DNA from: an uncultured Alphaproteobacteria bacterium
GTDB taxonomy: Bacteria; Pseudomonadota; Alphaproteobacteria; HIMB59
Direction of reading: 5' to 3'
Assembly: GCA_902521485.1 (NCBI GenBank)
Contig: CABYRQ010000001.1
Location: 124,001 to 188,000 of the forward strand
Length of the DNA: 64,000 bases
Shown here: one piece after another, positions 1 through 64,000 of the stretch
Layout: the number at the start of each line of letters is the position of its first letter
Numbering within the stretch: the stretch's first letter is position 1
Notes under the pieces: model-generated
What the model was told of the DNA's origin: nothing
Seen by the model: the letters and a program-made list of their open reading frames with translations, nothing else
Database searches by the model: none
Position numbers and translations under genes: made by a program

Positions 1-7
1 GTAAACT

Positions 8-1120
8 TTAGAAGAAATTCATCTCAGAACATGCTTTATCAAATGAGATTTTATTTCCGATAAAATTTTTTCCTCTTTCGCCTTGAAAAGCATCCTCAAC
101 ATATTTATCCCATTCAATTTTTGGTATTCCGATTTCATTTAAATTTAATGGTGCCTCAAGAATTCTCAATGTCTCAGATAGTCTTTTTGAGCTCTCAATG
201 AGATCGACATTATAAATTTTTTCTAGGGATTTTTCTGTTTTTTCATCTTGGCCAATCAGACTCCTCATTATTGTCGGCAAAGTAAAGGAACAAGCTATTC
301 CATGTGGAACATTAAAATTAATTGTTATCGGGTATGAAATATTATGTGCTATTGCAGTTTTAGTATTTGAAAAAGCTAGTCCTGCATGAACACAAGCTTT
401 AGCCATTAAAGTTCTCAACTCTATGTTTTTTAAATCATTTACAAGTTTTGGAAGTGTATCGATCACTGTTTGAGCACCTGCAATTCCATGAAATGTTGAA
501 ATCGGATTAGAGTTTATATTCCAAATGCTTTCTAAGGAGTGGGACAACGCATCAAGACCAGTAGAAATAGTCAGATTTTTTGGCTTGTTGATCATTAACT
601 TAGGGTCAATAACTGATATTTCAGGATATAAAGATTTATCCGCTAATGAAAATTTACTTTTATACTCTTTATCCCAGACTGTAGCCCAACACGTAAGTTC
701 ACTCGATGTGCCAGAAGTAGTAGGTATAGCTATAATTTTTTTTGGATCTTGAACGTAAGCCGATTTTTTATTTCTTACAAAATCATTTAAATATTTATTT
801 TCACCTTTAAAAGCCGCAAGTAATTTGGCCGTATCCATGACAGAGCCGCCTCCAAGAGCAACAACTGTATCAATTTGACTTTCTATTTTTGAAAATTTTT
901 CTCCTGCAGAAAGTAAATCTTGATAGTCGGGATTTGGTTGAACATCATCAAAGATTTCTAGAGGCTTGTTTGATAAATTGTTAAAAAACTCTCTATACGT
1001 ATCAAAGTTATAATCAGGATGGGTAACAAGAATGTACTTTCGATTACTTATTATATGTTCAATTTCATTAAATTTTTCCGAACCAAAAATAACATTTACT
1101 GGATTATAATATTCCCACAT
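8..1120 (-). CDS. Iron-containing (group III) alcohol dehydrogenase, possibly acting on phosphonoacetaldehyde / 2-hydroxyethylphosphonate
   Basis: ORF 370 aa; ALGGGSVMDTAK nucleotide-binding motif, PTTSGTSSE, AIAHNISYPIT and NVPHGIACSFTLP metal-site motifs typical of Fe-ADH; sits in an operon with PhnA/PhnY-like genes. Confidence 0.85.
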   Translation of the reverse strand: MWEYYNPVNVIFGSEKFNEIEHIISNRKYILVTHPDYNFDTYREFFNNLSNKPLEIFDDVQPNPDYQDLLSAGEKFSKIESQIDTVVALGGGSVMDTAKLLAAFKGENKYLNDFVRNKKSAYVQDPKKIIAIPTTSGTSSELTCWATVWDKEYKSKFSLADKSLYPEISVIDPKLMINKPKNLTISTGLDALSHSLESIWNINSNPISTFHGIAGAQTVIDTLPKLVNDLKNIELRTLMAKACVHAGLAFSNTKTAIAHNISYPITINFNVPHGIACSFTLPTIMRSLIGQDEKTEKSLEKIYNVDLIESSKRLSETLRILEAPLNLNEIGIPKIEWDKYVEDAFQGERGKNFIGNKISFDKACSEMNFF

Positions 1121-1125
1121 AAGAT

Positions 1126-2208
1126 TTAGAGATTTTTAACAGCTTTTGAGAGAATTTGCATTTTTTGTTTTGCTTGATTTCTATCAAAAAACCCTAGACC
1201 ACAATCAGGAGCAGCAATTAATCTTTCCTCATCAATATGCTCAAGAACTTCTCTGATCCTTTTTTGAATTTCCTCGACACTTTCCATACGACTTTTAGCT
1301 ACATCAATCAAACCCATAATAACTTTGGTTTTTTTAAATTTTTCTAATAATTTTAAATCTAAAGGTCGGTGAGAGTCTTCCAAAGAAACTTCGTCTATAC
1401 TAGAGTCTTCAACTAAGTCAGCAATTTTATCATATGCATCTAGGTCTGCTTTTTTGTAGTGTTCTGAGTCAAGCGAGTTAGGATAACCGCAGCAAATATG
1501 ACAAGCTTTTTGAGTTTCTTTTAGTATTCCATGCATTGCTCTTTCTAAGTTTTCCATACCATAATCGTGTGTTTCTTCTGGTTTTCTGGCGAACACTGGT
1601 TCATCAATTTGAATGTATTGACAACCAGCTTCGGATAGAGCCTTAACTTCATTACTAATACATAATGCTAGATCATAACCCATTTTTTTGGGATCATTAT
1701 AATAGTCATCAGCAATGGAGTCAGTTATTGTCATAGGACCAGGTATAGTTATTTTCACTGGGTTATTAGTAAACTGCTGTGCAGATTTCCAATCATCTGC
1801 TAATCGTAATGATTTATTTGAAACTTTACTTGTAATTGTTGGGAGTGTTGCTTCAAAAGCTCCTTTCCTGACTGATTTAGTCGTTAAGTGTTCAAAGCTT
1901 ACCCCATTAAAAAATCTCAATTGATAAAAAATATAGTTTTCTCGCCTTACTTCACCATCTGTGGGGATATCTATTCCGCTACTTGTCTGATCAAGAATTA
2001 CTTCTTCAATAGCTTTTAAGAATAGTTTTTCTTTTTCCTCATCTTTCTCTTCATATACTTTATGGTCTTCACTTTTGGGATCCCAATTTGATAACAATCC
2101 CTTGGATTGTTTTTTTTCTTCGTCAGATTTATCTTGGAGAAACCAATCTCTTATAGGTGTGTAATTAGGTTTTGGATAAGCTCCAATGGTTGTAGTTTTG
2201 ATGCTCAT
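1126..2208 (-). CDS. Cobalamin-independent methionine synthase-like (core-MetE, C-terminal catalytic domain only)
   Basis: 360 aa; GAYPKP start, IPGPMTI, QIDEPVF, HICCGYPN and APDCGLGFF (His-x-Cys and Cys Zn ligands) typical of the MetE C-terminal domain. Confidence 0.8.
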   Translation of the reverse strand: MSIKTTTIGAYPKPNYTPIRDWFLQDKSDEEKKQSKGLLSNWDPKSEDHKVYEEKDEEKEKLFLKAIEEVILDQTSSGIDIPTDGEVRRENYIFYQLRFFNGVSFEHLTTKSVRKGAFEATLPTITSKVSNKSLRLADDWKSAQQFTNNPVKITIPGPMTITDSIADDYYNDPKKMGYDLALCISNEVKALSEAGCQYIQIDEPVFARKPEETHDYGMENLERAMHGILKETQKACHICCGYPNSLDSEHYKKADLDAYDKIADLVEDSSIDEVSLEDSHRPLDLKLLEKFKKTKVIMGLIDVAKSRMESVEEIQKRIREVLEHIDEERLIAAPDCGLGFFDRNQAKQKMQILSKAVKNL

Positions 2209-2216
2209 TTAAAAAA

Positions 2217-2246
2217 AAACAGCAGCCAGTATACTAGCTGCTGTTT
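2217..2246 (-). terminator. Stem-loop with poly-T on minus strand after the SBP gene (terminator/attenuator)
   Basis: AAACAGCAGC...GCTGCTGTTT 10-bp arms followed by T-run on the minus strand. Confidence 0.75.
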
Positions 2247-2278
2247 AAAAATCTAATGATAAACGGAATTAAAAAGAC

Positions 2279-3514
2279 CTACATTAAGTCTTCAATTTCC
2301 TCCATCATTTCTTCCTGAAGATCGGCCATGTCGTCGGCGTCACCTGTAGCAATGGTCTCAGTATAGTCATAGATTACCTGAGTCACAGCAAGACCGTTTT
2401 CTCCAGGATATGCGAACCAATCAGCTAACAAAGGCAGCTGATTAACAGCAGTTAACTTGTTGGGGTTTGCATCATAAAAATCACCTAACAGGTCATTTGC
2501 AGCTTTGTTAGGAGGAACGTAACCTGTTGTTTCTGCAACAGCAGCTGCTCCTACACCTGATGTGATAAACTTTAAAAATGTCCATGCCGCTTGTACTCTT
2601 TCAGGATCATCTGAAGTAGTAACTAACATCGCTGCGTTACCACCGGCAGGTAGTCTAGCTGGAGTTCCACCATTAACACCAGGTATTCCTGGGAAAGGCG
2701 CAGTCTTTAGTTCAAAGTCAGCTTTTGCAGCTTCAACAGAGCCTAAACTACTAGTACTCCAAAACATCATGCCAATAGTACCTGCATTAAACGCAGCTTG
2801 TCCGTCAGCAATAGAATAGTTAGGCATATTACAGCCACCCATGATATCTTTCATTTGCTCTAAAGTTTTTAGACCAGCATCTCCTCCCATATTAACAGCT
2901 CCATCTTTAACCATTGGAACATTTTGGCTATGCATTAGAGCTTGATGGAACCAGTTACCTGTAATATTCCATCCAAAGTAAAGTGTACCGTGTCCTGCAG
3001 CTTCTAATTTATTACAAGCGTCAATGACCTCATCCCAATTTGATGGAATGCTGCTAACACCAGCACTTGCTAAAAGATCCATGTTGTAGTAACCAACTGG
3101 AGTTGATACTGAAAATGGCAAGCCATAAACCTCTCCTCCAAAGGTAGATAAGCTCAACATAGCTTCATGATAACCGTCTTTTGCAAAATCTGGCTCATTA
3201 GCAATGAAAGGCTCTAAAGATAAAGCGATACCTTTGTCTACTAAAGGTGCTTGTCTATTAAGACCTTGCATGGTGATATCAGGTAAGTTTCCTGATGTTG
3301 ACTCTCTTAGTATAGTAGCAGTAGCATCTTCATAGTTTTCATAAGTTGCTCTGAACTTAACTTTAATGTCAGGATGAGCTTTTTCAAACTCTGGCATAAT
3401 TGCCTGGTATGTCACATCGAACAAACCTGAATAAGGATATGCAAATTCAATTTCTACCGCATTAGCGTTGTATGCGAAAACTGATGCAAAAAATCCTAAG
3501 ATTACTTTTTTCAT
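2279..3514 (-). CDS. ABC transporter substrate-binding protein, UgpB/CUT1-like
   Basis: 411 aa with signal peptide (MKKVILGFFASVFAYNANA); EKAHPDIKVKF, YGLPFSVSTPVGYYN typical of family 1 SBPs. Confidence 0.85.
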   Translation of the reverse strand: MKKVILGFFASVFAYNANAVEIEFAYPYSGLFDVTYQAIMPEFEKAHPDIKVKFRATYENYEDATATILRESTSGNLPDITMQGLNRQAPLVDKGIALSLEPFIANEPDFAKDGYHEAMLSLSTFGGEVYGLPFSVSTPVGYYNMDLLASAGVSSIPSNWDEVIDACNKLEAAGHGTLYFGWNITGNWFHQALMHSQNVPMVKDGAVNMGGDAGLKTLEQMKDIMGGCNMPNYSIADGQAAFNAGTIGMMFWSTSSLGSVEAAKADFELKTAPFPGIPGVNGGTPARLPAGGNAAMLVTTSDDPERVQAAWTFLKFITSGVGAAAVAETTGYVPPNKAANDLLGDFYDANPNKLTAVNQLPLLADWFAYPGENGLAVTQVIYDYTETIATGDADDMADLQEEMMEEIEDLM

Positions 3515-3646
3515 AGTCCCTCCTAAAAATAATAATAATTAATTATTAAATCCTTCATGTTAAGAATATGTTAAATTTTTAGAGTAAAGTAGAAATATCC
3601 ATTATGTGTGAGAAAAAATCTGTGAATAATTCTTAAAAGCTATTAA

Positions 3647-5086
3647 TTACCAAGGTAATGAGAAGGTTTTTACATTTGTGTAACTTTTCATAGCCTCTAT
3701 TACACCCTCTTTATAGCCTAATCCTGAGTCTTTTATTCCACCAAATGGGGACATTTCAATTCTGTAACCGGGCACTTCCCAAATATTAACCGTGCCTACA
3801 TTAAGACCGCTTATGTATTTTTTAATTCTTCTAAAATCGTTACTACAAACACCTGATGACAAACCAAAGGCCGTTGAATTTGAAATTTCCATTACTTTTT
3901 CATCATCATTGGGAACTCTAATGACAGGCACAATTGGACCAAAGGTTTCTTCAACAACAAGTTCTGATTTATAATTAACGTTGTCTAAAAAAATTGGTGG
4001 CACAAGAGCTTCTTGAACCCCAGGGTTATAAAGAATTTTTGCACCATCCTGTTCAGCTTTATTTACTCTGTCATTAAACATACTTGCTGCCTCTTTATTA
4101 ATTACTGTGCCCAACTGATTATTAATATCCATGGGATCACCAAATTTTATTGCTTTTGCTTTTTCCAAAGCAAGCTCGACAAATTTATCAGCAACTGATT
4201 CTTGAACTAATATTCTTTTTACAGCAGTGCATCTTTGACCAGAGTTTTTTGTTGCTCCCATGATTGCAAGATCAGCTGCTTTATTTAAATCATCATCATC
4301 TAAGTCACTCAAAACTATTAAAGGGTCGTTTCCACCTAACTCTAAAACAGTTCTTTTGTAACCTGCATTTTCAGCTATCAGTTTTCCAACACCAACGCTT
4401 CCTGTAAAAGTAATCAAATCTATATTTTTATTTTTAATTACTTCATTCCCAATATCTTCAGGCCATCCTGTTAAAATTGAAAACATTTCTGGAGGAAGGC
4501 CACATTCATATAAAATATCTGCAAGTAGCATAGCTGTTAAAGGGGTCAATTCTGTTTGTTTACAAACAGTACAGTTGTTAGTTGCTATTGATGGAGCAAT
4601 TTTGTGAGCAACCATATTTAAAGGATGATTAAATGGAGTGATTGCAGATATTGTGTTAAGCGGTTCTCTAATTGTAAATATTTTTCTTTGTTTTCCGTGA
4701 GGTGTTAAATCACAAGAATAAATTTCTCCATCATCCTGGATACAAAGCTGAGCAGTAAGAGAAAATACATCAAAGGCCCTACCAACTTCATAAAGCGTAT
4801 CTTGTTTCGATAGCCCAGACTCAAGTGAAATTAGATCAGAGATTTGTTCTTTTCTTTCAACAAGAGTTTCAGCAGTCTTTTGAAGTATTTTTTGACGATC
4901 ATATCTAGATAAATTGGGTTTATAATTTGCAGCAATATCAAAGGCTTTTTGAGCATGTTCTGCTGTGCCAGCTGGTACTGTGCCTATAACTTTACCTGTG
5001 AAGGGATAGATAACATCAATCTTGTTATCAGTGTAAACAGTTTTTCCACCAATCCTCATACCCTCATTAATAATTTTATCAGCCAT
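3647..5086 (-). CDS. phnY: Phosphonoacetaldehyde dehydrogenase-like aldehyde dehydrogenase
   Basis: 479 aa [38 protein letters not shown] active-site Cys; adjacent to phnA-like gene. Confidence 0.8.
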
Positions 5087-5088
5087 GA

Positions 5089-6324
5089 TTAAGCTCCATT
5101 AATAGCATAAAAAAATGCATCATAGTTATTTAAACTTTGATCTTTGGCAATGTTTAGTTTTTTATTAGAAATAAAAGGAACTTCTCTTTCATGATGACCT
5201 CCATGAGATCTAAGGGGTTCCTTTAATTTTGAAAGATCATGATTAGCTTTTGAGGTACCAATTGTCATATCTTCAGATGACATGCATACGATATCACCTA
5301 TTCTATCTGAAGGTAGCCTATATTCCCTACATGCTTCATCTTGTTTAACAACTACTTCAATTTCTTTAATTGATGATATTTTGCTAATTGTTTCATCAAT
5401 TTTTGATTTATCTTTTACATATATAGTCGCAAACGATCCCAGTGAACCATGATGAACTACATAAGGGTCAGTAATTGGAAGTATTACTTTAGCCTCATCT
5501 TTACCCATTTGATCATCTAAATAATCTTGAAGGAAGATGGCATTAGGTTCTCCATTAATATTTGCTTTAGACTTCATTCCATGATCTGCAGTGATGACAA
5601 CCGAATTCCCATTACTACAAATTTTACTGACATACTTATCAAACATCTGATAAAAATCATTTGCTTCTTTATCTCCAGGTGCATATTTGTGTTGAATAAA
5701 GTCAGTTGTAGATAAATACATAATGTCAGGATTAAATTCTTCAAGTAATTTTACCCCAGCTGCCATAACAAATTCTGATAGATCCTGAGAATATACTTCA
5801 GGTACTTTCATTCCAATCCAGTCATTAATATTTTCAATACCATTTTCACTGAGAGTGGCCTGATCTGATTTTTCTGATGAAAAACAGATTGCTCTTCCTT
5901 CATTAAATTTTAAACCATTACCTAAAAGAGTCCTTAATTTATCCTTAGCAGTGATTACTGCTATTTTATAACCTTCATTATAATATTTCTCAAAAATAGT
6001 TGGAGCTCTTAAATATTTTGGATCATTCATCATCACTTCTTCACCGGTTGATGGGGTATAAAAGAAATTACCACTTATTCCATGAACATCACTAGGCTGC
6101 CCTGTGACTATCGAAATGTTGTTAGGGTTTGTAAAACTGGGAATAGCACTGTTAGCCATCAGATATTGGCCATTTTCCAGTATTTTATCAAGATTTGGTG
6201 TCAATCCTTTTGAAGAGGCGATATCAATATACTCTTTTTGACTACCATCAAGGCATATAACTACTACAGTTGAAGAAAGTGATTTATTGTATTGTCTTTT
6301 GTTTATTTCAATTTTATCACTCAT
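5089..6324 (-). CDS. phnA: Phosphonoacetate hydrolase (alkaline phosphatase superfamily)
   Basis: 411 aa; [24 protein letters not shown] (nucleophile Thr), [19 protein letters not shown] motifs. Confidence 0.85.
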
Positions 6325-6460
6325 AATTACTATTGCCTCATATAAAGAACAAACTTCCGATTAATGTAAAATTAATTCATAAAGTTTTAACATAAATTTT
6401 ACAAATTTACTTTTAAAATGTCCTAATCAGAACTATTTTAGTGTTGAGGAATAAAAATAG

Positions 6461-7579
6461 ATGGGGACAATTTCTTTAAAGAACATCAATAAGTCATTTG
6501 GTTCAACTGAGGTACTTAAACAACTAAGCCTTGATATCCAAGATGGTGAATTTTTAACATTAGTCGGTCCGTCCGGTTGCGGCAAATCCACTTTGTTAAA
6601 AATTATTGCTGGATTGGAACAACAAAATAGTGGCGATGTAATTATTGATGATAAGAATGTTAACAGCACCAGAGCTAGCAAGAGAGACTTAGCAATGGTT
6701 TTCCAATCCTACGCTCTTTACCCGCACCTGACTGTCAGAAAAAATCTAGAAACACCTTTGAAATTAAGAGACTATAGTTTTGTAGAGAGGTTGCCTCTTA
6801 TTGGTAATTTTGTACCAAGTAGAAAAGAAAAAAAGAAATCAATTGATGACCTTGTTTTCAAAACATCTGAAACTTTGAAAATAACAGAACTACTTGATAG
6901 GAAGCCAGGTCAACTATCTGGTGGTCAAAGACAAAGAGCGGCACTAGGAAGAGCGATGGTAAGAGAACCAGTCGCATTCTTAATGGATGAACCTTTATCA
7001 AATCTTGATGCTGCATTAAGAGTTCATATGAGATCTGAACTATCTGAGCTTCATAATTCATTAAAGACCACTTTCATTTATGTGACGCATGATCAAGCTG
7101 AAGCACTTACAATGTCAACTCGAATGGCGGTAATGATTGATGGGGAACTTTTGCAACTTGATACTCCAAGTGAGGTTTATAATAATCCATCATCTTTAAG
7201 AGTTGCAGAATTTGTTGGCAGCCCAAAGATTAACACATTTACTGCTCAGATTAGCTCTGATGGTTCTGTTGAATTTATGGGTATTAAGCTTGAAAGAAAA
7301 TTTAATACCAATATTCAAAAAGCTTTAGTTGCTGTGAGACCAGAACATTTAGAAATTACAAAAGACTCAAACAAACCTGCATTTGAGGCTACAGTTTCAT
7401 ACCGAGAAAACCTTGGTTCTGATATATTTTACCATGTTCAAGTTGATCAATCTGACTCTAAGATCATCGTCAGAGGCTCACCACAAGCTGGACTGATTTC
7501 AAATGGGGAAACAGTTAGAATAAGTCCCTCTCATGCAGAGGCTATGCTTTTTGAAACATCTGGTGAGCGTATTAGATAA
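6461..7579 (+). CDS. ABC transporter ATP-binding protein, UgpC/MalK-like
   Basis: Walker [18 protein letters not shown], Walker [14 protein letters not shown]; insertion YSFVERLPLIGNFVPSRKEKKK before signature. Confidence 0.9.
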   Translation: MGTISLKNINKSFGSTEVLKQLSLDIQDGEFLTLVGPSGCGKSTLLKIIAGLEQQNSGDVIIDDKNVNSTRASKRDLAMVFQSYALYPHLTVRKNLETPLKLRDYSFVERLPLIGNFVPSRKEKKKSIDDLVFKTSETLKITELLDRKPGQLSGGQRQRAALGRAMVREPVAFLMDEPLSNLDAALRVHMRSELSELHNSLKTTFIYVTHDQAEALTMSTRMAVMIDGELLQLDTPSEVYNNPSSLRVAEFVGSPKINTFTAQISSDGSVEFMGIKLERKFNTNIQKALVAVRPEHLEITKDSNKPAFEATVSYRENLGSDIFYHVQVDQSDSKIIVRGSPQAGLISNGETVRISPSHAEAMLFETSGERIR

Positions 7580-7581
7580 AT

Positions 7582-8538
7582 ATGCATCACTCTAAAGCAC
7601 ATATTTGGTTTGTTTGGCCAGCAATCATACTAATGATTGTCATATTAATACTTCCAATTTTTTTAGCCGGAGGTATCTCATTTACAAATTACAATCTTGG
7701 TAATTCTAGTTTCGAATGGGTAGGTACGGAGAATTATGAAAAAATGTTCTCCAGAAAAACTTATATAAAAATGATTATATCAACGGCAACTTACGTGTTA
7801 ATCGTTGTCCCTGTTTCAGTGGTATTAGGTTTAGTTGCAGCCATTATGCTCAACTCTCTTCGATTTGGAGCTGATATCTATAAAACAATTTTCTTTCTTC
7901 CGGTGATGGCTACTTTATTGGCAATGGCTATTGCTTGGGAATTTACTCTTCATCCAACTCTTGGAATAATAAATTCTTTTCTTGCCAATGGATGCGGAGG
8001 TATTAGAGAATTTATTTTAGGTTTTCATTGGCTACCGTGGGTTAGTTCCGAGGACAGTTGGTACAGTGTTGCTTGTGCTAACAATATGGATTTCCCGTAT
8101 TGGCTCAAAGATAAAAAAACAGCGATTTGGACAATTTGTTTTATTGGAGTATGGCAAGCCTTTGGATTTAATATGGTGTTATACTTAGCTGGTTTAACAA
8201 GCATACCAAGAGAACTGTATCATGCTGCAGAAATGGATGGTGCTCAGTCAACTTGGGAACAATTTAAACTTGTAACTTGGCCAATGTTAGGTCCAACAAC
8301 TCTTTTTGTGGTTACCATAACGACAATAAGGTCATTTCAAGTATTTGACACAATTGAAATTCTTACAAAAGGCGGTCCTGCCAAAACAACGTATGTAATG
8401 ATGTACGCAATTTTTGAAAAAGCAATTCAACAAAATATTACAAGTATTGGTGCAGCGATTACTGTTGTGTTTATAATTTTTATAATCTTGCTAACATTCT
8501 TCCAAAGATATGTGATTGAGAAAAGGGTACATTACTAA
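7582..8538 (+). CDS. ABC sugar-type permease, MalF/UgpA-like
   Basis: 318 aa multi-TM; EAA-like loop YHAAEMDGAQSTWEQFKLVTWPML. Confidence 0.88.
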   Translation: MHHSKAHIWFVWPAIILMIVILILPIFLAGGISFTNYNLGNSSFEWVGTENYEKMFSRKTYIKMIISTATYVLIVVPVSVVLGLVAAIMLNSLRFGADIYKTIFFLPVMATLLAMAIAWEFTLHPTLGIINSFLANGCGGIREFILGFHWLPWVSSEDSWYSVACANNMDFPYWLKDKKTAIWTICFIGVWQAFGFNMVLYLAGLTSIPRELYHAAEMDGAQSTWEQFKLVTWPMLGPTTLFVVTITTIRSFQVFDTIEILTKGGPAKTTYVMMYAIFEKAIQQNITSIGAAITVVFIIFIILLTFFQRYVIEKRVHY

Positions 8539-8539
8539 A

Positions 8540-9433
8540 ATGTTAGCTAGACATTATATTGGAGAGTCATGGAAGCATGGACTGCTCATCATTGGAGCAT
8601 TAATTGTGTTGATCCCATTCTACATGATGGTTTCAATGTCACTTAAATCTCAACAAGAAATTCAGTCAATATCTGGAGGTTTAGTCGGAGCACAGGAGAT
8701 TCAAACATTCCCAGTTTGTACTAAGCACGGATACACTGAAGAGGTATGCACAATGCGACCTTATAAATACAATTTCTGGTTTGCATTCAAAAAAGCCCCA
8801 ATTCCAAGGTATTTAATGAACGGTTTGATTGTGACTGTTTCAATCTTTTTAATACAAGTATTGATTGCACTTCCATGTTCTTATGCACTAGCCAAGCTTA
8901 GGTTTAAAGGAAGGGAATTTGTATTTTCAATGGTTCTTTTCTGTTTATTAATACCTGTACATGCAATCGCTTTACCGTTGTATGTCATGTTAGCAAAAGC
9001 TGGACTGGTGGATACCTACGCAGCCTTAATAATACCGTGGACGATATCCGTGTTTGGAATTTTTCTAATGCGGCAATTTTTTATGACAGTACCAGATGAA
9101 CTAATTGATGCTGCAAGGATGGATGGTATGGGAGAATATTCTATTGTTTGGAAAGTTATGCTTCCTGTAGCCATACCAGCGTTACTCGCTTTTGCAATTT
9201 TCTCAGTTGTTGCTCACTGGAATGATTATTTTTGGCCTAGGATTGTTATCACAGGTAATCGTGATTTATTTACACCACCACTTGGTATTAGAGAATTTAG
9301 AGGCGGAATTGATAGTGATGAATTTGGACCGATGATGGCGTCGATTGTTACTGTTACCATTCCACTTATTGTGGCTTTCATAGTTGCTCAAAAAAGATTT
9401 GTTGAAGGTATTACTATGACTGGAATGAAGTAA
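8540..9433 (+). CDS. ABC sugar-type permease, MalG/UgpE-like
   Basis: EAA loop LIDAARMDGMGEYSIVWKVMLP; ORF track start 8516, ATG at 8540 also possible. Confidence 0.88.
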   Translation: MLARHYIGESWKHGLLIIGALIVLIPFYMMVSMSLKSQQEIQSISGGLVGAQEIQTFPVCTKHGYTEEVCTMRPYKYNFWFAFKKAPIPRYLMNGLIVTVSIFLIQVLIALPCSYALAKLRFKGREFVFSMVLFCLLIPVHAIALPLYVMLAKAGLVDTYAALIIPWTISVFGIFLMRQFFMTVPDELIDAARMDGMGEYSIVWKVMLPVAIPALLAFAIFSVVAHWNDYFWPRIVITGNRDLFTPPLGIREFRGGIDSDEFGPMMASIVTVTIPLIVAFIVAQKRFVEGITMTGMK

Positions 9434-9754
9434 TTATTTACCCAGAGCGTTTACCATAACAATACCAAGTATAATCAGCCCACAACCAAGAATTCCAAAT
9501 AAGTTTGGACTCTGACCAAACTTAATTATACTTAATATGAACGTTCCAAAAATCACTAAACCAGCATAAGAGGCATAGGCAATTCCCATTGGTAAAAACT
9601 TCATTACCTTAGAAATAAAAAAGACCGCGATTACTATGGAAATAGCACTTAGTGAGGTTGGTATGAATTTCTCGTATCCATTTGATATTTTTGCAAAATT
9701 ATTTGAAAGTATCCCGAAGAAGACCGCTGCAGCTAAATAAAAATATCCAATCAA
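9434..9754 (-). CDS. Small multidrug resistance (SMR/EmrE-like) membrane protein
   Basis: 106 aa, four hydrophobic helices, MGIAYASYAGLVIFGT motif; TTG start. Confidence 0.7.
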   Translation of the reverse strand: MIGYFYLAAAVFFGILSNNFAKISNGYEKFIPTSLSAISIVIAVFFISKVMKFLPMGIAYASYAGLVIFGTFILSIIKFGQSPNLFGILGCGLIILGIVMVNALGK

Positions 9755-9792
9755 TTTAGATATCTATCTCATCAATTTAGATATCTATCTCA
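9751..9792. repeat. 21-bp perfect tandem duplication
   Basis: tcaatttagatatctatctca x2, covering the 3' end of the dddP-like gene and the start of the SMR gene. Confidence 0.9.
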
Positions 9793-11063
9793 TAAGGAAA
9801 TGAACTTAGTTGCTTCAAGCCATCTTTGGTTACAACGAACTGATCCTCAAGTTTAATTCCTTCTTTGCCGCCAACTTCACCAACATAACTCTCTACACAG
9901 ATAGTCATATTTTCCTCAAAATTGGCTGAGTAATCCGCGTTGCTAAAATCTCTATTTGGGTAAGCAACAAGTGGCCATTCATCACAAAGACCGACACCAT
10001 GAATAATGCATGGATAATGATTATCGTAGCAATTATCAGGCAATTTCCAGGATTTTTCTGCAAATTCTCTAAAATTTACACCAGCTTTAATCAGAGATTT
10101 ATTATGATTAATATGCTCTAAAGACATTGAGTAGAGCCTTTTTTGTTCATCATTTAGACGATTGCCCTCAACAAAGGTTCGAGAGATATCAGCACAGTAA
10201 CCGTACGGTCCAACCATATCTGTGTCAAAAGCAACTAAATCTCCAGACTCAATGACTCTGTTACTGCATTCTTGAAGCCAAGGATTTGTTCGTGGTCCAG
10301 ATACTAAAAGACGAGTCTCAAACCATTCCCCACCATTTTCAATATTGACTTTATGCATGTATGACCAAAGTTCTTCTTCTGTCATACCTGCCTGAAGTTT
10401 GTCTCTCATTAGCCACATTCCTTTTTCAGCAGTCTCAATAGAAGCTTTCATGCAAATTAACTCATCATCAGATTTAATAGATCTTGCAAGCTCAATATAC
10501 TTTTGGGCGTTCACTAGTTTAACATTAAACTGTTTAAGTAACATTTGTATTCCAACTGGATCGGAAACATCTATTGCAAGGCAATTATTATCAGGTGAAT
10601 GCTCTCTCATTAAATCTTGAACAGTGCCAGCCCATTTTTTTGCATTTTTATCAACAAAATTATTTGCTGAAAAAAAATCCCAACTATCAACTGCTCGAAT
10701 ATCATCAATCGTGCATAAATGTTCTGAGAGATGCTCGCTCTTTGGATAATCAAATAGTATTACTTTTCCCTCTGCAGAAATAAATACGAATCGCACGAGT
10801 TCATGCATTGTAAATAAACTCATATTTCTACTGTCGGTTGCATACCTTATATTGATCGGATCAAATAATATGCAAGCACCAACATTATTTAATCGTAGTT
10901 GCTCTAAAACTCTATTGAGTCGATACATACGTAAACGGTCGAAGTCTATTTTTTCTTCGTAGAGCCTAGGTTTATAAACTTGATTTTCAAAATTTTGGTT
11001 AATTGTTTCGAAAAACTTTGGGCCAATTTTACGGTCTGCAAATTTACTTGTAAAATTACTCAT
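9777..11063 (-). CDS. dddP: M24-family DMSP lyase DddP-like
   Basis: Matches remembered DddP motifs: NIRYATDS, GGEWFETRLLVSGPRTNPWLQECSNR, FDTDMVGPYGYCADISRT, IHGVGLCDEWPLVAYP, CVESYVGEVGG, KLEDQ; start taken as ATG 11063 (ATGAGTAA overlap with upstream gene). Confidence 0.75.
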   Translation of the reverse strand: MSNFTSKFADRKIGPKFFETINQNFENQVYKPRLYEEKIDFDRLRMYRLNRVLEQLRLNNVGACILFDPINIRYATDSRNMSLFTMHELVRFVFISAEGKVILFDYPKSEHLSEHLCTIDDIRAVDSWDFFSANNFVDKNAKKWAGTVQDLMREHSPDNNCLAIDVSDPVGIQMLLKQFNVKLVNAQKYIELARSIKSDDELICMKASIETAEKGMWLMRDKLQAGMTEEELWSYMHKVNIENGGEWFETRLLVSGPRTNPWLQECSNRVIESGDLVAFDTDMVGPYGYCADISRTFVEGNRLNDEQKRLYSMSLEHINHNKSLIKAGVNFREFAEKSWKLPDNCYDNHYPCIIHGVGLCDEWPLVAYPNRDFSNADYSANFEENMTICVESYVGEVGGKEGIKLEDQFVVTKDGLKQLSSFPYEIDI

Positions 11064-12168
11064 CCAAATGACTTTTAAAATTATTCTTTTCAAACCTTAA
11101 AAGATTATCACTAAATTGCAATTTAAGTTTTTTTGCACTATTGCTAATTTTATCTAGAAAATTAATACTTATTTTAATACTTTTTTGTTCATTTTCGGAT
11201 ATTTGACCAACATAGGTGATAGCATTCCATAATCCAAGAGAGTTCATCGGTGAAAATTTTTTCTTAGAGGATAACGATAGGTTTATAAATGAAAATAAAA
11301 ATGAAGATGTGGATACTTTAAATTTTTTTCTAAAATGAGGTATTTTTTTATTCAGGCTTTCTACAAATTTTTTGGGATCACTAAATTGATAGGGATTAAT
11401 CTTTGGAAAGAATAATTTGAGAATCTTTTTTGAAAAATCATTTCCGGATGAATAAATAAAAAATAGCTGACCTTTTACATCTAACATTTTTAATAATGGA
11501 ATAAGTACTAGCTTAAGTGTTCTTTCGTAAGGAGATCTTAGCCTGAAAGCTTGAGATGCAATTATATAGTCGTAAAACTTTGGAATACTCTCTAACTTAC
11601 TTGGTATCAAATGCTTTAATGCAATTTTTTGATCCCTCCTGTAAATAACCATCAGTGTCTTTTGCCTCGGTCTCAATATGGTTGAAGAAGTATCTTCTTT
11701 TATATCCCAATTTTTTCTTATAACCTCACCCATATTCATGAGTTGTTGATTGAAACTAAAACTTGAATTTCCGACTAATTCTTTTTTAATTAACTTACAA
11801 TCTGTGAATCGATTATCATTAATTTCTCTGTAGGATGCATTCGTTATACAGAACACTAAATTCTTATGTTCAAAAAATCTATAACCAAGATAATTTAGAA
11901 GACTGTTAATATCATCAATACTAATTTCTTTTCCAACAACTATAATTGGATCTTCAGGAAATTTGTCATGAACAGCCGATAGCAATGTACAGATAACTGA
12001 GCCATCTCCTGTCCCAGCATCAAAAATTCTAAATGCATCTTTAGTAATTTTAGAATTTTTTAAATACCTCGCTAATTGAAAGGCTATTCGACTTTTTTCG
12101 TTAGTAGAATTTACAAATGATAAATATTTATCTCTTGAATCAAAAAAATCTGACTTTTTTGCTCCCAC
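11056..12168 (-). CDS. Putative SAM-dependent methyltransferase, function unknown
   Basis: 370 aa; FRIFDAGTGDGSVICTLLSAV motif I-like; overlaps dddP-like start by 8 nt. Confidence 0.55.
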   Translation of the reverse strand: MGAKKSDFFDSRDKYLSFVNSTNEKSRIAFQLARYLKNSKITKDAFRIFDAGTGDGSVICTLLSAVHDKFPEDPIIVVGKEISIDDINSLLNYLGYRFFEHKNLVFCITNASYREINDNRFTDCKLIKKELVGNSSFSFNQQLMNMGEVIRKNWDIKEDTSSTILRPRQKTLMVIYRRDQKIALKHLIPSKLESIPKFYDYIIASQAFRLRSPYERTLKLVLIPLLKMLDVKGQLFFIYSSGNDFSKKILKLFFPKINPYQFSDPKKFVESLNKKIPHFRKKFKVSTSSFLFSFINLSLSSKKKFSPMNSLGLWNAITYVGQISENEQKSIKISINFLDKISNSAKKLKLQFSDNLLRFEKNNFKSHLDE

Positions 12169-12243
12169 CTTATTTCTCCTAGTTTTTTTTAAACTAGAAA
12201 TGCATTGATTACCATAATAGAGTTAACTGGTTAGTTTATAAAT

Positions 12244-12336
12244 ATGACTTTAAAAACCTCGCTTTTATTGGGTATATTTGGCGCAGTTTTAGCAATAGCG
12301 ATATTGGTTTTTGATATTTACAAAAGAAACAAATAA
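12244..12336 (+). CDS. Small single-TM protein (30 aa)
   Basis: ATG..TAA translates to MTLKTSLLLGIFGAVLAIAILVFDIYKRNK; not in ORF track because of length. Confidence 0.4.
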   Translation: MTLKTSLLLGIFGAVLAIAILVFDIYKRNK

Positions 12337-12371
12337 TCTAACTCAAGTAACATTTATTATAATAATAAGAC

Positions 12372-13406
12372 ATGACCAATATCATTAAATCAGGTGGAAG
12401 CCACGAAACAGACGTTGTTATTATAGGTGCTGGTCCATGTGGTCTGTTTCAAGTCTTTGAATTAGGTCTTTTAGATATGAAGGCTCACTTAATCGACAAC
12501 CTTGATAAAATAGGAGGGCAGTGCGCAGAATTATATCCTGATAAAAATTTATATGATATTCCAAGTAGACCTGCTATTACCGGCCAAGAACTAACCGATG
12601 ATTTAATAAAACAAGCTGAGCCTTTCAATCCCTCTTATCATCTCAATCAATTAACTTCCAAAATATCTTTAAATGATAATGATATTTTAGTTGAAACCGA
12701 TAAGGGCACATCCATTAAATGCAAGTCTTTAGTGATTGCAGCGGGCGCTGGTAGTTTTGTTCCAAGAAAGCTCCCTGCAGAGGGCTCACAGGAGCTAGAA
12801 AATAAAAACATTTTTTATTCTGTTAAAAAAAGATCTGATTTTCAAGATAAGAATATTTTAATAATTGGCGGCGGTGACTCTGCACTTGATTATGTTATGG
12901 GATTTCAGGGAATAGCCAAAAAAGTTTCTTTGGTCCACAGAAGAAAAGAATTTAAAGGAGTTCAAGACTCTGTAAATAAAGTTATGACTTTAGTTGATAA
13001 AGGTGATGTTAATTTCAATATGGGAAGTTTAAAAAAGGTTGAAAAAAATGATAATGGTAAAGTCACAGTGACACTTGATGATGAGACAACCATAGATGAT
13101 ATTGACGCTATATTTCCTTTTTTTGGTTTAAAAATAGAATTAGGTCCAATTGCAGATTGGGGTTTGAATTTAGAAAAAAACTTAATATCAGTGAATACTG
13201 AAAATTTTGAAACTTCTGTTCCAAGAGTTTTTGCTGTTGGGGATATTTGTATTTATCCTGGTAAATTAAAGTTAATTTTGAGTGGCTTTCATGAAGCAGC
13301 TCTTGCAGCAAAAAAAATGTTTGAATATTGTCATAGTGATAAAAAGTATGTTTTTAGATACACTACTTCTTCGAGTGATCTTCAAAAAAAACTTGGTGTA
13401 AAATAA
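12372..13406 (+). CDS. Ferredoxin--NADP reductase, thioredoxin-reductase-like type
   Basis: 344 aa; VVIIGAGPCGLFQVFELGLL, IGGQCAELYPDK, IIGGGDSALDYV, RVFAVGDICIYPGKLKLI. Confidence 0.85.
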   Translation: MTNIIKSGGSHETDVVIIGAGPCGLFQVFELGLLDMKAHLIDNLDKIGGQCAELYPDKNLYDIPSRPAITGQELTDDLIKQAEPFNPSYHLNQLTSKISLNDNDILVETDKGTSIKCKSLVIAAGAGSFVPRKLPAEGSQELENKNIFYSVKKRSDFQDKNILIIGGGDSALDYVMGFQGIAKKVSLVHRRKEFKGVQDSVNKVMTLVDKGDVNFNMGSLKKVEKNDNGKVTVTLDDETTIDDIDAIFPFFGLKIELGPIADWGLNLEKNLISVNTENFETSVPRVFAVGDICIYPGKLKLILSGFHEAALAAKKMFEYCHSDKKYVFRYTTSSSDLQKKLGVK

Positions 13407-13446
13407 CTGTTCGAATGCTAATAACCGGCAGTTCATTACTGACTGT

Positions 13447-14532
13447 ATGAAGATAATAATTTTTTCTAAGACTATTTTTTTATTTATTTTTTGTTTTTTA
13501 ATACTTTTCAGCACCCATTTATATTCAAAAACTTTAGAAAAAACTGAAGTTTCTCTAGATAATCCCTGGGGGATGACTTGGATAGATGACCACTTATTGA
13601 TCACTCAAAAATCAGGTGAAATTTTCCTTGTAAATACAAACGATTATTCACAAACTAAAATTGATCACAACATTCCTTTTGTTCAGCATGGTCAAGGAGG
13701 GCTTTTAGATATTGTAAGTGAAGAAAGCTTTATATGGGTTACTGGCTCAATCAAGAAAAATGGCAAATACACAACTGCTGTGTATTCTGCTGAGCTTAAA
13801 GAAAATAAGCTCATTAATGAAAATCTTATATATGAGGCTTTACCATATTTTGGTAATGGTAAACACTTTGGTTCTCGAATAGAAATTCTTGATAATTACC
13901 TTTATGTAAGCATTGGTGAAAGAGGAAAAGGCATGATCGCTCAGGACTCCTCAAATTCAATTGGTTCAATAATCAGAATACATAAAAATGGTGAGTATCC
14001 TAAAGACAATCCTTTCATATCGGGTAATGATTGGCTTCCTGAGTTATTTCAAATTGGTGTAAGGAACCCTCAAGGGATGACTTTGGATCCTCATACAAAA
14101 TCTATTTATATATCTAATCATGGACCTAAAGGAGGAGACTTTATAGGTAAAGTTGTTGGAGGGACTAATTATGGTTGGAAGAAAATAGGATGGGGAGGAA
14201 CAAATTACTCTGGAACTAAAATTGGAGATGGCAATGCTTGGGAACCTGGTTTTTTAAAACCAGAATTTATTTGGGTGCCTTCAATTGCAATTAGTGGTAT
14301 CAAATTCTATCAAGGAGAGGCTTTTCCAGAATGGCAAAATTCACTTTTGGTGTCCTCATTAAAATTCAGATACTTATCTGTATTGCATAGAGAAAATAAT
14401 AAATTTGTTAAAGAGGAAATAGTATTTCAAGATAAAATTGGGAGAGTCAGAGATATAGAAATAGATAGATTGGGAAATATATATATTATTGCTGATGAGA
14501 CTAACTCAAATTTATTTGTTTTAAAACCATAG
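13447..14532 (+). CDS. PQQ-dependent sugar dehydrogenase (glucose/sorbosone DH, YliI-like)
   Basis: signal peptide; NPWGMTWIDD, GVRNPQGMTLDP, SNHGPKGGDFIGKVVGGTNYGWKKIGWG. Confidence 0.85.
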   Translation: MKIIIFSKTIFLFIFCFLILFSTHLYSKTLEKTEVSLDNPWGMTWIDDHLLITQKSGEIFLVNTNDYSQTKIDHNIPFVQHGQGGLLDIVSEESFIWVTGSIKKNGKYTTAVYSAELKENKLINENLIYEALPYFGNGKHFGSRIEILDNYLYVSIGERGKGMIAQDSSNSIGSIIRIHKNGEYPKDNPFISGNDWLPELFQIGVRNPQGMTLDPHTKSIYISNHGPKGGDFIGKVVGGTNYGWKKIGWGGTNYSGTKIGDGNAWEPGFLKPEFIWVPSIAISGIKFYQGEAFPEWQNSLLVSSLKFRYLSVLHRENNKFVKEEIVFQDKIGRVRDIEIDRLGNIYIIADETNSNLFVLKP

Positions 14533-14552
14533 CTTTAATCTATCCTAATCAA

Positions 14553-14855
14553 ATGCGAAACATTTTACTTTTTATTTTCATATTTTTTAACTTTAGTTTA
14601 TATGCGTATAATGAAGATGAAATAATTTGTATTGCAACTTATGAATTAGCTACAGATTTTTTTGCATCAATGAAAGATGAAAAAACGTCAAAGGAGATGT
14701 TTTTAAAAAAACAAGAATTACTGGATAAATACGAGGATGGTCATTTTCCATTAGAAGATATAGAATTTATGAAAACAGAAATACACTATGCTTGGTCGAA
14801 TAATTTTGATTTCCTTCCTCCTATTTTAGAAAATTGTGTCCAAAATATTAAGTAA
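14553..14855 (+). CDS. Hypothetical secreted protein
   Basis: 100 aa with N-terminal signal sequence. Confidence 0.5.
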   Translation: MRNILLFIFIFFNFSLYAYNEDEIICIATYELATDFFASMKDEKTSKEMFLKKQELLDKYEDGHFPLEDIEFMKTEIHYAWSNNFDFLPPILENCVQNIK

Positions 14856-14917
14856 AATAAGTCTATAAATAGGATAATTACTATCAATTTTTTTTGCTAT
14901 CTGTATAAAATTAAAAC

Positions 14918-15895
14918 ATGAAAATTTTAGTTGTGGGTGGCATCGGATACATAGGCTCACATATGTTAAAGCGTTTCAAAGAAACAAATTATGACATTGA
15001 AATTCTTGATAATTTATCAAGTGGACAAAAAGAGAACACTCTAAATTATAAACTTCACGTTTGTGACTTATCAGATAAGGAAACAGTTTATAAAATATTG
15101 TCAGAGCAAAACTATGACCTTGTAATGCATTTTGCAGCATCAATTAATGTTGAGGAGTCGTATAATAATCCAAAAAAATATCAACAAAATAACGTAATCA
15201 ATACAATCAACCTTCTAGATTGTATGAAAAATTTAAAAATCAATAAATTTATATTTTCTTCATCTGCTGCTGTTTATGGTGAACCTGAGCACCTTCCAGT
15301 TACTGAACTACATCCTTTTAATCCAGTAAATCCATATGGTGATACAAAAGCAGAAGTTGAAAAAATTTTAAAAAGTTACGAGGAGTCTTGTGGTTTAAAA
15401 TATGTATCACTGAGATACTTTAATGCTTGTGGCGCTCATCTCGATGGCACAATAGGTGAAATGCACGATCCAGAAACACACTTAATACCCCTTGTGCTTC
15501 AAGTTGCTTCCGGAAGAAAAAAACATATTAGTGTTTTTGGTGATGATTATCCTACCCCTGATGGTACTTGTGTGAGAGATTATGTTCATGTAATGGACAT
15601 AGTAGAGGCTCATATATTAGCTATGGAAAATTTAACGAATACACACAAATCTCAAGTTTTTAATATTGGCAATAAAAAAGGTTTTAGTGTTAATCAAATT
15701 ATCCAGATGGCCAAAGAAATTACTAAAGTCGATATTCCCATCAAGATTCAAGGAAGGCGAAAAGGAGACCCAGCAGAGTTAATTGCTGATAATAAAAAAA
15801 TAATGAATTTATTAAACTGGAACCCAAAATACTCTGACTTACAGACTATCGTCAAATCAGCATGGAATTGGGAAAAAACCTTAAAAATAAAGTAA
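14918..15895 (+). CDS. galE: UDP-glucose 4-epimerase
   Basis: GGIGYIGSHM, SSSAAVYGEP, NPYGDTKAEVE, RYFNACGAHLDGTIGE, GTCVRDYVHVMD. Confidence 0.92.
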   Translation: MKILVVGGIGYIGSHMLKRFKETNYDIEILDNLSSGQKENTLNYKLHVCDLSDKETVYKILSEQNYDLVMHFAASINVEESYNNPKKYQQNNVINTINLLDCMKNLKINKFIFSSSAAVYGEPEHLPVTELHPFNPVNPYGDTKAEVEKILKSYEESCGLKYVSLRYFNACGAHLDGTIGEMHDPETHLIPLVLQVASGRKKHISVFGDDYPTPDGTCVRDYVHVMDIVEAHILAMENLTNTHKSQVFNIGNKKGFSVNQIIQMAKEITKVDIPIKIQGRRKGDPAELIADNKKIMNLLNWNPKYSDLQTIVKSAWNWEKTLKIK

Positions 15896-15986
15896 ATTAG
15901 CTATTTTACTGTATCAATATAATTATTTTAATATAATAAGACTGCTTAATTAAATACAATCTAATATAGATTTGTAGGAGGATAAA

Positions 15987-17228
15987 ATGAAAAAAATCAT
16001 AGCTACTTTAACAGCTATTCTAGCTATGGGATTTTCTTCTTCATTCGCAGGGACATTAGTCATTAATACTGATTTAACTGATCCAGCTCCAAAAGCAGCG
16101 TTTGAATGGGCTTTTAATAAATTCCAAGAAGAAAACCCTGACGTCACAATTGAAGTTAATAACTTCGATCATGAAGGATATAAACAAGCAATCAGAAATT
16201 TTTTAACCACAAGTCCCCCTGATGTTTTCAATTGGTATGCAGGAAACAGAATGCTTCCATTTGTAAGAGCAGGGCTTGTAGAGGATGTATCAGATATCTG
16301 GTCAGATACCGGATGGGTTGATGGAAACTTAACAGAGGGTATGTCTCACGCTAAGAAACCAATGACTATTGGCGGCAAACAGTGGGGTATTCCATACACC
16401 TATTACCAGTGGGGTGTTTATTATAGAAAAGATATTTTTGAGGCCAACGGAATTTCAGTACCAACAACTTGGGATGAATTTGTTGCTGCCTGCGCAACAT
16501 TGAAAGCCGCAGGTGTTACACCAATTACGATTGGATCAAAGTATCTTTGGACAACAGCAGGTGTCTTTGACTATTTAAATTTAAGAACAAATGGTTATGA
16601 GTTCCACATGGCTTTGACAAAAGGTGAAATACCTTACACTGACCCTAGAGTGCATGCTGTATTTGACAAGTGGGATGAGTTAGTTAAACCAGGATATTTT
16701 CTCGAAAATCATGCCTCACTTGCTTGGCAAGAAGCAATTCCTCCAATGATTAATGGAGAGGCGGCGATGTATGTTATGGGTAACTTCTCAGTTGCATTAT
16801 TCAAAGAGGGTGGATTAACAAATGACAACCTCGGCTTTTTCCAATTCCCAGAAATAACTCCTGGTATTCCTATGGCTGAAGAGGCACCAACGGATACGAT
16901 GCACATTGCATCTGGAGCCAAAAATAAGACAGATGCTAAAAGATTCTTGATCTTTTTAAGCAGAGCAGATGTTCAAGAGGAGATGAATAAGACTCTAGGA
17001 CAACTGCCAGTTAATAGCGGCTCTAAAGTTGATCCAGATCCATTTTTAGAAGCAGGTTTGAATATGTTAAATAACGCATATGCAATGGCGCAATTCTACG
17101 ACAGGGATGCCCCAGCTGAAATGGCCTCTGAAGGAATGAAGGGTTTTCAAGAATATATGGTTAATCCTGATAGAAGAGATAAAATTCTTGAGCGTTTAGA
17201 AAAAGTACGCCAAAGAGTTTATAAATAA
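15987..17228 (+). CDS. ABC sugar substrate-binding protein (CUT1)
   Basis: 413 aa with signal peptide; FNKFQEENPDVTIEV, WGIPYTYYQWGVYYRKDIFEANGI. Confidence 0.88.
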   Translation: MKKIIATLTAILAMGFSSSFAGTLVINTDLTDPAPKAAFEWAFNKFQEENPDVTIEVNNFDHEGYKQAIRNFLTTSPPDVFNWYAGNRMLPFVRAGLVEDVSDIWSDTGWVDGNLTEGMSHAKKPMTIGGKQWGIPYTYYQWGVYYRKDIFEANGISVPTTWDEFVAACATLKAAGVTPITIGSKYLWTTAGVFDYLNLRTNGYEFHMALTKGEIPYTDPRVHAVFDKWDELVKPGYFLENHASLAWQEAIPPMINGEAAMYVMGNFSVALFKEGGLTNDNLGFFQFPEITPGIPMAEEAPTDTMHIASGAKNKTDAKRFLIFLSRADVQEEMNKTLGQLPVNSGSKVDPDPFLEAGLNMLNNAYAMAQFYDRDAPAEMASEGMKGFQEYMVNPDRRDKILERLEKVRQRVYK

Positions 17229-17240
17229 TCAATTTCAATT

Positions 17241-17261
17241 GGGGTGGTTTTCAACCACCCC
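17241..17261 (+). terminator. Strong stem-loop between SBP and permease genes
   Basis: GGGGTGGTT-TTC-AACCACCCC perfect hairpin 12 nt after the SBP stop. Confidence 0.8.
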
Positions 17262-17271
17262 ATTTCTTAAC

Positions 17272-18189
17272 GTGCCTGATTCAACACAAATTACATATAG
17301 AAAGTCATCATGGTGGAAACTTAATCAACAAAGGTTAACACCATGGATTTTTTTGTTTCCAGGTTTATTACTATTTTTAGTCTATGTGATATGGCCAATT
17401 TTTAATTCTTTATATATTTCTTTATTACAATGGGACGGGTTATCTCCAGCAATTTACGTTGGATTATCAAATTATATAGAATTATTGGACGACGAGTATT
17501 TTTATATTTCGTTAATGAATAATCTTAAGTGGTTAATCTTATTTATGTTAGCTGTTCCAATAGGATTAGGCTTAGCAATATTTTTAAATCAAACTATTTT
17601 TGGTATAAGACTCATCAAATCTCTTTTCTTTTTCCCTTTTGTAATTTCCCAAGTTGTTATCGGAATTATATTTTCATGGTTTTACAATCCAAGAGGTGTA
17701 ATTGGGCCTTTTTTAGATAAATTAGGTCTAAGTAATTATGCCATATTAGCAGATGAGAATTTTGCTACCTATGGAATTATATTCGCAGGAATTTACCCAC
17801 AAATTGCATACTGTATGATCTTGTATTTAACGGGCTTAAACAATCTTAATACAGATCAAATTGAGGCAGGTAGAATGGATGGTGCAAAAGGTCTCTCTTT
17901 ATTTAAAAATATTATCTTACCTCAATTGAAGCCAGCCACTTTTCTAGCAATTGTTGTAACTGTGATCGGATCCCTGAGAAGTTTTGACATGGTTGCTATC
18001 ATGACACAAGGTGGCCCATATGGTTCAACTAATGTTTTAGCCTATTATATGTTTGAGACCGCTTTAAGCGAATATGGATATAGAATGGGTTATGGTTCAG
18101 CTATTGCAGCAGTTTTATTCACAATAATGATGTTCTATATATTATTTTTTATTTATCGGATGTATCAAAGTGAGAAAAAAGGACTTTAA
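17272..18189 (+). CDS. ABC sugar permease (MalF-like)
   Basis: EAA loop QIEAGRMDGAKGLSLFKNIILPQLKP; track start 17239 lies inside the hairpin, GTG 17272 more likely. Confidence 0.88.
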   Translation: MPDSTQITYRKSSWWKLNQQRLTPWIFLFPGLLLFLVYVIWPIFNSLYISLLQWDGLSPAIYVGLSNYIELLDDEYFYISLMNNLKWLILFMLAVPIGLGLAIFLNQTIFGIRLIKSLFFFPFVISQVVIGIIFSWFYNPRGVIGPFLDKLGLSNYAILADENFATYGIIFAGIYPQIAYCMILYLTGLNNLNTDQIEAGRMDGAKGLSLFKNIILPQLKPATFLAIVVTVIGSLRSFDMVAIMTQGGPYGSTNVLAYYMFETALSEYGYRMGYGSAIAAVLFTIMMFYILFFIYRMYQSEKKGL

Positions 18190-19041
18190 ATGTTTCCCAT
18201 ACCAATTCAAAAAAGACCTTTAATTAACAGGATTTCATACAAAATACTTGTACCTGTATCTTTGTTCGTTTGGTTGATCCCTCTAATAGGGATTATGCTT
18301 ACATCAATTAGAGGTCTAGGAGATATCACCGCAGGAAATTATTGGGGCATACCTAGTGAATTTTTATTATTTAGTAACATTAAAGATGTATTTCAAAATA
18401 CCCCAATGTTGTCTTACATAATTAATAGTTTTAAAATAACCATCCCTACTGTAATAGGTGCTGTTGCTATAAGCTGTATGACAGGTTTTGCTTTAGCATC
18501 ATATAAGTTTAAAGCAAATCTTTTTATCTTTTTCACGTTTATTGCTGGAAATTTTGTTCCCTTTCAAATTTTAATGATACCAGTTCGAGACCTGACTTTC
18601 CAAATGGGTTTGTATGATACAGTTACAGGATTAGTTTTATTTCATGTTGCCTTTCAAACAGGCTTTTGTACGTTATTTATGAGAAATTTTATCAAAGCTT
18701 TACCAAATGAGTTATTTGAGGCCGCAAGGATTGATGGTACTTCGGAGTTTAATATATTCTTGAAGATAGTAGTTCCCCTTACAAGACCGGCTATCGCTGC
18801 TTTGTCTGTGCTAATATTTACATTTATATGGAATGACTTTTTTTGGGCAACTGTTTTAATTCAAGGACAACACGCAATGCCAATTACTGCAGGTTTGAAA
18901 TCTTTAAATGGTCAATGGGTTACTGTCTATCATCTTCTATCTGCTGGATCAATAATCGCAGCAGTTCCTCCTGTGATAATGTTTTTTCTAATGCAAAAAC
19001 ATTTTATTGCTGGTCTTACACTAGGCGCTAGTAAGGGATAG
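18190..19041 (+). CDS. ABC sugar permease (MalG-like)
   Basis: EAA loop ELFEAARIDGTSEFNIFLKIVVPLTRP. Confidence 0.9.
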   Translation: MFPIPIQKRPLINRISYKILVPVSLFVWLIPLIGIMLTSIRGLGDITAGNYWGIPSEFLLFSNIKDVFQNTPMLSYIINSFKITIPTVIGAVAISCMTGFALASYKFKANLFIFFTFIAGNFVPFQILMIPVRDLTFQMGLYDTVTGLVLFHVAFQTGFCTLFMRNFIKALPNELFEAARIDGTSEFNIFLKIVVPLTRPAIAALSVLIFTFIWNDFFWATVLIQGQHAMPITAGLKSLNGQWVTVYHLLSAGSIIAAVPPVIMFFLMQKHFIAGLTLGASKG

Positions 19042-19043
19042 AA

Positions 19044-20372
19044 TTGGCTAAAATTACTTTTATAGGTGCGGGCAGTACTGTCTTCATGAAAAGTATTTTG
19101 GCAGATATTTTACTTGAGCCGGAACTAAATTCGTTTGATATTGCCTTACATGATATAGACCCAAAAAGATTAAAAACATCACAAATAGTAGCTGATAATA
19201 TATGTGAGTCGCTAAAAGCTTCGGCATCTATAAAAACAACGTTAGATAGAAAAGAGGCTCTTAAAGGCGCTGATTTTGTTATAGTTATGATACAGGTAGG
19301 AGGTTATGAACCCTCAACTGTTATTGATTTTGAAATACCAGCAAAGTATGGACTTCAACAAACAATTGCAGACACGCTAGGAATTGGAGGCATTATGCGC
19401 GGGTTAAGAACAGTTCCTGTTTTAGTTGAAATTGCCAAAGATATAATAGAACAATGCCCTAAAGCATGGATGCTTCAATATGTAAATCCTATGGCAATCA
19501 ATTGTCTAGCTCTCTCAGACTTTGTTCCCGAGCTACAATATGTAGGACTTTGTCATTCTGTCCAAGGTACAGCTGCTGATTTAGCGAGAGACATAAATGA
19601 AGATTTAAGCAAAATTCAATATGAGTGCTCCGGAATAAATCATATGTCATTTTTTACGAAGTTTGAAAAAAAATTAGATAATGGTTTAACGGAAGATCTT
19701 TATCCTAAAATTTTTAAGGCAGGAGATGAGGGGAATTTTGGCACCAATTGGGATGGTTGTTCAAATCACGTAAGATATGAAGTATTGAAAAGACTTGGTT
19801 ATTTTGTTACTGAGTCATCGGAACATTTCGCAGAGTATACTCCTTGGTTTATTAAAAATCACCAAAAAGAATTAATTTCAAAATTTGATATTCCAATTAA
19901 TGAATACATTCGTCGCTGTAAAAAACAAATTCAAGAATGGGAAATCCAAGAAAAAGAGTTAATTAGCAAACCTCAAAAAAAATATAATAAATCTATCGAG
20001 TATGCTTCGAGAATAATTTTATCAATGGTAACTGGAAATCAAGACACTATTTATGGTAATGTTCTTAATAAAAATTTCATACCTAATTTACCTAACAATT
20101 GCTGTGTGGAAGTTCCTTGTACTGTTCAAAAAAATAACCTTACTCCACAATCAGTACCACCATTACCTATGCACTTAGCAAATCTAATTCAGACCAATAT
20201 TATTGTTCAACAATTAACAGTTGAGGCTCTTAAAACTCTTAAGAAAGAGAGTATTTACCATGCTGCCATGCTAGACCCACATACCGCTAGTGAGCTAAAT
20301 TTAGATCAAATTTGGAAAATGGTTGATGAGCTACTTGACGCTCATGGTTCAATGATACCTGTTTTCAAATGA
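19044..20372 (+). CDS. GH4 family glycosidase (alpha-galactosidase MelA-like)
   Basis: FIGAGSTVFMKSILADIL, DTLGIGGIMRGLRTVPV, YVNPMAINC, GLCHSVQGTA. Confidence 0.85.
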   Translation: MAKITFIGAGSTVFMKSILADILLEPELNSFDIALHDIDPKRLKTSQIVADNICESLKASASIKTTLDRKEALKGADFVIVMIQVGGYEPSTVIDFEIPAKYGLQQTIADTLGIGGIMRGLRTVPVLVEIAKDIIEQCPKAWMLQYVNPMAINCLALSDFVPELQYVGLCHSVQGTAADLARDINEDLSKIQYECSGINHMSFFTKFEKKLDNGLTEDLYPKIFKAGDEGNFGTNWDGCSNHVRYEVLKRLGYFVTESSEHFAEYTPWFIKNHQKELISKFDIPINEYIRRCKKQIQEWEIQEKELISKPQKKYNKSIEYASRIILSMVTGNQDTIYGNVLNKNFIPNLPNNCCVEVPCTVQKNNLTPQSVPPLPMHLANLIQTNIIVQQLTVEALKTLKKESIYHAAMLDPHTASELNLDQIWKMVDELLDAHGSMIPVFK

Positions 20373-21427
20373 TGGCTAATCTATCGATAAAAAGAATTGA
20401 CAGGGGTGATGGAAAAGAACTTATTTTATTTAGTCAAAACCCCATAAAATACAAAGTTTTTGAAGGCTTACCTCCAATCTCTGATAACAAAACTCATCTT
20501 AGGTACCACCCAACTCGCTCTGAATGGGTAGGATACTCAACATCAAGACAAAACAGAACCTTTTTACCTAAGGCCCTTGAATGTCCCTTATGTCCAATGA
20601 TAAATGATGAAGTACCGAGTGACATTCCTGTTGACCAATATGAAGTTGCCATCTTTACAAATCGTTTTAGCTCATTCAAATTAGTCGAGTCTGATATACC
20701 TCATTTAGAAGTAGAAACTAATCAGGCAGTAGGAACTTGTGATGTAATCTCTTATAGTTCAAATCATAATGATGAGTTCTCTAAGTTACCTATCGAGAGA
20801 ATTGAGCTAATTATTCAAGCACTATCTAACCGCTCTGAAGAATTATATAATAATTCAAAAATTGAATTTATTTTACCATTTGAAAACAAAGGAAAAGATA
20901 TCGGGGTAACTTTAGATCATCCTCATGGACAAATATATAGTTTTGGACATATTCCAGAATTGATTAAAAGGCAAGCTATAGTACAAAAATCAAATCCTCT
21001 CGAAAAGTATTTATCGAATATTCCTAAAGAATTAATTTTGAAAAAAAATTCTTCTGCTATATCCTTTGTACCTCGTTGGGCTAGATACCCCTTTGAAATT
21101 TGGATAGTACCTTACCGAAGGACATCTAATATTTTTGAACTTTCAGAAAATGAGCAAAAAGATCTTGCTGAACTTATGCTTGATGCCTCTAAAAGTTTAG
21201 ACAAAGTATTTGATGATCCTATGCCGTATACTCTTGCATGGCAACTATCTCCTAAAGGTTATGAGAATTCTCACCATTTTCATGTCTGCTTTCAACCTAT
21301 ACGCAGATCAAAAACAAAATTAAAATATTTAGCAGGTATTGAGCAAATTACAGGTTTTTTTTTAGTAGATCTTCCTCCAGAACGCTCAGCCCGTATCTTG
21401 AGAGGTGAAGAACTTCCTGATGAATAG
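20369..21427 (+). CDS. galT: UDP-glucose--hexose-1-phosphate uridylyltransferase
   Basis: RYHPTRSEWVGYSTSRQNRTF, CPLCP, FENKGKDIGVTLDHPHGQIYSF. Confidence 0.92.
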   Translation: MMANLSIKRIDRGDGKELILFSQNPIKYKVFEGLPPISDNKTHLRYHPTRSEWVGYSTSRQNRTFLPKALECPLCPMINDEVPSDIPVDQYEVAIFTNRFSSFKLVESDIPHLEVETNQAVGTCDVISYSSNHNDEFSKLPIERIELIIQALSNRSEELYNNSKIEFILPFENKGKDIGVTLDHPHGQIYSFGHIPELIKRQAIVQKSNPLEKYLSNIPKELILKKNSSAISFVPRWARYPFEIWIVPYRRTSNIFELSENEQKDLAELMLDASKSLDKVFDDPMPYTLAWQLSPKGYENSHHFHVCFQPIRRSKTKLKYLAGIEQITGFFLVDLPPERSARILRGEELPDE

Positions 21428-22514
21428 TCAGTCTTTATTTAAGCAGCACTTCAACTATTCTGCAGTATCATCATCAGAGGCACATGGAAGAGTAAATTTA
21501 ATTGGTGAGCACACCGATTATAATAAAGGTTTCGTACTTCCAACATTAATCGAACAGAAAATAGAAGTGAGTCTAAGTCCTCGCTTAGACTCTAAAATAG
21601 TTGGTATTTCTGAAGAATTTGGTGAAAAGACTGTATTATCTGAGTCAAATACTGATGGTACCTGGATAGATTTTGTCAGAGGAGCTTTACATTATATGGC
21701 AAAGGAAGGGCAACTAATAAAAGGTTTAGATATTGCGGTTGCCTCTAGTATCCCAACAGGGTCTGGATTATCTTCTTCAGCTGCACTTGAAATAGCAATT
21801 TTGAGGGCCTTGTGCAAAATGGTTGGACATGAACTATCATCAACTAAAATAGCAAAAATAGGACAGCTGATAGAACATCATTTTATAGGAACCTTTTGTG
21901 GAATAATGGATCAAATGTCATCATCAAAATCTAAATTTGGACAAGTATTATTCTTGGATTGTGAAAATTTGAATACAGAAATAGTACCTATCTTTAAAGA
22001 TTATACTTTCATAATTATTCATTCTGGAAGTACGCGAAAACTTTCAGAAGGGTTGTATAATGAAAGAAAAAGAGAGACAGAAATAGCTGCTAAATTTCTT
22101 AATATCTCGTCATTACGCCATGCAGAAATTTCTGATTTAAATATCATTAAAGATCCTAAAATTTTTAGAAGAGCTAGACATGTCATTACTGAAAATGTTC
22201 GAGTACTAAAGGCTGTACAATTTTTAAAAGATAGTAATGCTCAAGCATTTGGAAATTTAATGAACGAAAGTCATATTTCCATGGACAAAGATTATGAAAT
22301 ATCTAGTCCTGAATTAAACCATATTGTTAAAACTGCTCAGTCACATGGTGCTTTAGGCGCAAGACTTACGGGAGCTGGATTTGGAGGTTGCACTGTGGTT
22401 TTGTCGTCAAATACTCGAAGAGATGATATTATCAAAAAAATATTAGAACATTGTCCTAAATCATATTTAGTTACCAATATAGGGCAAAATATTGCACCTA
22501 GTAAAAATGAATAA
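21420..22514 (+). CDS. galK: Galactokinase
   Basis: GRVNLIGEHTDYNKGFVLP, PTGSGLSSSAALE, GALGARLTGAGFGGCTVV. Confidence 0.93.
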   Translation: MNSQSLFKQHFNYSAVSSSEAHGRVNLIGEHTDYNKGFVLPTLIEQKIEVSLSPRLDSKIVGISEEFGEKTVLSESNTDGTWIDFVRGALHYMAKEGQLIKGLDIAVASSIPTGSGLSSSAALEIAILRALCKMVGHELSSTKIAKIGQLIEHHFIGTFCGIMDQMSSSKSKFGQVLFLDCENLNTEIVPIFKDYTFIIIHSGSTRKLSEGLYNERKRETEIAAKFLNISSLRHAEISDLNIIKDPKIFRRARHVITENVRVLKAVQFLKDSNAQAFGNLMNESHISMDKDYEISSPELNHIVKTAQSHGALGARLTGAGFGGCTVVLSSNTRRDDIIKKILEHCPKSYLVTNIGQNIAPSKNE

Positions 22515-23379
22515 ATTAAAAGTTACAACAATTCTTAAATGCAAAAATTTACTTGGCGAAAGTTGTTTTTGGGACCCAAGATATAACTGCTTAGTTTGGA
22601 CAGACATAGAAGCAAAGAAGGCATGGATGCTTGATGATAACAATCAAAGCTTAGTTTTTAATTTACCAGATAGGGCAGGGTTTATTCTTCCAAGGAAAAA
22701 AGAGGGATTTATTATTGGATTTCCCAAATTTATTGCTATATCTGATAAAAATTTTTCTTCATTTGAAAAAATATGCGAAGTTGAAGTTACAAATAATCAA
22801 ACTCGAATTAATGATGCAAAAGTAGATCCTTATGGAGGCATAGTATTTGGTACTTATAATGAAGATCCGGATAAAGTAAAAAGAAAGCCTATTGCGACTC
22901 TCTATAGACTTGCGCCAAATCTATCTTTAACACAACTTTTGTCAAACATCACAGTTTCTAATGGAATAGCCTTTTCAGAAGACGAAAATATCATGTATTT
23001 TGCTGATACTCCAACTGGTCGAATACAAAAATTTGAGTACACTAAAAATTTCAATAAGTTTTATGAATTAGAAACAAATATGATCTTTAAAAATGTCGGT
23101 GAACCCGATGGAGCTACTGTAGATATAGATAATAATTATTGGTCAGCAAGAGTCAGAGGGAAATGCATTATTTGTGTTGATACAAAAGATGAAAAAATTA
23201 TAGAAAAAATTAGTCTTCCAACCAATACGCCCACATGTGTAACTTTTGGTGGTGCCAATTTAAAAAGTCTTTACATTACATCTTTAAGAGCAGACCCGAC
23301 TAGTGATAATGATGATGGAAATCTTCATAAAATTGAAACTAGCACTCAAGGCCGTACTCAACTTTTAACTGATATTTGA
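22507..23379 (+). CDS. SMP-30/gluconolactonase-like lactonase
   Basis: LGESCFWDPRYNCLVWTDI, RINDAKVDPYGGIVFGT, NGIAFSEDENIMYFADT, EPDGATVDIDNNYWSARVRG. Confidence 0.85.
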   Translation: MNKLKVTTILKCKNLLGESCFWDPRYNCLVWTDIEAKKAWMLDDNNQSLVFNLPDRAGFILPRKKEGFIIGFPKFIAISDKNFSSFEKICEVEVTNNQTRINDAKVDPYGGIVFGTYNEDPDKVKRKPIATLYRLAPNLSLTQLLSNITVSNGIAFSEDENIMYFADTPTGRIQKFEYTKNFNKFYELETNMIFKNVGEPDGATVDIDNNYWSARVRGKCIICVDTKDEKIIEKISLPTNTPTCVTFGGANLKSLYITSLRADPTSDNDDGNLHKIETSTQGRTQLLTDI

Positions 23380-23381
23380 TT

Positions 23382-24344
23382 TTAAAGAAATTTTTTATTA
23401 ACTAAATTTTCCATGTTTAATTTCGTCATATTTTTTAAATAGTAGAATATATTTTTTGATGCCTCTAGAGACATTCTCTCTCTGCATTCCAAAGTTAATG
23501 CAGCATTATGCGGCGTTAATAAAATATTATCTAACTTAAAAAAAGGATGATCAGACTCTGGAGGTTCAGATACAAAAACATCCATTCCTGCACCTAAGAT
23601 TTTTTTTGAGCTAAGGGCTTGATATAAATCATTTTCATTTACTATCCCACCCCTAGATGTATTTACTAGAACTGATTTTTTTTTCATAAGATCTAATTCT
23701 CTTTGCGATATAAAATTTTTCGTGTCTTCATTTAGCGGTAAATGTATGCTAACAAAATCGGCTAGCACTAAACCATCATTTTTTTCTATAGGTATACAGC
23801 CATTTTTTTTTATTAAATCACTATTTAAAAATGGATCATAAACATATACTTCCATATCAAAACCGAGACATCTCTTTGCAACTTCTTTTCCTATTCTTCC
23901 AAAACCAGCTATAAGTAATTTTTTTTTATATAATTCAAAAAAGTTTGGTAGTTCAGACCTTTGAGTAAAATTTCCTCCTTTCACTAATTTATCAGATAGA
24001 GATAAATTTTTCGTTAAATACAAAAAGAACGACATTACATGCTCAGCAACACTTACGGCATTAGATGTTGATGTGATACAAAGAGCAATTTTTTTCTTAT
24101 TTAAATAATCTAAATCAACATTGTCATAACCAACACCATGTCTTGAAATAATTTTTAATTTTTTACAATGTTCTAAAATATCCTGATCTAGCCTTGATGT
24201 TCTCAGTAGGATTGCATCAACATTCTTTAATTCTTCTTGAAGGTTTTGATTGTTAAAATTTGTTACCTCGACTATTTCTAGCTCATTTTCTTTTAAAAAA
24301 TCTAACCCTTTTGGATGAACTGTTCCTAATATTGCAATTTTCAT
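23382..24344 (-). CDS. D-2-hydroxyacid dehydrogenase (phosphoglycerate dehydrogenase-like)
   Basis: RHGVGYDNVDLDYL, IAGFGRIGKEVAKRC, VNTSRGGIVNENDLYQAL. Confidence 0.85.
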   Translation of the reverse strand: MKIAILGTVHPKGLDFLKENELEIVEVTNFNNQNLQEELKNVDAILLRTSRLDQDILEHCKKLKIISRHGVGYDNVDLDYLNKKKIALCITSTSNAVSVAEHVMSFFLYLTKNLSLSDKLVKGGNFTQRSELPNFFELYKKKLLIAGFGRIGKEVAKRCLGFDMEVYVYDPFLNSDLIKKNGCIPIEKNDGLVLADFVSIHLPLNEDTKNFISQRELDLMKKKSVLVNTSRGGIVNENDLYQALSSKKILGAGMDVFVSEPPESDHPFFKLDNILLTPHNAALTLECRERMSLEASKNIFYYLKNMTKLNMENLVNKKFL

Positions 24345-24457
24345 TTTATTCTCTGATTAAGAGTTATGTCAAAAAAGTGTCAATTTTAAAAGGTTTTTCA
24401 TTCAAATTATTTTTCTATCATGTAAGATCTTTAATAGGTTTAGTTTTTGGAGGAATA

Positions 24458-26302
24458 ATGAAAACCATCAAATTGTCTTGTGCACATGCACTGTTTAAAT
24501 ATTTAATTGCACAAAAAACTATTATTGATGGTAAAAAACTACCATTATTTCCTGGAGCATTTGCAATTTATGGTCATGGTAATGTGGCTTGTCTAGGTCA
24601 AGCAATGGAGGAATTTCAGTCTGATCTCCCAGGTTACAGAGGACATCATGAACAAAGCATGGCATTGACTGGTATTGGCTATGCACGAGCCATGAGAAGA
24701 AAGCAAATTTTTATTGCTACCTCATCTGTTGGTCCTGGAGCTACAAATATGGTTACAGCGGCAGCAGTAGCTATGAGTAATCGTCTCCCAATCTTACTTC
24801 TTCCAGGAGATACATTTGCAAGCCGATTTCCTGATCCTGTATTACAACAAGTTGAAAATTTCAACTCTCCTATAGAAACCGCAAATGATACCTTTAAATC
24901 TGTTTCCAAGTATTTTGATAGGATTACTAGACCAGAGCAAATTCTTGCATCTCTTCCTCAAGCAATTCAAGTGATGCTTGACCCATCAGATTGTGGTCCT
25001 GCTACTATTGCCATGTCTCAAGATGTTCAAGGGGAGTCTTTTGATTATCCTGAGGTTTTTTTTGAAGAAAAAATCCATCAGTTAAGAAGAGTTTACCCTG
25101 ATCCAAATCAAATTAAAGAGGCAGCTGATAAATTAAAAAATTCAAAACAACCTATAATAATTTCAGGTGGTGGTGTTCTATATTCTGAGGCAGAACAAAC
25201 ACTTTCTAATTTTGCAAAAAAACACAATATCCCCGTAACTTCAACTGTGATGGGAATTGGATGTATGACTAAAGATGACCCTTATTACATTAGTGCTATT
25301 GGAGCTCTAGGAGAGGGTTCCTCCAACAATTTATCTAAAGACACTGATTTAGCTCTAGCTGTAGGTACAAAACTTGCAGATTTTACAACAGGCTCATGGG
25401 CAAATTTCGAAAATCCTAATTTTAAACTAATCTCAGTTAATACAGCCCGCTATGATACCACTAAGCACTTAGCGACGCCTGTTATTAGTGATGCAAAAGT
25501 TGGTTTGCTACAAATATCTGAAGCTCTTGGTGATTGGAGGGCCCCTGATATTTGGTATCAAAGAGCAATTAAAGAGAGAGATGGATGGGAAGCATACGTT
25601 GCAAAACAAACTGGCCCTACAAATCAAGAAGAGCCATCTTACGCTCACGCAGTTGGGGCAATTTATAGAAATTCAGATCCAAGTGATATCGTTGTAACAG
25701 CAGCCGGAGGCCTTGTAGGAGAGGTCGTTCAAGTTTGGAAGCCAAAGGAACTTAATACTTTTGAGACTGAATGGGGTTTTAGCTGTATGGGATATGAAAT
25801 ATCAGGAGCGCTGGGAATTAAAATGGCTAAACCAGATCAAGATGTCGTTGTATTTGTTGGAGATGGTTCTTATCTACTTAATAATAGCGATATATATAGT
25901 TCGGTTCTCTATGATCAAAAACTTATTATTATTATTTGTGATAATGGCGGACATATGGTTATCAATCGTCTTCAACTAGCTAAAGGAGGTAAGGAATACA
26001 TTTGTAATCTTCGTGCTGCAAGAGCTACCAATCTTAAATTTGTAGATTTTGAAAACCATGCTAAAAGCATGGGAGCGAATGCTGAGACAGTAAGTTCGAC
26101 CTCAGAGTTAGAGGCTGCTTTCAAAAGAGCTAAAGAGTCTGATAAAACATATGTCATAGCTATTAAAACACATGGCTATGAATGGTTAGATGGTACAGCT
26201 TTTTGGGAAAGCCCAACGCTTCAAGATCCTATAACTGAAGAAAACAAAAAAGCATTAGATGACTTTGAATCGGGAAAGAGTAAACAACGTAAAGGCGTTT
26301 AA
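24458..26302 (+). CDS. iolD: 3D-(3,5/4)-trihydroxycyclohexane-1,2-dione acylhydrolase (ThDP enzyme, IolD-like)
   Basis: GHGNVACLGQAMEE, TSSVGPGATNMVTAAAVA, LLLPGDTFASRFPDPVLQQVE, FVGDGSYLLNNSDIYSSV; track start 24260 extends upstream, ATG 24458 preceded by ggagg. Confidence 0.87.
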   Translation: MKTIKLSCAHALFKYLIAQKTIIDGKKLPLFPGAFAIYGHGNVACLGQAMEEFQSDLPGYRGHHEQSMALTGIGYARAMRRKQIFIATSSVGPGATNMVTAAAVAMSNRLPILLLPGDTFASRFPDPVLQQVENFNSPIETANDTFKSVSKYFDRITRPEQILASLPQAIQVMLDPSDCGPATIAMSQDVQGESFDYPEVFFEEKIHQLRRVYPDPNQIKEAADKLKNSKQPIIISGGGVLYSEAEQTLSNFAKKHNIPVTSTVMGIGCMTKDDPYYISAIGALGEGSSNNLSKDTDLALAVGTKLADFTTGSWANFENPNFKLISVNTARYDTTKHLATPVISDAKVGLLQISEALGDWRAPDIWYQRAIKERDGWEAYVAKQTGPTNQEEPSYAHAVGAIYRNSDPSDIVVTAAGGLVGEVVQVWKPKELNTFETEWGFSCMGYEISGALGIKMAKPDQDVVVFVGDGSYLLNNSDIYSSVLYDQKLIIIICDNGGHMVINRLQLAKGGKEYICNLRAARATNLKFVDFENHAKSMGANAETVSSTSELEAAFKRAKESDKTYVIAIKTHGYEWLDGTAFWESPTLQDPITEENKKALDDFESGKSKQRKGV

Positions 26303-26304
26303 TC

Positions 26305-27036
26305 TTGATTTCTAAAAAAAAAATTGTCCTGATAACTGGGGCTGAATCTGGTATTGGAAAAAGTACATCTAAAATGTTTGCCAATAATGGTTACAGAGTA
26401 CTAGGAACTTCACTCAAAAAAATTAATTACAAAATTAAAGATATTGAATACTATCAAATAGACATAACCAATAATTCTCATTGGAAAAGTTTATCGAACA
26501 CTATCAAAAAAAAGTATGGAAAAATTGATGTTTTAGTTAATAGTGCCGGTGTGAGACTGAGCGGAAATTTAGAGACAACCTCGATGAGTGAATGGACTTA
26601 TCACTTTAATAACAATGTGACTGGCACTTTTTTAGCTTGCAAATATGCATTACCATTGCTCAAAAAAAGTAAGAAATCTTCTATAGTAAATTTAGCTTCA
26701 ATAAATAGCATTAGAGGAGCAAAAAATATGTTGGCTTATGCAACATCAAAAAGTGCGATAATATCTTTTACGTCATCTTTGGCTTTGGACTTGTCTAATT
26801 TAAATATTAGAGTTAATGCTGTTGCTCCAGGTGCTATTGATACCCCAATGCTAGCCTCTTTTAAAAAGGATTTAACAAAAAAGGAATTTGAAAAAAAGAT
26901 GCGAGAAAATCATCCTATTGGAAGGATTGGAAAACCGGCAGAAGTTGCAAGTGTGATTTATTTTCTTGCAAGTGACGCTTCAACTTTCATGACAGGATTG
27001 ACCATTCCTGTAGATGGAGGAAGAAGCATAAGATAA
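26305..27036 (+). CDS. SDR-family oxidoreductase
   Basis: ITGAESGIGKSTSKMF, VNSAGVRLSG, YATSKSAIISF, NAVAPGAIDTPML. Confidence 0.88.
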   Translation: MISKKKIVLITGAESGIGKSTSKMFANNGYRVLGTSLKKINYKIKDIEYYQIDITNNSHWKSLSNTIKKKYGKIDVLVNSAGVRLSGNLETTSMSEWTYHFNNNVTGTFLACKYALPLLKKSKKSSIVNLASINSIRGAKNMLAYATSKSAIISFTSSLALDLSNLNIRVNAVAPGAIDTPMLASFKKDLTKKEFEKKMRENHPIGRIGKPAEVASVIYFLASDASTFMTGLTIPVDGGRSIR

Positions 27037-27039
27037 CTT

Positions 27040-28989
27040 TTATTTATTGATTTTTAAAATAGTTACATCTGCTTGTTTCATGTTTTTTGATCCCAACAGA
27101 ATTTCACCTTCAAAAGAGTCAGGTATAACAACATTTTTTTTTCCATAATTAGTAAAAAATAATAGATTACCTCTTTGCCTTACTCTTAAATATTCCGGAA
27201 GTGTTATTGGTTTTAAACCTGCCATAGCCATTTGTTCTTTCATTATTGAACTTAACAATGCTTCATCTGGCCATCCACACAAATAACTTCCTTGGTTCCC
27301 GCTAGTGATAACAGGAAATCCATCTTCTGAGTTACCTTCAGAGATGCCTGAGCTGTCTCCTTGTTCTCTCCATACGTGTAACTTTCCCTTCTGACCTTTC
27401 CATTCTACCTCTACAGGAAGTTCATAGGGAAGGGCATCCACTCTTTTAACTTTATAACCAAGTCCCTCTAAGCTTAAGTTTTCCGGAATTTGAAAATTTC
27501 TATCTTTTAATCCTGTTCTTGGACCAGCCAAAATTTTTGCTCCAGAAGAAACCATTTTTTTAAAAGTGTCAGTTTCAAGATGTACAAATGAGGGAACAAT
27601 AATTAGTTTATACCCAGCAAAATCAGCATTCTTTCCAACAATATCCAGAGAGCCACCATTAACTCTAACAGATTTATAAAAATCAATCATGAGACGCGTG
27701 TAGTGGAAATCTTCTGTTTGTCCATCTAGCTCAGTTATCCAACAAGCCTCATAATCATGCAATAACGCAATTTCGGATTTTTGTGTTTCTGGTAAATTGA
27801 GCATTTGTATCTCATTACTTACTTGCATGGCCTCGTGACTACCGATTGCTGGTGTATTATTACGGTACATAAGTCCCGCATGCATTTGTTCTTGGGCAAA
27901 GGGTGCTTGTCTCCAACGAAAATAACTTACAACCTCTGCGTCGTGAGCAAATGCCTCCCATGTCCACATCCTTACAGCACCAGCTATTGGAATAGGATTA
28001 TATCTAGCCCAATTAACTGGACCAGGTTGTTGTTCCATTATCCAAAGACGACCCATCCCTCTATAAAGGTCATGATGGTAAGATTGAAAATCAGGATCAC
28101 CAATATTGTAACAATCCTCAAGAAGTTTTTTATCTCCTCTGGCAATAGTTTGCATGTTTTGAAGAAAGCCTAAAGGATAACTGTCCCAAGCAGCAATATT
28201 TAAATCTTTACATATTTCCCGATGATCAAATTCTGTAAAGTGACCCATAAAGTTATGACTAATGGGCCTTCCAGGAGAGTAATCATTTAATATCTTCACC
28301 TGTTGGTAATTAAAATTTTTTACTTGGTCCGAGCTAAACTTTCGAAAATCAAAATTATGAGAAGGATTTGCCTCAGTAACTGTTAAGTTAGGAAGTTCAA
28401 TCTCCTCAAAAGAGCGATACTCCATAGACCAGAAAACATTTCCCCAAGATTTATTCAAGTCATCTATGTTTTGATATTTTTTTTTAAGCCAAATTCTAAA
28501 CTCTCGCAAAGTAGACAAGCACCAAGAGTATGTTGTTTCATGGCAACCAAACTCATTATCTGTTTGCCATGCTTTCACAAAATTATTTTGTCCGTATCTC
28601 TCTGCTATAGCTTTAGTTATACGTTGACTTTCTTTTTGATAACCAATATGTGAGAAGGAGTAGTGTCTTCGAGATCCGAATTTTCTAGTCCGGCCATTTT
28701 CATCTATGGCGACCATATCAGGCATTTGGTCAACCAGCCATTTAGGAGGAGTGGCGGTCGGAGTGCACATCACAATCTTTAGACCATTATTTCCTAATAT
28801 ATCGACAATCTTATCCAGCCAATTCCATTTAAAAACACCCGAATTTGGCTCGATACGAGACCAAGCAAATTCAGCAATTCTTACCCAACTGATACCATTT
28901 TTGCGCATATTTTCAGCATCGGTTATCCACATTTCTTCAGGCCAATGCTCCGGGTAATAACATACCCCTAATTCGGGTCTCTTAGACAT
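27040..28989 (-). CDS. GH42 beta-galactosidase
   Basis: GVCYYPEHWPEEMW, WVRIAEFAWSRIEPNSG, AWQTDNEFGCH, MEQQPGPVNWA. Confidence 0.92.
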   Translation of the reverse strand: MSKRPELGVCYYPEHWPEEMWITDAENMRKNGISWVRIAEFAWSRIEPNSGVFKWNWLDKIVDILGNNGLKIVMCTPTATPPKWLVDQMPDMVAIDENGRTRKFGSRRHYSFSHIGYQKESQRITKAIAERYGQNNFVKAWQTDNEFGCHETTYSWCLSTLREFRIWLKKKYQNIDDLNKSWGNVFWSMEYRSFEEIELPNLTVTEANPSHNFDFRKFSSDQVKNFNYQQVKILNDYSPGRPISHNFMGHFTEFDHREICKDLNIAAWDSYPLGFLQNMQTIARGDKKLLEDCYNIGDPDFQSYHHDLYRGMGRLWIMEQQPGPVNWARYNPIPIAGAVRMWTWEAFAHDAEVVSYFRWRQAPFAQEQMHAGLMYRNNTPAIGSHEAMQVSNEIQMLNLPETQKSEIALLHDYEACWITELDGQTEDFHYTRLMIDFYKSVRVNGGSLDIVGKNADFAGYKLIIVPSFVHLETDTFKKMVSSGAKILAGPRTGLKDRNFQIPENLSLEGLGYKVKRVDALPYELPVEVEWKGQKGKLHVWREQGDSSGISEGNSEDGFPVITSGNQGSYLCGWPDEALLSSIMKEQMAMAGLKPITLPEYLRVRQRGNLLFFTNYGKKNVVIPDSFEGEILLGSKNMKQADVTILKINK

Positions 28990-28991
28990 CT

Positions 28992-30023
28992 TTAGTAGAT
29001 TGAAACACCAGAGGAGTCGAAAAAGTGCTGATGATTTTGATGCCAATCTAGATGAATATTTTCATTAATTTTGATATTATAATTTACATCAAGTTTAGCT
29101 GTGATCTCATTATTCTTTTCCAAGTTTATGTAACATAATAAGTGCTCACCTAAATTCTCTATATGTCTTATAGTTCCTTTGAGTTTACTAGAGTTATCAT
29201 TTGACACATTGAGATGCTCAGGTCTAATTCCTATTTTGGTTGCTCCACTTGGAATATTTAATTTAGGTATATTTAATTTATGTCCATCCTTTAAATTTAT
29301 CATATTCATTTTTGGAGAACCAATAAACTCAGCAACAAATTGATTTTTTGGAGAATTATAAAGCTCAATAGGTGTCCCAACTTGTTCAATAATTCCCTGA
29401 TTAATAACAACAATTCTATCTGCTAGAGTCATTGCTTCAACTTGGTCATGTGTTACATAAATCATTGTCGCAGCTAATTGATTATGAAGCTTAGCTATTT
29501 CTATTCTCGTTTGAACACGAAGCGCAGCATCTAAATTAGATAAGGGCTCATCAAATAAAAATACTTTTGGATTTCTTACTATAGCTCTTCCAATAGCAAC
29601 ACGTTGTCGTTGACCACCTGATAATTGTTTAGGTAGTCTTTCAAATAAACTTTCAATTTGCAAAATCTTTGCTGACTCTAAAACTCTACTTTTGATTTCA
29701 TCAATAGGGGTTTTAGCTTGTTTTAATGCAAATGACATATTGTCAAAAACTGTCATGTGAGGGTACAATGCATATGATTGAAAAACCATCGCAACACCCC
29801 TCTCTGCAGCAATAATTTTATTTACAACCTCTCCACCTATAGATATTTCTCCTTCAGTTATATCTTCTAGTCCGGCTATCATTCTAAGGAGTGTGGATTT
29901 ACCACAACCAGATGGTCCAACAAAAACAATGAACTCACCAGAGTTAATATCAAGGTCTACTCCATGAATCACTTCAGTTTTATCATAATTTTTTTTTACA
30001 CTTTTAAGGTTTACTTTAGCCAT
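28992..30023 (-). CDS. ABC sugar transporter ATP-binding protein (MalK/UgpC-like)
   Basis: [41 protein letters not shown]. Confidence 0.92.
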
Positions 30024-30083
30024 AATACCCCGAAAACTTTAGCATTTTTTGTGAAAATATACATCAGTGACTATAGATTTAAT

Positions 30084-31406
30084 TTAGGCTAAATACTTTG
30101 AGAATTCAAAATAAGATTTTTTTGGAGTTCGTTTAAAGCTATCGAAATCAACATAGACTATTCCAAATCTCTTGGAATAGCCAAATGCCCATTCATAGTT
30201 ATCAAGCAATGACCAAACAAAATAACCCTTAATAGATAAACCTTCATTTAAACAACTTAATATTTGTTTTAAATGTAAATTAAAAAATTCTATTCGATCT
30301 TCATCATAAACTTCTCCTTTTGAAGTTAGTTTATCATTATTTGCCATTCCATTTTCGGTAATATAAATTGGAATTTTATTATCATATTCTTCATTTATTC
30401 TTTTAATAAAGTAGCTCAATCCTTCAGGATAAAATTCCCATCCCATATCTGTTTTTTTTAGCGTTCCACTATTACACTCATAATTAACACCATCGTCTGA
30501 TTTTTTATATTTGATTATTGAGCGGGTATAATAATTCAATCCTATCCAATCAATTGGCGAAGATATTAATTCTAACTGTGATTTATAATTTTCTGGTAAG
30601 TATTTTTCTAGAATAGATAAAGCTAATTCTGGATATTTACCTTTAAAGATAGCGTCAGAAAACCATCTATTATGAATTTCATCAAACAGTTTTGTTGCTT
30701 GAATATTTTCTTCATTACTATCTATGGATTGACCAAACTGATTATTTAAAACTATACCAATCTGATGAGCACGACAGGACCTTATTGCTTCAACAGATTG
30801 CGAGTGTGCAAATAAAATATTATGCATAGTTTTAGCAGCTGATTGGATATTTTTAATTCCTGGCGCATGCTCTCCAAGATAATGACTTAACCAAGAAACA
30901 CACCAAGGTTCATTAATGGTTGAAATTTTTTCGAATTGATCTCCAAATATTTTTGATATGAAAAAAGATAAATCTCCGAAATGCTTACAGGTTTCTTGAT
31001 TCTCCCAACCATTAATTTTTTGAAATCTTATGGGAAGATCCCAATGATAGATTGTTGGAAAAGCCTCTAAATCGCATTTATTTATCTCTTCTAATAATCG
31101 CTTGTAAAAATCTACACCCTTTAAATTTACATCTTTGTTGTTGTCTGGAAACAATCTAGGCCAAGCAAATGAGAAACGATAGGTCTTAAAACCCGCGTCT
31201 TTTATAAGTTTAATATCCTCTTTGAAATATTCAATATGATTACAGGCAAGCCTACCATCAATGCTATTCAATTTTCTCTCAGCAAAATCGTCCCAAATTG
31301 ATTTACCACAATTGCCGTATATCTTTCCTTCAATCTGGTAAGAGGAAGTAGCTACTCCTAATTTAAAATCCTTAGGAAACTCTTGTAGAAGTGATAAGTT
31401 AATCAA
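30084..31406 (-). CDS. GH1 beta-glucosidase
   Basis: FKLGVATSSYQIEG, TYRFSFAWPRLFP, STINEPWC, IYITENGMAN, GYFVWSLLDNYEWAFGYSKRFG. Confidence 0.93.
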   Translation of the reverse strand: MINLSLLQEFPKDFKLGVATSSYQIEGKIYGNCGKSIWDDFAERKLNSIDGRLACNHIEYFKEDIKLIKDAGFKTYRFSFAWPRLFPDNNKDVNLKGVDFYKRLLEEINKCDLEAFPTIYHWDLPIRFQKINGWENQETCKHFGDLSFFISKIFGDQFEKISTINEPWCVSWLSHYLGEHAPGIKNIQSAAKTMHNILFAHSQSVEAIRSCRAHQIGIVLNNQFGQSIDSNEENIQATKLFDEIHNRWFSDAIFKGKYPELALSILEKYLPENYKSQLELISSPIDWIGLNYYTRSIIKYKKSDDGVNYECNSGTLKKTDMGWEFYPEGLSYFIKRINEEYDNKIPIYITENGMANNDKLTSKGEVYDEDRIEFFNLHLKQILSCLNEGLSIKGYFVWSLLDNYEWAFGYSKRFGIVYVDFDSFKRTPKKSYFEFSKYLA

Positions 31407-32475
31407 TTCTGATTTTGTTACTAGAATGAAATAAATTAGTTTTGTTTAAATCAAATTTAATTTTAATATCATCACCAACCTTAATTGAGCTATCTCCCGA
31501 TGCCTCAACTACTATTGGATCACCATCGTTATCTAAATAAATAAAAGTGTTTGAACCTAATTTCTCCACAACGAACGCTTTACTTCGGAAATCATAATCT
31601 GAGTCGTCAGTGATAATTATATCTTCGGGTCTAATACCAAAAATTATATCAGAATTTTCATTTGATTTAATTGTTTTTGAAATTGTAATCTTTGAACCTA
31701 AAACATTAATTCCAACTCTATTTTTATCTACTGATAAAATTTTAGCATTGACAAAATTCATCTTTGGAGAGCCAATGAAACTAGCAACAAATAAATTTTT
31801 AGGATTATTATATAATTCTATAGGCTTACCTTGTTGAGAAATCTCACCTTGATCTAACACAACAATCTCATCAGATAAAGTCATTGCCTCAGTTTGGTCA
31901 TGAGTCACATAAACCATTGTTGCGTCCAAGTGATCATGCAATTTTGCTAATTCAATTCTCATTTGAACTCTCAAAGCGGCATCTAAATTAGATAAAGGTT
32001 CATCAAATAGAAAGACCTTAGGTTTTCTAGTTATTGCTCTACCGATAGCAACTCTTTGTCTTTGACCTCCTGACAATTGTTTAGGTTTTCTTAAAAGATA
32101 ATCTTCAATTTGTAAAATTTTTGCAGCCTCATGCACTCTATGTTTAACTTCATCTTTAGGTCTTTTTTCTAATTTCAGTCCAAATGCCATATTATCAAAA
32201 ACAGTCATATGGGGATAAAGAGCATATGATTGAAAAACCATGGCGATATTTCTTTCTTTTGGAGGTAGGTTATTTACTTCTTCTCCACCAATCGAAATTT
32301 TACCCGAATTAGTTTCTTCTAACCCAGCTATCATTCTTAATAATGTAGACTTTCCACATCCAGATGGCCCAACAAGTGTTGTGAATGATTGACTTTTAAT
32401 GTTGAGTGAAAAATCCTTAATAACATGGGTTTTTCCAAAAAATTTATTAATTGAGCTTAGTTCTATATCCGCCAT
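31399..32475 (-). CDS. ABC sugar transporter ATP-binding protein (MalK/UgpC-like)
   Basis: [41 protein letters not shown]. Confidence 0.92.
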   Translation of the reverse strand: MADIELSSINKFFGKTHVIKDFSLNIKSQSFTTLVGPSGCGKSTLLRMIAGLEETNSGKISIGGEEVNNLPPKERNIAMVFQSYALYPHMTVFDNMAFGLKLEKRPKDEVKHRVHEAAKILQIEDYLLRKPKQLSGGQRQRVAIGRAITRKPKVFLFDEPLSNLDAALRVQMRIELAKLHDHLDATMVYVTHDQTEAMTLSDEIVVLDQGEISQQGKPIELYNNPKNLFVASFIGSPKMNFVNAKILSVDKNRVGINVLGSKITISKTIKSNENSDIIFGIRPEDIIITDDSDYDFRSKAFVVEKLGSNTFIYLDNDGDPIVVEASGDSSIKVGDDIKIKFDLNKTNLFHSSNKIRID

Positions 32476-33794
32476 TAGTTTAGGTATCCTAAAAATTTTG
32501 ATTGTATATTAATCATGGTATTTAAAAGTTCCTCAGCCTTAATTGCATCATCAACTATAGGATCTGACAAAAGAGCTAAATACGCACCATGTTTTGATCT
32601 ATTTAAAATCGCTTCTGTTGTTAATTGTATGACTCCCGTTTGCGAATTTAAAAGCGCACCAAATGTTTTAGGATAATTTCCTAATTTCTTTCCATTCGCA
32701 CCTTTCTTATTAATTACAGCTGGTACTTCCACTACAATATCATTTGGTAAATACTCAATTAAATTATTATTTGGGATATTTACTGCATGTTCAAGTCTAT
32801 TGTCATCTTCAATAATACTCTCAATAATTGGCACAACTCTCTCATCAAGTTTTGGTTTGCTATTATCAAAAAACCTCCCATACAAAAAGTCATCTTCATA
32901 AAAATTTAAACATCTATTTTTATATTTTTTATAAAAATCTGAAATCCCATCGTGATCAGCCACGCTAAAAGCCCATTGCATGTATTCTCCTACATGGCTG
33001 TCTGTTGTAATGGGAAGATAAGAATATTTTTTAAATAACTCAAAGAAGACTCCTCTTTCAGCTCCAGGGTCTGACTCAAAACCTTCGTGATCATTAATTA
33101 AACTAGAGTAGTAGCTATTAAATTTATCTCGAATAATTGGATATCCATCTTTTTTGGTATCTTTATACTTGACATCCAATAGGATACTAAAATGATTTAG
33201 TCCACCTGCTTCAAATTCTATATTGCTGAGGTCGGTATTGAGTAATGTTGGTAATTGTCTTTCCATAGAATGAATTTCGTGGCACAAGCCAATTATATTT
33301 AGATTTGGAAATTTTGTGGTAAGAGCATGACATATTCTTTGCATTGGGTTCGAGTAATTAAATACAAAAGCGTTGGGGCAAATCTTTTCTATATCCTCAC
33401 AAATTTCAATTATCACAGGTATAATCCTTAAAGCATGAAATAGACCTCCAGGGCCTCCATTTTCTCCATAAATTTGTTTAAAACCATATTGAACTGGTAT
33501 CCCCCAATCTTGTTCCCAGAGTTCAAATCTATTTCCAACTTCAATTGAGATTAAACAAAAATCAGCGCCTTTGAGTGCTTCTTCTCTAGAAGTAGTAGCT
33601 TCAATTTGAAAATTTACCTGAAGTTTTTCTTTATATTTTTCAGCAATTTTTCTTGTTTTTTCAACTGCCTCGGGCCTTATGTCATGGAGGACGATAGTGG
33701 ATCCTTTGAGGATTTGAGATTTATAAAAGTCTCCAATTATCTTTAAACCAAAGTTAGTGCTTCCAGCTCCTATTATTACAATTCTTTTTCCCAT
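32475..33794 (-). CDS. GH4 family glycosidase (alpha-glucosidase/galactosidase type)
   Basis: IIGAGSTNFGLKIIGD, GENGGPGGLFHALRIIPV, YSNPMQRICHAL, GLCHEIHSM. Confidence 0.87.
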   Translation of the reverse strand: MGKRIVIIGAGSTNFGLKIIGDFYKSQILKGSTIVLHDIRPEAVEKTRKIAEKYKEKLQVNFQIEATTSREEALKGADFCLISIEVGNRFELWEQDWGIPVQYGFKQIYGENGGPGGLFHALRIIPVIIEICEDIEKICPNAFVFNYSNPMQRICHALTTKFPNLNIIGLCHEIHSMERQLPTLLNTDLSNIEFEAGGLNHFSILLDVKYKDTKKDGYPIIRDKFNSYYSSLINDHEGFESDPGAERGVFFELFKKYSYLPITTDSHVGEYMQWAFSVADHDGISDFYKKYKNRCLNFYEDDFLYGRFFDNSKPKLDERVVPIIESIIEDDNRLEHAVNIPNNNLIEYLPNDIVVEVPAVINKKGANGKKLGNYPKTFGALLNSQTGVIQLTTEAILNRSKHGAYLALLSDPIVDDAIKAEELLNTMINIQSKFLGYLN

Positions 33795-33814
33795 AATTTA
33801 TTTACTTATTATAA

Positions 33815-34954
33815 CTAGCCTTTTACTGACCCAGCTACAAGCCCTCTTATAAAATATCTTTGAAGGGAAAAGAAAATAAATAAAGGGACCGTCATTGATA
33901 CAAAGGCACCTGTTGTTAAAATTTCCCAATTTTCTCCTCTCGATCCAAGAAGCTCTTTTAACTTTGCGGTCAAAATAATTTCACTTGGATGCTTGTCTAA
34001 AAAAACTAAACCAACAAGCAAATCATTCCACACCCATAAAAATTGTAAGATAAAAATCGATGCAAAAGAGGGTATTGATAATGGCACTACTATTTTTATA
34101 AAAGTATCGTAATGTGTCGCTCCATCAACTCTAGCTGCCTCGATCATTTCACTAGGTAGTGTTTTTAGAAAATTCCATAATAAAAAAGTAGTTGATGCAA
34201 GACCAAATCCAGTATGTGCCATCCAAATACCAGGATAAGATTTAGCAGAGACACCGAATAATGCCCCAAAGTCATTGTATATTGTTAGTACAGGTATTAG
34301 GCACATTTGCAACGGAACAACAAGAGAGGCTATTATAGTAGCTAATAAAAGATCTCTACCATAAAATTTCATCCAAGTAAGCGCATACGCAAAATAAGAA
34401 CAGATTATTAAAGGTATTAAAGTTGCAGGAAGTGCTACTGCAAAAGTATTTAAAAATGCCTGTCCTAATCCCTCTTTAAGAAGCACCTCTTTGTAATTAT
34501 CAAGCGTAAAGCTTGGAGGGCTCTTGGCTGATACAAAAATTCTTTTGCCTTTTTTCTTTTTAAATTCTTCTTTTGACTTCCAAATATAATCACCATTTTC
34601 AAAAACTGTTATTTCTGTTTTATCTTTAAATAATGCGGTCTCACCGACCTCATATTCGTCAATGTTTTTAGAGGTAACACCAAACCGATAAATCTCTTTA
34701 CCCTGTTTTTCATCAAATAAATTACTTTTTATAAAATAGTAATCTCCTTCTTTGATTTGGTCTTCTTTACCTTTTGTACGGTATATTTCATTGACCTCAG
34801 TAGTGGTAAAGGAGGTCCACCACCCACTTATAGCTAAAACATCTTTATCTCTTAGAGAGCTGATAAATAGCCCAAATGTTGGAACAATCCATGCGATTAC
34901 AAATAATAATAATAAAAGTTGGGAGAATACTTTAGTGAATGTAAGTTTTTTCAT
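33815..34954 (-). CDS. ABC sugar permease (MalG/AglG-like) with large periplasmic insertion after TM1
   Basis: EAA loop EMIEAARVDGATHYDTFIKIVVPL; ~90 aa insertion between TM1 and TM2. Confidence 0.88.
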   Translation of the reverse strand: MKKLTFTKVFSQLLLLLFVIAWIVPTFGLFISSLRDKDVLAISGWWTSFTTTEVNEIYRTKGKEDQIKEGDYYFIKSNLFDEKQGKEIYRFGVTSKNIDEYEVGETALFKDKTEITVFENGDYIWKSKEEFKKKKGKRIFVSAKSPPSFTLDNYKEVLLKEGLGQAFLNTFAVALPATLIPLIICSYFAYALTWMKFYGRDLLLATIIASLVVPLQMCLIPVLTIYNDFGALFGVSAKSYPGIWMAHTGFGLASTTFLLWNFLKTLPSEMIEAARVDGATHYDTFIKIVVPLSIPSFASIFILQFLWVWNDLLVGLVFLDKHPSEIILTAKLKELLGSRGENWEILTTGAFVSMTVPLFIFFSLQRYFIRGLVAGSVKG

Positions 34955-35934
34955 ACTTTTTGCTCTTGTTTATGTCTGTATAGGTTCCAAGCTAATATTG
35001 GGATAACTCCAATCAAGATACAAAAAGCAAGTACACTTCCCCTACCTGAGTCACCGCCACCTCTGAACATCCAATCATACATCAAATTTGCTAGAACTTC
35101 TGTTTGCCACTGACCATTGGTCATTGCATATATAATGTCGAAAACTTTTAAAACTAGAATTGTAATTATCGTCCAAATCACCAAGATAGTCTGCTCTAGA
35201 TATGGAATGATAATTGACCAGAAAATTTTCAACTCACTGGCACCATCTATCCTAGCAGCATCTAGTGTTTCATTAGGAATACTCCTAAGTGCTGCACTAA
35301 AAATAACTAGGGCAAGACCAGTTTGTATCCATATCATAATTGCCATTAAAAAAAGATTATTCCATATAGGAATTGTTAACCATGCTTGTGGTTCAAAACC
35401 CAAAGCAACTGCTATTGCATTTAATAGTCCAATTTGTTGATCACCAGGCCCTCTGTAGTCATACATAAATTTCCATATCACACCTGCACCAACAAATGAA
35501 ATTGCCATAGGCATAAAAATTATTGACTTTGCAATTGACCCCCACCAAATTCTATCTGCTAGATTTGCTATAACTAAACCAAAAAAAGTACTTAACGTTG
35601 GAACAACAATTAACCAGCCCAAATTATTTATAATACTTCTTTTAAAATCAGGATCATTAATAGCCCAATTATAATTGAAAAGTCCCACAAAGTTTTCACC
35701 AACTTTATCGTAAAAACTTAACCTTATAGTTTCAAATACAGGATAAATTATAAAAACAAATAACACTATAAAAGCAGGTGCTATAAAAATAATAACCCTT
35801 ATAGAATTTTCAAACGCAAAATTTTTAGATACTTTTACTCTAAAATAATCTAATAAAAAATTTGATAAATGAAAAAATAATACAAAAAAGAGAACTCCAA
35901 TAAGAACGGTAATTGCAAGGGAGAAAATACTCAT
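34951..35934 (-). CDS. ABC sugar permease (MalF/AglF-like)
   Basis: EAA loop ETLDAARIDGASELKIFWSIIIPYL. Confidence 0.88.
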   Translation of the reverse strand: MSIFSLAITVLIGVLFFVLFFHLSNFLLDYFRVKVSKNFAFENSIRVIIFIAPAFIVLFVFIIYPVFETIRLSFYDKVGENFVGLFNYNWAINDPDFKRSIINNLGWLIVVPTLSTFFGLVIANLADRIWWGSIAKSIIFMPMAISFVGAGVIWKFMYDYRGPGDQQIGLLNAIAVALGFEPQAWLTIPIWNNLFLMAIMIWIQTGLALVIFSAALRSIPNETLDAARIDGASELKIFWSIIIPYLEQTILVIWTIITILVLKVFDIIYAMTNGQWQTEVLANLMYDWMFRGGGDSGRGSVLAFCILIGVIPILAWNLYRHKQEQKV

Positions 35935-35949
35935 TGTATTAGAAAGAAG

Positions 35950-35981
35950 CTAAGGGCAAATAATACACTATTCGCCCTTAG
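35950..35981 (-). terminator. Stem-loop between SBP and permease genes
   Basis: CTAAGGGC...GCCCTTAG, extendable with one G-T wobble on minus strand. Confidence 0.65.
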
Positions 35982-36000
35982 TTTAGAAATTAACTATTTT

Positions 36001-37311
36001 TTATTGACCAGCTTCCCAGCTAGCTTGTATTTCGTCAGCAACGTCCTTGGCTGATTTACCATTGGTATAATCAACCATTCCAGTCCAGAAAGATCCTGCT
36101 CCAACCCATCCAGGCATTAAGTCTGAACCATCAAACCTGAAAGTTGTTGCATTCATTAAGATTTCATGAAGACCTCTGAATGTATCACTTGAGTATTTAC
36201 TTGTATCTACATACTTATGAGGTGTTAAAAATCCGCCTTTTTCCATGAATCTTTCGTTAGCTTCAGTGTGAAGTAAGAACTTCATGAACTCAGTTGTAAT
36301 TTTTCTGTCATTAGTAGGAGCCATTAAAGTTCCAGCACCAAGAACAGGTTTACCTAAGTCTTGAGAAGCAAAAGGTGGGAAGTAGAAGAAATCATAGTCT
36401 ACGCCAGCTTCTGCACCTTCAGGAAAGAATGCAGGAATAAAACTAGCTTGTCTATGCATCATACACTCCGCTGGAGAGGTAAACAATCCATTAGGAGAGT
36501 CTCTAAAGTCTGTTGTTGCAACAGCTTTTGTACCACCATTAACGTAAGAGTCATTTAATGCTATTGAACCAAAGAAGTCCATTGCATCGATAACTCTTTG
36601 ATCATTAAATTTCATTTCATTTGAAACCCATTGATCGTATGTATTAGGTGAATGAGTTCTTAGCATAATGTCTTCCATCCAGTCCGTGGCAGGCCATCCA
36701 GTAGCACCACCAGAACCTAAACCGATACAAAATGGAGTATTGCCATCACTGACCATTTGATCTGCCAATGCTAATAAATCTTCCATTGTTGTAGGTATTT
36801 CGTAGCCATTATCCTCAAAGTTGTCAGGTGAATACCACACTAAACTTTTTACGTTAACTCTATAAAAGACACCGTAAAATTTTTCAAAGCCAACTGGATC
36901 TTTATAAGTTGTAAGATCAACCCATGATTGACCTGCAGCATAATTATCAAGAACCATTTGTTTGATATCATCACCTAATGGAGATAAACAACCAGTAGCT
37001 GCAATATTAGCTGCTAATCCTGGTTGAGGGAACACAGCAATATCTGCTGGGCTTCCTGCCTGACAGTCAATATTAATAATTGATTCAAATTCATCAGAAC
37101 CACCATACTCGACGGATGCTCCTGTTGCTGCTTCAAAAATTGAAATGACATCCCTGAAATCATCATCTTGTGGTGCCAACCAAGGACCAAAGATTGTTAA
37201 TTTTTCTCCCGACAGGTCAGGGCCTGTATATGCGTGAGAACCAGCATTTGCATAGCTTACTCCAAATAAAGAAATAGCTATCAAAGCTGTAAGTGTTTTA
37301 ATTAATTTCAT
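36001..37311 (-). CDS. ABC sugar (alpha-glucoside-like) substrate-binding protein
   Basis: 436 aa with signal peptide; FGPWLAPQDDDFRDVISIFEAATGASVEYGGSDEFE. Confidence 0.87.
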   Translation of the reverse strand: MKLIKTLTALIAISLFGVSYANAGSHAYTGPDLSGEKLTIFGPWLAPQDDDFRDVISIFEAATGASVEYGGSDEFESIINIDCQAGSPADIAVFPQPGLAANIAATGCLSPLGDDIKQMVLDNYAAGQSWVDLTTYKDPVGFEKFYGVFYRVNVKSLVWYSPDNFEDNGYEIPTTMEDLLALADQMVSDGNTPFCIGLGSGGATGWPATDWMEDIMLRTHSPNTYDQWVSNEMKFNDQRVIDAMDFFGSIALNDSYVNGGTKAVATTDFRDSPNGLFTSPAECMMHRQASFIPAFFPEGAEAGVDYDFFYFPPFASQDLGKPVLGAGTLMAPTNDRKITTEFMKFLLHTEANERFMEKGGFLTPHKYVDTSKYSSDTFRGLHEILMNATTFRFDGSDLMPGWVGAGSFWTGMVDYTNGKSAKDVADEIQASWEAGQ

Positions 37312-37490
37312 AGAAATCCTCCTCCTATAAAAATATGTGAGGATGAATTTAACAAAATGAGTATGATTTCATACACATTAAAAGCTTAAATAATATGCAA
37401 TTTTCTGATATCAAAAAATCAATATTATCAACATTTATTCATATTCAATCCATAATCTAGGAGATTCTATTCGCTCTGCTATGTTTAAAA

Positions 37491-37973
37491 TTAATGTTTA
37501 CTTATAGTATCGTATTTTCTTTGTATTGACTCAGGCCAAACAGATTTCATGTAAGCTAAAATAGACCATATGTCATCATCATTTAATTTGTCGTTACCTT
37601 GCATTTTACCATCGTAGTTTTCATTATAAATTTTAAATCCATACTTAATTATATTAAAGAGTTGTTCTTGACTGTGATGCCATGTATGACCTGTACCATT
37701 TAAGGGTGGGGAGAGGTTATGACCATCTTTATCTTTTTTTGTACTCCAGTTAGGTTGACCCTGCAAGTTGTCACCATGACATGATGCACAGTGAGTTACA
37801 TAAAGAGATTTACCTAGGATAATTTGACTAATTAATTTTTCATCTATTTCTGTAATGGCAGTTTCTATATTATCGCTTTCCTTTTTGTTAGGATTTAAAA
37901 AATACAAAAGAGAAATTATTATTGCTGCGAGACTAATAACAAATACTAAAATTCTTTTTAAAAGAAACGACAA
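37491..37973 (-). CDS. Cytochrome c, single haem
   Basis: CASCHGDNLQG haem motif, N-terminal TM anchor. Confidence 0.85.
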   Translation of the reverse strand: MSFLLKRILVFVISLAAIIISLLYFLNPNKKESDNIETAITEIDEKLISQIILGKSLYVTHCASCHGDNLQGQPNWSTKKDKDGHNLSPPLNGTGHTWHHSQEQLFNIIKYGFKIYNENYDGKMQGNDKLNDDDIWSILAYMKSVWPESIQRKYDTISKH

Positions 37974-37978
37974 TGTTG

Positions 37979-38272
37979 TTAATTATTAAATTTTCTAAGT
38001 AAATCTTGTAATTCTTCTATTTTTTGTTTTTTTTGTTTATCGTTTTTTTTCATAGCATCTACAACACAGTGATCAATGTGCTTATTAAGTATGTTATTTT
38101 CTAGAGATTTTATTGCCGAAGTTATGGCTCTTGTTTGTTGTAAAATTTCAAGACAATATCTTTTTTCAACAATCATTTTTTCAACGCCTTTAAGCTGACC
38201 ATGAATTCGATTAATGCGATGAATATTTTTAATATGATCTGGATTTTTATTTATTTTAATAATATTTGACAT
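37979..38272 (-). CDS. CsoR/RcnR-family metal-sensing repressor
   Basis: RINRIHGQLKGVEKMI; Cys (RYC), His and Cys (HIDHC) placed like CsoR Cys-His-Cys Cu site. Confidence 0.82.
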   Translation of the reverse strand: MSNIIKINKNPDHIKNIHRINRIHGQLKGVEKMIVEKRYCLEILQQTRAITSAIKSLENNILNKHIDHCVVDAMKKNDKQKKQKIEELQDLLRKFNN

Positions 38273-38282
38273 AAAAGTACTA

Positions 38283-38304
38283 TACTATATACCAGTATAT
38301 AGTA
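38283..38304. promoter_or_regulatory. Perfect inverted repeat, candidate CsoR-family operator
   Basis: TACTATATAC-CA-GTATATAGTA between divergent CsoR-like and DUF4396 genes. Confidence 0.6.
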
Positions 38305-38316
38305 AATATAAAAATA

Positions 38317-38763
38317 ATGCTTGTATCAACTCTCACCAACTTTAATTGGAAATGTAAACACACATGGAAAAAAAGTGCTCATAATACTAAGTGGTGTTTA
38401 ATTGGATGTGCCATAGGAGATCTTGGTACGATATTCTATTTTCAAATTAATGAAATTGCTTGGCCTACATTAAATATTATGATTTTAGCAATTATTAATG
38501 GACTGATTACTAGCATTATCCTGGAAACAATAATTCTTTTAAGACAAAATTTTTCTCTGAGACAGGCAATTAGTACTGCTCTTGGAATGAGCTTTATCTC
38601 TATGATATCAATGGAAATAGCTATGAATGTTACAGATGTAATTTTAACCGGAGGAGCAATGCTTACTTGGTGGGTCGTTCCTATAATGCTTTTTGTTGGT
38701 TTTATTACTCCTTGGCCCTATAATTATTGGCGTTTAAAAAAGTACAATATTGCGTGTCACTAA
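38317..38763 (+). CDS. DUF4396-like membrane protein
   Basis: 148 aa, multiple TM; MSFISMISMEIAMNVTD, WWVVPIMLFVGFITPWPYNYWRLKK. Confidence 0.7.
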   Translation: MLVSTLTNFNWKCKHTWKKSAHNTKWCLIGCAIGDLGTIFYFQINEIAWPTLNIMILAIINGLITSIILETIILLRQNFSLRQAISTALGMSFISMISMEIAMNVTDVILTGGAMLTWWVVPIMLFVGFITPWPYNYWRLKKYNIACH

Positions 38764-39221
38764 AATTTTCTATTATTTACCTAATTTTCTCACTGTTTTT
38801 ACTCGTAAATAACCTATTTGCTTCTCATGTCACTGTAGTTGATGGAGACACAATTAAATTAGGTGATGTTAAGATACGTTTTAGTGGAATAGATGCTCCT
38901 GAAATTAATCAGACGTGTGTTGCAAGTGAAGGGAAGGTTGCTTGTGGAAAAATATCAAAAGATATTTTACTTACAAAAGTTACAAATAATAAAATTAGTT
39001 GTACTGATGAGGGAAAAGACTTTTATGGAAGAGTTTTAGGTGAGTGCTTTGTCAATGGTGAGTCTTTGAGTAGATATTTAGTTAGAGAGGGCTTTGCGTT
39101 TGCATACAGAAAATATTCAGACAAATTTATTTTAGATGAGGAGTATGCTAAATCAAATAGGCTTGGAATGTGGTCTATGAAATTTCAATTTCCATGGGAT
39201 TACCGAAAAAGTAATAATTGA
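38754..39221 (+). CDS. Secreted thermonuclease-like (SNase) protein
   Basis: VVDGDTIKLGDVKIRFSGIDAPEINQTC, DFYGRVLGEC; GTG 38754 preferred start. Confidence 0.85.
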   Translation: MSLKFSIIYLIFSLFLLVNNLFASHVTVVDGDTIKLGDVKIRFSGIDAPEINQTCVASEGKVACGKISKDILLTKVTNNKISCTDEGKDFYGRVLGECFVNGESLSRYLVREGFAFAYRKYSDKFILDEEYAKSNRLGMWSMKFQFPWDYRKSNN

Positions 39222-40441
39222 GAGATAATAAACAAATTGCAGTAATTGGCGCTGGAATTGTTGGTCTAAGCACCTCTTATTATTTACAGTCATCAGGCCA
39301 TCAGGTTACAATATTTGATCAGAATGATCCTGGCTCAGGAACTTCGAGAGGACATGCAAGTGTGATTGCAGATTACGGTGTTCCTGCATTAAACCAGCCT
39401 GATATTTGGAAAAATTTATTTCGATATACTTTTTCTAACAACTCTCCCTTATCTGTAAAATGGTCTTATTTACCTAAAATGCTTCCTTGGATCTTTAAAT
39501 TTCTTCAAAACTGTAATTCAAACTCAATGAACTATACAGCAGAGCATATGACAAGCCTTTTAAAGAATGCCTTACAGTCTTATGAGACATTGCTTGGTGA
39601 AATTGGGGCTACGGATTTAGTGACACATAAAGGAGTTTTATATGTTTGGATTAATGAAAAAGAAAAACCAACTCATGACCAAATAGAAATAAGAAAAAAA
39701 AATAATGTCGAGCAAGTTAGTCTCTCCAAAGATGAGATCATAGATCTCGAGCCAAATTTAAGTAGCAGCATTAAAGGAGGTTGGTATTTTCCCCGTGCAC
39801 ATCACACTTTAAATCCAGATAAGATTTTAAATAAGTTATTTTTAAAGTTCACTGAAAAAATGGGAAAATTTTTAAAGGAAAAAGTTGTATCAGTAAATAA
39901 TAGTTTTGGAAAATTCAGTATCAATAATAAAAATTATGACTGTTTAATTGTTTGTAGTGGGGCCTTTTCAAAAGATTTAGTTAATCAACTAGAAAATAAA
40001 AGCATACCCCTTGAAACAGAAAGAGGTTACCATTTAGAGTTTCTGGGAACTCAAGAATATTTAACTCGTCCGACCTGCCTGGTAGACTCAGGTATGTACC
40101 TAACTCCTCTTGAATATGGAATTAGAGCTGCAGGAACAGTGGAACTAGCCGGTACAACAGAAAAGATTAATAAATTAAGGCTTAATTATATTCATCATTT
40201 TGCTAAACAACTAATTCCAAAACTTCAAGAATATCAAAATTCATGGTTAGGCTATAGACCGACTCTCCCAGACTGTTTACCTATAATTAGTAAGTCTCCA
40301 AGCCTTGAAAATCTTTATTACGGTTTTGGACATAATCACTTAGGTTGGACTTTGGGCCCTATCACTGGAAAAGTAATTACTGGACTAGTGAACGGTGAAA
40401 CATCAAATAATCCAGCTTTTTCAATTAATAAGTTTTTATAA
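39218..40441 (+). CDS. FAD-dependent D-amino-acid dehydrogenase (DadA-like)
   Basis: IAVIGAGIVGLSTSYYLQSSGHQVTIFD, SWLGYRPTLPDCLPIIS, GHNHLGWTLGPITGK. Confidence 0.87.
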   Translation: MRDNKQIAVIGAGIVGLSTSYYLQSSGHQVTIFDQNDPGSGTSRGHASVIADYGVPALNQPDIWKNLFRYTFSNNSPLSVKWSYLPKMLPWIFKFLQNCNSNSMNYTAEHMTSLLKNALQSYETLLGEIGATDLVTHKGVLYVWINEKEKPTHDQIEIRKKNNVEQVSLSKDEIIDLEPNLSSSIKGGWYFPRAHHTLNPDKILNKLFLKFTEKMGKFLKEKVVSVNNSFGKFSINNKNYDCLIVCSGAFSKDLVNQLENKSIPLETERGYHLEFLGTQEYLTRPTCLVDSGMYLTPLEYGIRAAGTVELAGTTEKINKLRLNYIHHFAKQLIPKLQEYQNSWLGYRPTLPDCLPIISKSPSLENLYYGFGHNHLGWTLGPITGKVITGLVNGETSNNPAFSINKFL

Positions 40442-41010
40442 TGAATTTAAAATTCTTCATTCTAATGTTTACTTTGTTAATTTCATCAAAGCTATTTTCT
40501 AATTCATTAGATCAAGATTACTGCGTAGGCTATTTAGAAGAAGTTTACTGGTCCTTGGACCCAATTGAAGAGATTGAAATACGAGCACAAATAATTGAAT
40601 TCTTTGATGATAATTTCGAAGGTGCAAAAAACTTAGAATATGACTTATATTACGACTCCAAATCAAAACAATTTTTAACTAATTTGGATGGCGTTAATGT
40701 AAGCAAATATAAAAAAGTAAATTATCCTAACTTTGAAATCTTAGTTTTAGATGCATACATCAATCTATTTAAGGGAGATGGAATAAACTATTGTCCTGCT
40801 TTTTGGGATAATTGTAGTGAGGAGTCATTGAAGTCTTTTTTTCAAGCCTCAGAGGATTTTAGTCGATCTTGGAGTGGCGAGGAAAATGCAGTGAAATTTC
40901 TCACAGATCACTTCGTCAATCATCATTGCACCATGTATCTTGATACCTCTATTGATCAAAAAACTTTCATAAGCGATCTAAATATTTTAATTAATGAATT
41001 AACCAAATAA
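40441..41010 (+). CDS. Hypothetical secreted protein
   Basis: 189 aa with signal peptide. Confidence 0.55.
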   Translation: MNLKFFILMFTLLISSKLFSNSLDQDYCVGYLEEVYWSLDPIEEIEIRAQIIEFFDDNFEGAKNLEYDLYYDSKSKQFLTNLDGVNVSKYKKVNYPNFEILVLDAYINLFKGDGINYCPAFWDNCSEESLKSFFQASEDFSRSWSGEENAVKFLTDHFVNHHCTMYLDTSIDQKTFISDLNILINELTK

Positions 41011-41083
41011 TTTATTAACAACTTTTTTTACTTATGCGTAACTTCTATCAAAGACTTATCCATATTTATGATATTTATCATTA

Positions 41084-41296
41084 ATGGGCTGGTGGAATGG
41101 TAAAGAGGAGTTATTTGAAAATAATGAAATTCCTTATAATAAGTGTTCTGAATGTGGTGACTACAAGGAAGTCTCAAAGAAATATATCAATAAAATCAAC
41201 GATGAAATGATTACGATTTGCTACGATTGTAGCAAAAAGCGCTATATTGAGTCGTTAATGGTGGTTTCTGCTATTGATGGAGTTGACGACCTTTGA
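41084..41296 (+). CDS. Small zinc-ribbon-like protein
   Basis: CSECGDYKEV...CYDCSKKRY two CxxC pairs. Confidence 0.55.
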   Translation: MGWWNGKEELFENNEIPYNKCSECGDYKEVSKKYINKINDEMITICYDCSKKRYIESLMVVSAIDGVDDL

Positions 41297-41428
41297 TGCT
41301 CGTAAGTTAAGAAAAAAAATAAGACTACAAACGAGTATAATAAGACACCTACTATTACCACTAGAGGGATGAAACCGCTTTGATAAGACATTAAAGAAAC
41401 AAAGACTAGAACACTCATAGAACTTTTT

Positions 41429-41893
41429 TTAAAAATACAAATACAGATAATCTTGAGCGATAATTTTTGAAGCAATAAAAACCTTTTCTGGTGGGAGCTC
41501 ATCATAGTTGCTCCAACCGATGTATTTCAGAGAACCATCTAGACCAACGAGTTGGCGTATTTCATCTAAAGACCGAAGCGGGTGACCCTCTAAAGAGAGA
41601 TCGAGAAGATATGAATGGTTTTCATTTCCTTGGACATGCAAACTCACAACCTGCCATTGATTTTGATTTTGATAGGGAAACACATATATGTTCGACTGTG
41701 ATTCTATGCTAATTGTTTGAGCGTAATTGTGTATTTGGTCATAAATTATTTCTTTAAATAATTGCTTTGTTTCTTTATCTAAACTACCTAGCACAAAAAT
41801 TGTCGACTGATTAATTTCTGCTTTAATTTGTAAAGAAAAGGTTAGGGACATGACCACAAATAATAATTTTTTAATCATGTCCATCCCTGGCAC
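41429..41893 (-). CDS. Hypothetical secreted protein
   Basis: 154 aa, signal-like N-terminus; overlaps upstream ORF. Confidence 0.55.
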   Translation of the reverse strand: MPGMDMIKKLLFVVMSLTFSLQIKAEINQSTIFVLGSLDKETKQLFKEIIYDQIHNYAQTISIESQSNIYVFPYQNQNQWQVVSLHVQGNENHSYLLDLSLEGHPLRSLDEIRQLVGLDGSLKYIGWSNYDELPPEKVFIASKIIAQDYLYLYF

Positions 41894-42402
41894 GTATCCA
41901 AAGCGCTGTTAAGAGCAGAACTGAGTCCGTTAGCTTTCATTTCTATTTCTTGCTTTTCAAACCTGTTGAGAGGATCATTGATAGAAAATGAAATTTGTCC
42001 TCTTTTGGACAACAGGTCTTCCAGCTTGGAGAAGTGGTGTTTATAAAAACTCATTAATTCCCAACGAACGTATCCATCGGCATTCAATCGGCTCGCATCT
42101 TTGCCCTCATAGGATTGACCAGAGAGCTTCCAATCAAAAGTTTCACCGCTCATTACGTCAAAATCTTTCGGCTCAAATTCTCGATTGGTATAAACCAAAC
42201 GAGCATCACAACTTAAGTTTGGATCGACAATAAAAATAATCATTTGATCTTGGTTTTCCAAACTAAAGACTAAGTCCAAGTTTTCTTCTTTAGCCTCCAT
42301 ATGTATCCAATTATCAAATTCATGATGCATAGGACTACCTTCCGCTTTTAGAGAACAATTAGTTAAAAAAACACTGATAAATAACAATAATATTGCCTTC
42401 AT
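41875..42402 (-). CDS. Hypothetical lipoprotein
   Basis: lipobox-like LTNC after hydrophobic N-terminus. Confidence 0.6.
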   Translation of the reverse strand: MKAILLLFISVFLTNCSLKAEGSPMHHEFDNWIHMEAKEENLDLVFSLENQDQMIIFIVDPNLSCDARLVYTNREFEPKDFDVMSGETFDWKLSGQSYEGKDASRLNADGYVRWELMSFYKHHFSKLEDLLSKRGQISFSINDPLNRFEKQEIEMKANGLSSALNSALDTCQGWT

Positions 42403-42722
42403 TACTTTTTTTCTCCTGGTTTGAAATGGCTCATTAAAAATTGCTGAGGAAAGGGCACTTTAAGATAAGAGGCATATTGCCTAGTAAAAAAGTAATTTAA
42501 GGGATACTGAATAAATTCTAGATTACCATTCTCAAGAGCATCAAGGGTGCTACGAGAATAATTCAAATGCTGCATTACATCCTCAACTGAAATATTATTT
42601 TCTTGTCTGATTTGTGCTAAACAACGCAAATACTCTTCAATATCTCTTAAGGATTGTGGTTCATTTTTTTTATTAGAGGATAACCTTCTACCTAAAGTAG
42701 GGGTAATATAATTAGACTTCAT
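42402..42722 (-). CDS. HTH (RodZ/HTH_25-like) DNA-binding protein
   Basis: CLAQIRQENNISVEDVMQHLNYSRSTLDALENGNLEFIQ. Confidence 0.65.
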   Translation of the reverse strand: MKSNYITPTLGRRLSSNKKNEPQSLRDIEEYLRCLAQIRQENNISVEDVMQHLNYSRSTLDALENGNLEFIQYPLNYFFTRQYASYLKVPFPQQFLMSHFKPGEKK

Positions 42723-42757
42723 GATGACAATAATGAGGAATATTATTTCTACAAATA

Positions 42758-42782
42758 GTCCAAAGCTTTTTTACTTTTGGAC
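42758..42782. promoter_or_regulatory. Inverted repeat between divergent HTH genes, candidate operator
   Basis: GTCCAAA-N11-TTTGGAC. Confidence 0.45.
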
Positions 42783-42827
42783 ATAGATTATTGATTACCC
42801 GCTTAACATAAATTGCTATAATAAAGT

Positions 42828-43292
42828 ATGTCTAAAACAAAAGAAATTATCACCATTGAACATACCCTAAAAGAAGTTCTTAAAAATTTAAGTGATCAAG
42901 ACATTCAAGATATCACTGGAAAGTCCAAGTCTTATATATATAAATGTGCTGACCCTGACGATAGTGATAGGAATATACAATTTAGAACTGTCATACGTTT
43001 AGAGCATGCTATGCATAAAATTTACCAAAAAACTCCTTTCAGTAATTTTTTAAAAGATTATCTAGCAACCGCTCAACCTGAAAAACCTGCCAGTGAAAGC
43101 GAAGTACAATCAGAGATATTAGCGATAGGTGGAAGATTGGGAGATTTAATGGATGCTGTACGTGAGTCAATGGATGAGAAAAGTTCAGGGGGATCAAAAA
43201 TAGTCCCACATGAAAAGGAAAAAATTTACCAAGACATCCAAAAATTAGATGATCAGTTGAGTAAAATTAAGAGTGTGTTAAAATCACTCTAA
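42828..43292 (+). CDS. Predicted HTH/CII-like regulator with C-terminal coiled coil
   Basis: LSDQDIQDITGKSKSYIYKCADPDDSDRNIQFRTVIRLEHA; stop 1 nt before the TTG of the channel gene. Confidence 0.55.
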   Translation: MSKTKEIITIEHTLKEVLKNLSDQDIQDITGKSKSYIYKCADPDDSDRNIQFRTVIRLEHAMHKIYQKTPFSNFLKDYLATAQPEKPASESEVQSEILAIGGRLGDLMDAVRESMDEKSSGGSKIVPHEKEKIYQDIQKLDDQLSKIKSVLKSL

Positions 43293-43293
43293 T

Positions 43294-44679
43294 TTGTTTT
43301 TAAGGGGGATACTTTTAGGATTTTGGGTTTTCTTTTCCAGTGTTAGCTGGGGAGCAGAAATTTGTGAACGACTTCTAAAAAAAGACTTCAGAGAAACTTC
43401 TAACATTAGACTAGCTTATAACGACAGTGGTGTAGTTCTTGAGCAAAATCAACCTATTATCAACAAAAAACGCTTTGGTTCCTTCGCTTTTAATACCCCA
43501 CTTAAGGTAGGAGACCGTATCTTAGCTGTTGATAAAAAACCGGTTGCTTCCGATGATGTTGATGCCTACTTGTATTTATCCAACTTACTAGAGACATCAG
43601 CTATGAGAGATCTCTCACTAACTGTTCTACACTTAGATGGTAAAGAGGAGATAGTTGATCTTAAAAGAATTCCTTATCTAGGTCATCCTATAGTCGAGGC
43701 AGATATAATATTAAATGATTTTGAGGTAACTCAGCAAAGTAGTAAATCAAATTTGAATTTAGAGGTGAATTTGCAGTGGCAAAATGAAGATTTAATACAT
43801 AATTTTTTCAATTTAACAGATCTTGATAAATCACCAATCAAATGTATTTTCAGAAAATCAGCAGAACTTGAAAATATTTTACAAAAAATTTGGTATCCTA
43901 CATTTGAAACTACGCAAACAGGATCTTTTATAAATGATATTACTTTTAAAAGTTTACTTATTACAAATGATAAATCTGATCCTTTTAATTTTGTTCTCAA
44001 ACAACAAATTAATTATCAGGTAACTAATTCCTCCGACTTTAGAAAATTCCCTTTTGATAATATTTCAACATCAGCCGATTTTATATTTCAAGATGTTGAT
44101 TTAAGTACTTCTCCTCGATACAACCCAGAGATTAGTATGATGGAGGGTAATGAAATTTTGTATGAATGGGAAATTAATGACCACCGTTTAAGCTGTTGTG
44201 ATACTCAACTTTATGGGCAAGGAGTGCTTCAAACACTCGAATACAGGTTTGATCTTAATCGCAAATCTTTCTACTATATTTTAAAGATCATTCTTCCAGT
44301 GATCTTCCTAGTCTACTTATCCTTTAGTGTTTTTTACATCAGGGCAAGAGAGTTAGAGTCGAAGCTGGCAGTTTCAATGGGTAGTTTGTTAACTTTGGTT
44401 GCCTACAACTTTGTATTTGGAGACGATGTTCCAAAATTAAACTATATCACTATTTTAGATGCTTGGATTTTACTTTCATATTTATTTGCTGGCTTATCTA
44501 CAATGATAACTATATGGAGCTATTGGGACTATCATAGGGATAAACAAACTGGTCTCTATAATACAATCGATACTAAACTTCGGTGGGTTGTTCCAATAAC
44601 TTACCACCTTTTTTTGGTTATTTTATGGTGGGGGATTACAAAAAATTGGAATTTTTATGGGACAACTCTTTCTGTCTAA
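43294..44679 (+). CDS. Pentameric ligand-gated ion channel (Cys-loop superfamily, prokaryotic) with N-terminal PDZ-like domain
   Basis: signal peptide; PDZ-like LKVGDRILAVDKKPVASDDVDAYLYL; pLGIC DFRKFPFDN (cf. GLIC DFRRYPFDS), IWYPTFET, then LNRKSFYYILKIILPVIFLVYLSFSVFY...ESKLAVSMGSLLTLVAYNFVFGDDVPKLNYITILDAWILLSYLF plus TM4. Confidence 0.85.
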   Translation: MFLRGILLGFWVFFSSVSWGAEICERLLKKDFRETSNIRLAYNDSGVVLEQNQPIINKKRFGSFAFNTPLKVGDRILAVDKKPVASDDVDAYLYLSNLLETSAMRDLSLTVLHLDGKEEIVDLKRIPYLGHPIVEADIILNDFEVTQQSSKSNLNLEVNLQWQNEDLIHNFFNLTDLDKSPIKCIFRKSAELENILQKIWYPTFETTQTGSFINDITFKSLLITNDKSDPFNFVLKQQINYQVTNSSDFRKFPFDNISTSADFIFQDVDLSTSPRYNPEISMMEGNEILYEWEINDHRLSCCDTQLYGQGVLQTLEYRFDLNRKSFYYILKIILPVIFLVYLSFSVFYIRARELESKLAVSMGSLLTLVAYNFVFGDDVPKLNYITILDAWILLSYLFAGLSTMITIWSYWDYHRDKQTGLYNTIDTKLRWVVPITYHLFLVILWWGITKNWNFYGTTLSV

Positions 44680-44725
44680 AATTAATTAATTTCTCCCCAA
44701 TTTTTATTTTTAAAAATTAATATCT

Positions 44726-45505
44726 TTGTCTTCAGTGCAAAGACCTCTCTCTTCCTTTCTGTTTTCTAGTTACTCCTTCTCTAAGTCATTTCCTACCAGG
44801 TTAATAAATGACAAACAAAAAAAAGAGAGAGGAAAAATTGAGGCGGTTTTTTCATGGTTCCTTTCTGTGCTGCGGCTAATCCCATCCTCCTGTAAATTAG
44901 TCGTGGTACAAAGAGGAAAATACTTAATATTAATAATTACCTCTCTGTTTATTTTCTCCTTAAGCTCAGCGATGACTTTAGAAAAATTCCACGGTTGGAA
45001 TATTCAATTATTAGAAGAGGAAATGATTGCAATTGAACGCAGTGGTGATGTTGAAGACTCAGAAAATATTATTTTTGTTATGACAAAAAATAATTGCGAT
45101 CGTGTACTTCAATTCTTTGAATTATTCACCTTATCGGCTCACCCTGATCTTACAAAATTATTAGATAAAGAAATTGAGCTCCAGGAAAATGGTCATTCAA
45201 CCACCGGAATGGTGCATGAAATATATCCGTATAAGAATGGACACATGATTTTAATAGGTATGGGTTCATATAATCATGAAACTATTAAAGAATATTATAC
45301 TTTTCATAAACGCTCTCGCCTAACAGTCACTGATATTCCATTTGAGGAGCAAGTAGCTTTAAGAACTTTCATAGACTTGCCTACAATTCAGTGGGCCATG
45401 CCTCAAGTAGAGGAGGCGATGGATAGAGCGCATAGGCATTGCAAAAAAATACCTGGTCCCATTTTAGCTAGCCTAAACAATTCTCAGAAAGGAGTAAAAA
45501 CATGA
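44726..45505 (+). CDS. Hypothetical secreted/membrane protein
   Basis: 259 aa; internal hydrophobic segment KYLILIITSLFIFSLSSAMT may be the true signal peptide (start uncertain). Confidence 0.5.
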   Translation: MSSVQRPLSSFLFSSYSFSKSFPTRLINDKQKKERGKIEAVFSWFLSVLRLIPSSCKLVVVQRGKYLILIITSLFIFSLSSAMTLEKFHGWNIQLLEEEMIAIERSGDVEDSENIIFVMTKNNCDRVLQFFELFTLSAHPDLTKLLDKEIELQENGHSTTGMVHEIYPYKNGHMILIGMGSYNHETIKEYYTFHKRSRLTVTDIPFEEQVALRTFIDLPTIQWAMPQVEEAMDRAHRHCKKIPGPILASLNNSQKGVKT

Positions 45506-45729
45506 CTTTTTTACATTTTTTAGCAGCAGTTATATTCTTGTATGTTGCAGATGAGCAAAATCACAGCCAACTTCATTTTGGTAAGAAATGCTTTCAAAAT
45601 GAAAACGGGGACTTTATTTTTTCACACATCTGGGTAACACGCCCTTTTGATGAATTGCCCGCTAACAAAGAGCAGTGCGCCATACCTGAGGAGCCCGAAC
45701 CTCCAGTGGTTCCTAAATATGGAAAATAA
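45502..45729 (+). CDS. Hypothetical small secreted protein
   Basis: 75 aa, 4-nt ATGA-type overlap with upstream ORF. Confidence 0.5.
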   Translation: MTFLHFLAAVIFLYVADEQNHSQLHFGKKCFQNENGDFIFSHIWVTRPFDELPANKEQCAIPEEPEPPVVPKYGK

Positions 45730-45758
45730 TATTTTTGATGAACTTAAAATTTATCTAT

Positions 45759-45848
45759 GCGGCCTTAGCTTAAATGGAAAAGCGTCCCACACTGAGATTT
45801 TTTGCGGGAAGGGAAGATGCAGGTTCGAATCCTGATCCGGCTGCACCA
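45759..45848 (+). tRNA. tRNA-like gene with non-canonical anticodon arm; isotype undetermined
   Basis: acceptor GCGGCC/GGCTGC, D-arm GCTT-AAATGGAA-AAGC, T-arm CAGG-TTCGAAT-CCTG, encoded CCA; anticodon arm does not fold into 5-bp/7-nt. Confidence 0.55.
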
Positions 45849-45963
45849 AAATTATTTGGGGAGTTTTCAAAAAAATTTTTAATACCTCTTATGGGTCATA
45901 GCTATTAATATGGATTTACATGCCTTAAGAGAAAATAGAAAAAAATTCTGAAATTTTCATTAG

Positions 45964-48510
45964 TTAATTTCTTGGAACAAATATAAATTCACCACCATCA
46001 TGCCCACTTTTTGGAAGAGGGGAATACTCAGGTGTTTGGTCAGAATTAGTTACAACAAAAGAAGTGATTTTTTTACTGATGTCTGAAATAGTATTTTCAA
46101 TCTCTATTTCGTTCAAAATATCAATCAGGGATTTCGCAAATATCGAATGATTTCCACCACCACCATCAACTACTGGCTCTTTACCCCCTGAAGTAAAAAT
46201 TAATCTTGATTTCTTACCGCTCATTCTCTGTAAATAAATTTTTCTATTTTCAAAAACTTCATTATTATAACCTGACGAGCCTCTTGTTAACAAACCTGAG
46301 TAACAACTATCAGCTATGACTAAAACATGCTTTGATTTAATAGAACTAACAATTGAAGCAATAGTATCATTATCTATCCACTCAATTGGCACATCCGGTT
46401 CAGCATTGACCGGCTGCCAGTATCCCTGGTTTAATTGTCTATCAATTTCACCATGTCCAGCGTAATAAAGCAAAAAATTATCTTTAAAAGATAGTTTTTT
46501 CTTAAAATTATAAAGCTCCATTAGAATTTCTTTTCTTGTTGCATTTTTTAGTAAAACTATCTCTTTGAACTTATATTTATCGTTTAGTATCTTAGATAAT
46601 ACTTCAGCATCATTTACGGCAGTCTTTAGTTTTGGAAGATACTCATAATCATTATTGCCAATAATTAAGGCATAATATTCTCCGTAGCTTATATCAAAAG
46701 ACTCTTGAGTTTTAGCTATAATAATAGACTTATTTGAATTTTTTCCCCATTTATCATAAGCAGTAATAATAATTTCTTTATCTTTGTCGCCTATGTAAAT
46801 AGTTTGGATTACCTCAACGATACCGTTATTTGTCTCTTTTATCTGAACTGGCTGATTGTCTATGAATACAGCTTCTATGTTTGAGTCGTCACTGACTTTA
46901 AAATTCAAACTAGCAATGTTTCCTTCAAAATTAACATTCTCATTAATTTCTATATTAGGAGGCTCTTTATCAACAACAGCAGCTGTTTTTTCTAATTCAT
47001 CATTTGATCTAGTGGTTAAAATTTCTCTTTGGTATTCCGGTATTATTTCCTCATTGAAGTTTGACTCAGAACCCTTTTTAACTGTTATAATGTCATTAAA
47101 CTTTTTATCTACATTATTATATAAATAAGGAAAAATTTTTTCAAAATCTTCGTTTATTTCATCAACAATGATTTTAGCTCTTATAACTTCATCTTCATTA
47201 AGATTAGCTTTTACCTCTTCTTTACGATCATTTACCCACTCACTGTCAGTGTTAAGGGATGTCATGAGGTTTTGAGATTCAAACTCATAAAGAACATAGG
47301 CATTGAAGAAATCCACATCGTATACATGACCTTCTTGATAGAAAAATCCTACATAACCAATACAAGATGTTGCTCCAGCTGAATTTTTTATATCGTTTAA
47401 ACAAATTTCTAATGCCTTACTATAGTCAGGATTTTCAGTATCCCAAATAATACTATTAGCATAATTTGCGGCTGCAGAATCCCCACAATTTTTTTGCCAA
47501 GCTAATTCATTATATTCAAGTATCTGTTGATCAAAGCTCTCTGGAAAAGGCTGATACCAAGCTTGAATAAAACCAAGACTCCCAAGCGCATAGCATACCT
47601 CCATAGTCATGTTGGCATTACTGTTGTTTATATATGAATTAATTATATCAATTGCATAATTTGCAGCATTTAATGCATTGTCTTCCTTCTTTAAATTTGA
47701 TAATTCTTCTTGTTTATCATAGCCTTTATATCCAAACTCAATTCTTTTAAACCTATCCTTGTGATAAAAAAAAATTGATTTTACTTTTCTATTTTCTATA
47801 TCTTTATAGTTTGTTCCAAAAAGTTGATTTAATTCATTATCAGCATAGCCATAACCCTCTTGCGATAGAGCTTCAAGAATTGAAACACCAAGTTGAATAT
47901 TTTGTTTAGTTCCAACACCTCTGATATAGTGTTCAGCTAGCAGCGATTTTTCGAAAGCCCCTAATTGTGATACATCATATCTATTGAGAAGTTTAAATGA
48001 CTCTTTGTAATCTATTTCTGTTCCGATTCCATAATAAGTAAATTTTACAAGCTCACCTAGTGAGTCAAAATTTCCCTGTTCGTGAAAGGATTTATATATG
48101 TATTCATAAGCCTTTTCATAGTTAGTTTCTACTTCTGGGTTACCCTCATTATAATGTAGCGAACCAAGGTCAGCAGTTGCATAATGATCACCTTTATCTG
48201 CACCAATTTTTGTGTAATAGTATGATTTTTTTAAATCAACAGGAATACCTTCCCCATAATAATAAAGATAACCAAGCCAGCCATATGACTCAGCATCGTC
48301 ATATTTGTCTACTAGTATAAAAGTGCAATTAAAAACTTTTCCGTAATCTTTCCGTTCATAAAAATCATATACTTTCTCTTTTAACTCACTTTTAAGCATT
48401 GAGTCGTTACACCCACTATTTGCAATAGTGCTCTTTTTTTCTAATGCAATAATGCTCTTAGAAAAAAATAAATTTAAAATAAATATGATTATGGCAACAA
48501 GAGATTTCAA
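45964..48510 (-). CDS. Secreted caspase-family (peptidase C14) protein with Sel1-like repeats
   Basis: signal peptide; Sel1-like repeats; YALIIGNNDY, FLLYYAGHGE (His), VLVIADSCYSG (Cys), RLIFTSGGKEPV. Confidence 0.88.
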   Translation of the reverse strand: MKSLVAIIIFILNLFFSKSIIALEKKSTIANSGCNDSMLKSELKEKVYDFYERKDYGKVFNCTFILVDKYDDAESYGWLGYLYYYGEGIPVDLKKSYYYTKIGADKGDHYATADLGSLHYNEGNPEVETNYEKAYEYIYKSFHEQGNFDSLGELVKFTYYGIGTEIDYKESFKLLNRYDVSQLGAFEKSLLAEHYIRGVGTKQNIQLGVSILEALSQEGYGYADNELNQLFGTNYKDIENRKVKSIFFYHKDRFKRIEFGYKGYDKQEELSNLKKEDNALNAANYAIDIINSYINNSNANMTMEVCYALGSLGFIQAWYQPFPESFDQQILEYNELAWQKNCGDSAAANYANSIIWDTENPDYSKALEICLNDIKNSAGATSCIGYVGFFYQEGHVYDVDFFNAYVLYEFESQNLMTSLNTDSEWVNDRKEEVKANLNEDEVIRAKIIVDEINEDFEKIFPYLYNNVDKKFNDIITVKKGSESNFNEEIIPEYQREILTTRSNDELEKTAAVVDKEPPNIEINENVNFEGNIASLNFKVSDDSNIEAVFIDNQPVQIKETNNGIVEVIQTIYIGDKDKEIIITAYDKWGKNSNKSIIIAKTQESFDISYGEYYALIIGNNDYEYLPKLKTAVNDAEVLSKILNDKYKFKEIVLLKNATRKEILMELYNFKKKLSFKDNFLLYYAGHGEIDRQLNQGYWQPVNAEPDVPIEWIDNDTIASIVSSIKSKHVLVIADSCYSGLLTRGSSGYNNEVFENRKIYLQRMSGKKSRLIFTSGGKEPVVDGGGGNHSIFAKSLIDILNEIEIENTISDISKKITSFVVTNSDQTPEYSPLPKSGHDGGEFIFVPRN

Positions 48511-48549
48511 TTTTTAATTCTTTGTTAATATATTGTTGATTATATAAAA

Positions 48550-48578
48550 AAATGACCCCCAAATTAAGGGGGTCATTT
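48550..48578 (-). terminator. Strong hairpin terminator
   Basis: AAATGACCCCC-AAATTAA-GGGGGTCATTT downstream of 48597..48791 gene. Confidence 0.85.
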
Positions 48579-48596
48579 CAAAAAAGTGTTAATAAA

Positions 48597-48791
48597 CTAC
48601 CAACCCCAAGAATTATTGTGGTAATTATAACCACCAAAGATATTGGGAGTTGTATAGAAATTCATACCATCGTTACCATAGTAATTATATCCACCAAATA
48701 TATTTGGTGTTGAATAACCATAAGCATAAGATGCATTTGACAAAGTTAGGCTAATAAGCGCCACTGATACGATTTTTATTAATGTTTTCAT
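48597..48791 (-). CDS. Small secreted repeat protein
   Basis: 64 aa; signal peptide, two copies of Y(S/T)TPNIFGGYNYxxN. Confidence 0.65.
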   Translation of the reverse strand: MKTLIKIVSVALISLTLSNASYAYGYSTPNIFGGYNYYGNDGMNFYTTPNIFGGYNYHNNSWGW

Positions 48792-48815
48792 AGTATTTCT
48801 CCTTATACTTTCTAT

Positions 48816-48840
48816 GACGTCTATAATTTAATTTTATTCC
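48816..48840 (-). promoter_or_regulatory. Putative ECF promoter GGAAT-N16-CGTC (minus strand)
   Basis: + strand GACG 48816-48819 and ATTCC 48836-48840; upstream of 48791 start. Confidence 0.65.
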
Positions 48841-48866
48841 AAACTTATTTTATTAATATCTTAAAT

Positions 48867-51800
48867 ATGAAACTAATTTTAATGTCATTATATTTAATTT
48901 TTTTCTGTCAATTCAACGCTTTAAGTAATGAAGTTGATGACTGTAAAAAGTTGGCTTCATACCCAGTAAATAATGATTTTGAGTATGGAGTAATAAGCAT
49001 TGATAGTGAAGAGCAAGCAAAAGAAATCATTAAAATTTGTGACAGGTCAATTAAAAATGATCCAACAAATGGAGAATATTATTTAAATTTATCACGAGCA
49101 TATTATTTCTTAGAGGATTATCAAAAAGAAATTGAATTATTATATCAGGCAATTGAAAATAATTATTTTGATCAAGTTTATTATGATCTTAGTGAATTAT
49201 ACCTTTATGGTTTACATGATCCAATTAATCAGACACCTGATGTAGAAAAATCAATAGAACTATTATTTGAAGGAGATAAAAATGGTGATCATTTCTCACA
49301 ATATTTGTTAGGTTTTTATTATTTATTTGGAGATTTTGAGGAGATATTAGGACCTGCAGACATCGAAAAAGCTATAAAATATTTTGAAAAATCAAAAAGT
49401 GAAAATATATATTCTTTCCTTCAGTACACTTTAAGAGCAATGCCAGCTAGTGAGCAAATTGATATTTTAAAAGAAATTAATTCTCTCTATGATGAAAATA
49501 ATTTTTTACATAATGTGCCTTTGGGATGGATTAATTATCATCTTTCAGATATTTATTCACGAAATTATCAATTCATAGAACAAATCAATGCAGCTAAAAA
49601 TACAGTAAAGTTTATTTCTTCAGTTTATGGTAATGATTACATAGGACTTTCTAGTGATTACCAACTTTTAGCAGAGGCACACATGAGGCAGGGGCTTTTT
49701 AGTGAAGCAGATAAATTTTTAAATAAATCTTTTTTTATTTTGAACAGTAATGATTATTCAAATCTTGAATATGAATATTTTGAATTAGTTTACACATTTG
49801 CTGAGCTAGCAATAGCACAACAACAAGATGAAAAAGCATTTAATTCATTTAGAGAAATTGCTAATTATTTTGAGAATAATGAAAGAGGCTTTCCACTTTT
49901 AGAGGGATATACATATCTATATCTAGCAGATTTTTATTTAACTAAAAAAAATTATATAAAATCAGAGGAATTGATAAAAAAAGCTGAAACGGTTTTAGAG
50001 CCTTATAAGAGCCTCTCTTTTTATTATGAGGGTTTCACTGAAATAAAGATAGATCAACTATTTTTATCCGATAGACATGAGGAATTAAATCTTTTCCTTA
50101 AATCTTACAAAAATTATTTTGAAGATCCAAATAATCAAAATAATTTAAATACTACAGAAATACTTAATTATAAATATTTGATTTCAAAATATGATTACAT
50201 GCAAAAAAATCCATTAAAATGCGTAAGAGAAATTAATAATAATTTAAATTTAATTGAAGAATTAAAAATCAATCAAAGTACTTTTGAGTTTGATAATTTA
50301 ATTGTTCTAGGTAATTGCTACAGATCTTTATCTAACAGCTCTGATGCATATCACTCTTTTATTAGAGCTTTGAAGTTAAAAAATAATTCACGCGCAGTTA
50401 GAGATCGTTTTTATCCCAAACATAACATTGAGGAAATATACAATTTTGTAATGCAATACTCGATTGATAACGGTATTTTCAACGAAGATTTATTTGAGAT
50501 AATTCAAATTTCTAATTTGGAAGATACATCATCAGCAATTGATGAGATGTTTATTAGAGAAAATATAAAAAATATTGAATTAAAAGAGTTGCTTAATAAG
50601 AAAAGATTACTCCAATCATCTTTAGATAAAATCAATTCTGATATTTTGAAAATAAGAACAGTTAATAGCAATAATAATACAGATCAAAAAAAATTATTTG
50701 AAAGAAAAAATAACCTTCAAAATGAAATTAATTTTATTGATATTGATCTTGCTGATAAACACCCAGACTTAATTGACTATGTTAATACTAAGCGTTTAAA
50801 ATTAGATACAATACAGGAAGAAATATTTAAGAATGAGGTGATTATAAAATTTATAGAGATTAATGATAGTGTTTATGTTGCTGTCCTTGATAATGTCAAT
50901 TTTAAATTAGAGTTAATTACTAATGAAAAGCAAATATTAAAAAGAAATATCAAAAAATATAGATCTTTGTTAGAAAATCCTTTTTCTTCCTCTAATTCAT
51001 TTGCAATCGGAAATGATATTTACAATGATTTATTCAAGAAAGTCTCCAAGCACATAAATGGCAAAAGTAATATCTATATTATCATGTCTCCCCTAATAAA
51101 TAGTTTGCCTTTAGAGACTTTGTTAAAAGAAAATAAAAATAATTTAAACTTTTCTGAAATGAATTGGCTAATAAATCATTTTAATTTTAAATATTTACCT
51201 ACTTTTAAATCATTTAATTCTTTGAAACTACTTCAGACAAAAAACACAATGGGCTTAGAGTATTTAGGAGTTGGTGATCCTGTAATAGATAATGTAGACA
51301 CTAATAAATTTAGTTTTTCATCTTTTCTTTTGAGGGGATTAAATGAAGAATTCATAACATACTTAAAAGAATTACCTGAGCTACCTAATACATCAAATGA
51401 AATAAATCAAATTGGTGAAAATTTTAAAAATAAAAAAATTCTTCTCAGAGAAGATGCATCAGAATTAAATATTGCATACAAAGATAATAGTTCAAGATTC
51501 ATAGTTTTTGCAACTCACGCCCTTATGCCCCATGAATTGGGTGACAAATCTTTACCAGGATTGGTTTTAACTATACCAGATACGGTTAATGAAAATATAG
51601 ATGGTTTATTAACAACTTCTGAAATAATTAATACAAATTTTACTTCTGAGCTCATCATACTATCTGCTTGTAATACTGCTGCTGGAGACATCGAGAATAT
51701 AAATTCTCTCTCCGGTTTAACAAAATCATTTTTCTTTTCTGGGGCTAAAAATATAATTGCTTCGCACTGGTCTGTAGAAACATACTCTGCTGAAAAAACA

Positions 51801-51935
51801 ACCATCAACTTATTTGAAAAATCTGATGAAAGTTATTCAAGCCGGTTGAGAAAATCGAAACTAGATTTAATTAAAGAAGATGATACAGGGCATCCCTTTT
51901 TTTGGGCACCATTTATATTTATAGGTACAAATTAA
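48867..51935 (+). CDS. Secreted CHAT-domain protease with TPR-like repeats
   Basis: signal peptide, TPR-rich, IVFATHALMPHE (His), LIILSACNTAAGD (Cys), GAKNIIASHWSV. Confidence 0.87.
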   Translation: MKLILMSLYLIFFCQFNALSNEVDDCKKLASYPVNNDFEYGVISIDSEEQAKEIIKICDRSIKNDPTNGEYYLNLSRAYYFLEDYQKEIELLYQAIENNYFDQVYYDLSELYLYGLHDPINQTPDVEKSIELLFEGDKNGDHFSQYLLGFYYLFGDFEEILGPADIEKAIKYFEKSKSENIYSFLQYTLRAMPASEQIDILKEINSLYDENNFLHNVPLGWINYHLSDIYSRNYQFIEQINAAKNTVKFISSVYGNDYIGLSSDYQLLAEAHMRQGLFSEADKFLNKSFFILNSNDYSNLEYEYFELVYTFAELAIAQQQDEKAFNSFREIANYFENNERGFPLLEGYTYLYLADFYLTKKNYIKSEELIKKAETVLEPYKSLSFYYEGFTEIKIDQLFLSDRHEELNLFLKSYKNYFEDPNNQNNLNTTEILNYKYLISKYDYMQKNPLKCVREINNNLNLIEELKINQSTFEFDNLIVLGNCYRSLSNSSDAYHSFIRALKLKNNSRAVRDRFYPKHNIEEIYNFVMQYSIDNGIFNEDLFEIIQISNLEDTSSAIDEMFIRENIKNIELKELLNKKRLLQSSLDKINSDILKIRTVNSNNNTDQKKLFERKNNLQNEINFIDIDLADKHPDLIDYVNTKRLKLDTIQEEIFKNEVIIKFIEINDSVYVAVLDNVNFKLELITNEKQILKRNIKKYRSLLENPFSSSNSFAIGNDIYNDLFKKVSKHINGKSNIYIIMSPLINSLPLETLLKENKNNLNFSEMNWLINHFNFKYLPTFKSFNSLKLLQTKNTMGLEYLGVGDPVIDNVDTNKFSFSSFLLRGLNEEFITYLKELPELPNTSNEINQIGENFKNKKILLREDASELNIAYKDNSSRFIVFATHALMPHELGDKSLPGLVLTIPDTVNENIDGLLTTSEIINTNFTSELIILSACNTAAGDIENINSLSGLTKSFFFSGAKNIIASHWSVETYSAEKTTINLFEKSDESYSSRLRKSKLDLIKEDDTGHPFFWAPFIFIGTN

Positions 51936-51951
51936 AATAATTTAAAAAAAG

Positions 51952-51976
51952 GGAATAAATTCATTAATTTTTCGTC
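51952..51976 (+). promoter_or_regulatory. Putative ECF promoter GGAAT-N16-CGTC upstream of small ORF/sigma operon
   Basis: GGAAT 51952-51956, CGTC 51973-51976. Confidence 0.7.
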
Positions 51977-51995
51977 CTAATAGGAGAGATTATTA

Positions 51996-52142
51996 ATGAA
52001 ATTGTTAAAATATTTATATTTTATTGTAGCATTTAAAGTGTTCGTTTTATTTACAAATAAATATTTAAACGCAAAGTTTATAGATTATCTTTTATTCACT
52101 GATGAAGTCGTATTGGGGTTGAAATACATTGCTAGTTCATAG
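51996..52142 (+). CDS. Small hydrophobic protein (48 aa)
   Basis: ATG after AGGAGAG; MKLLKYLYFIVAFKVFVLFTNKYLNAKFIDYLLFTDEVVLGLKYIASS. Confidence 0.5.
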   Translation: MKLLKYLYFIVAFKVFVLFTNKYLNAKFIDYLLFTDEVVLGLKYIASS

Positions 52143-52188
52143 TTATCTCAATATCTGCTATAATTATCTATCGGAGTTTAAAGATATT

Positions 52189-52782
52189 TTGAGCAGTCTT
52201 AATAAATTAATTGAACAATTCCAATTAAGACTTAAGAGATACGCTTATATATTAACAAGAAACTTAGAGGATGCTGAGGATCTATTTTCACAGGTTTGTG
52301 TTAAGATAGTTGAAAAATATGACAACTCTGTTGTACATTTTTACTCCTGGGCAAAAACAATCACGTACAATACCCACCTAGATAATATAAGAAAGAAATA
52401 CGTTAAAAATTCAAAAGGAGAAAAATTTAGGATATCAGAGCTAGATTATGACAATTTTTACGATTATGACGAGGAAGGTAAGAAATTAAAGTCATCTGAA
52501 AAAAAAGCACAGTCAGCTGAGGATTTAAAAAGATTATCAAGAGTAATTAGCGATGAGGACAGATATTATATGGACAGATATCAAATCACGATGAACCTAA
52601 TACTAGAATTACCACTAATTCAAAGAGAAGTTTTGATGCTTCATGTAGACGGCGATAGCTACAATCAGATAGCTGAAAAGTTAAAAATGGCAAAAGGGAC
52701 AGTAATGAGTACATTATGCCGAGCTCGAGAAAAACTAACTAAGCTTTTAATAGAAAGTGATGAAAATGAGCAATTGGACTAA
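52189..52782 (+). CDS. ECF-type RNA polymerase sigma factor
   Basis: AYILTRNLEDAEDLFSQVCVKI (sigma2), LPLIQREVLMLHVDGDSYNQIAEKLKMAKGTVMSTLCRAREKL (sigma4); TTG 52189 proposed start (track 52129). Confidence 0.87.
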   Translation: MSSLNKLIEQFQLRLKRYAYILTRNLEDAEDLFSQVCVKIVEKYDNSVVHFYSWAKTITYNTHLDNIRKKYVKNSKGEKFRISELDYDNFYDYDEEGKKLKSSEKKAQSAEDLKRLSRVISDEDRYYMDRYQITMNLILELPLIQREVLMLHVDGDSYNQIAEKLKMAKGTVMSTLCRAREKLTKLLIESDENEQLD

Positions 52783-53386
52783 AGAAGAAATAATGGCTTA
52801 TGCTGATGGTCAGTTAGATGAGTCATCTATCAAAAGAATTCAAGACGCAATTTCATCAGATCCTGAGGCAAAGGATTTTTATGAGTCTATGATATTTAGT
52901 GATGACGTGATCAAAGATACGATGCAACAACTTGAGACTAGTTTTAAAAAAAATATTAATAGTAAAATTCAAAGTCAGTATGAAAAACAAAATGAACACC
53001 AAAGAAAACCCAATAAAATAAAATCTGCTGTTCGTTCAATCAGTATCAAATCTATTTTTATACCAGCACTTATAGGTCTGAGTTTATTTGCGTCTTTAGG
53101 TTATTTTATTGGCCAAAACACACAGCAACAGCTCCTGATGAGAGGAGGAGAAACAGAGGAGTTTGATCAGTATAGAGATGAAATTGAAAATTTTTTAAAT
53201 CTTGGGTCCGATGGAGAAAAATATGTCATCAATGAAAATGAAGAAAACGAAATGTCATTTTCTATAATTTCTACAAATTTTACTCCTGACATTTGTAGAA
53301 AAGTTGAATTTGAAAATGTAAGATATATTCAGCTTTTTAAAGCATGTAAAATGGGGGAGACATGGTCATTTCAGCTCTTAGAGTAG
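52766..53386 (+). CDS. Single-TM anti-sigma factor
   Basis: EEIMAYADGQLDESSIKRIQDAISSDPEAKDFYE N-terminus, one TM (SIFIPALIGLSLFASLGYFIG), overlaps sigma gene. Confidence 0.78.
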   Translation: MSNWTKEEIMAYADGQLDESSIKRIQDAISSDPEAKDFYESMIFSDDVIKDTMQQLETSFKKNINSKIQSQYEKQNEHQRKPNKIKSAVRSISIKSIFIPALIGLSLFASLGYFIGQNTQQQLLMRGGETEEFDQYRDEIENFLNLGSDGEKYVINENEENEMSFSIISTNFTPDICRKVEFENVRYIQLFKACKMGETWSFQLLE

Positions 53387-54918
53387 CTGCTTTATTATTT
53401 ATCACTTGTAGCGCATATACATCTAATATTGATTTTGATCTTTATTTGACTACTCCAGATCAATCAAAATCAATACATGTCTCTAATAATGAAATTATTC
53501 CTTTGGAGGGTAATCTTCAAATCAAAGTCTATTCTAAAGAAGATGGAGTTATAGATATATTTTACGAGTCACAAGAAACACCAAGAGATTCAATTCTCCT
53601 AAATCCCATAGAAATTAAAGCTGGCCAAGTTATTACAATCCCTTCAGATGAAAAATCATTTAAACTAGATTTATCACCTGGTGAAGTAAATTTTGAATTA
53701 GCTTTTATAGGAAAAAATGAGTCTTCTATAAAAAAAACTACAGTAACTGCATTTGAGACTAATACTCTTGTAAAAAGTTCCATTCGGGAATTAATAAATT
53801 TTACTTCATCCACCCCTAATTCTGCTGAATTACCAGTTTATGAGATAGACAAAATGAGTACCGACTATTCAGCGCTAATTGAAATAAACAACAGAGTCTC
53901 AAATTTAGTTAATAATGACTTGGTATTAAGAGGCTCTAGTATTTTCTCTAAAATTGCTAAAGGCACTGTTTATATTGAAAATTATCAAAATGATGAGTGG
54001 GTAGGTATAGGTTCCGGAATTTTACTAAATGATTATCAAATAATAACAAACCTTCATGTTATAAAAGATGCTGATACAATTTATGTCGCACCTTATGGAG
54101 AGGCAAAAAAAGGTGATGTATTAGATTTCAGTGTTCATCGAGCAGAAATTTTAAAAATAGCAGAGGATAAAGACCTTGCATTGATACAAACATCAAAAAT
54201 TTCTGACGATATTAATATTTTAGAATTCATCTCACTCAATGAATTAGAAGTTGGAATGAATACTCATGCAGTAGGACATCCGGACCCACAAGAAACATGG
54301 TCTTACGCAAAGGGTTATATCAGCGGTATTAGAAAGAATTATAAAACGGAATATGATTTCATTTCATTGAAAGCTGACGTAATTCAAAATTCAACAGATA
54401 TAGTTCCTGGTTTTTCTGGGGGGCCACTGACAAATGATGAAGGAAAGATAATAGGCATCAATTCATTTGGAATTGATGATGGCTTTGAATATGCAGTAAC
54501 GACAGATGAAATTTTAGACTTCCTAAAAAACCCAAATAATTTTGATGGTTGGCAAGTCGAAGATGCTTCAAAAGAAAGTAAAGTTATTGATTACGATTTT
54601 AAGAACCCCAACAATTACGAATGCATGGATATCAATGAAGATGGTAAAGATGACTATTGTGGTTTTGATAAAGATCAATCGAATTATTATGAAGTGATAT
54701 ATGTAGATAAAGACTATGACGGCACATTTGACGAACTGAGATTAGATATGAATGAAAACGAATATGATGAAATCGTTGTAACTATTGGTGGAAGTAGTCA
54801 ATACCCTGACACTTATGATAAATACTATTTTGATTTGGAAGATGATAAAAGTGGATACGATAAAGTTGGACACGATTATAACAACGACCGTATTGTAGAC
54901 GAATATCAAACGATATAA
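53362..54918 (+). CDS. Secreted trypsin-like (S1/HtrA-type) serine protease with C-terminal Asp-rich EF-hand-like repeats
   Basis: GIGSGILLNDYQIITNLHVI (His), DKDLALIQ (Asp), PGFSGGPLTND (Ser); DINEDGKDDY, DKDYDGTFDE, DYNNDRIVDE. Confidence 0.85.
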   Translation: MVISALRVAALLFITCSAYTSNIDFDLYLTTPDQSKSIHVSNNEIIPLEGNLQIKVYSKEDGVIDIFYESQETPRDSILLNPIEIKAGQVITIPSDEKSFKLDLSPGEVNFELAFIGKNESSIKKTTVTAFETNTLVKSSIRELINFTSSTPNSAELPVYEIDKMSTDYSALIEINNRVSNLVNNDLVLRGSSIFSKIAKGTVYIENYQNDEWVGIGSGILLNDYQIITNLHVIKDADTIYVAPYGEAKKGDVLDFSVHRAEILKIAEDKDLALIQTSKISDDINILEFISLNELEVGMNTHAVGHPDPQETWSYAKGYISGIRKNYKTEYDFISLKADVIQNSTDIVPGFSGGPLTNDEGKIIGINSFGIDDGFEYAVTTDEILDFLKNPNNFDGWQVEDASKESKVIDYDFKNPNNYECMDINEDGKDDYCGFDKDQSNYYEVIYVDKDYDGTFDELRLDMNENEYDEIVVTIGGSSQYPDTYDKYYFDLEDDKSGYDKVGHDYNNDRIVDEYQTI

Positions 54919-54951
54919 TCAAGTCTTTCAACAATTTATTTTAAACTCTAG

Positions 54952-54977
54952 GGAATATTTTTTACCCATTTTACGTC
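54952..54977 (+). promoter_or_regulatory. Putative ECF promoter GGAAT-N17-CGTC upstream of DUF2167 gene
   Basis: GGAAT 54952-54956, CGTC 54974-54977. Confidence 0.65.
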
Positions 54978-55000
54978 TTAGTATTCATAAGGAGTTTATT

Positions 55001-55903
55001 ATGAAACAAAAAATAATTAATTTTATTATCATAAATTTTACAATTTTTCTTTTACCCATTTATCATCTTAATGCGGCTGTAGATAAAACACCTATTACCC
55101 AAGAAGAAATAATAGATAAAGTTTATGAGTTTGATTGGGTAAGTTCAGAAACCAACTCACAAGTAAATGTTTTGAGTTCAAATGCATTTTTATATTTAAA
55201 TCAATTTTACTATGCGGACATTTTAACTAATTACAATCAAGTCCAACAACTTATGTTCTGGTCCAACGGTATAGAGTATCCTAGCACAACTCATTATATT
55301 GATATTTATTTAGATAATGAAAAATCTTACGCAATAAATATCGCTAAATTTAGCAATGATGGATACATAAAAGGGGATGATTGGGATAAAGTTGACGCTG
55401 ATTCCTTTATCAAAGAATTAAAATTAGGCTCTGAAAAAGCAAATAAAGAAAGAGTCAAAAATGGATATACTACTGTTGAAGACATAACATGGCACATTAA
55501 GCCAAGATATAACAAAGACTTAGGTTATGTTTTTTATTCTCTTTTAGTAAAATTTAATGATGGAAGTGAGACTTATAACTCTACTGCTATGGTTTTAGGG
55601 CGCAAGGGTTATACTGATATCACTTTCTTGTTTAATGATACTATTGCTGAAATTATGCCGACAGAAATCGATAAAGTTGTAAAAAACTTTAAATATAATC
55701 AGGGATCTCAATACACTGACTTCAAATCGGGAGATAAAATTGCTGCTTATGGAGTAGGTGCATTGGTAGCTGGGTCTTTAGGTATAAAAGGATTAGCTAA
55801 GACAGGTGCTTTAGCAGTTATACTTGCATTTGCCAAAAAAGCTTGGTTCATAATTTTATTTCCATTTATCTTTTTGTTTAGAAAGCTTTCACCAAAAAGA
55901 TAA
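55001..55903 (+). CDS. DUF2167-like membrane protein
   Basis: signal peptide, DITWHIKPRYNKDLGYVFYSLLVKF, C-terminal TM region VGALVAGSLGIKGLAKTGALAVILAFAKKAWFIILFPFIFLFRK. Confidence 0.72.
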   Translation: MKQKIINFIIINFTIFLLPIYHLNAAVDKTPITQEEIIDKVYEFDWVSSETNSQVNVLSSNAFLYLNQFYYADILTNYNQVQQLMFWSNGIEYPSTTHYIDIYLDNEKSYAINIAKFSNDGYIKGDDWDKVDADSFIKELKLGSEKANKERVKNGYTTVEDITWHIKPRYNKDLGYVFYSLLVKFNDGSETYNSTAMVLGRKGYTDITFLFNDTIAEIMPTEIDKVVKNFKYNQGSQYTDFKSGDKIAAYGVGALVAGSLGIKGLAKTGALAVILAFAKKAWFIILFPFIFLFRKLSPKR

Positions 55904-55917
55904 AAATAAATAGTTAA

Positions 55918-56742
55918 ATGTTTGGATCGCAAACTTCACTGGCCCTACATAGCCTGGCCTCGATTATACCGGTACTTATAATTTTATTTTACGTGTATAA
56001 AAGAGACCTGTTCCCAGAGCCACCAAGAATTGTCATATCGACATTTTTTCTTGGCGTAGCCAGTATCTTGCCAATCCAATTGCTGATACCTGTGGTTGAG
56101 GGTATTGGAGAAAATTTGAATTTACAAGGAGAGGATTATTATTATTACCTCTCCTTTATTAGAGCAAGCTTTCTAGAGGAGCTTTTTAAATGGCTTATAT
56201 TGGTTCTATATTGCTCAAAACTCAATGAGTTTGATGAACCTATGGATGCATTAGTTTATGGTGTTGCTGTATCTCTTGGTTTTGCTGCTTTTGAAAATTA
56301 TCAATATGTATCTAGTTACTTCATAAATGATGGAGCCGAAGCAGCTAAAAGTGTTCTTATTCATCGCTCTTATACAGCTATTTTATTACATTCTTTGTGT
56401 GGGGTTTTTATGGGCTTTTACATCAGGGAGGCTATTTTTCGTAAAGAAAATTATAAATTAAATTTGTTTTTATCTTTATTTTACCCCGTTTGCCTTCATG
56501 GTTTTTATGATGAGATAATTTTTTCCCCGTCTTTTTCATCCTATTGGATTTATATCTTGTTAGGCTTGCTATTAATAAGAGCCATATACTTATTTCAAAA
56601 AGAGAGAAAATTACAAATTTCAGGTTTATTTGAGGGAAATATTAAGAAACATAACTATATAAGAAATTCAGAAGTCATTCTTATGTGTTGTTTAACTTTA
56701 TTATTTCTTGTTTTTGGACTTCAATTTTTCAAATTTTTCTAA
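55918..56742 (+). CDS. PrsW-family intramembrane metalloprotease
   Basis: EELFKWLIL, GFAAFENYQYV, HSYTAILLHSLCGVFMGF-like conserved residues, multi-TM. Confidence 0.83.
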   Translation: MFGSQTSLALHSLASIIPVLIILFYVYKRDLFPEPPRIVISTFFLGVASILPIQLLIPVVEGIGENLNLQGEDYYYYLSFIRASFLEELFKWLILVLYCSKLNEFDEPMDALVYGVAVSLGFAAFENYQYVSSYFINDGAEAAKSVLIHRSYTAILLHSLCGVFMGFYIREAIFRKENYKLNLFLSLFYPVCLHGFYDEIIFSPSFSSYWIYILLGLLLIRAIYLFQKERKLQISGLFEGNIKKHNYIRNSEVILMCCLTLLFLVFGLQFFKFF

Positions 56743-56749
56743 TACTAAA

Positions 56750-56774
56750 GGAATAATCAATTTTTTTATTCGTC
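56750..56774 (+). promoter_or_regulatory. Putative ECF promoter GGAAT-N16-CGTC
   Basis: GGAAT 56750-56754, CGTC 56771-56774; upstream of small ORF 56784. Confidence 0.65.
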
Positions 56775-56783
56775 TAGGTTTAT

Positions 56784-56957
56784 ATGAAAGAAATAATTTG
56801 TAGTTCAGTATGCTTATGCAAATTAAAAATTTCATATTTTATATTAGTCATTTTACTTCCTTTATGTCTAACAAAAGCATGCATAACTAGATACCTTGTT
56901 GAGATAGGTCCTGTCCTCCATCCTTTTCTCAACAGGGCTTTAGTAGATATAATTTAA
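56784..56957 (+). CDS. Small ORF (57 aa), possibly exported; may instead be an RNA leader
   Basis: MKEIICSSVCLCKLKISYFILVILLPLCLTKACITRYLVEIGPVLHPFLNRALVDII. Confidence 0.35.
   Translation: MKEIICSSVCLCKLKISYFILVILLPLCLTKACITRYLVEIGPVLHPFLNRALVDII
56894..56937 (+). other. Long RNA hairpin
   Basis: CCTTGTTGAGA...TCTCAACAGGG, 11 bp including one G-U. Confidence 0.55.
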
Positions 56958-56976
56958 AAATAGGACTAAATAGAAA

Positions 56977-57390
56977 ATGAAATTATTTGATTACAATGAT
57001 TGGAAATATAATTATTACGATCATTTATTAGGGTATTTATATGAAGTTTGTAAATATGATGGTCTTAAAAATTTTTACAAAAAAAAAATTGATGAACTTG
57101 CTTATATAACTTTTGAAGAATTAAATATCATCCTGAATAAATTTGGAGAAATGAGTATCTTTCGATCTCAATTAGATATTGAAATTATGAAAGATAAAAT
57201 GTGGTGCGAGTATTGTCCATTAGGAAATTTAAAAGAAATAATAAAAGATAAATATTTTATTAAAACCTTTAATAAGACTCCCTCTAATGAAATGCTTGAA
57301 GAAGCTTTAGAACTAGTAATTATTAATGAGGTGATTAAGATTCATGAAGATGAAAGGTATAAAGAAATAGTAAAAAAATTTTTTAATTAA
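56977..57390 (+). CDS. Hypothetical protein
   Basis: 137 aa ORF, no recognised motif. Confidence 0.5.
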   Translation: MKLFDYNDWKYNYYDHLLGYLYEVCKYDGLKNFYKKKIDELAYITFEELNIILNKFGEMSIFRSQLDIEIMKDKMWCEYCPLGNLKEIIKDKYFIKTFNKTPSNEMLEEALELVIINEVIKIHEDERYKEIVKKFFN

Positions 57391-57545
57391 TTTTTAATGT
57401 TGATAATAATTTTTCAAAATTAAAGCAAAAATCAAATGTGTTTGAAGTTAATAAATTAGATTTATAACTAGTTTATATTCACTATTTTCTTTTAATTATA
57501 CCTGCTATTTGATCTTTACCTCAGGTAATTTTTTTGAACATATAA

Positions 57546-57570
57546 GGAATATTCTCGTCAAAAATTCGTC
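57546..57570 (+). promoter_or_regulatory. Putative ECF promoter GGAAT-N16-CGTC upstream of DFFGNY repeat protein
   Basis: GGAAT 57546-57550, CGTC 57567-57570. Confidence 0.7.
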
Positions 57571-57592
57571 TGTATATATAAGGAGATAAATT

Positions 57593-57853
57593 ATGAGAAA
57601 TTTAATTAAAATACTAACTTTAGGTTTGGTTATATCAACATTATCAAGTAAATCTTTTTCGGGTAGTAGCTGTAAATATGATTTTTTTGGTAACTACACC
57701 TGTAATAGTACTGGTAATACAGGTAATTGGTCTTCCAATACAAGAACAGATTTTTTTGGAAATGACAATCATACTATTTATGACCGTGATACCAATCAAA
57801 CATATAACTACTCTTGTAGAACAGACTTTTTTGGAAATTATGTTTGTAATTAA
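57593..57853 (+). CDS. Small secreted repeat protein
   Basis: 86 aa; signal peptide, three DFFGN(Y/D) repeats with Cys pairs; AGGAG SD. Confidence 0.65.
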   Translation: MRNLIKILTLGLVISTLSSKSFSGSSCKYDFFGNYTCNSTGNTGNWSSNTRTDFFGNDNHTIYDRDTNQTYNYSCRTDFFGNYVCN

Positions 57854-57883
57854 TCAGAGTTAGATCAATAAAATGATAAATTA

Positions 57884-57909
57884 TTAGTGCCCATTGATTT
57901 GGGCATTAA
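57884..57909 (+). terminator. Hairpin downstream of repeat-protein gene
   Basis: ttagTGCCCA-TTGATT-TGGGCAttaa, stem about 10 bp with one G-U. Confidence 0.5.
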
Positions 57910-57999
57910 TCCGATACTTGTTTAATTAAAATAAATACTGAAGTGAGCTCCTCTAACTTGTATTCAATTAATCTAAAGAATTTTTTTTTAAATTTAAAT

Positions 58000-58024
58000 G
58001 GAATAATTTTAAACTCATTGCGTC
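58000..58024 (+). promoter_or_regulatory. Putative ECF promoter GGAAT-N16-CGTC directly upstream of helicase-nuclease
   Basis: GGAAT 58000-58004, CGTC 58021-58024; ATG at 58034. Confidence 0.65.
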
Positions 58025-58033
58025 TACAATAAT

Positions 58034-61000
58034 ATGGATAGAAATTTAGAATTTATAAGAGAAGTTAGTGCCTATTTTATGGACTTTTTACAGTCCAATT
58101 TTAAATCTAATAGGCTTCCAAAGAGATACATCAGAAATAAAAACGATAAAAATATGAAGATTGGCGTCAGTATCACTTCAAAATATGATCGTTTTGATAA
58201 TGCGGTCAAAAAACTCATCGCAGAAAAGATGAGTGAAAACTCAATAATTGCTATTAAAAAAGGTGTTCACACACAAAAACCAAGCAAAGAAACATTGAAA
58301 CTTTTTGAAAATTTAACTAATAAGATTAGTGAAGAAAAAGTAATTGAATTAAATGAAAAAATTGCTCACTCAATATCTGTACTTGTTGAAAAACATAAAA
58401 AAGATCCAGAGTTAATTTATGAATTAGCAGAAAAAGAAATCATTGATAACTTTATACAAATTATTATTAAAGATATCTCAGAGTCCATTGAGCCCTTAAT
58501 ACAAAGCCAATCAATTTATGAATTAGACTCGCTCTATACATTGGAACAAGGACTGATTGATGTTCTAAGCTCCTCAGTGCTCGAACAAGTTCAAAGTTTA
58601 AGCAATCTTCTCATAACAGAACCAGAAGCAGATATTTTAACTCAACTTTCTTCAGTCAATGATGTGCAGTCTATAAAGAAAAATTTGAATGAGTATTTTA
58701 ATTCTTTCAATGTAAATGATTTATTTTTAGAACTCACTGAACTTAATAGTTCTTTTAAGATTTTAGATAAGCAAGAACTTTATTTATATTTTGGTGAACT
58801 AAAGTTTATGGAAAAAAAATTTCCTATTTTCTATCTGCCAATAGAATTAAAAGAGGATATAAAAAATGGGGAGTTCAAAATTGAATTTCAAAATGAAATC
58901 TTTATTAATAAAAAGGTAATCGATTTTGCAACTCAAGAGTTTAATAAACAAAATTCCTCTGTCAACCTCATACAAATCATTGATCGAAAACTAGTTCCTT
59001 CCGAGGAAGAAAATCTCTTAGGTTCAATGCAAGAGTTAATTAGCAAATTACAGTCTACATTTAGACTTGAGGGTGCACTTGATTTGAGTAACTACGATAA
59101 TCAAAAATTGAAATCAATTTTTCTTGAGGCAAACAACAAAATTTCTTTTGCTGTCTTTGATAAGTCCGATGAGGCCTTAGTTAATGACTATGAGGAGATA
59201 CTTATTAATATTCAACAAGAAGATAGCGAGATAGGTGAGATGTTTCGCAAGATAATTGCAGATTTCTTAATGAATGAGCCTGAGCCATATATTCAACCAA
59301 TTGAAGACAGCTGGGGAGATACCCCTATCAGTGACCGATTGAATTACGTAAGCCCGATACCTTTAAACACAGAACAGCAAAAGATTTTAAGAGCACTTAA
59401 TACAGAGGGCTGTAAATATGTTTGGGTTGAAGGCCCCCCTGGAACTGGAAAAAGTCACACAATTTCAGCAATAGCCTTTGACCACATCCTTAATGATAAA
59501 TCAATTTTAATTTTATCAGACAAAAAAGAGGCTCTAGATGTTGTAGAAGATAAAATTACGCAAACCCTCAATAAGGTAAGATTAAGTGAAAATTTTCAAA
59601 ATCCAATTTTAAGATTAGGTAAGCAGGGGAATACTTACGGGAAGATCTTAACTCAAACAGTAATAGATGAGATTAGAAGCTTCCACTCTGCACAAAAATC
59701 AGAATTTAAAAATATTGAGGACTCTATTGGAGAAGTTGAAAATAATTTAAAAAAGAAATTAAACCAGGATTTAAATTTTCTTAATCAAATTGATAACGAG
59801 AAAATTCGTGAATATTTAATTCTTCTTAATAATTTAGACGATGAACCTAAAAATTATGATGAAGAAGAATTAAAGAAAATTCAAAAAAAAATTAACTCAG
59901 ATAAGATCTCTCGAATTTTAGAAATATTGGATGATGAAATGTTTATTCATGCATTCAAGACTATGCCAACAACATACCTTGATTTTAAGAGCTTCCCTAA
60001 ATCATTAAAAGAAATTCAAACAATTGCTGCCATTTATCAGCAAGTCCAGGATTGCCTATCATATAAAACCAATAAGAGAGATATCACATCAAATATTAAA
60101 AAGATACGATCTATTAAATCTTTAAAGAAACAAAATCTACAAGAGATTGATGATATTTTGAGTGAATATGTTAAAACTAAAAATAAAGTTTGGCCCTTTG
60201 GTAAAAAAAATAAGATTGAGGAACTAAATTTTAGTTTAACAAAAATAATTAATTTTGAGGAAAAAAAGACTCTAGACACAGATTTTGATGAGATAAAAAA
60301 TATTGTTGGAATTATTAGTCTCATGCAAGATTTCATAAAAGTAAAAATTGACAATAAATTTTCTACTCTCAAACGATTTCTGGAAATTATCAAGGATCCA
60401 ATCTTTGAAGATTGTTACAACAAAGGCAATGACATGGTTATTGAAATTTCAGAATTTTACAAAATCCTACAACAAGCACCGGAAACTAAAACCATTAATA
60501 AGATTGACGAAGAAAATATTTATCAATTAAAAAAGGTAGATTTTACTTTTATCACATCCAACAAACTCACAAAAAAATTAGATTACGAAAAAATGATGAA
60601 GAATATCTTTACGAAAGTTAATGATTTCGATTTTAACGGCCTACAGGAAGAAAAACAGGAGCGCTACATTAATCAAATGGCCTATAATATTGACGGTAGA
60701 ATTATTGATTTCTTTGATAATAATAGAAATTTTGCAACGACACTCAAAAAAATTGTTAGAGCCAAAAAACCCTTTCCCACTGATCAATTTGGAAAAGTAA
60801 AATCAGCTTTCCCATGTATTATTGCGAGCGTACGAGATTTTGCCGGGTACATTGGATTAAAAAAAGATCTATTTGATTTGATAATCATTGATGAGGCCTC
60901 TCAAGTTAGTATTGCTCAAGCCTTCCCTGCGCTCATCAGAGCTAAAAAAGTTTTGGTTTTAGGCGATAAAAAACAATTTTCAAATGTGCAGTCAGGCCAA

Positions 61001-62230
61001 GCCTCAATTGCAGTTAACAATCACTATATGGATAGTTTATTAAAGTCATTTAGATCGAACATAGGCAAAGACTCTCTAATGTTGGAAAGAGTAAAAAATT
61101 TCAATATCAAAATATCTATCCTTGATTTTTTCAATAGTATTGCCAACTACACCACTACATTAAAAAAGCATTTTAGAGGATACAAGGAACATATATCTTA
61201 TTGCAGTAAAAATTTTTATAAAAATAGCCTAGAGGCTATCCGAATTAATTCTAAACCCATCGATGAAATAATTAAATTTACTATTTTAGAAGAAGGAGTT
61301 TTTGAAATTGGTAATACGAATACGAATGAAGCAAATTTTATTATTCAAGAGCTTGAAAAAATGTGTAAATTAAAATTATCTCAAACTGTAGGTATTATTA
61401 CTCCATTCACAGACCAACAAAAATTAATCACTGAAATGATTTCTAAACATCCAGAGAGGGACTATTTTTATGAAAATCTCAGATTAAAAATTATGACCTT
61501 TGATAGCTGTCAAGGTGAGGAAAGAGAGACTATCTACTATTCGATGGTTGCAAACAATTCTAAAGATAAACTCAATACCATATTTCCTTCAGTCCCTTGT
61601 ATAGATCGTGATTTAGATGAGGATACCGACAAAAGATGTCAGAGATTGAATGTGGGGTTCAGTCGAGTTCAAGAATGTATGCATTTTGTACTCTCAAAAA
61701 AACCTGAAGATTATAGAAATGAAATTGGCAATGCCATAAGGCACTTCCACAATACCTTAGAAAAGGCCAGAGAATTACCCAAAGAGAGTGAACTAGACCC
61801 AAACTCTCCAATGGAAAAAAATACACTCAACTGGATACAACAAACGAATTTTTTCAATGAATACAGAGAAAATATTCAACTAAATGCACAATTTAAGCTT
61901 GGAGAATATCTCAGACAGCTTAACCCTCACTATCATCACCCCAAATATAAGGTCGATTTCCTTTTACTGTTAAATTCGCAAGATTTTTCAAAAAAAATAA
62001 TAATTGAATATGACGGCCTGGAGTACCACTTCCAAAACCTTCAAGACATTAATGAGTTTAACTTTGAGGAGCATTTTACTCCGGAGCACTACGAGAGAGA
62101 GAAAATATTGGAGTCTTATGGCTATGAATTTATCAGGCTTAACAGATTTAATACGTCAGATGACCCTGTCAAGTATCTCGATCAAAAATTTAATGAAATT
62201 ATTAAATCCAAATTAAAAAAAAAAGCCTAA
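58034..62230 (+). CDS. SF1 (DNA2/NAM7-like) helicase with C-terminal Vsr/DUF559-like endonuclease domain, probable defence protein
   Basis: Walker A VEGPPGTGKSHT, LIIIDEASQVS, LGDKKQFSNV, MTFDSCQGEERETI, RLNVGFSRVQ; C-term VDFLLLLN..IIIEYDGLEYHF...YEREKILESYGYEFIRLNRFN. Confidence 0.85.
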   Translation: MDRNLEFIREVSAYFMDFLQSNFKSNRLPKRYIRNKNDKNMKIGVSITSKYDRFDNAVKKLIAEKMSENSIIAIKKGVHTQKPSKETLKLFENLTNKISEEKVIELNEKIAHSISVLVEKHKKDPELIYELAEKEIIDNFIQIIIKDISESIEPLIQSQSIYELDSLYTLEQGLIDVLSSSVLEQVQSLSNLLITEPEADILTQLSSVNDVQSIKKNLNEYFNSFNVNDLFLELTELNSSFKILDKQELYLYFGELKFMEKKFPIFYLPIELKEDIKNGEFKIEFQNEIFINKKVIDFATQEFNKQNSSVNLIQIIDRKLVPSEEENLLGSMQELISKLQSTFRLEGALDLSNYDNQKLKSIFLEANNKISFAVFDKSDEALVNDYEEILINIQQEDSEIGEMFRKIIADFLMNEPEPYIQPIEDSWGDTPISDRLNYVSPIPLNTEQQKILRALNTEGCKYVWVEGPPGTGKSHTISAIAFDHILNDKSILILSDKKEALDVVEDKITQTLNKVRLSENFQNPILRLGKQGNTYGKILTQTVIDEIRSFHSAQKSEFKNIEDSIGEVENNLKKKLNQDLNFLNQIDNEKIREYLILLNNLDDEPKNYDEEELKKIQKKINSDKISRILEILDDEMFIHAFKTMPTTYLDFKSFPKSLKEIQTIAAIYQQVQDCLSYKTNKRDITSNIKKIRSIKSLKKQNLQEIDDILSEYVKTKNKVWPFGKKNKIEELNFSLTKIINFEEKKTLDTDFDEIKNIVGIISLMQDFIKVKIDNKFSTLKRFLEIIKDPIFEDCYNKGNDMVIEISEFYKILQQAPETKTINKIDEENIYQLKKVDFTFITSNKLTKKLDYEKMMKNIFTKVNDFDFNGLQEEKQERYINQMAYNIDGRIIDFFDNNRNFATTLKKIVRAKKPFPTDQFGKVKSAFPCIIASVRDFAGYIGLKKDLFDLIIIDEASQVSIAQAFPALIRAKKVLVLGDKKQFSNVQSGQASIAVNNHYMDSLLKSFRSNIGKDSLMLERVKNFNIKISILDFFNSIANYTTTLKKHFRGYKEHISYCSKNFYKNSLEAIRINSKPIDEIIKFTILEEGVFEIGNTNTNEANFIIQELEKMCKLKLSQTVGIITPFTDQQKLITEMISKHPERDYFYENLRLKIMTFDSCQGEERETIYYSMVANNSKDKLNTIFPSVPCIDRDLDEDTDKRCQRLNVGFSRVQECMHFVLSKKPEDYRNEIGNAIRHFHNTLEKARELPKESELDPNSPMEKNTLNWIQQTNFFNEYRENIQLNAQFKLGEYLRQLNPHYHHPKYKVDFLLLLNSQDFSKKIIIEYDGLEYHFQNLQDINEFNFEEHFTPEHYEREKILESYGYEFIRLNRFNTSDDPVKYLDQKFNEIIKSKLKKKA

Positions 62231-62277
62231 TTCAAACTAAAATTTTAGAGAAGACTGAAAAAATTTCTTCAGGCCAA

Positions 62278-62682
62278 ATGAAAAATTGTGGCAAATGTGG
62301 TGTATTACTAGAACTTAGTAACTTTAAAGATGGCTCCTTAGCTTCAGGATATGGAAATAACTGTAATGCGTGTAAAAAAATAAATAATAGAAAAACAAGA
62401 AATAGATATAGTAAATCGGATACTGTTTCTAAGCATCCGCTTAACAAGAGTAAAATATCGGGACTACACGGACCTAGTTTTACTAATACAGAGCTATCAT
62501 CTTACGAGATAGGAAAAAGTTATGAAATTGAATACACAAATCTTCAAAATAAAAAAAGTAAAAGAATTGTTTACATAGAGTCAATTTTGCAAAGCTCCAA
62601 TAGCTTCAGAGCCTATTGCCATTCTAAAGAGTATGTTCTTACCTTTAGGGCCGATAGATCAAAAATTCTTAGAATATATTAA
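62278..62682 (+). CDS. Zn-ribbon protein with WYL-C-terminal-like domain
   Basis: CGKCGVLLELSNF...CNACKK ribbon; YIESILQSSNSFRAYCHSKEYVLTFRADRSKILRIY resembles WYL C-terminal motif. Confidence 0.55.
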   Translation: MKNCGKCGVLLELSNFKDGSLASGYGNNCNACKKINNRKTRNRYSKSDTVSKHPLNKSKISGLHGPSFTNTELSSYEIGKSYEIEYTNLQNKKSKRIVYIESILQSSNSFRAYCHSKEYVLTFRADRSKILRIY

Positions 62683-62999
62683 TTCATTAATTAGTATTAA
62701 TGACTAACACTCTTGATTCTTAGTGAAAGCTTATTATCAATGAACTTAAAAAATTTTAATTTACTATTGAGTCAATAATAATTTCTTCTTTTTAGTAATT
62801 CTCTTGATTATTTTATCTAGACTACAGACACTGAGAAAACTATTCCTTATAACCTTATTGCTAATTTTTAAACATTAACCCTCGTTAACACGAAATCATT
62901 GCATTAGTTAATATTTTATCAACAAACACCTCATTGTATTATTTCAATTCTACTACCTTTAGGGTTTTTTTTTGTTATTATCCCTGTCTTATTATTATT

Positions 63000-64000
63000 A
63001 TGAGTAACTTTAATAAAATCGTTGTAATTGGTGCTGGTACGATGGGCTCAGGTATTGCTGCCCATTTGGCTAATTCTAACCGCCAAGTAGTTTTGCTTGA
63101 TCTCAAAAGAAAAGACAATCCTAACCAAATATCTGAAAATGCCATTGATATTATCAAAAAGTCAGATCCGCCACTTTTAGTGGAAAGGTCTCGAATTGAT
63201 CATATCAAACCAGGTAATCTCGAGGATGATTTTGATGAAATCAATGATGCGGATTGGGTTATAGAAGCTGTTGTTGAGCGCATCGATATTAAGCATAAAC
63301 TTTACTTACAAATTGATAAAGTTCGTAGCCCCAACTCTATTATTTCATCTAATACTTCGACAATTCCTCTTTCAATTCTGACACAAGAGATGTCAGACTC
63401 AATGAAAGCAGATTTTTGTATTACTCACTTTTTTAATCCTGTTCGGTTTATGAGATTATTAGAGATCGTTGAAACACCAACTGTTAATAAAGACAAGATG
63501 AGCAAACTTCGTGAATTTTGTAAAAATGAGCTAGGTAAAGGAATTGTCAATTGTAATGATACCCCTGGTTTTATTGGTAATCGAATTGGTGTTTACGCAA
63601 TGCAAGTGGCAATGTATGAGGCTTTAGAACGAGGTCTTCCTGTAGAAATTGCAGATGCTTTATTTGGGCGACCTTTAGGAATTCCTAAAACAGGTGTTTT
63701 TGGACTCTATGATCTCATAGGCATTGATTTGATGAAAGATGTCCTTGCAAGCTTTAAAAAAGAATTACAAGAAGATGACCCTTTTATGGATGTAGTGAAA
63801 CCTCATCCTTTAGTCGAGCAGTTACTTGATAAAGGTTATAATGGAAATAAGGGCCCTGGTGGTTTTTATCAAACAACAATTGTTGAGGGTGATGAACATG
63901 TCAAGGCCATGAACACTGCAGACATGAGTTATTATGATTTTGACAAGGTAGATTTAGAGATCGCAAGAAGAGTTGAGAAAGAGGGCATCAAGGCACTTCT
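63000..64000 (+). CDS. 3-hydroxyacyl-CoA dehydrogenase (NAD-binding), truncated by window end
   Basis: ATG 63000; MSNFNKIVVIGAGTMGSGIAAHLANSNRQVVLLD, SSNTSTIPLS, THFFNPVRFMRLLEIV, NDTPGFIGNRIG; open to right edge so missing from ORF track. Confidence 0.88.
   Translation, partial: MSNFNKIVVIGAGTMGSGIAAHLANSNRQVVLLDLKRKDNPNQISENAIDIIKKSDPPLLVERSRIDHIKPGNLEDDFDEINDADWVIEAVVERIDIKHKLYLQIDKVRSPNSIISSNTSTIPLSILTQEMSDSMKADFCITHFFNPVRFMRLLEIVETPTVNKDKMSKLREFCKNELGKGIVNCNDTPGFIGNRIGVYAMQVAMYEALERGLPVEIADALFGRPLGIPKTGVFGLYDLIGIDLMKDVLASFKKELQEDDPFMDVVKPHPLVEQLLDKGYNGNKGPGGFYQTTIVEGDEHVKAMNTADMSYYDFDKVDLEIARRVEKEGIKAL

Follow-up and report, generated by a model that had tools for sequence, protein, structure and literature searches.

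N-terminal modules described so far as fusions to pentameric ligand-gated ion channels (pLGICs) comprise the PBP-I and Cache/MCP-N modules and the jelly-rolls of DeCLIC (PMC549065, PMC4795631, PMC9897478, PMC12664993). None of the pLGICs of unicellular organisms has a known biological role (PMC4795631), and a vicinal Cys dyad in these channels has been reported only in a subset of animal cation channels (PMC549065).

The gene analysed here lies in a stretch of 64,000 nucleotides (the window) from the assembly of a streamlined marine alphaproteobacterium (1.19 Mb, 78% complete), and its product, designated PDZ-pLGIC, joins a PDZ domain, a module with which other proteins grip protein C-termini, to a pLGIC, a relative of the neurotransmitter receptors of nerve cells. 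No PDZ-pLGIC was found in the open-access literature searched, a scope that leaves out subscription papers and public protein-architecture databases. The combination appears to be undescribed, as the preliminary description had claimed, and this claim holds within that literature only, wider absence not having been shown. The features of the locus are as follows.

41429..41893, minus strand: p154r, predicted exported, with a conserved L-[YH]-F end that makes it another candidate for the PDZ ligand; conserved neighbourhood
41875..42402, minus strand: p175, predicted exported or lipoprotein-like; conserved neighbourhood
42402..42722, minus strand: HTH25, divergent regulator (PF13413)
42828..43292, plus strand: HTH154, small putative DNA-binding protein, conserved partner directly upstream of the channel gene
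43294..44679, plus strand: PDZ-pLGIC gene, 461 aa, TTG start, TAA stop
43294..43356, plus strand: signal peptide, residues 1-21 (MFLRGILLGFWVFFSSVSWGA), read from the sequence
43357..43401, plus strand: N-terminal helix, residues 22-36, with invariant C24
43402..43674, plus strand: PDZ domain, residues 37-127 (approximate borders)
43675..44262, plus strand: linker (YLGHPIV) followed by the putative ligand-binding domain of the pLGIC, residues 128-323 (PDB alignment, Foldseek of the low-confidence full model)
44035..44061, plus strand: Pro-loop DFRKFPFDN, residues 248-256, without Cys-loop cysteines; P253 and D255 invariant
44194..44199, plus strand: vicinal cysteines C301-C302 in loop C, in 27/27 PDZ-type orthologs and in none of the paralogs
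44263..44640, plus strand: transmembrane domain M1-M4, residues 324-449, M2 about 354-378 (PF02932, model helices)
44641..44676, plus strand: C-terminal tail, residues 450-461, a variable linker followed by [ILV]-x-V-COOH, in 22/22 tailed orthologs
44726..45505, plus strand: p259, predicted exported, partner encoded downstream; PDZ-less channels too are followed by homologs

Channel and PDZ domains in one chain

The product of 43294-44679 is very likely an exported protein comprised of a signal peptide, a Cys-bearing helix, a PDZ domain, a pLGIC ligand-binding domain, and four transmembrane helices. Its TTG start codon lies 1 base past the end of HTH154. A chance open reading frame is excluded by the dN/dS of about 0.05-0.1 across orthologs, which are under strong purifying selection. 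This selection acts on the PDZ as well as on the channel domains, with dN/dS usually higher in the PDZ than elsewhere in the channel.

The C-terminal part had been described previously as a GLIC-like prokaryotic pLGIC, and this identification held. The window protein matches PF02932 (Neur_chan_memb) with an E-value of 2.7e-6 and 28.3 bits (cut-off 28.1), and orthologs reach up to 38.3 bits. Its best PDB match is 6fl9 (sTeLIC, 4.6e-15), and GLIC and glycine receptors are also matched, the glycine-receptor alignment spanning residues 128-445. The Pfam ligand-binding domain, PF02931, is not matched in the window protein, and this domain is considered divergent; support for a beta-sandwich ligand-binding domain comes from the glycine-receptor alignment and from Foldseek of a low-confidence model. 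The Pro-loop FPFD (P253 and D255 being invariant among 13 relatives), the pre-M1 Arg (R323, also invariant among the 13), and the M2-M3 Pro are all invariant in relatives, and no cysteines that could form a Cys-loop disulfide flank the FPFD loop in the 13 sequences aligned. The AlphaFold2 model of the full-length protein is of low confidence (pLDDT 56.5); it contains four transmembrane helices (H325-348, H354-378, H387-415, and H421-449), and its Foldseek matches are sTeLIC, DeCLIC, and GABA-A receptors.

The pore is probably cation-selective, a prediction made from sequence alone. It rests on E355, invariant among the 13 relatives, which an ungapped alignment to GLIC on the M2-M3 Pro leads us to take as M2 -2′, with L366 taken as 9′ and F373 as 16′; the -2′ Glu of GLIC is E222. 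The protein is envisaged as a homopentameric Pro-loop pLGIC of the inner membrane, where pentamer formation and ion conduction are inferred and only a monomer has been predicted.

The preliminary description had also proposed a PDZ-like N-terminal domain, which the window protein alone supports only suggestively (Pfam PDZ_2, E-value 0.01, 16.5 bits against a cut-off of 27, and thus sub-threshold) but which its orthologs, a family profile, and Foldseek confirm. Two orthologs, L017 and L047, whose chains also contain PF02932, match PF00595 with 35.7 and 37.0 bits, at least 12 bits above the cut-off of 23.2. When a profile of ten N-domains was compared with the PDB, PDZ proteins occurred throughout the leading hits, headed by an RseP homolog (1.3e-5) and including DegP and harmonin. 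The AlphaFold2 model of residues 22-134 (pLDDT 70.9, the core mostly 75-90) adopts a strand-strand-helix-strand-helix-strand-strand topology, and its Foldseek matches are DegS, HtrA, CtpA, and RseP, the top ones being DegS structures with bound YxF-type peptides. In the window protein, a phi-G-phi-like loop lies around residues 44-48 and a GD motif at 73-74; these hallmarks of ligand-binding PDZs, and those of the helix, are partly retained. In the window allele the carboxylate loop (DSGVV) is non-canonical, and in L017 (DVGVV) it is nearer to the canonical form. The presence of PDZ and pLGIC in a single chain is regarded as demonstrated, with very high likelihood.

Of the two outcomes named beforehand as refuting this reading, the absence of a PDZ fold did not occur, such a fold being predicted for residues 22-134. 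The other, the lack of a pentameric pore in the TM2 region, did not occur either, although the full-length model is poor and the pentamer remains an inference.

Some relatives without a PDZ (L050 and L062, also L052) possess both the N-terminal Cys-helix and C184. Since L050 and L062 keep both sides of the junction, the PDZ looks inserted between the N-terminal helix and strand 1. C24 and C184 are invariant in 13 diverse relatives, PDZ-less ones included, and it is likely, by inference from the sequence, that a disulfide between them pins the helix.

The tail motif is a demonstrated feature. Among 22 distinct ortholog sequences with an intact M4, position 0 is always V and position -2 always I, L, or V, while positions -1 and -3 to -7 vary. 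This spacing is that of a class II PDZ ligand, and the [ILV]-x-V tail was not present in the PDZ-less relatives compared. The tailed orthologs are related by descent, so that conservation at these two positions is only moderately significant. In addition, four pore-swapped alleles (L014, L015, L033, and L036) have a PDZ and end in VYN without a tail, which indicates that the tail is not indispensable.

Cassette, distribution, and mosaic evolution

Conservation of the gene and its cassette is likewise shown. Orthologous loci keep the order HTH154-channel-p259 together with the divergent HTH25-p175-p154r group, as far as contigs extend, and the cassette core (HTH25, HTH154, channel, and p259, with p175 in L093) recurs elsewhere in the genome with PDZ-less channels (L093 and L094). 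At least part of a channel is carried by all 31 HTH154-positive genomes, and only one genome (G067) has a channel without HTH154. On the basis of this co-occurrence and of the recurrence around PDZ-less channels, HTH154 and p259 are likely channel partners irrespective of the sensor. Profiles of p259 and HTH154 gave no informative match among solved structures. The family of p154r is unassigned, and its C-terminus is strongly conserved ([YF]L[YF]L[YH]F-like).

The cassette is adjoined by genes for a Sel1-caspase-like protein (45964-48510, minus strand) and a TPR-CHAT protein (48867-51935, plus strand). Caspase-like/CHAT genes recur near the cassette in some genomes (L025 and L097) and not in all. 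A defence system, which these neighbours had suggested, was rejected, as PADLOC flags single components only and the neighbours are not constant.

A search with the window protein detected the channel in 24 of 60 relatives, and a family profile found it in 32 of the 52 genomes sampled from the genus when all channel types and fragments were counted. PDZ-pLGIC orthologs occur in about half of these 52 genomes, all of one streamlined marine alphaproteobacterial genus. Among 387 genomes of Alphaproteobacteria and 399 of Pseudomonadota scanned with PF02932, few pLGICs were found outside the genus. The five of these scanned with Pfam lacked a PDZ and had either a PBP domain or no N-terminal domain that was recognised. 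Searches of viral contigs, phages, and plasmids yielded no PDZ-pLGIC and one weak pLGIC on a Legionella plasmid.

Some genomes encode a second divergent pLGIC about 4-5 kb downstream, near an HTH154 paralog (L034:11621-13018 and L022:12056-13381), with an open frame of 474 aa whose N-domain is PDZ-like by eye. Sister-family pLGICs (L113:1280-2857, L115:256-2010, and L116:970-2454) have N-terminal domains of 100-200 aa, possibly diverged PDZs. Pfam and hhalign did not establish a PDZ in the divergent N-domains of L034:11621-13018, L053, L113, L115, or L116, all of which resemble PDZs on visual inspection. In L031, the channel and its neighbours are frameshifted, by single-cell assembly errors or decay, and L041 is cut at a contig end.

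The receptor gene is an allelic mosaic. Compared with the window, L097 (6876-8258) has coding flanks of 93-97% DNA identity and a PDZ, ligand-binding domain, and transmembrane domain of 56%, 69%, and 70%, respectively, whereas L032 (6001-7350) combines equally similar flanks (93-97%) with a PDZ/ligand-binding domain of 89-90% and a transmembrane domain of only 64%. The swapped block thus runs from PDZ to tail in one lineage and covers the pore domain in the other, and the signal peptide is retained across the swaps. Because near-identical flanks enclose divergent PDZ-pore or pore blocks, receptor modules have been replaced allelically.

A gating proposal and its rivals

In pLGICs, the domain preceding M1 and the end of M4 both face the outer side. 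PDZ and tail would therefore both be periplasmic, which would allow the PDZ to hold the tail of its own channel. In the mechanism proposed here, a pentamer would present five PDZ domains on the periplasmic side, each subunit contributing one that sits between the Cys-pinned N-terminal helix and strand 1 of the ligand-binding domain. Each would most likely bind periplasmic protein C-termini of the [ILV]-x-[VF]-COOH type and thereby bias gating. The tail, which would emerge from M4 on the PDZ side, is the leading candidate ligand and may serve as a latch within or between subunits, to be released by a competing C-terminus.

The earlier suggestion that periplasmic peptide C-termini gate the channel thus stays a hypothesis, refined to the channel's own tail as the most notable candidate ligand, without binding or gating data. 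Control of gating by PDZ-peptide contacts, where both binding and gating are inferred and no binding or current data exist, seems to us as apt to prove right as wrong. That the tail is the ligand, inferred without binding data, is judged rather less likely than not. At 12 residues the tail is short for so tall a ligand-binding domain, which makes its reach marginal, and the full-length model is too poor for placing PDZ or tail. The bolder joint reading appears unlikely: a peptide-gated pLGIC whose five PDZs are latched on their own [ILV]-x-V tails and released by competing C-termini, whereupon the pore opens or closes, with exchange of PDZ-pore and pore alleles diversifying the receptor.

It is possible instead that the PDZ senses another periplasmic C-terminus, either that of p154r or those of unfolded outer-membrane proteins, as DegS does, the channel being a sensor of envelope stress or of a partner. 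In favour of this alternative, the best Foldseek matches of the PDZ are DegS structures carrying YxF-type peptides, intact copies of p154r have the conserved L-[YH]-F end, and p154r was not seen in L093, the only PDZ-less cassette read in which there was space for it on that side. Such an external ligand would also accommodate the tail-less alleles that retain the PDZ. However, p154r is conserved far upstream of its last residues, a pattern not peculiar to PDZ ligands, the cassette yielded no sigma-E-like genes, and DegS prefers Y at -2, which also counts against this alternative.

A second possibility is that the PDZ is a structural or assembly module (a spacer, or an inter-subunit or inter-pentamer contact) that binds no peptide, with small-molecule gating at the loop C site, which is how other pLGICs are gated. 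This would agree with the usually higher dN/dS of the PDZ, the non-canonical carboxylate loop, the conserved vicinal Cys at the loop C site, and the sharing of the same neighbour genes by PDZ-less relatives. On the other hand, it does not explain why positions 0 and -2 of the tail are so regular, and features of ligand-binding PDZs are partly kept. Sequence alone cannot decide between own tail, external C-terminus, and structural PDZ.

That the N-domain is an unrelated beta-rich domain resembling PDZ by chance, as the sub-threshold Pfam score of the window protein and the moderate model confidence might allow, is very unlikely and largely refuted by the PF00595 scores of L017 and L047, the PDZ proteins matched by the PDB profile, and the periplasmic PDZ proteases that dominate the Foldseek results.

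Comparison with known systems

PDZ-pLGIC shares with GLIC and sTeLIC the transmembrane domain, the FPFD Pro-loop, and the M2-M3 proline, as well as, by inference from alignment and a low-confidence model, the ligand-binding domain; its invariant Glu at M2 -2′ corresponds to E222 in GLIC. These channels have no N-terminal domain and differ in lacking the PDZ, the loop C vicinal Cys, and the [ILV]-x-V tail, and their Foldseek identity is 18-19%. DeCLIC, also matched by Foldseek, carries a periplasmic accessory domain ahead of the ligand-binding domain, but that domain consists of two jelly-roll lobes with calcium sites and is not a PDZ (PMC9897478, PMC12664993). A sensor module is likewise fused before the pLGIC in PBP-I-pLGIC and Cache/MCP-N-pLGIC (Tasneem et al., PMC549065), and PBP-type fusions are among the sequences found (e.g., L090 and L092); their modules, however, bind small molecules and not C-termini. 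The nearest structural matches of the PDZ, DegS, RseP, and CtpA, share its fold and periplasmic location, but there the PDZ controls a protease, whereas here it is joined to a channel.

With regard to the cysteines, nicotinic receptor alpha subunits also have a vicinal Cys-Cys ahead of the last strand of the ligand-binding domain. PDZ-pLGIC differs in having a bacterial Pro-loop without the Cys-loop disulfide and in placing the pair earlier in the loop C hairpin, and nicotinic receptors have no PDZ. C301-C302 is a bacterial example of such a vicinal pair. PDZ-pLGIC is a naturally occurring chimera in which the coupling of an additional domain to gating can be studied. Its lineage is open-ocean, and the allele swapping suggests selection on the sensor. 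With its plausible self-ligand, it provides a testable hypothesis that a bacterial pLGIC senses protein C-termini.
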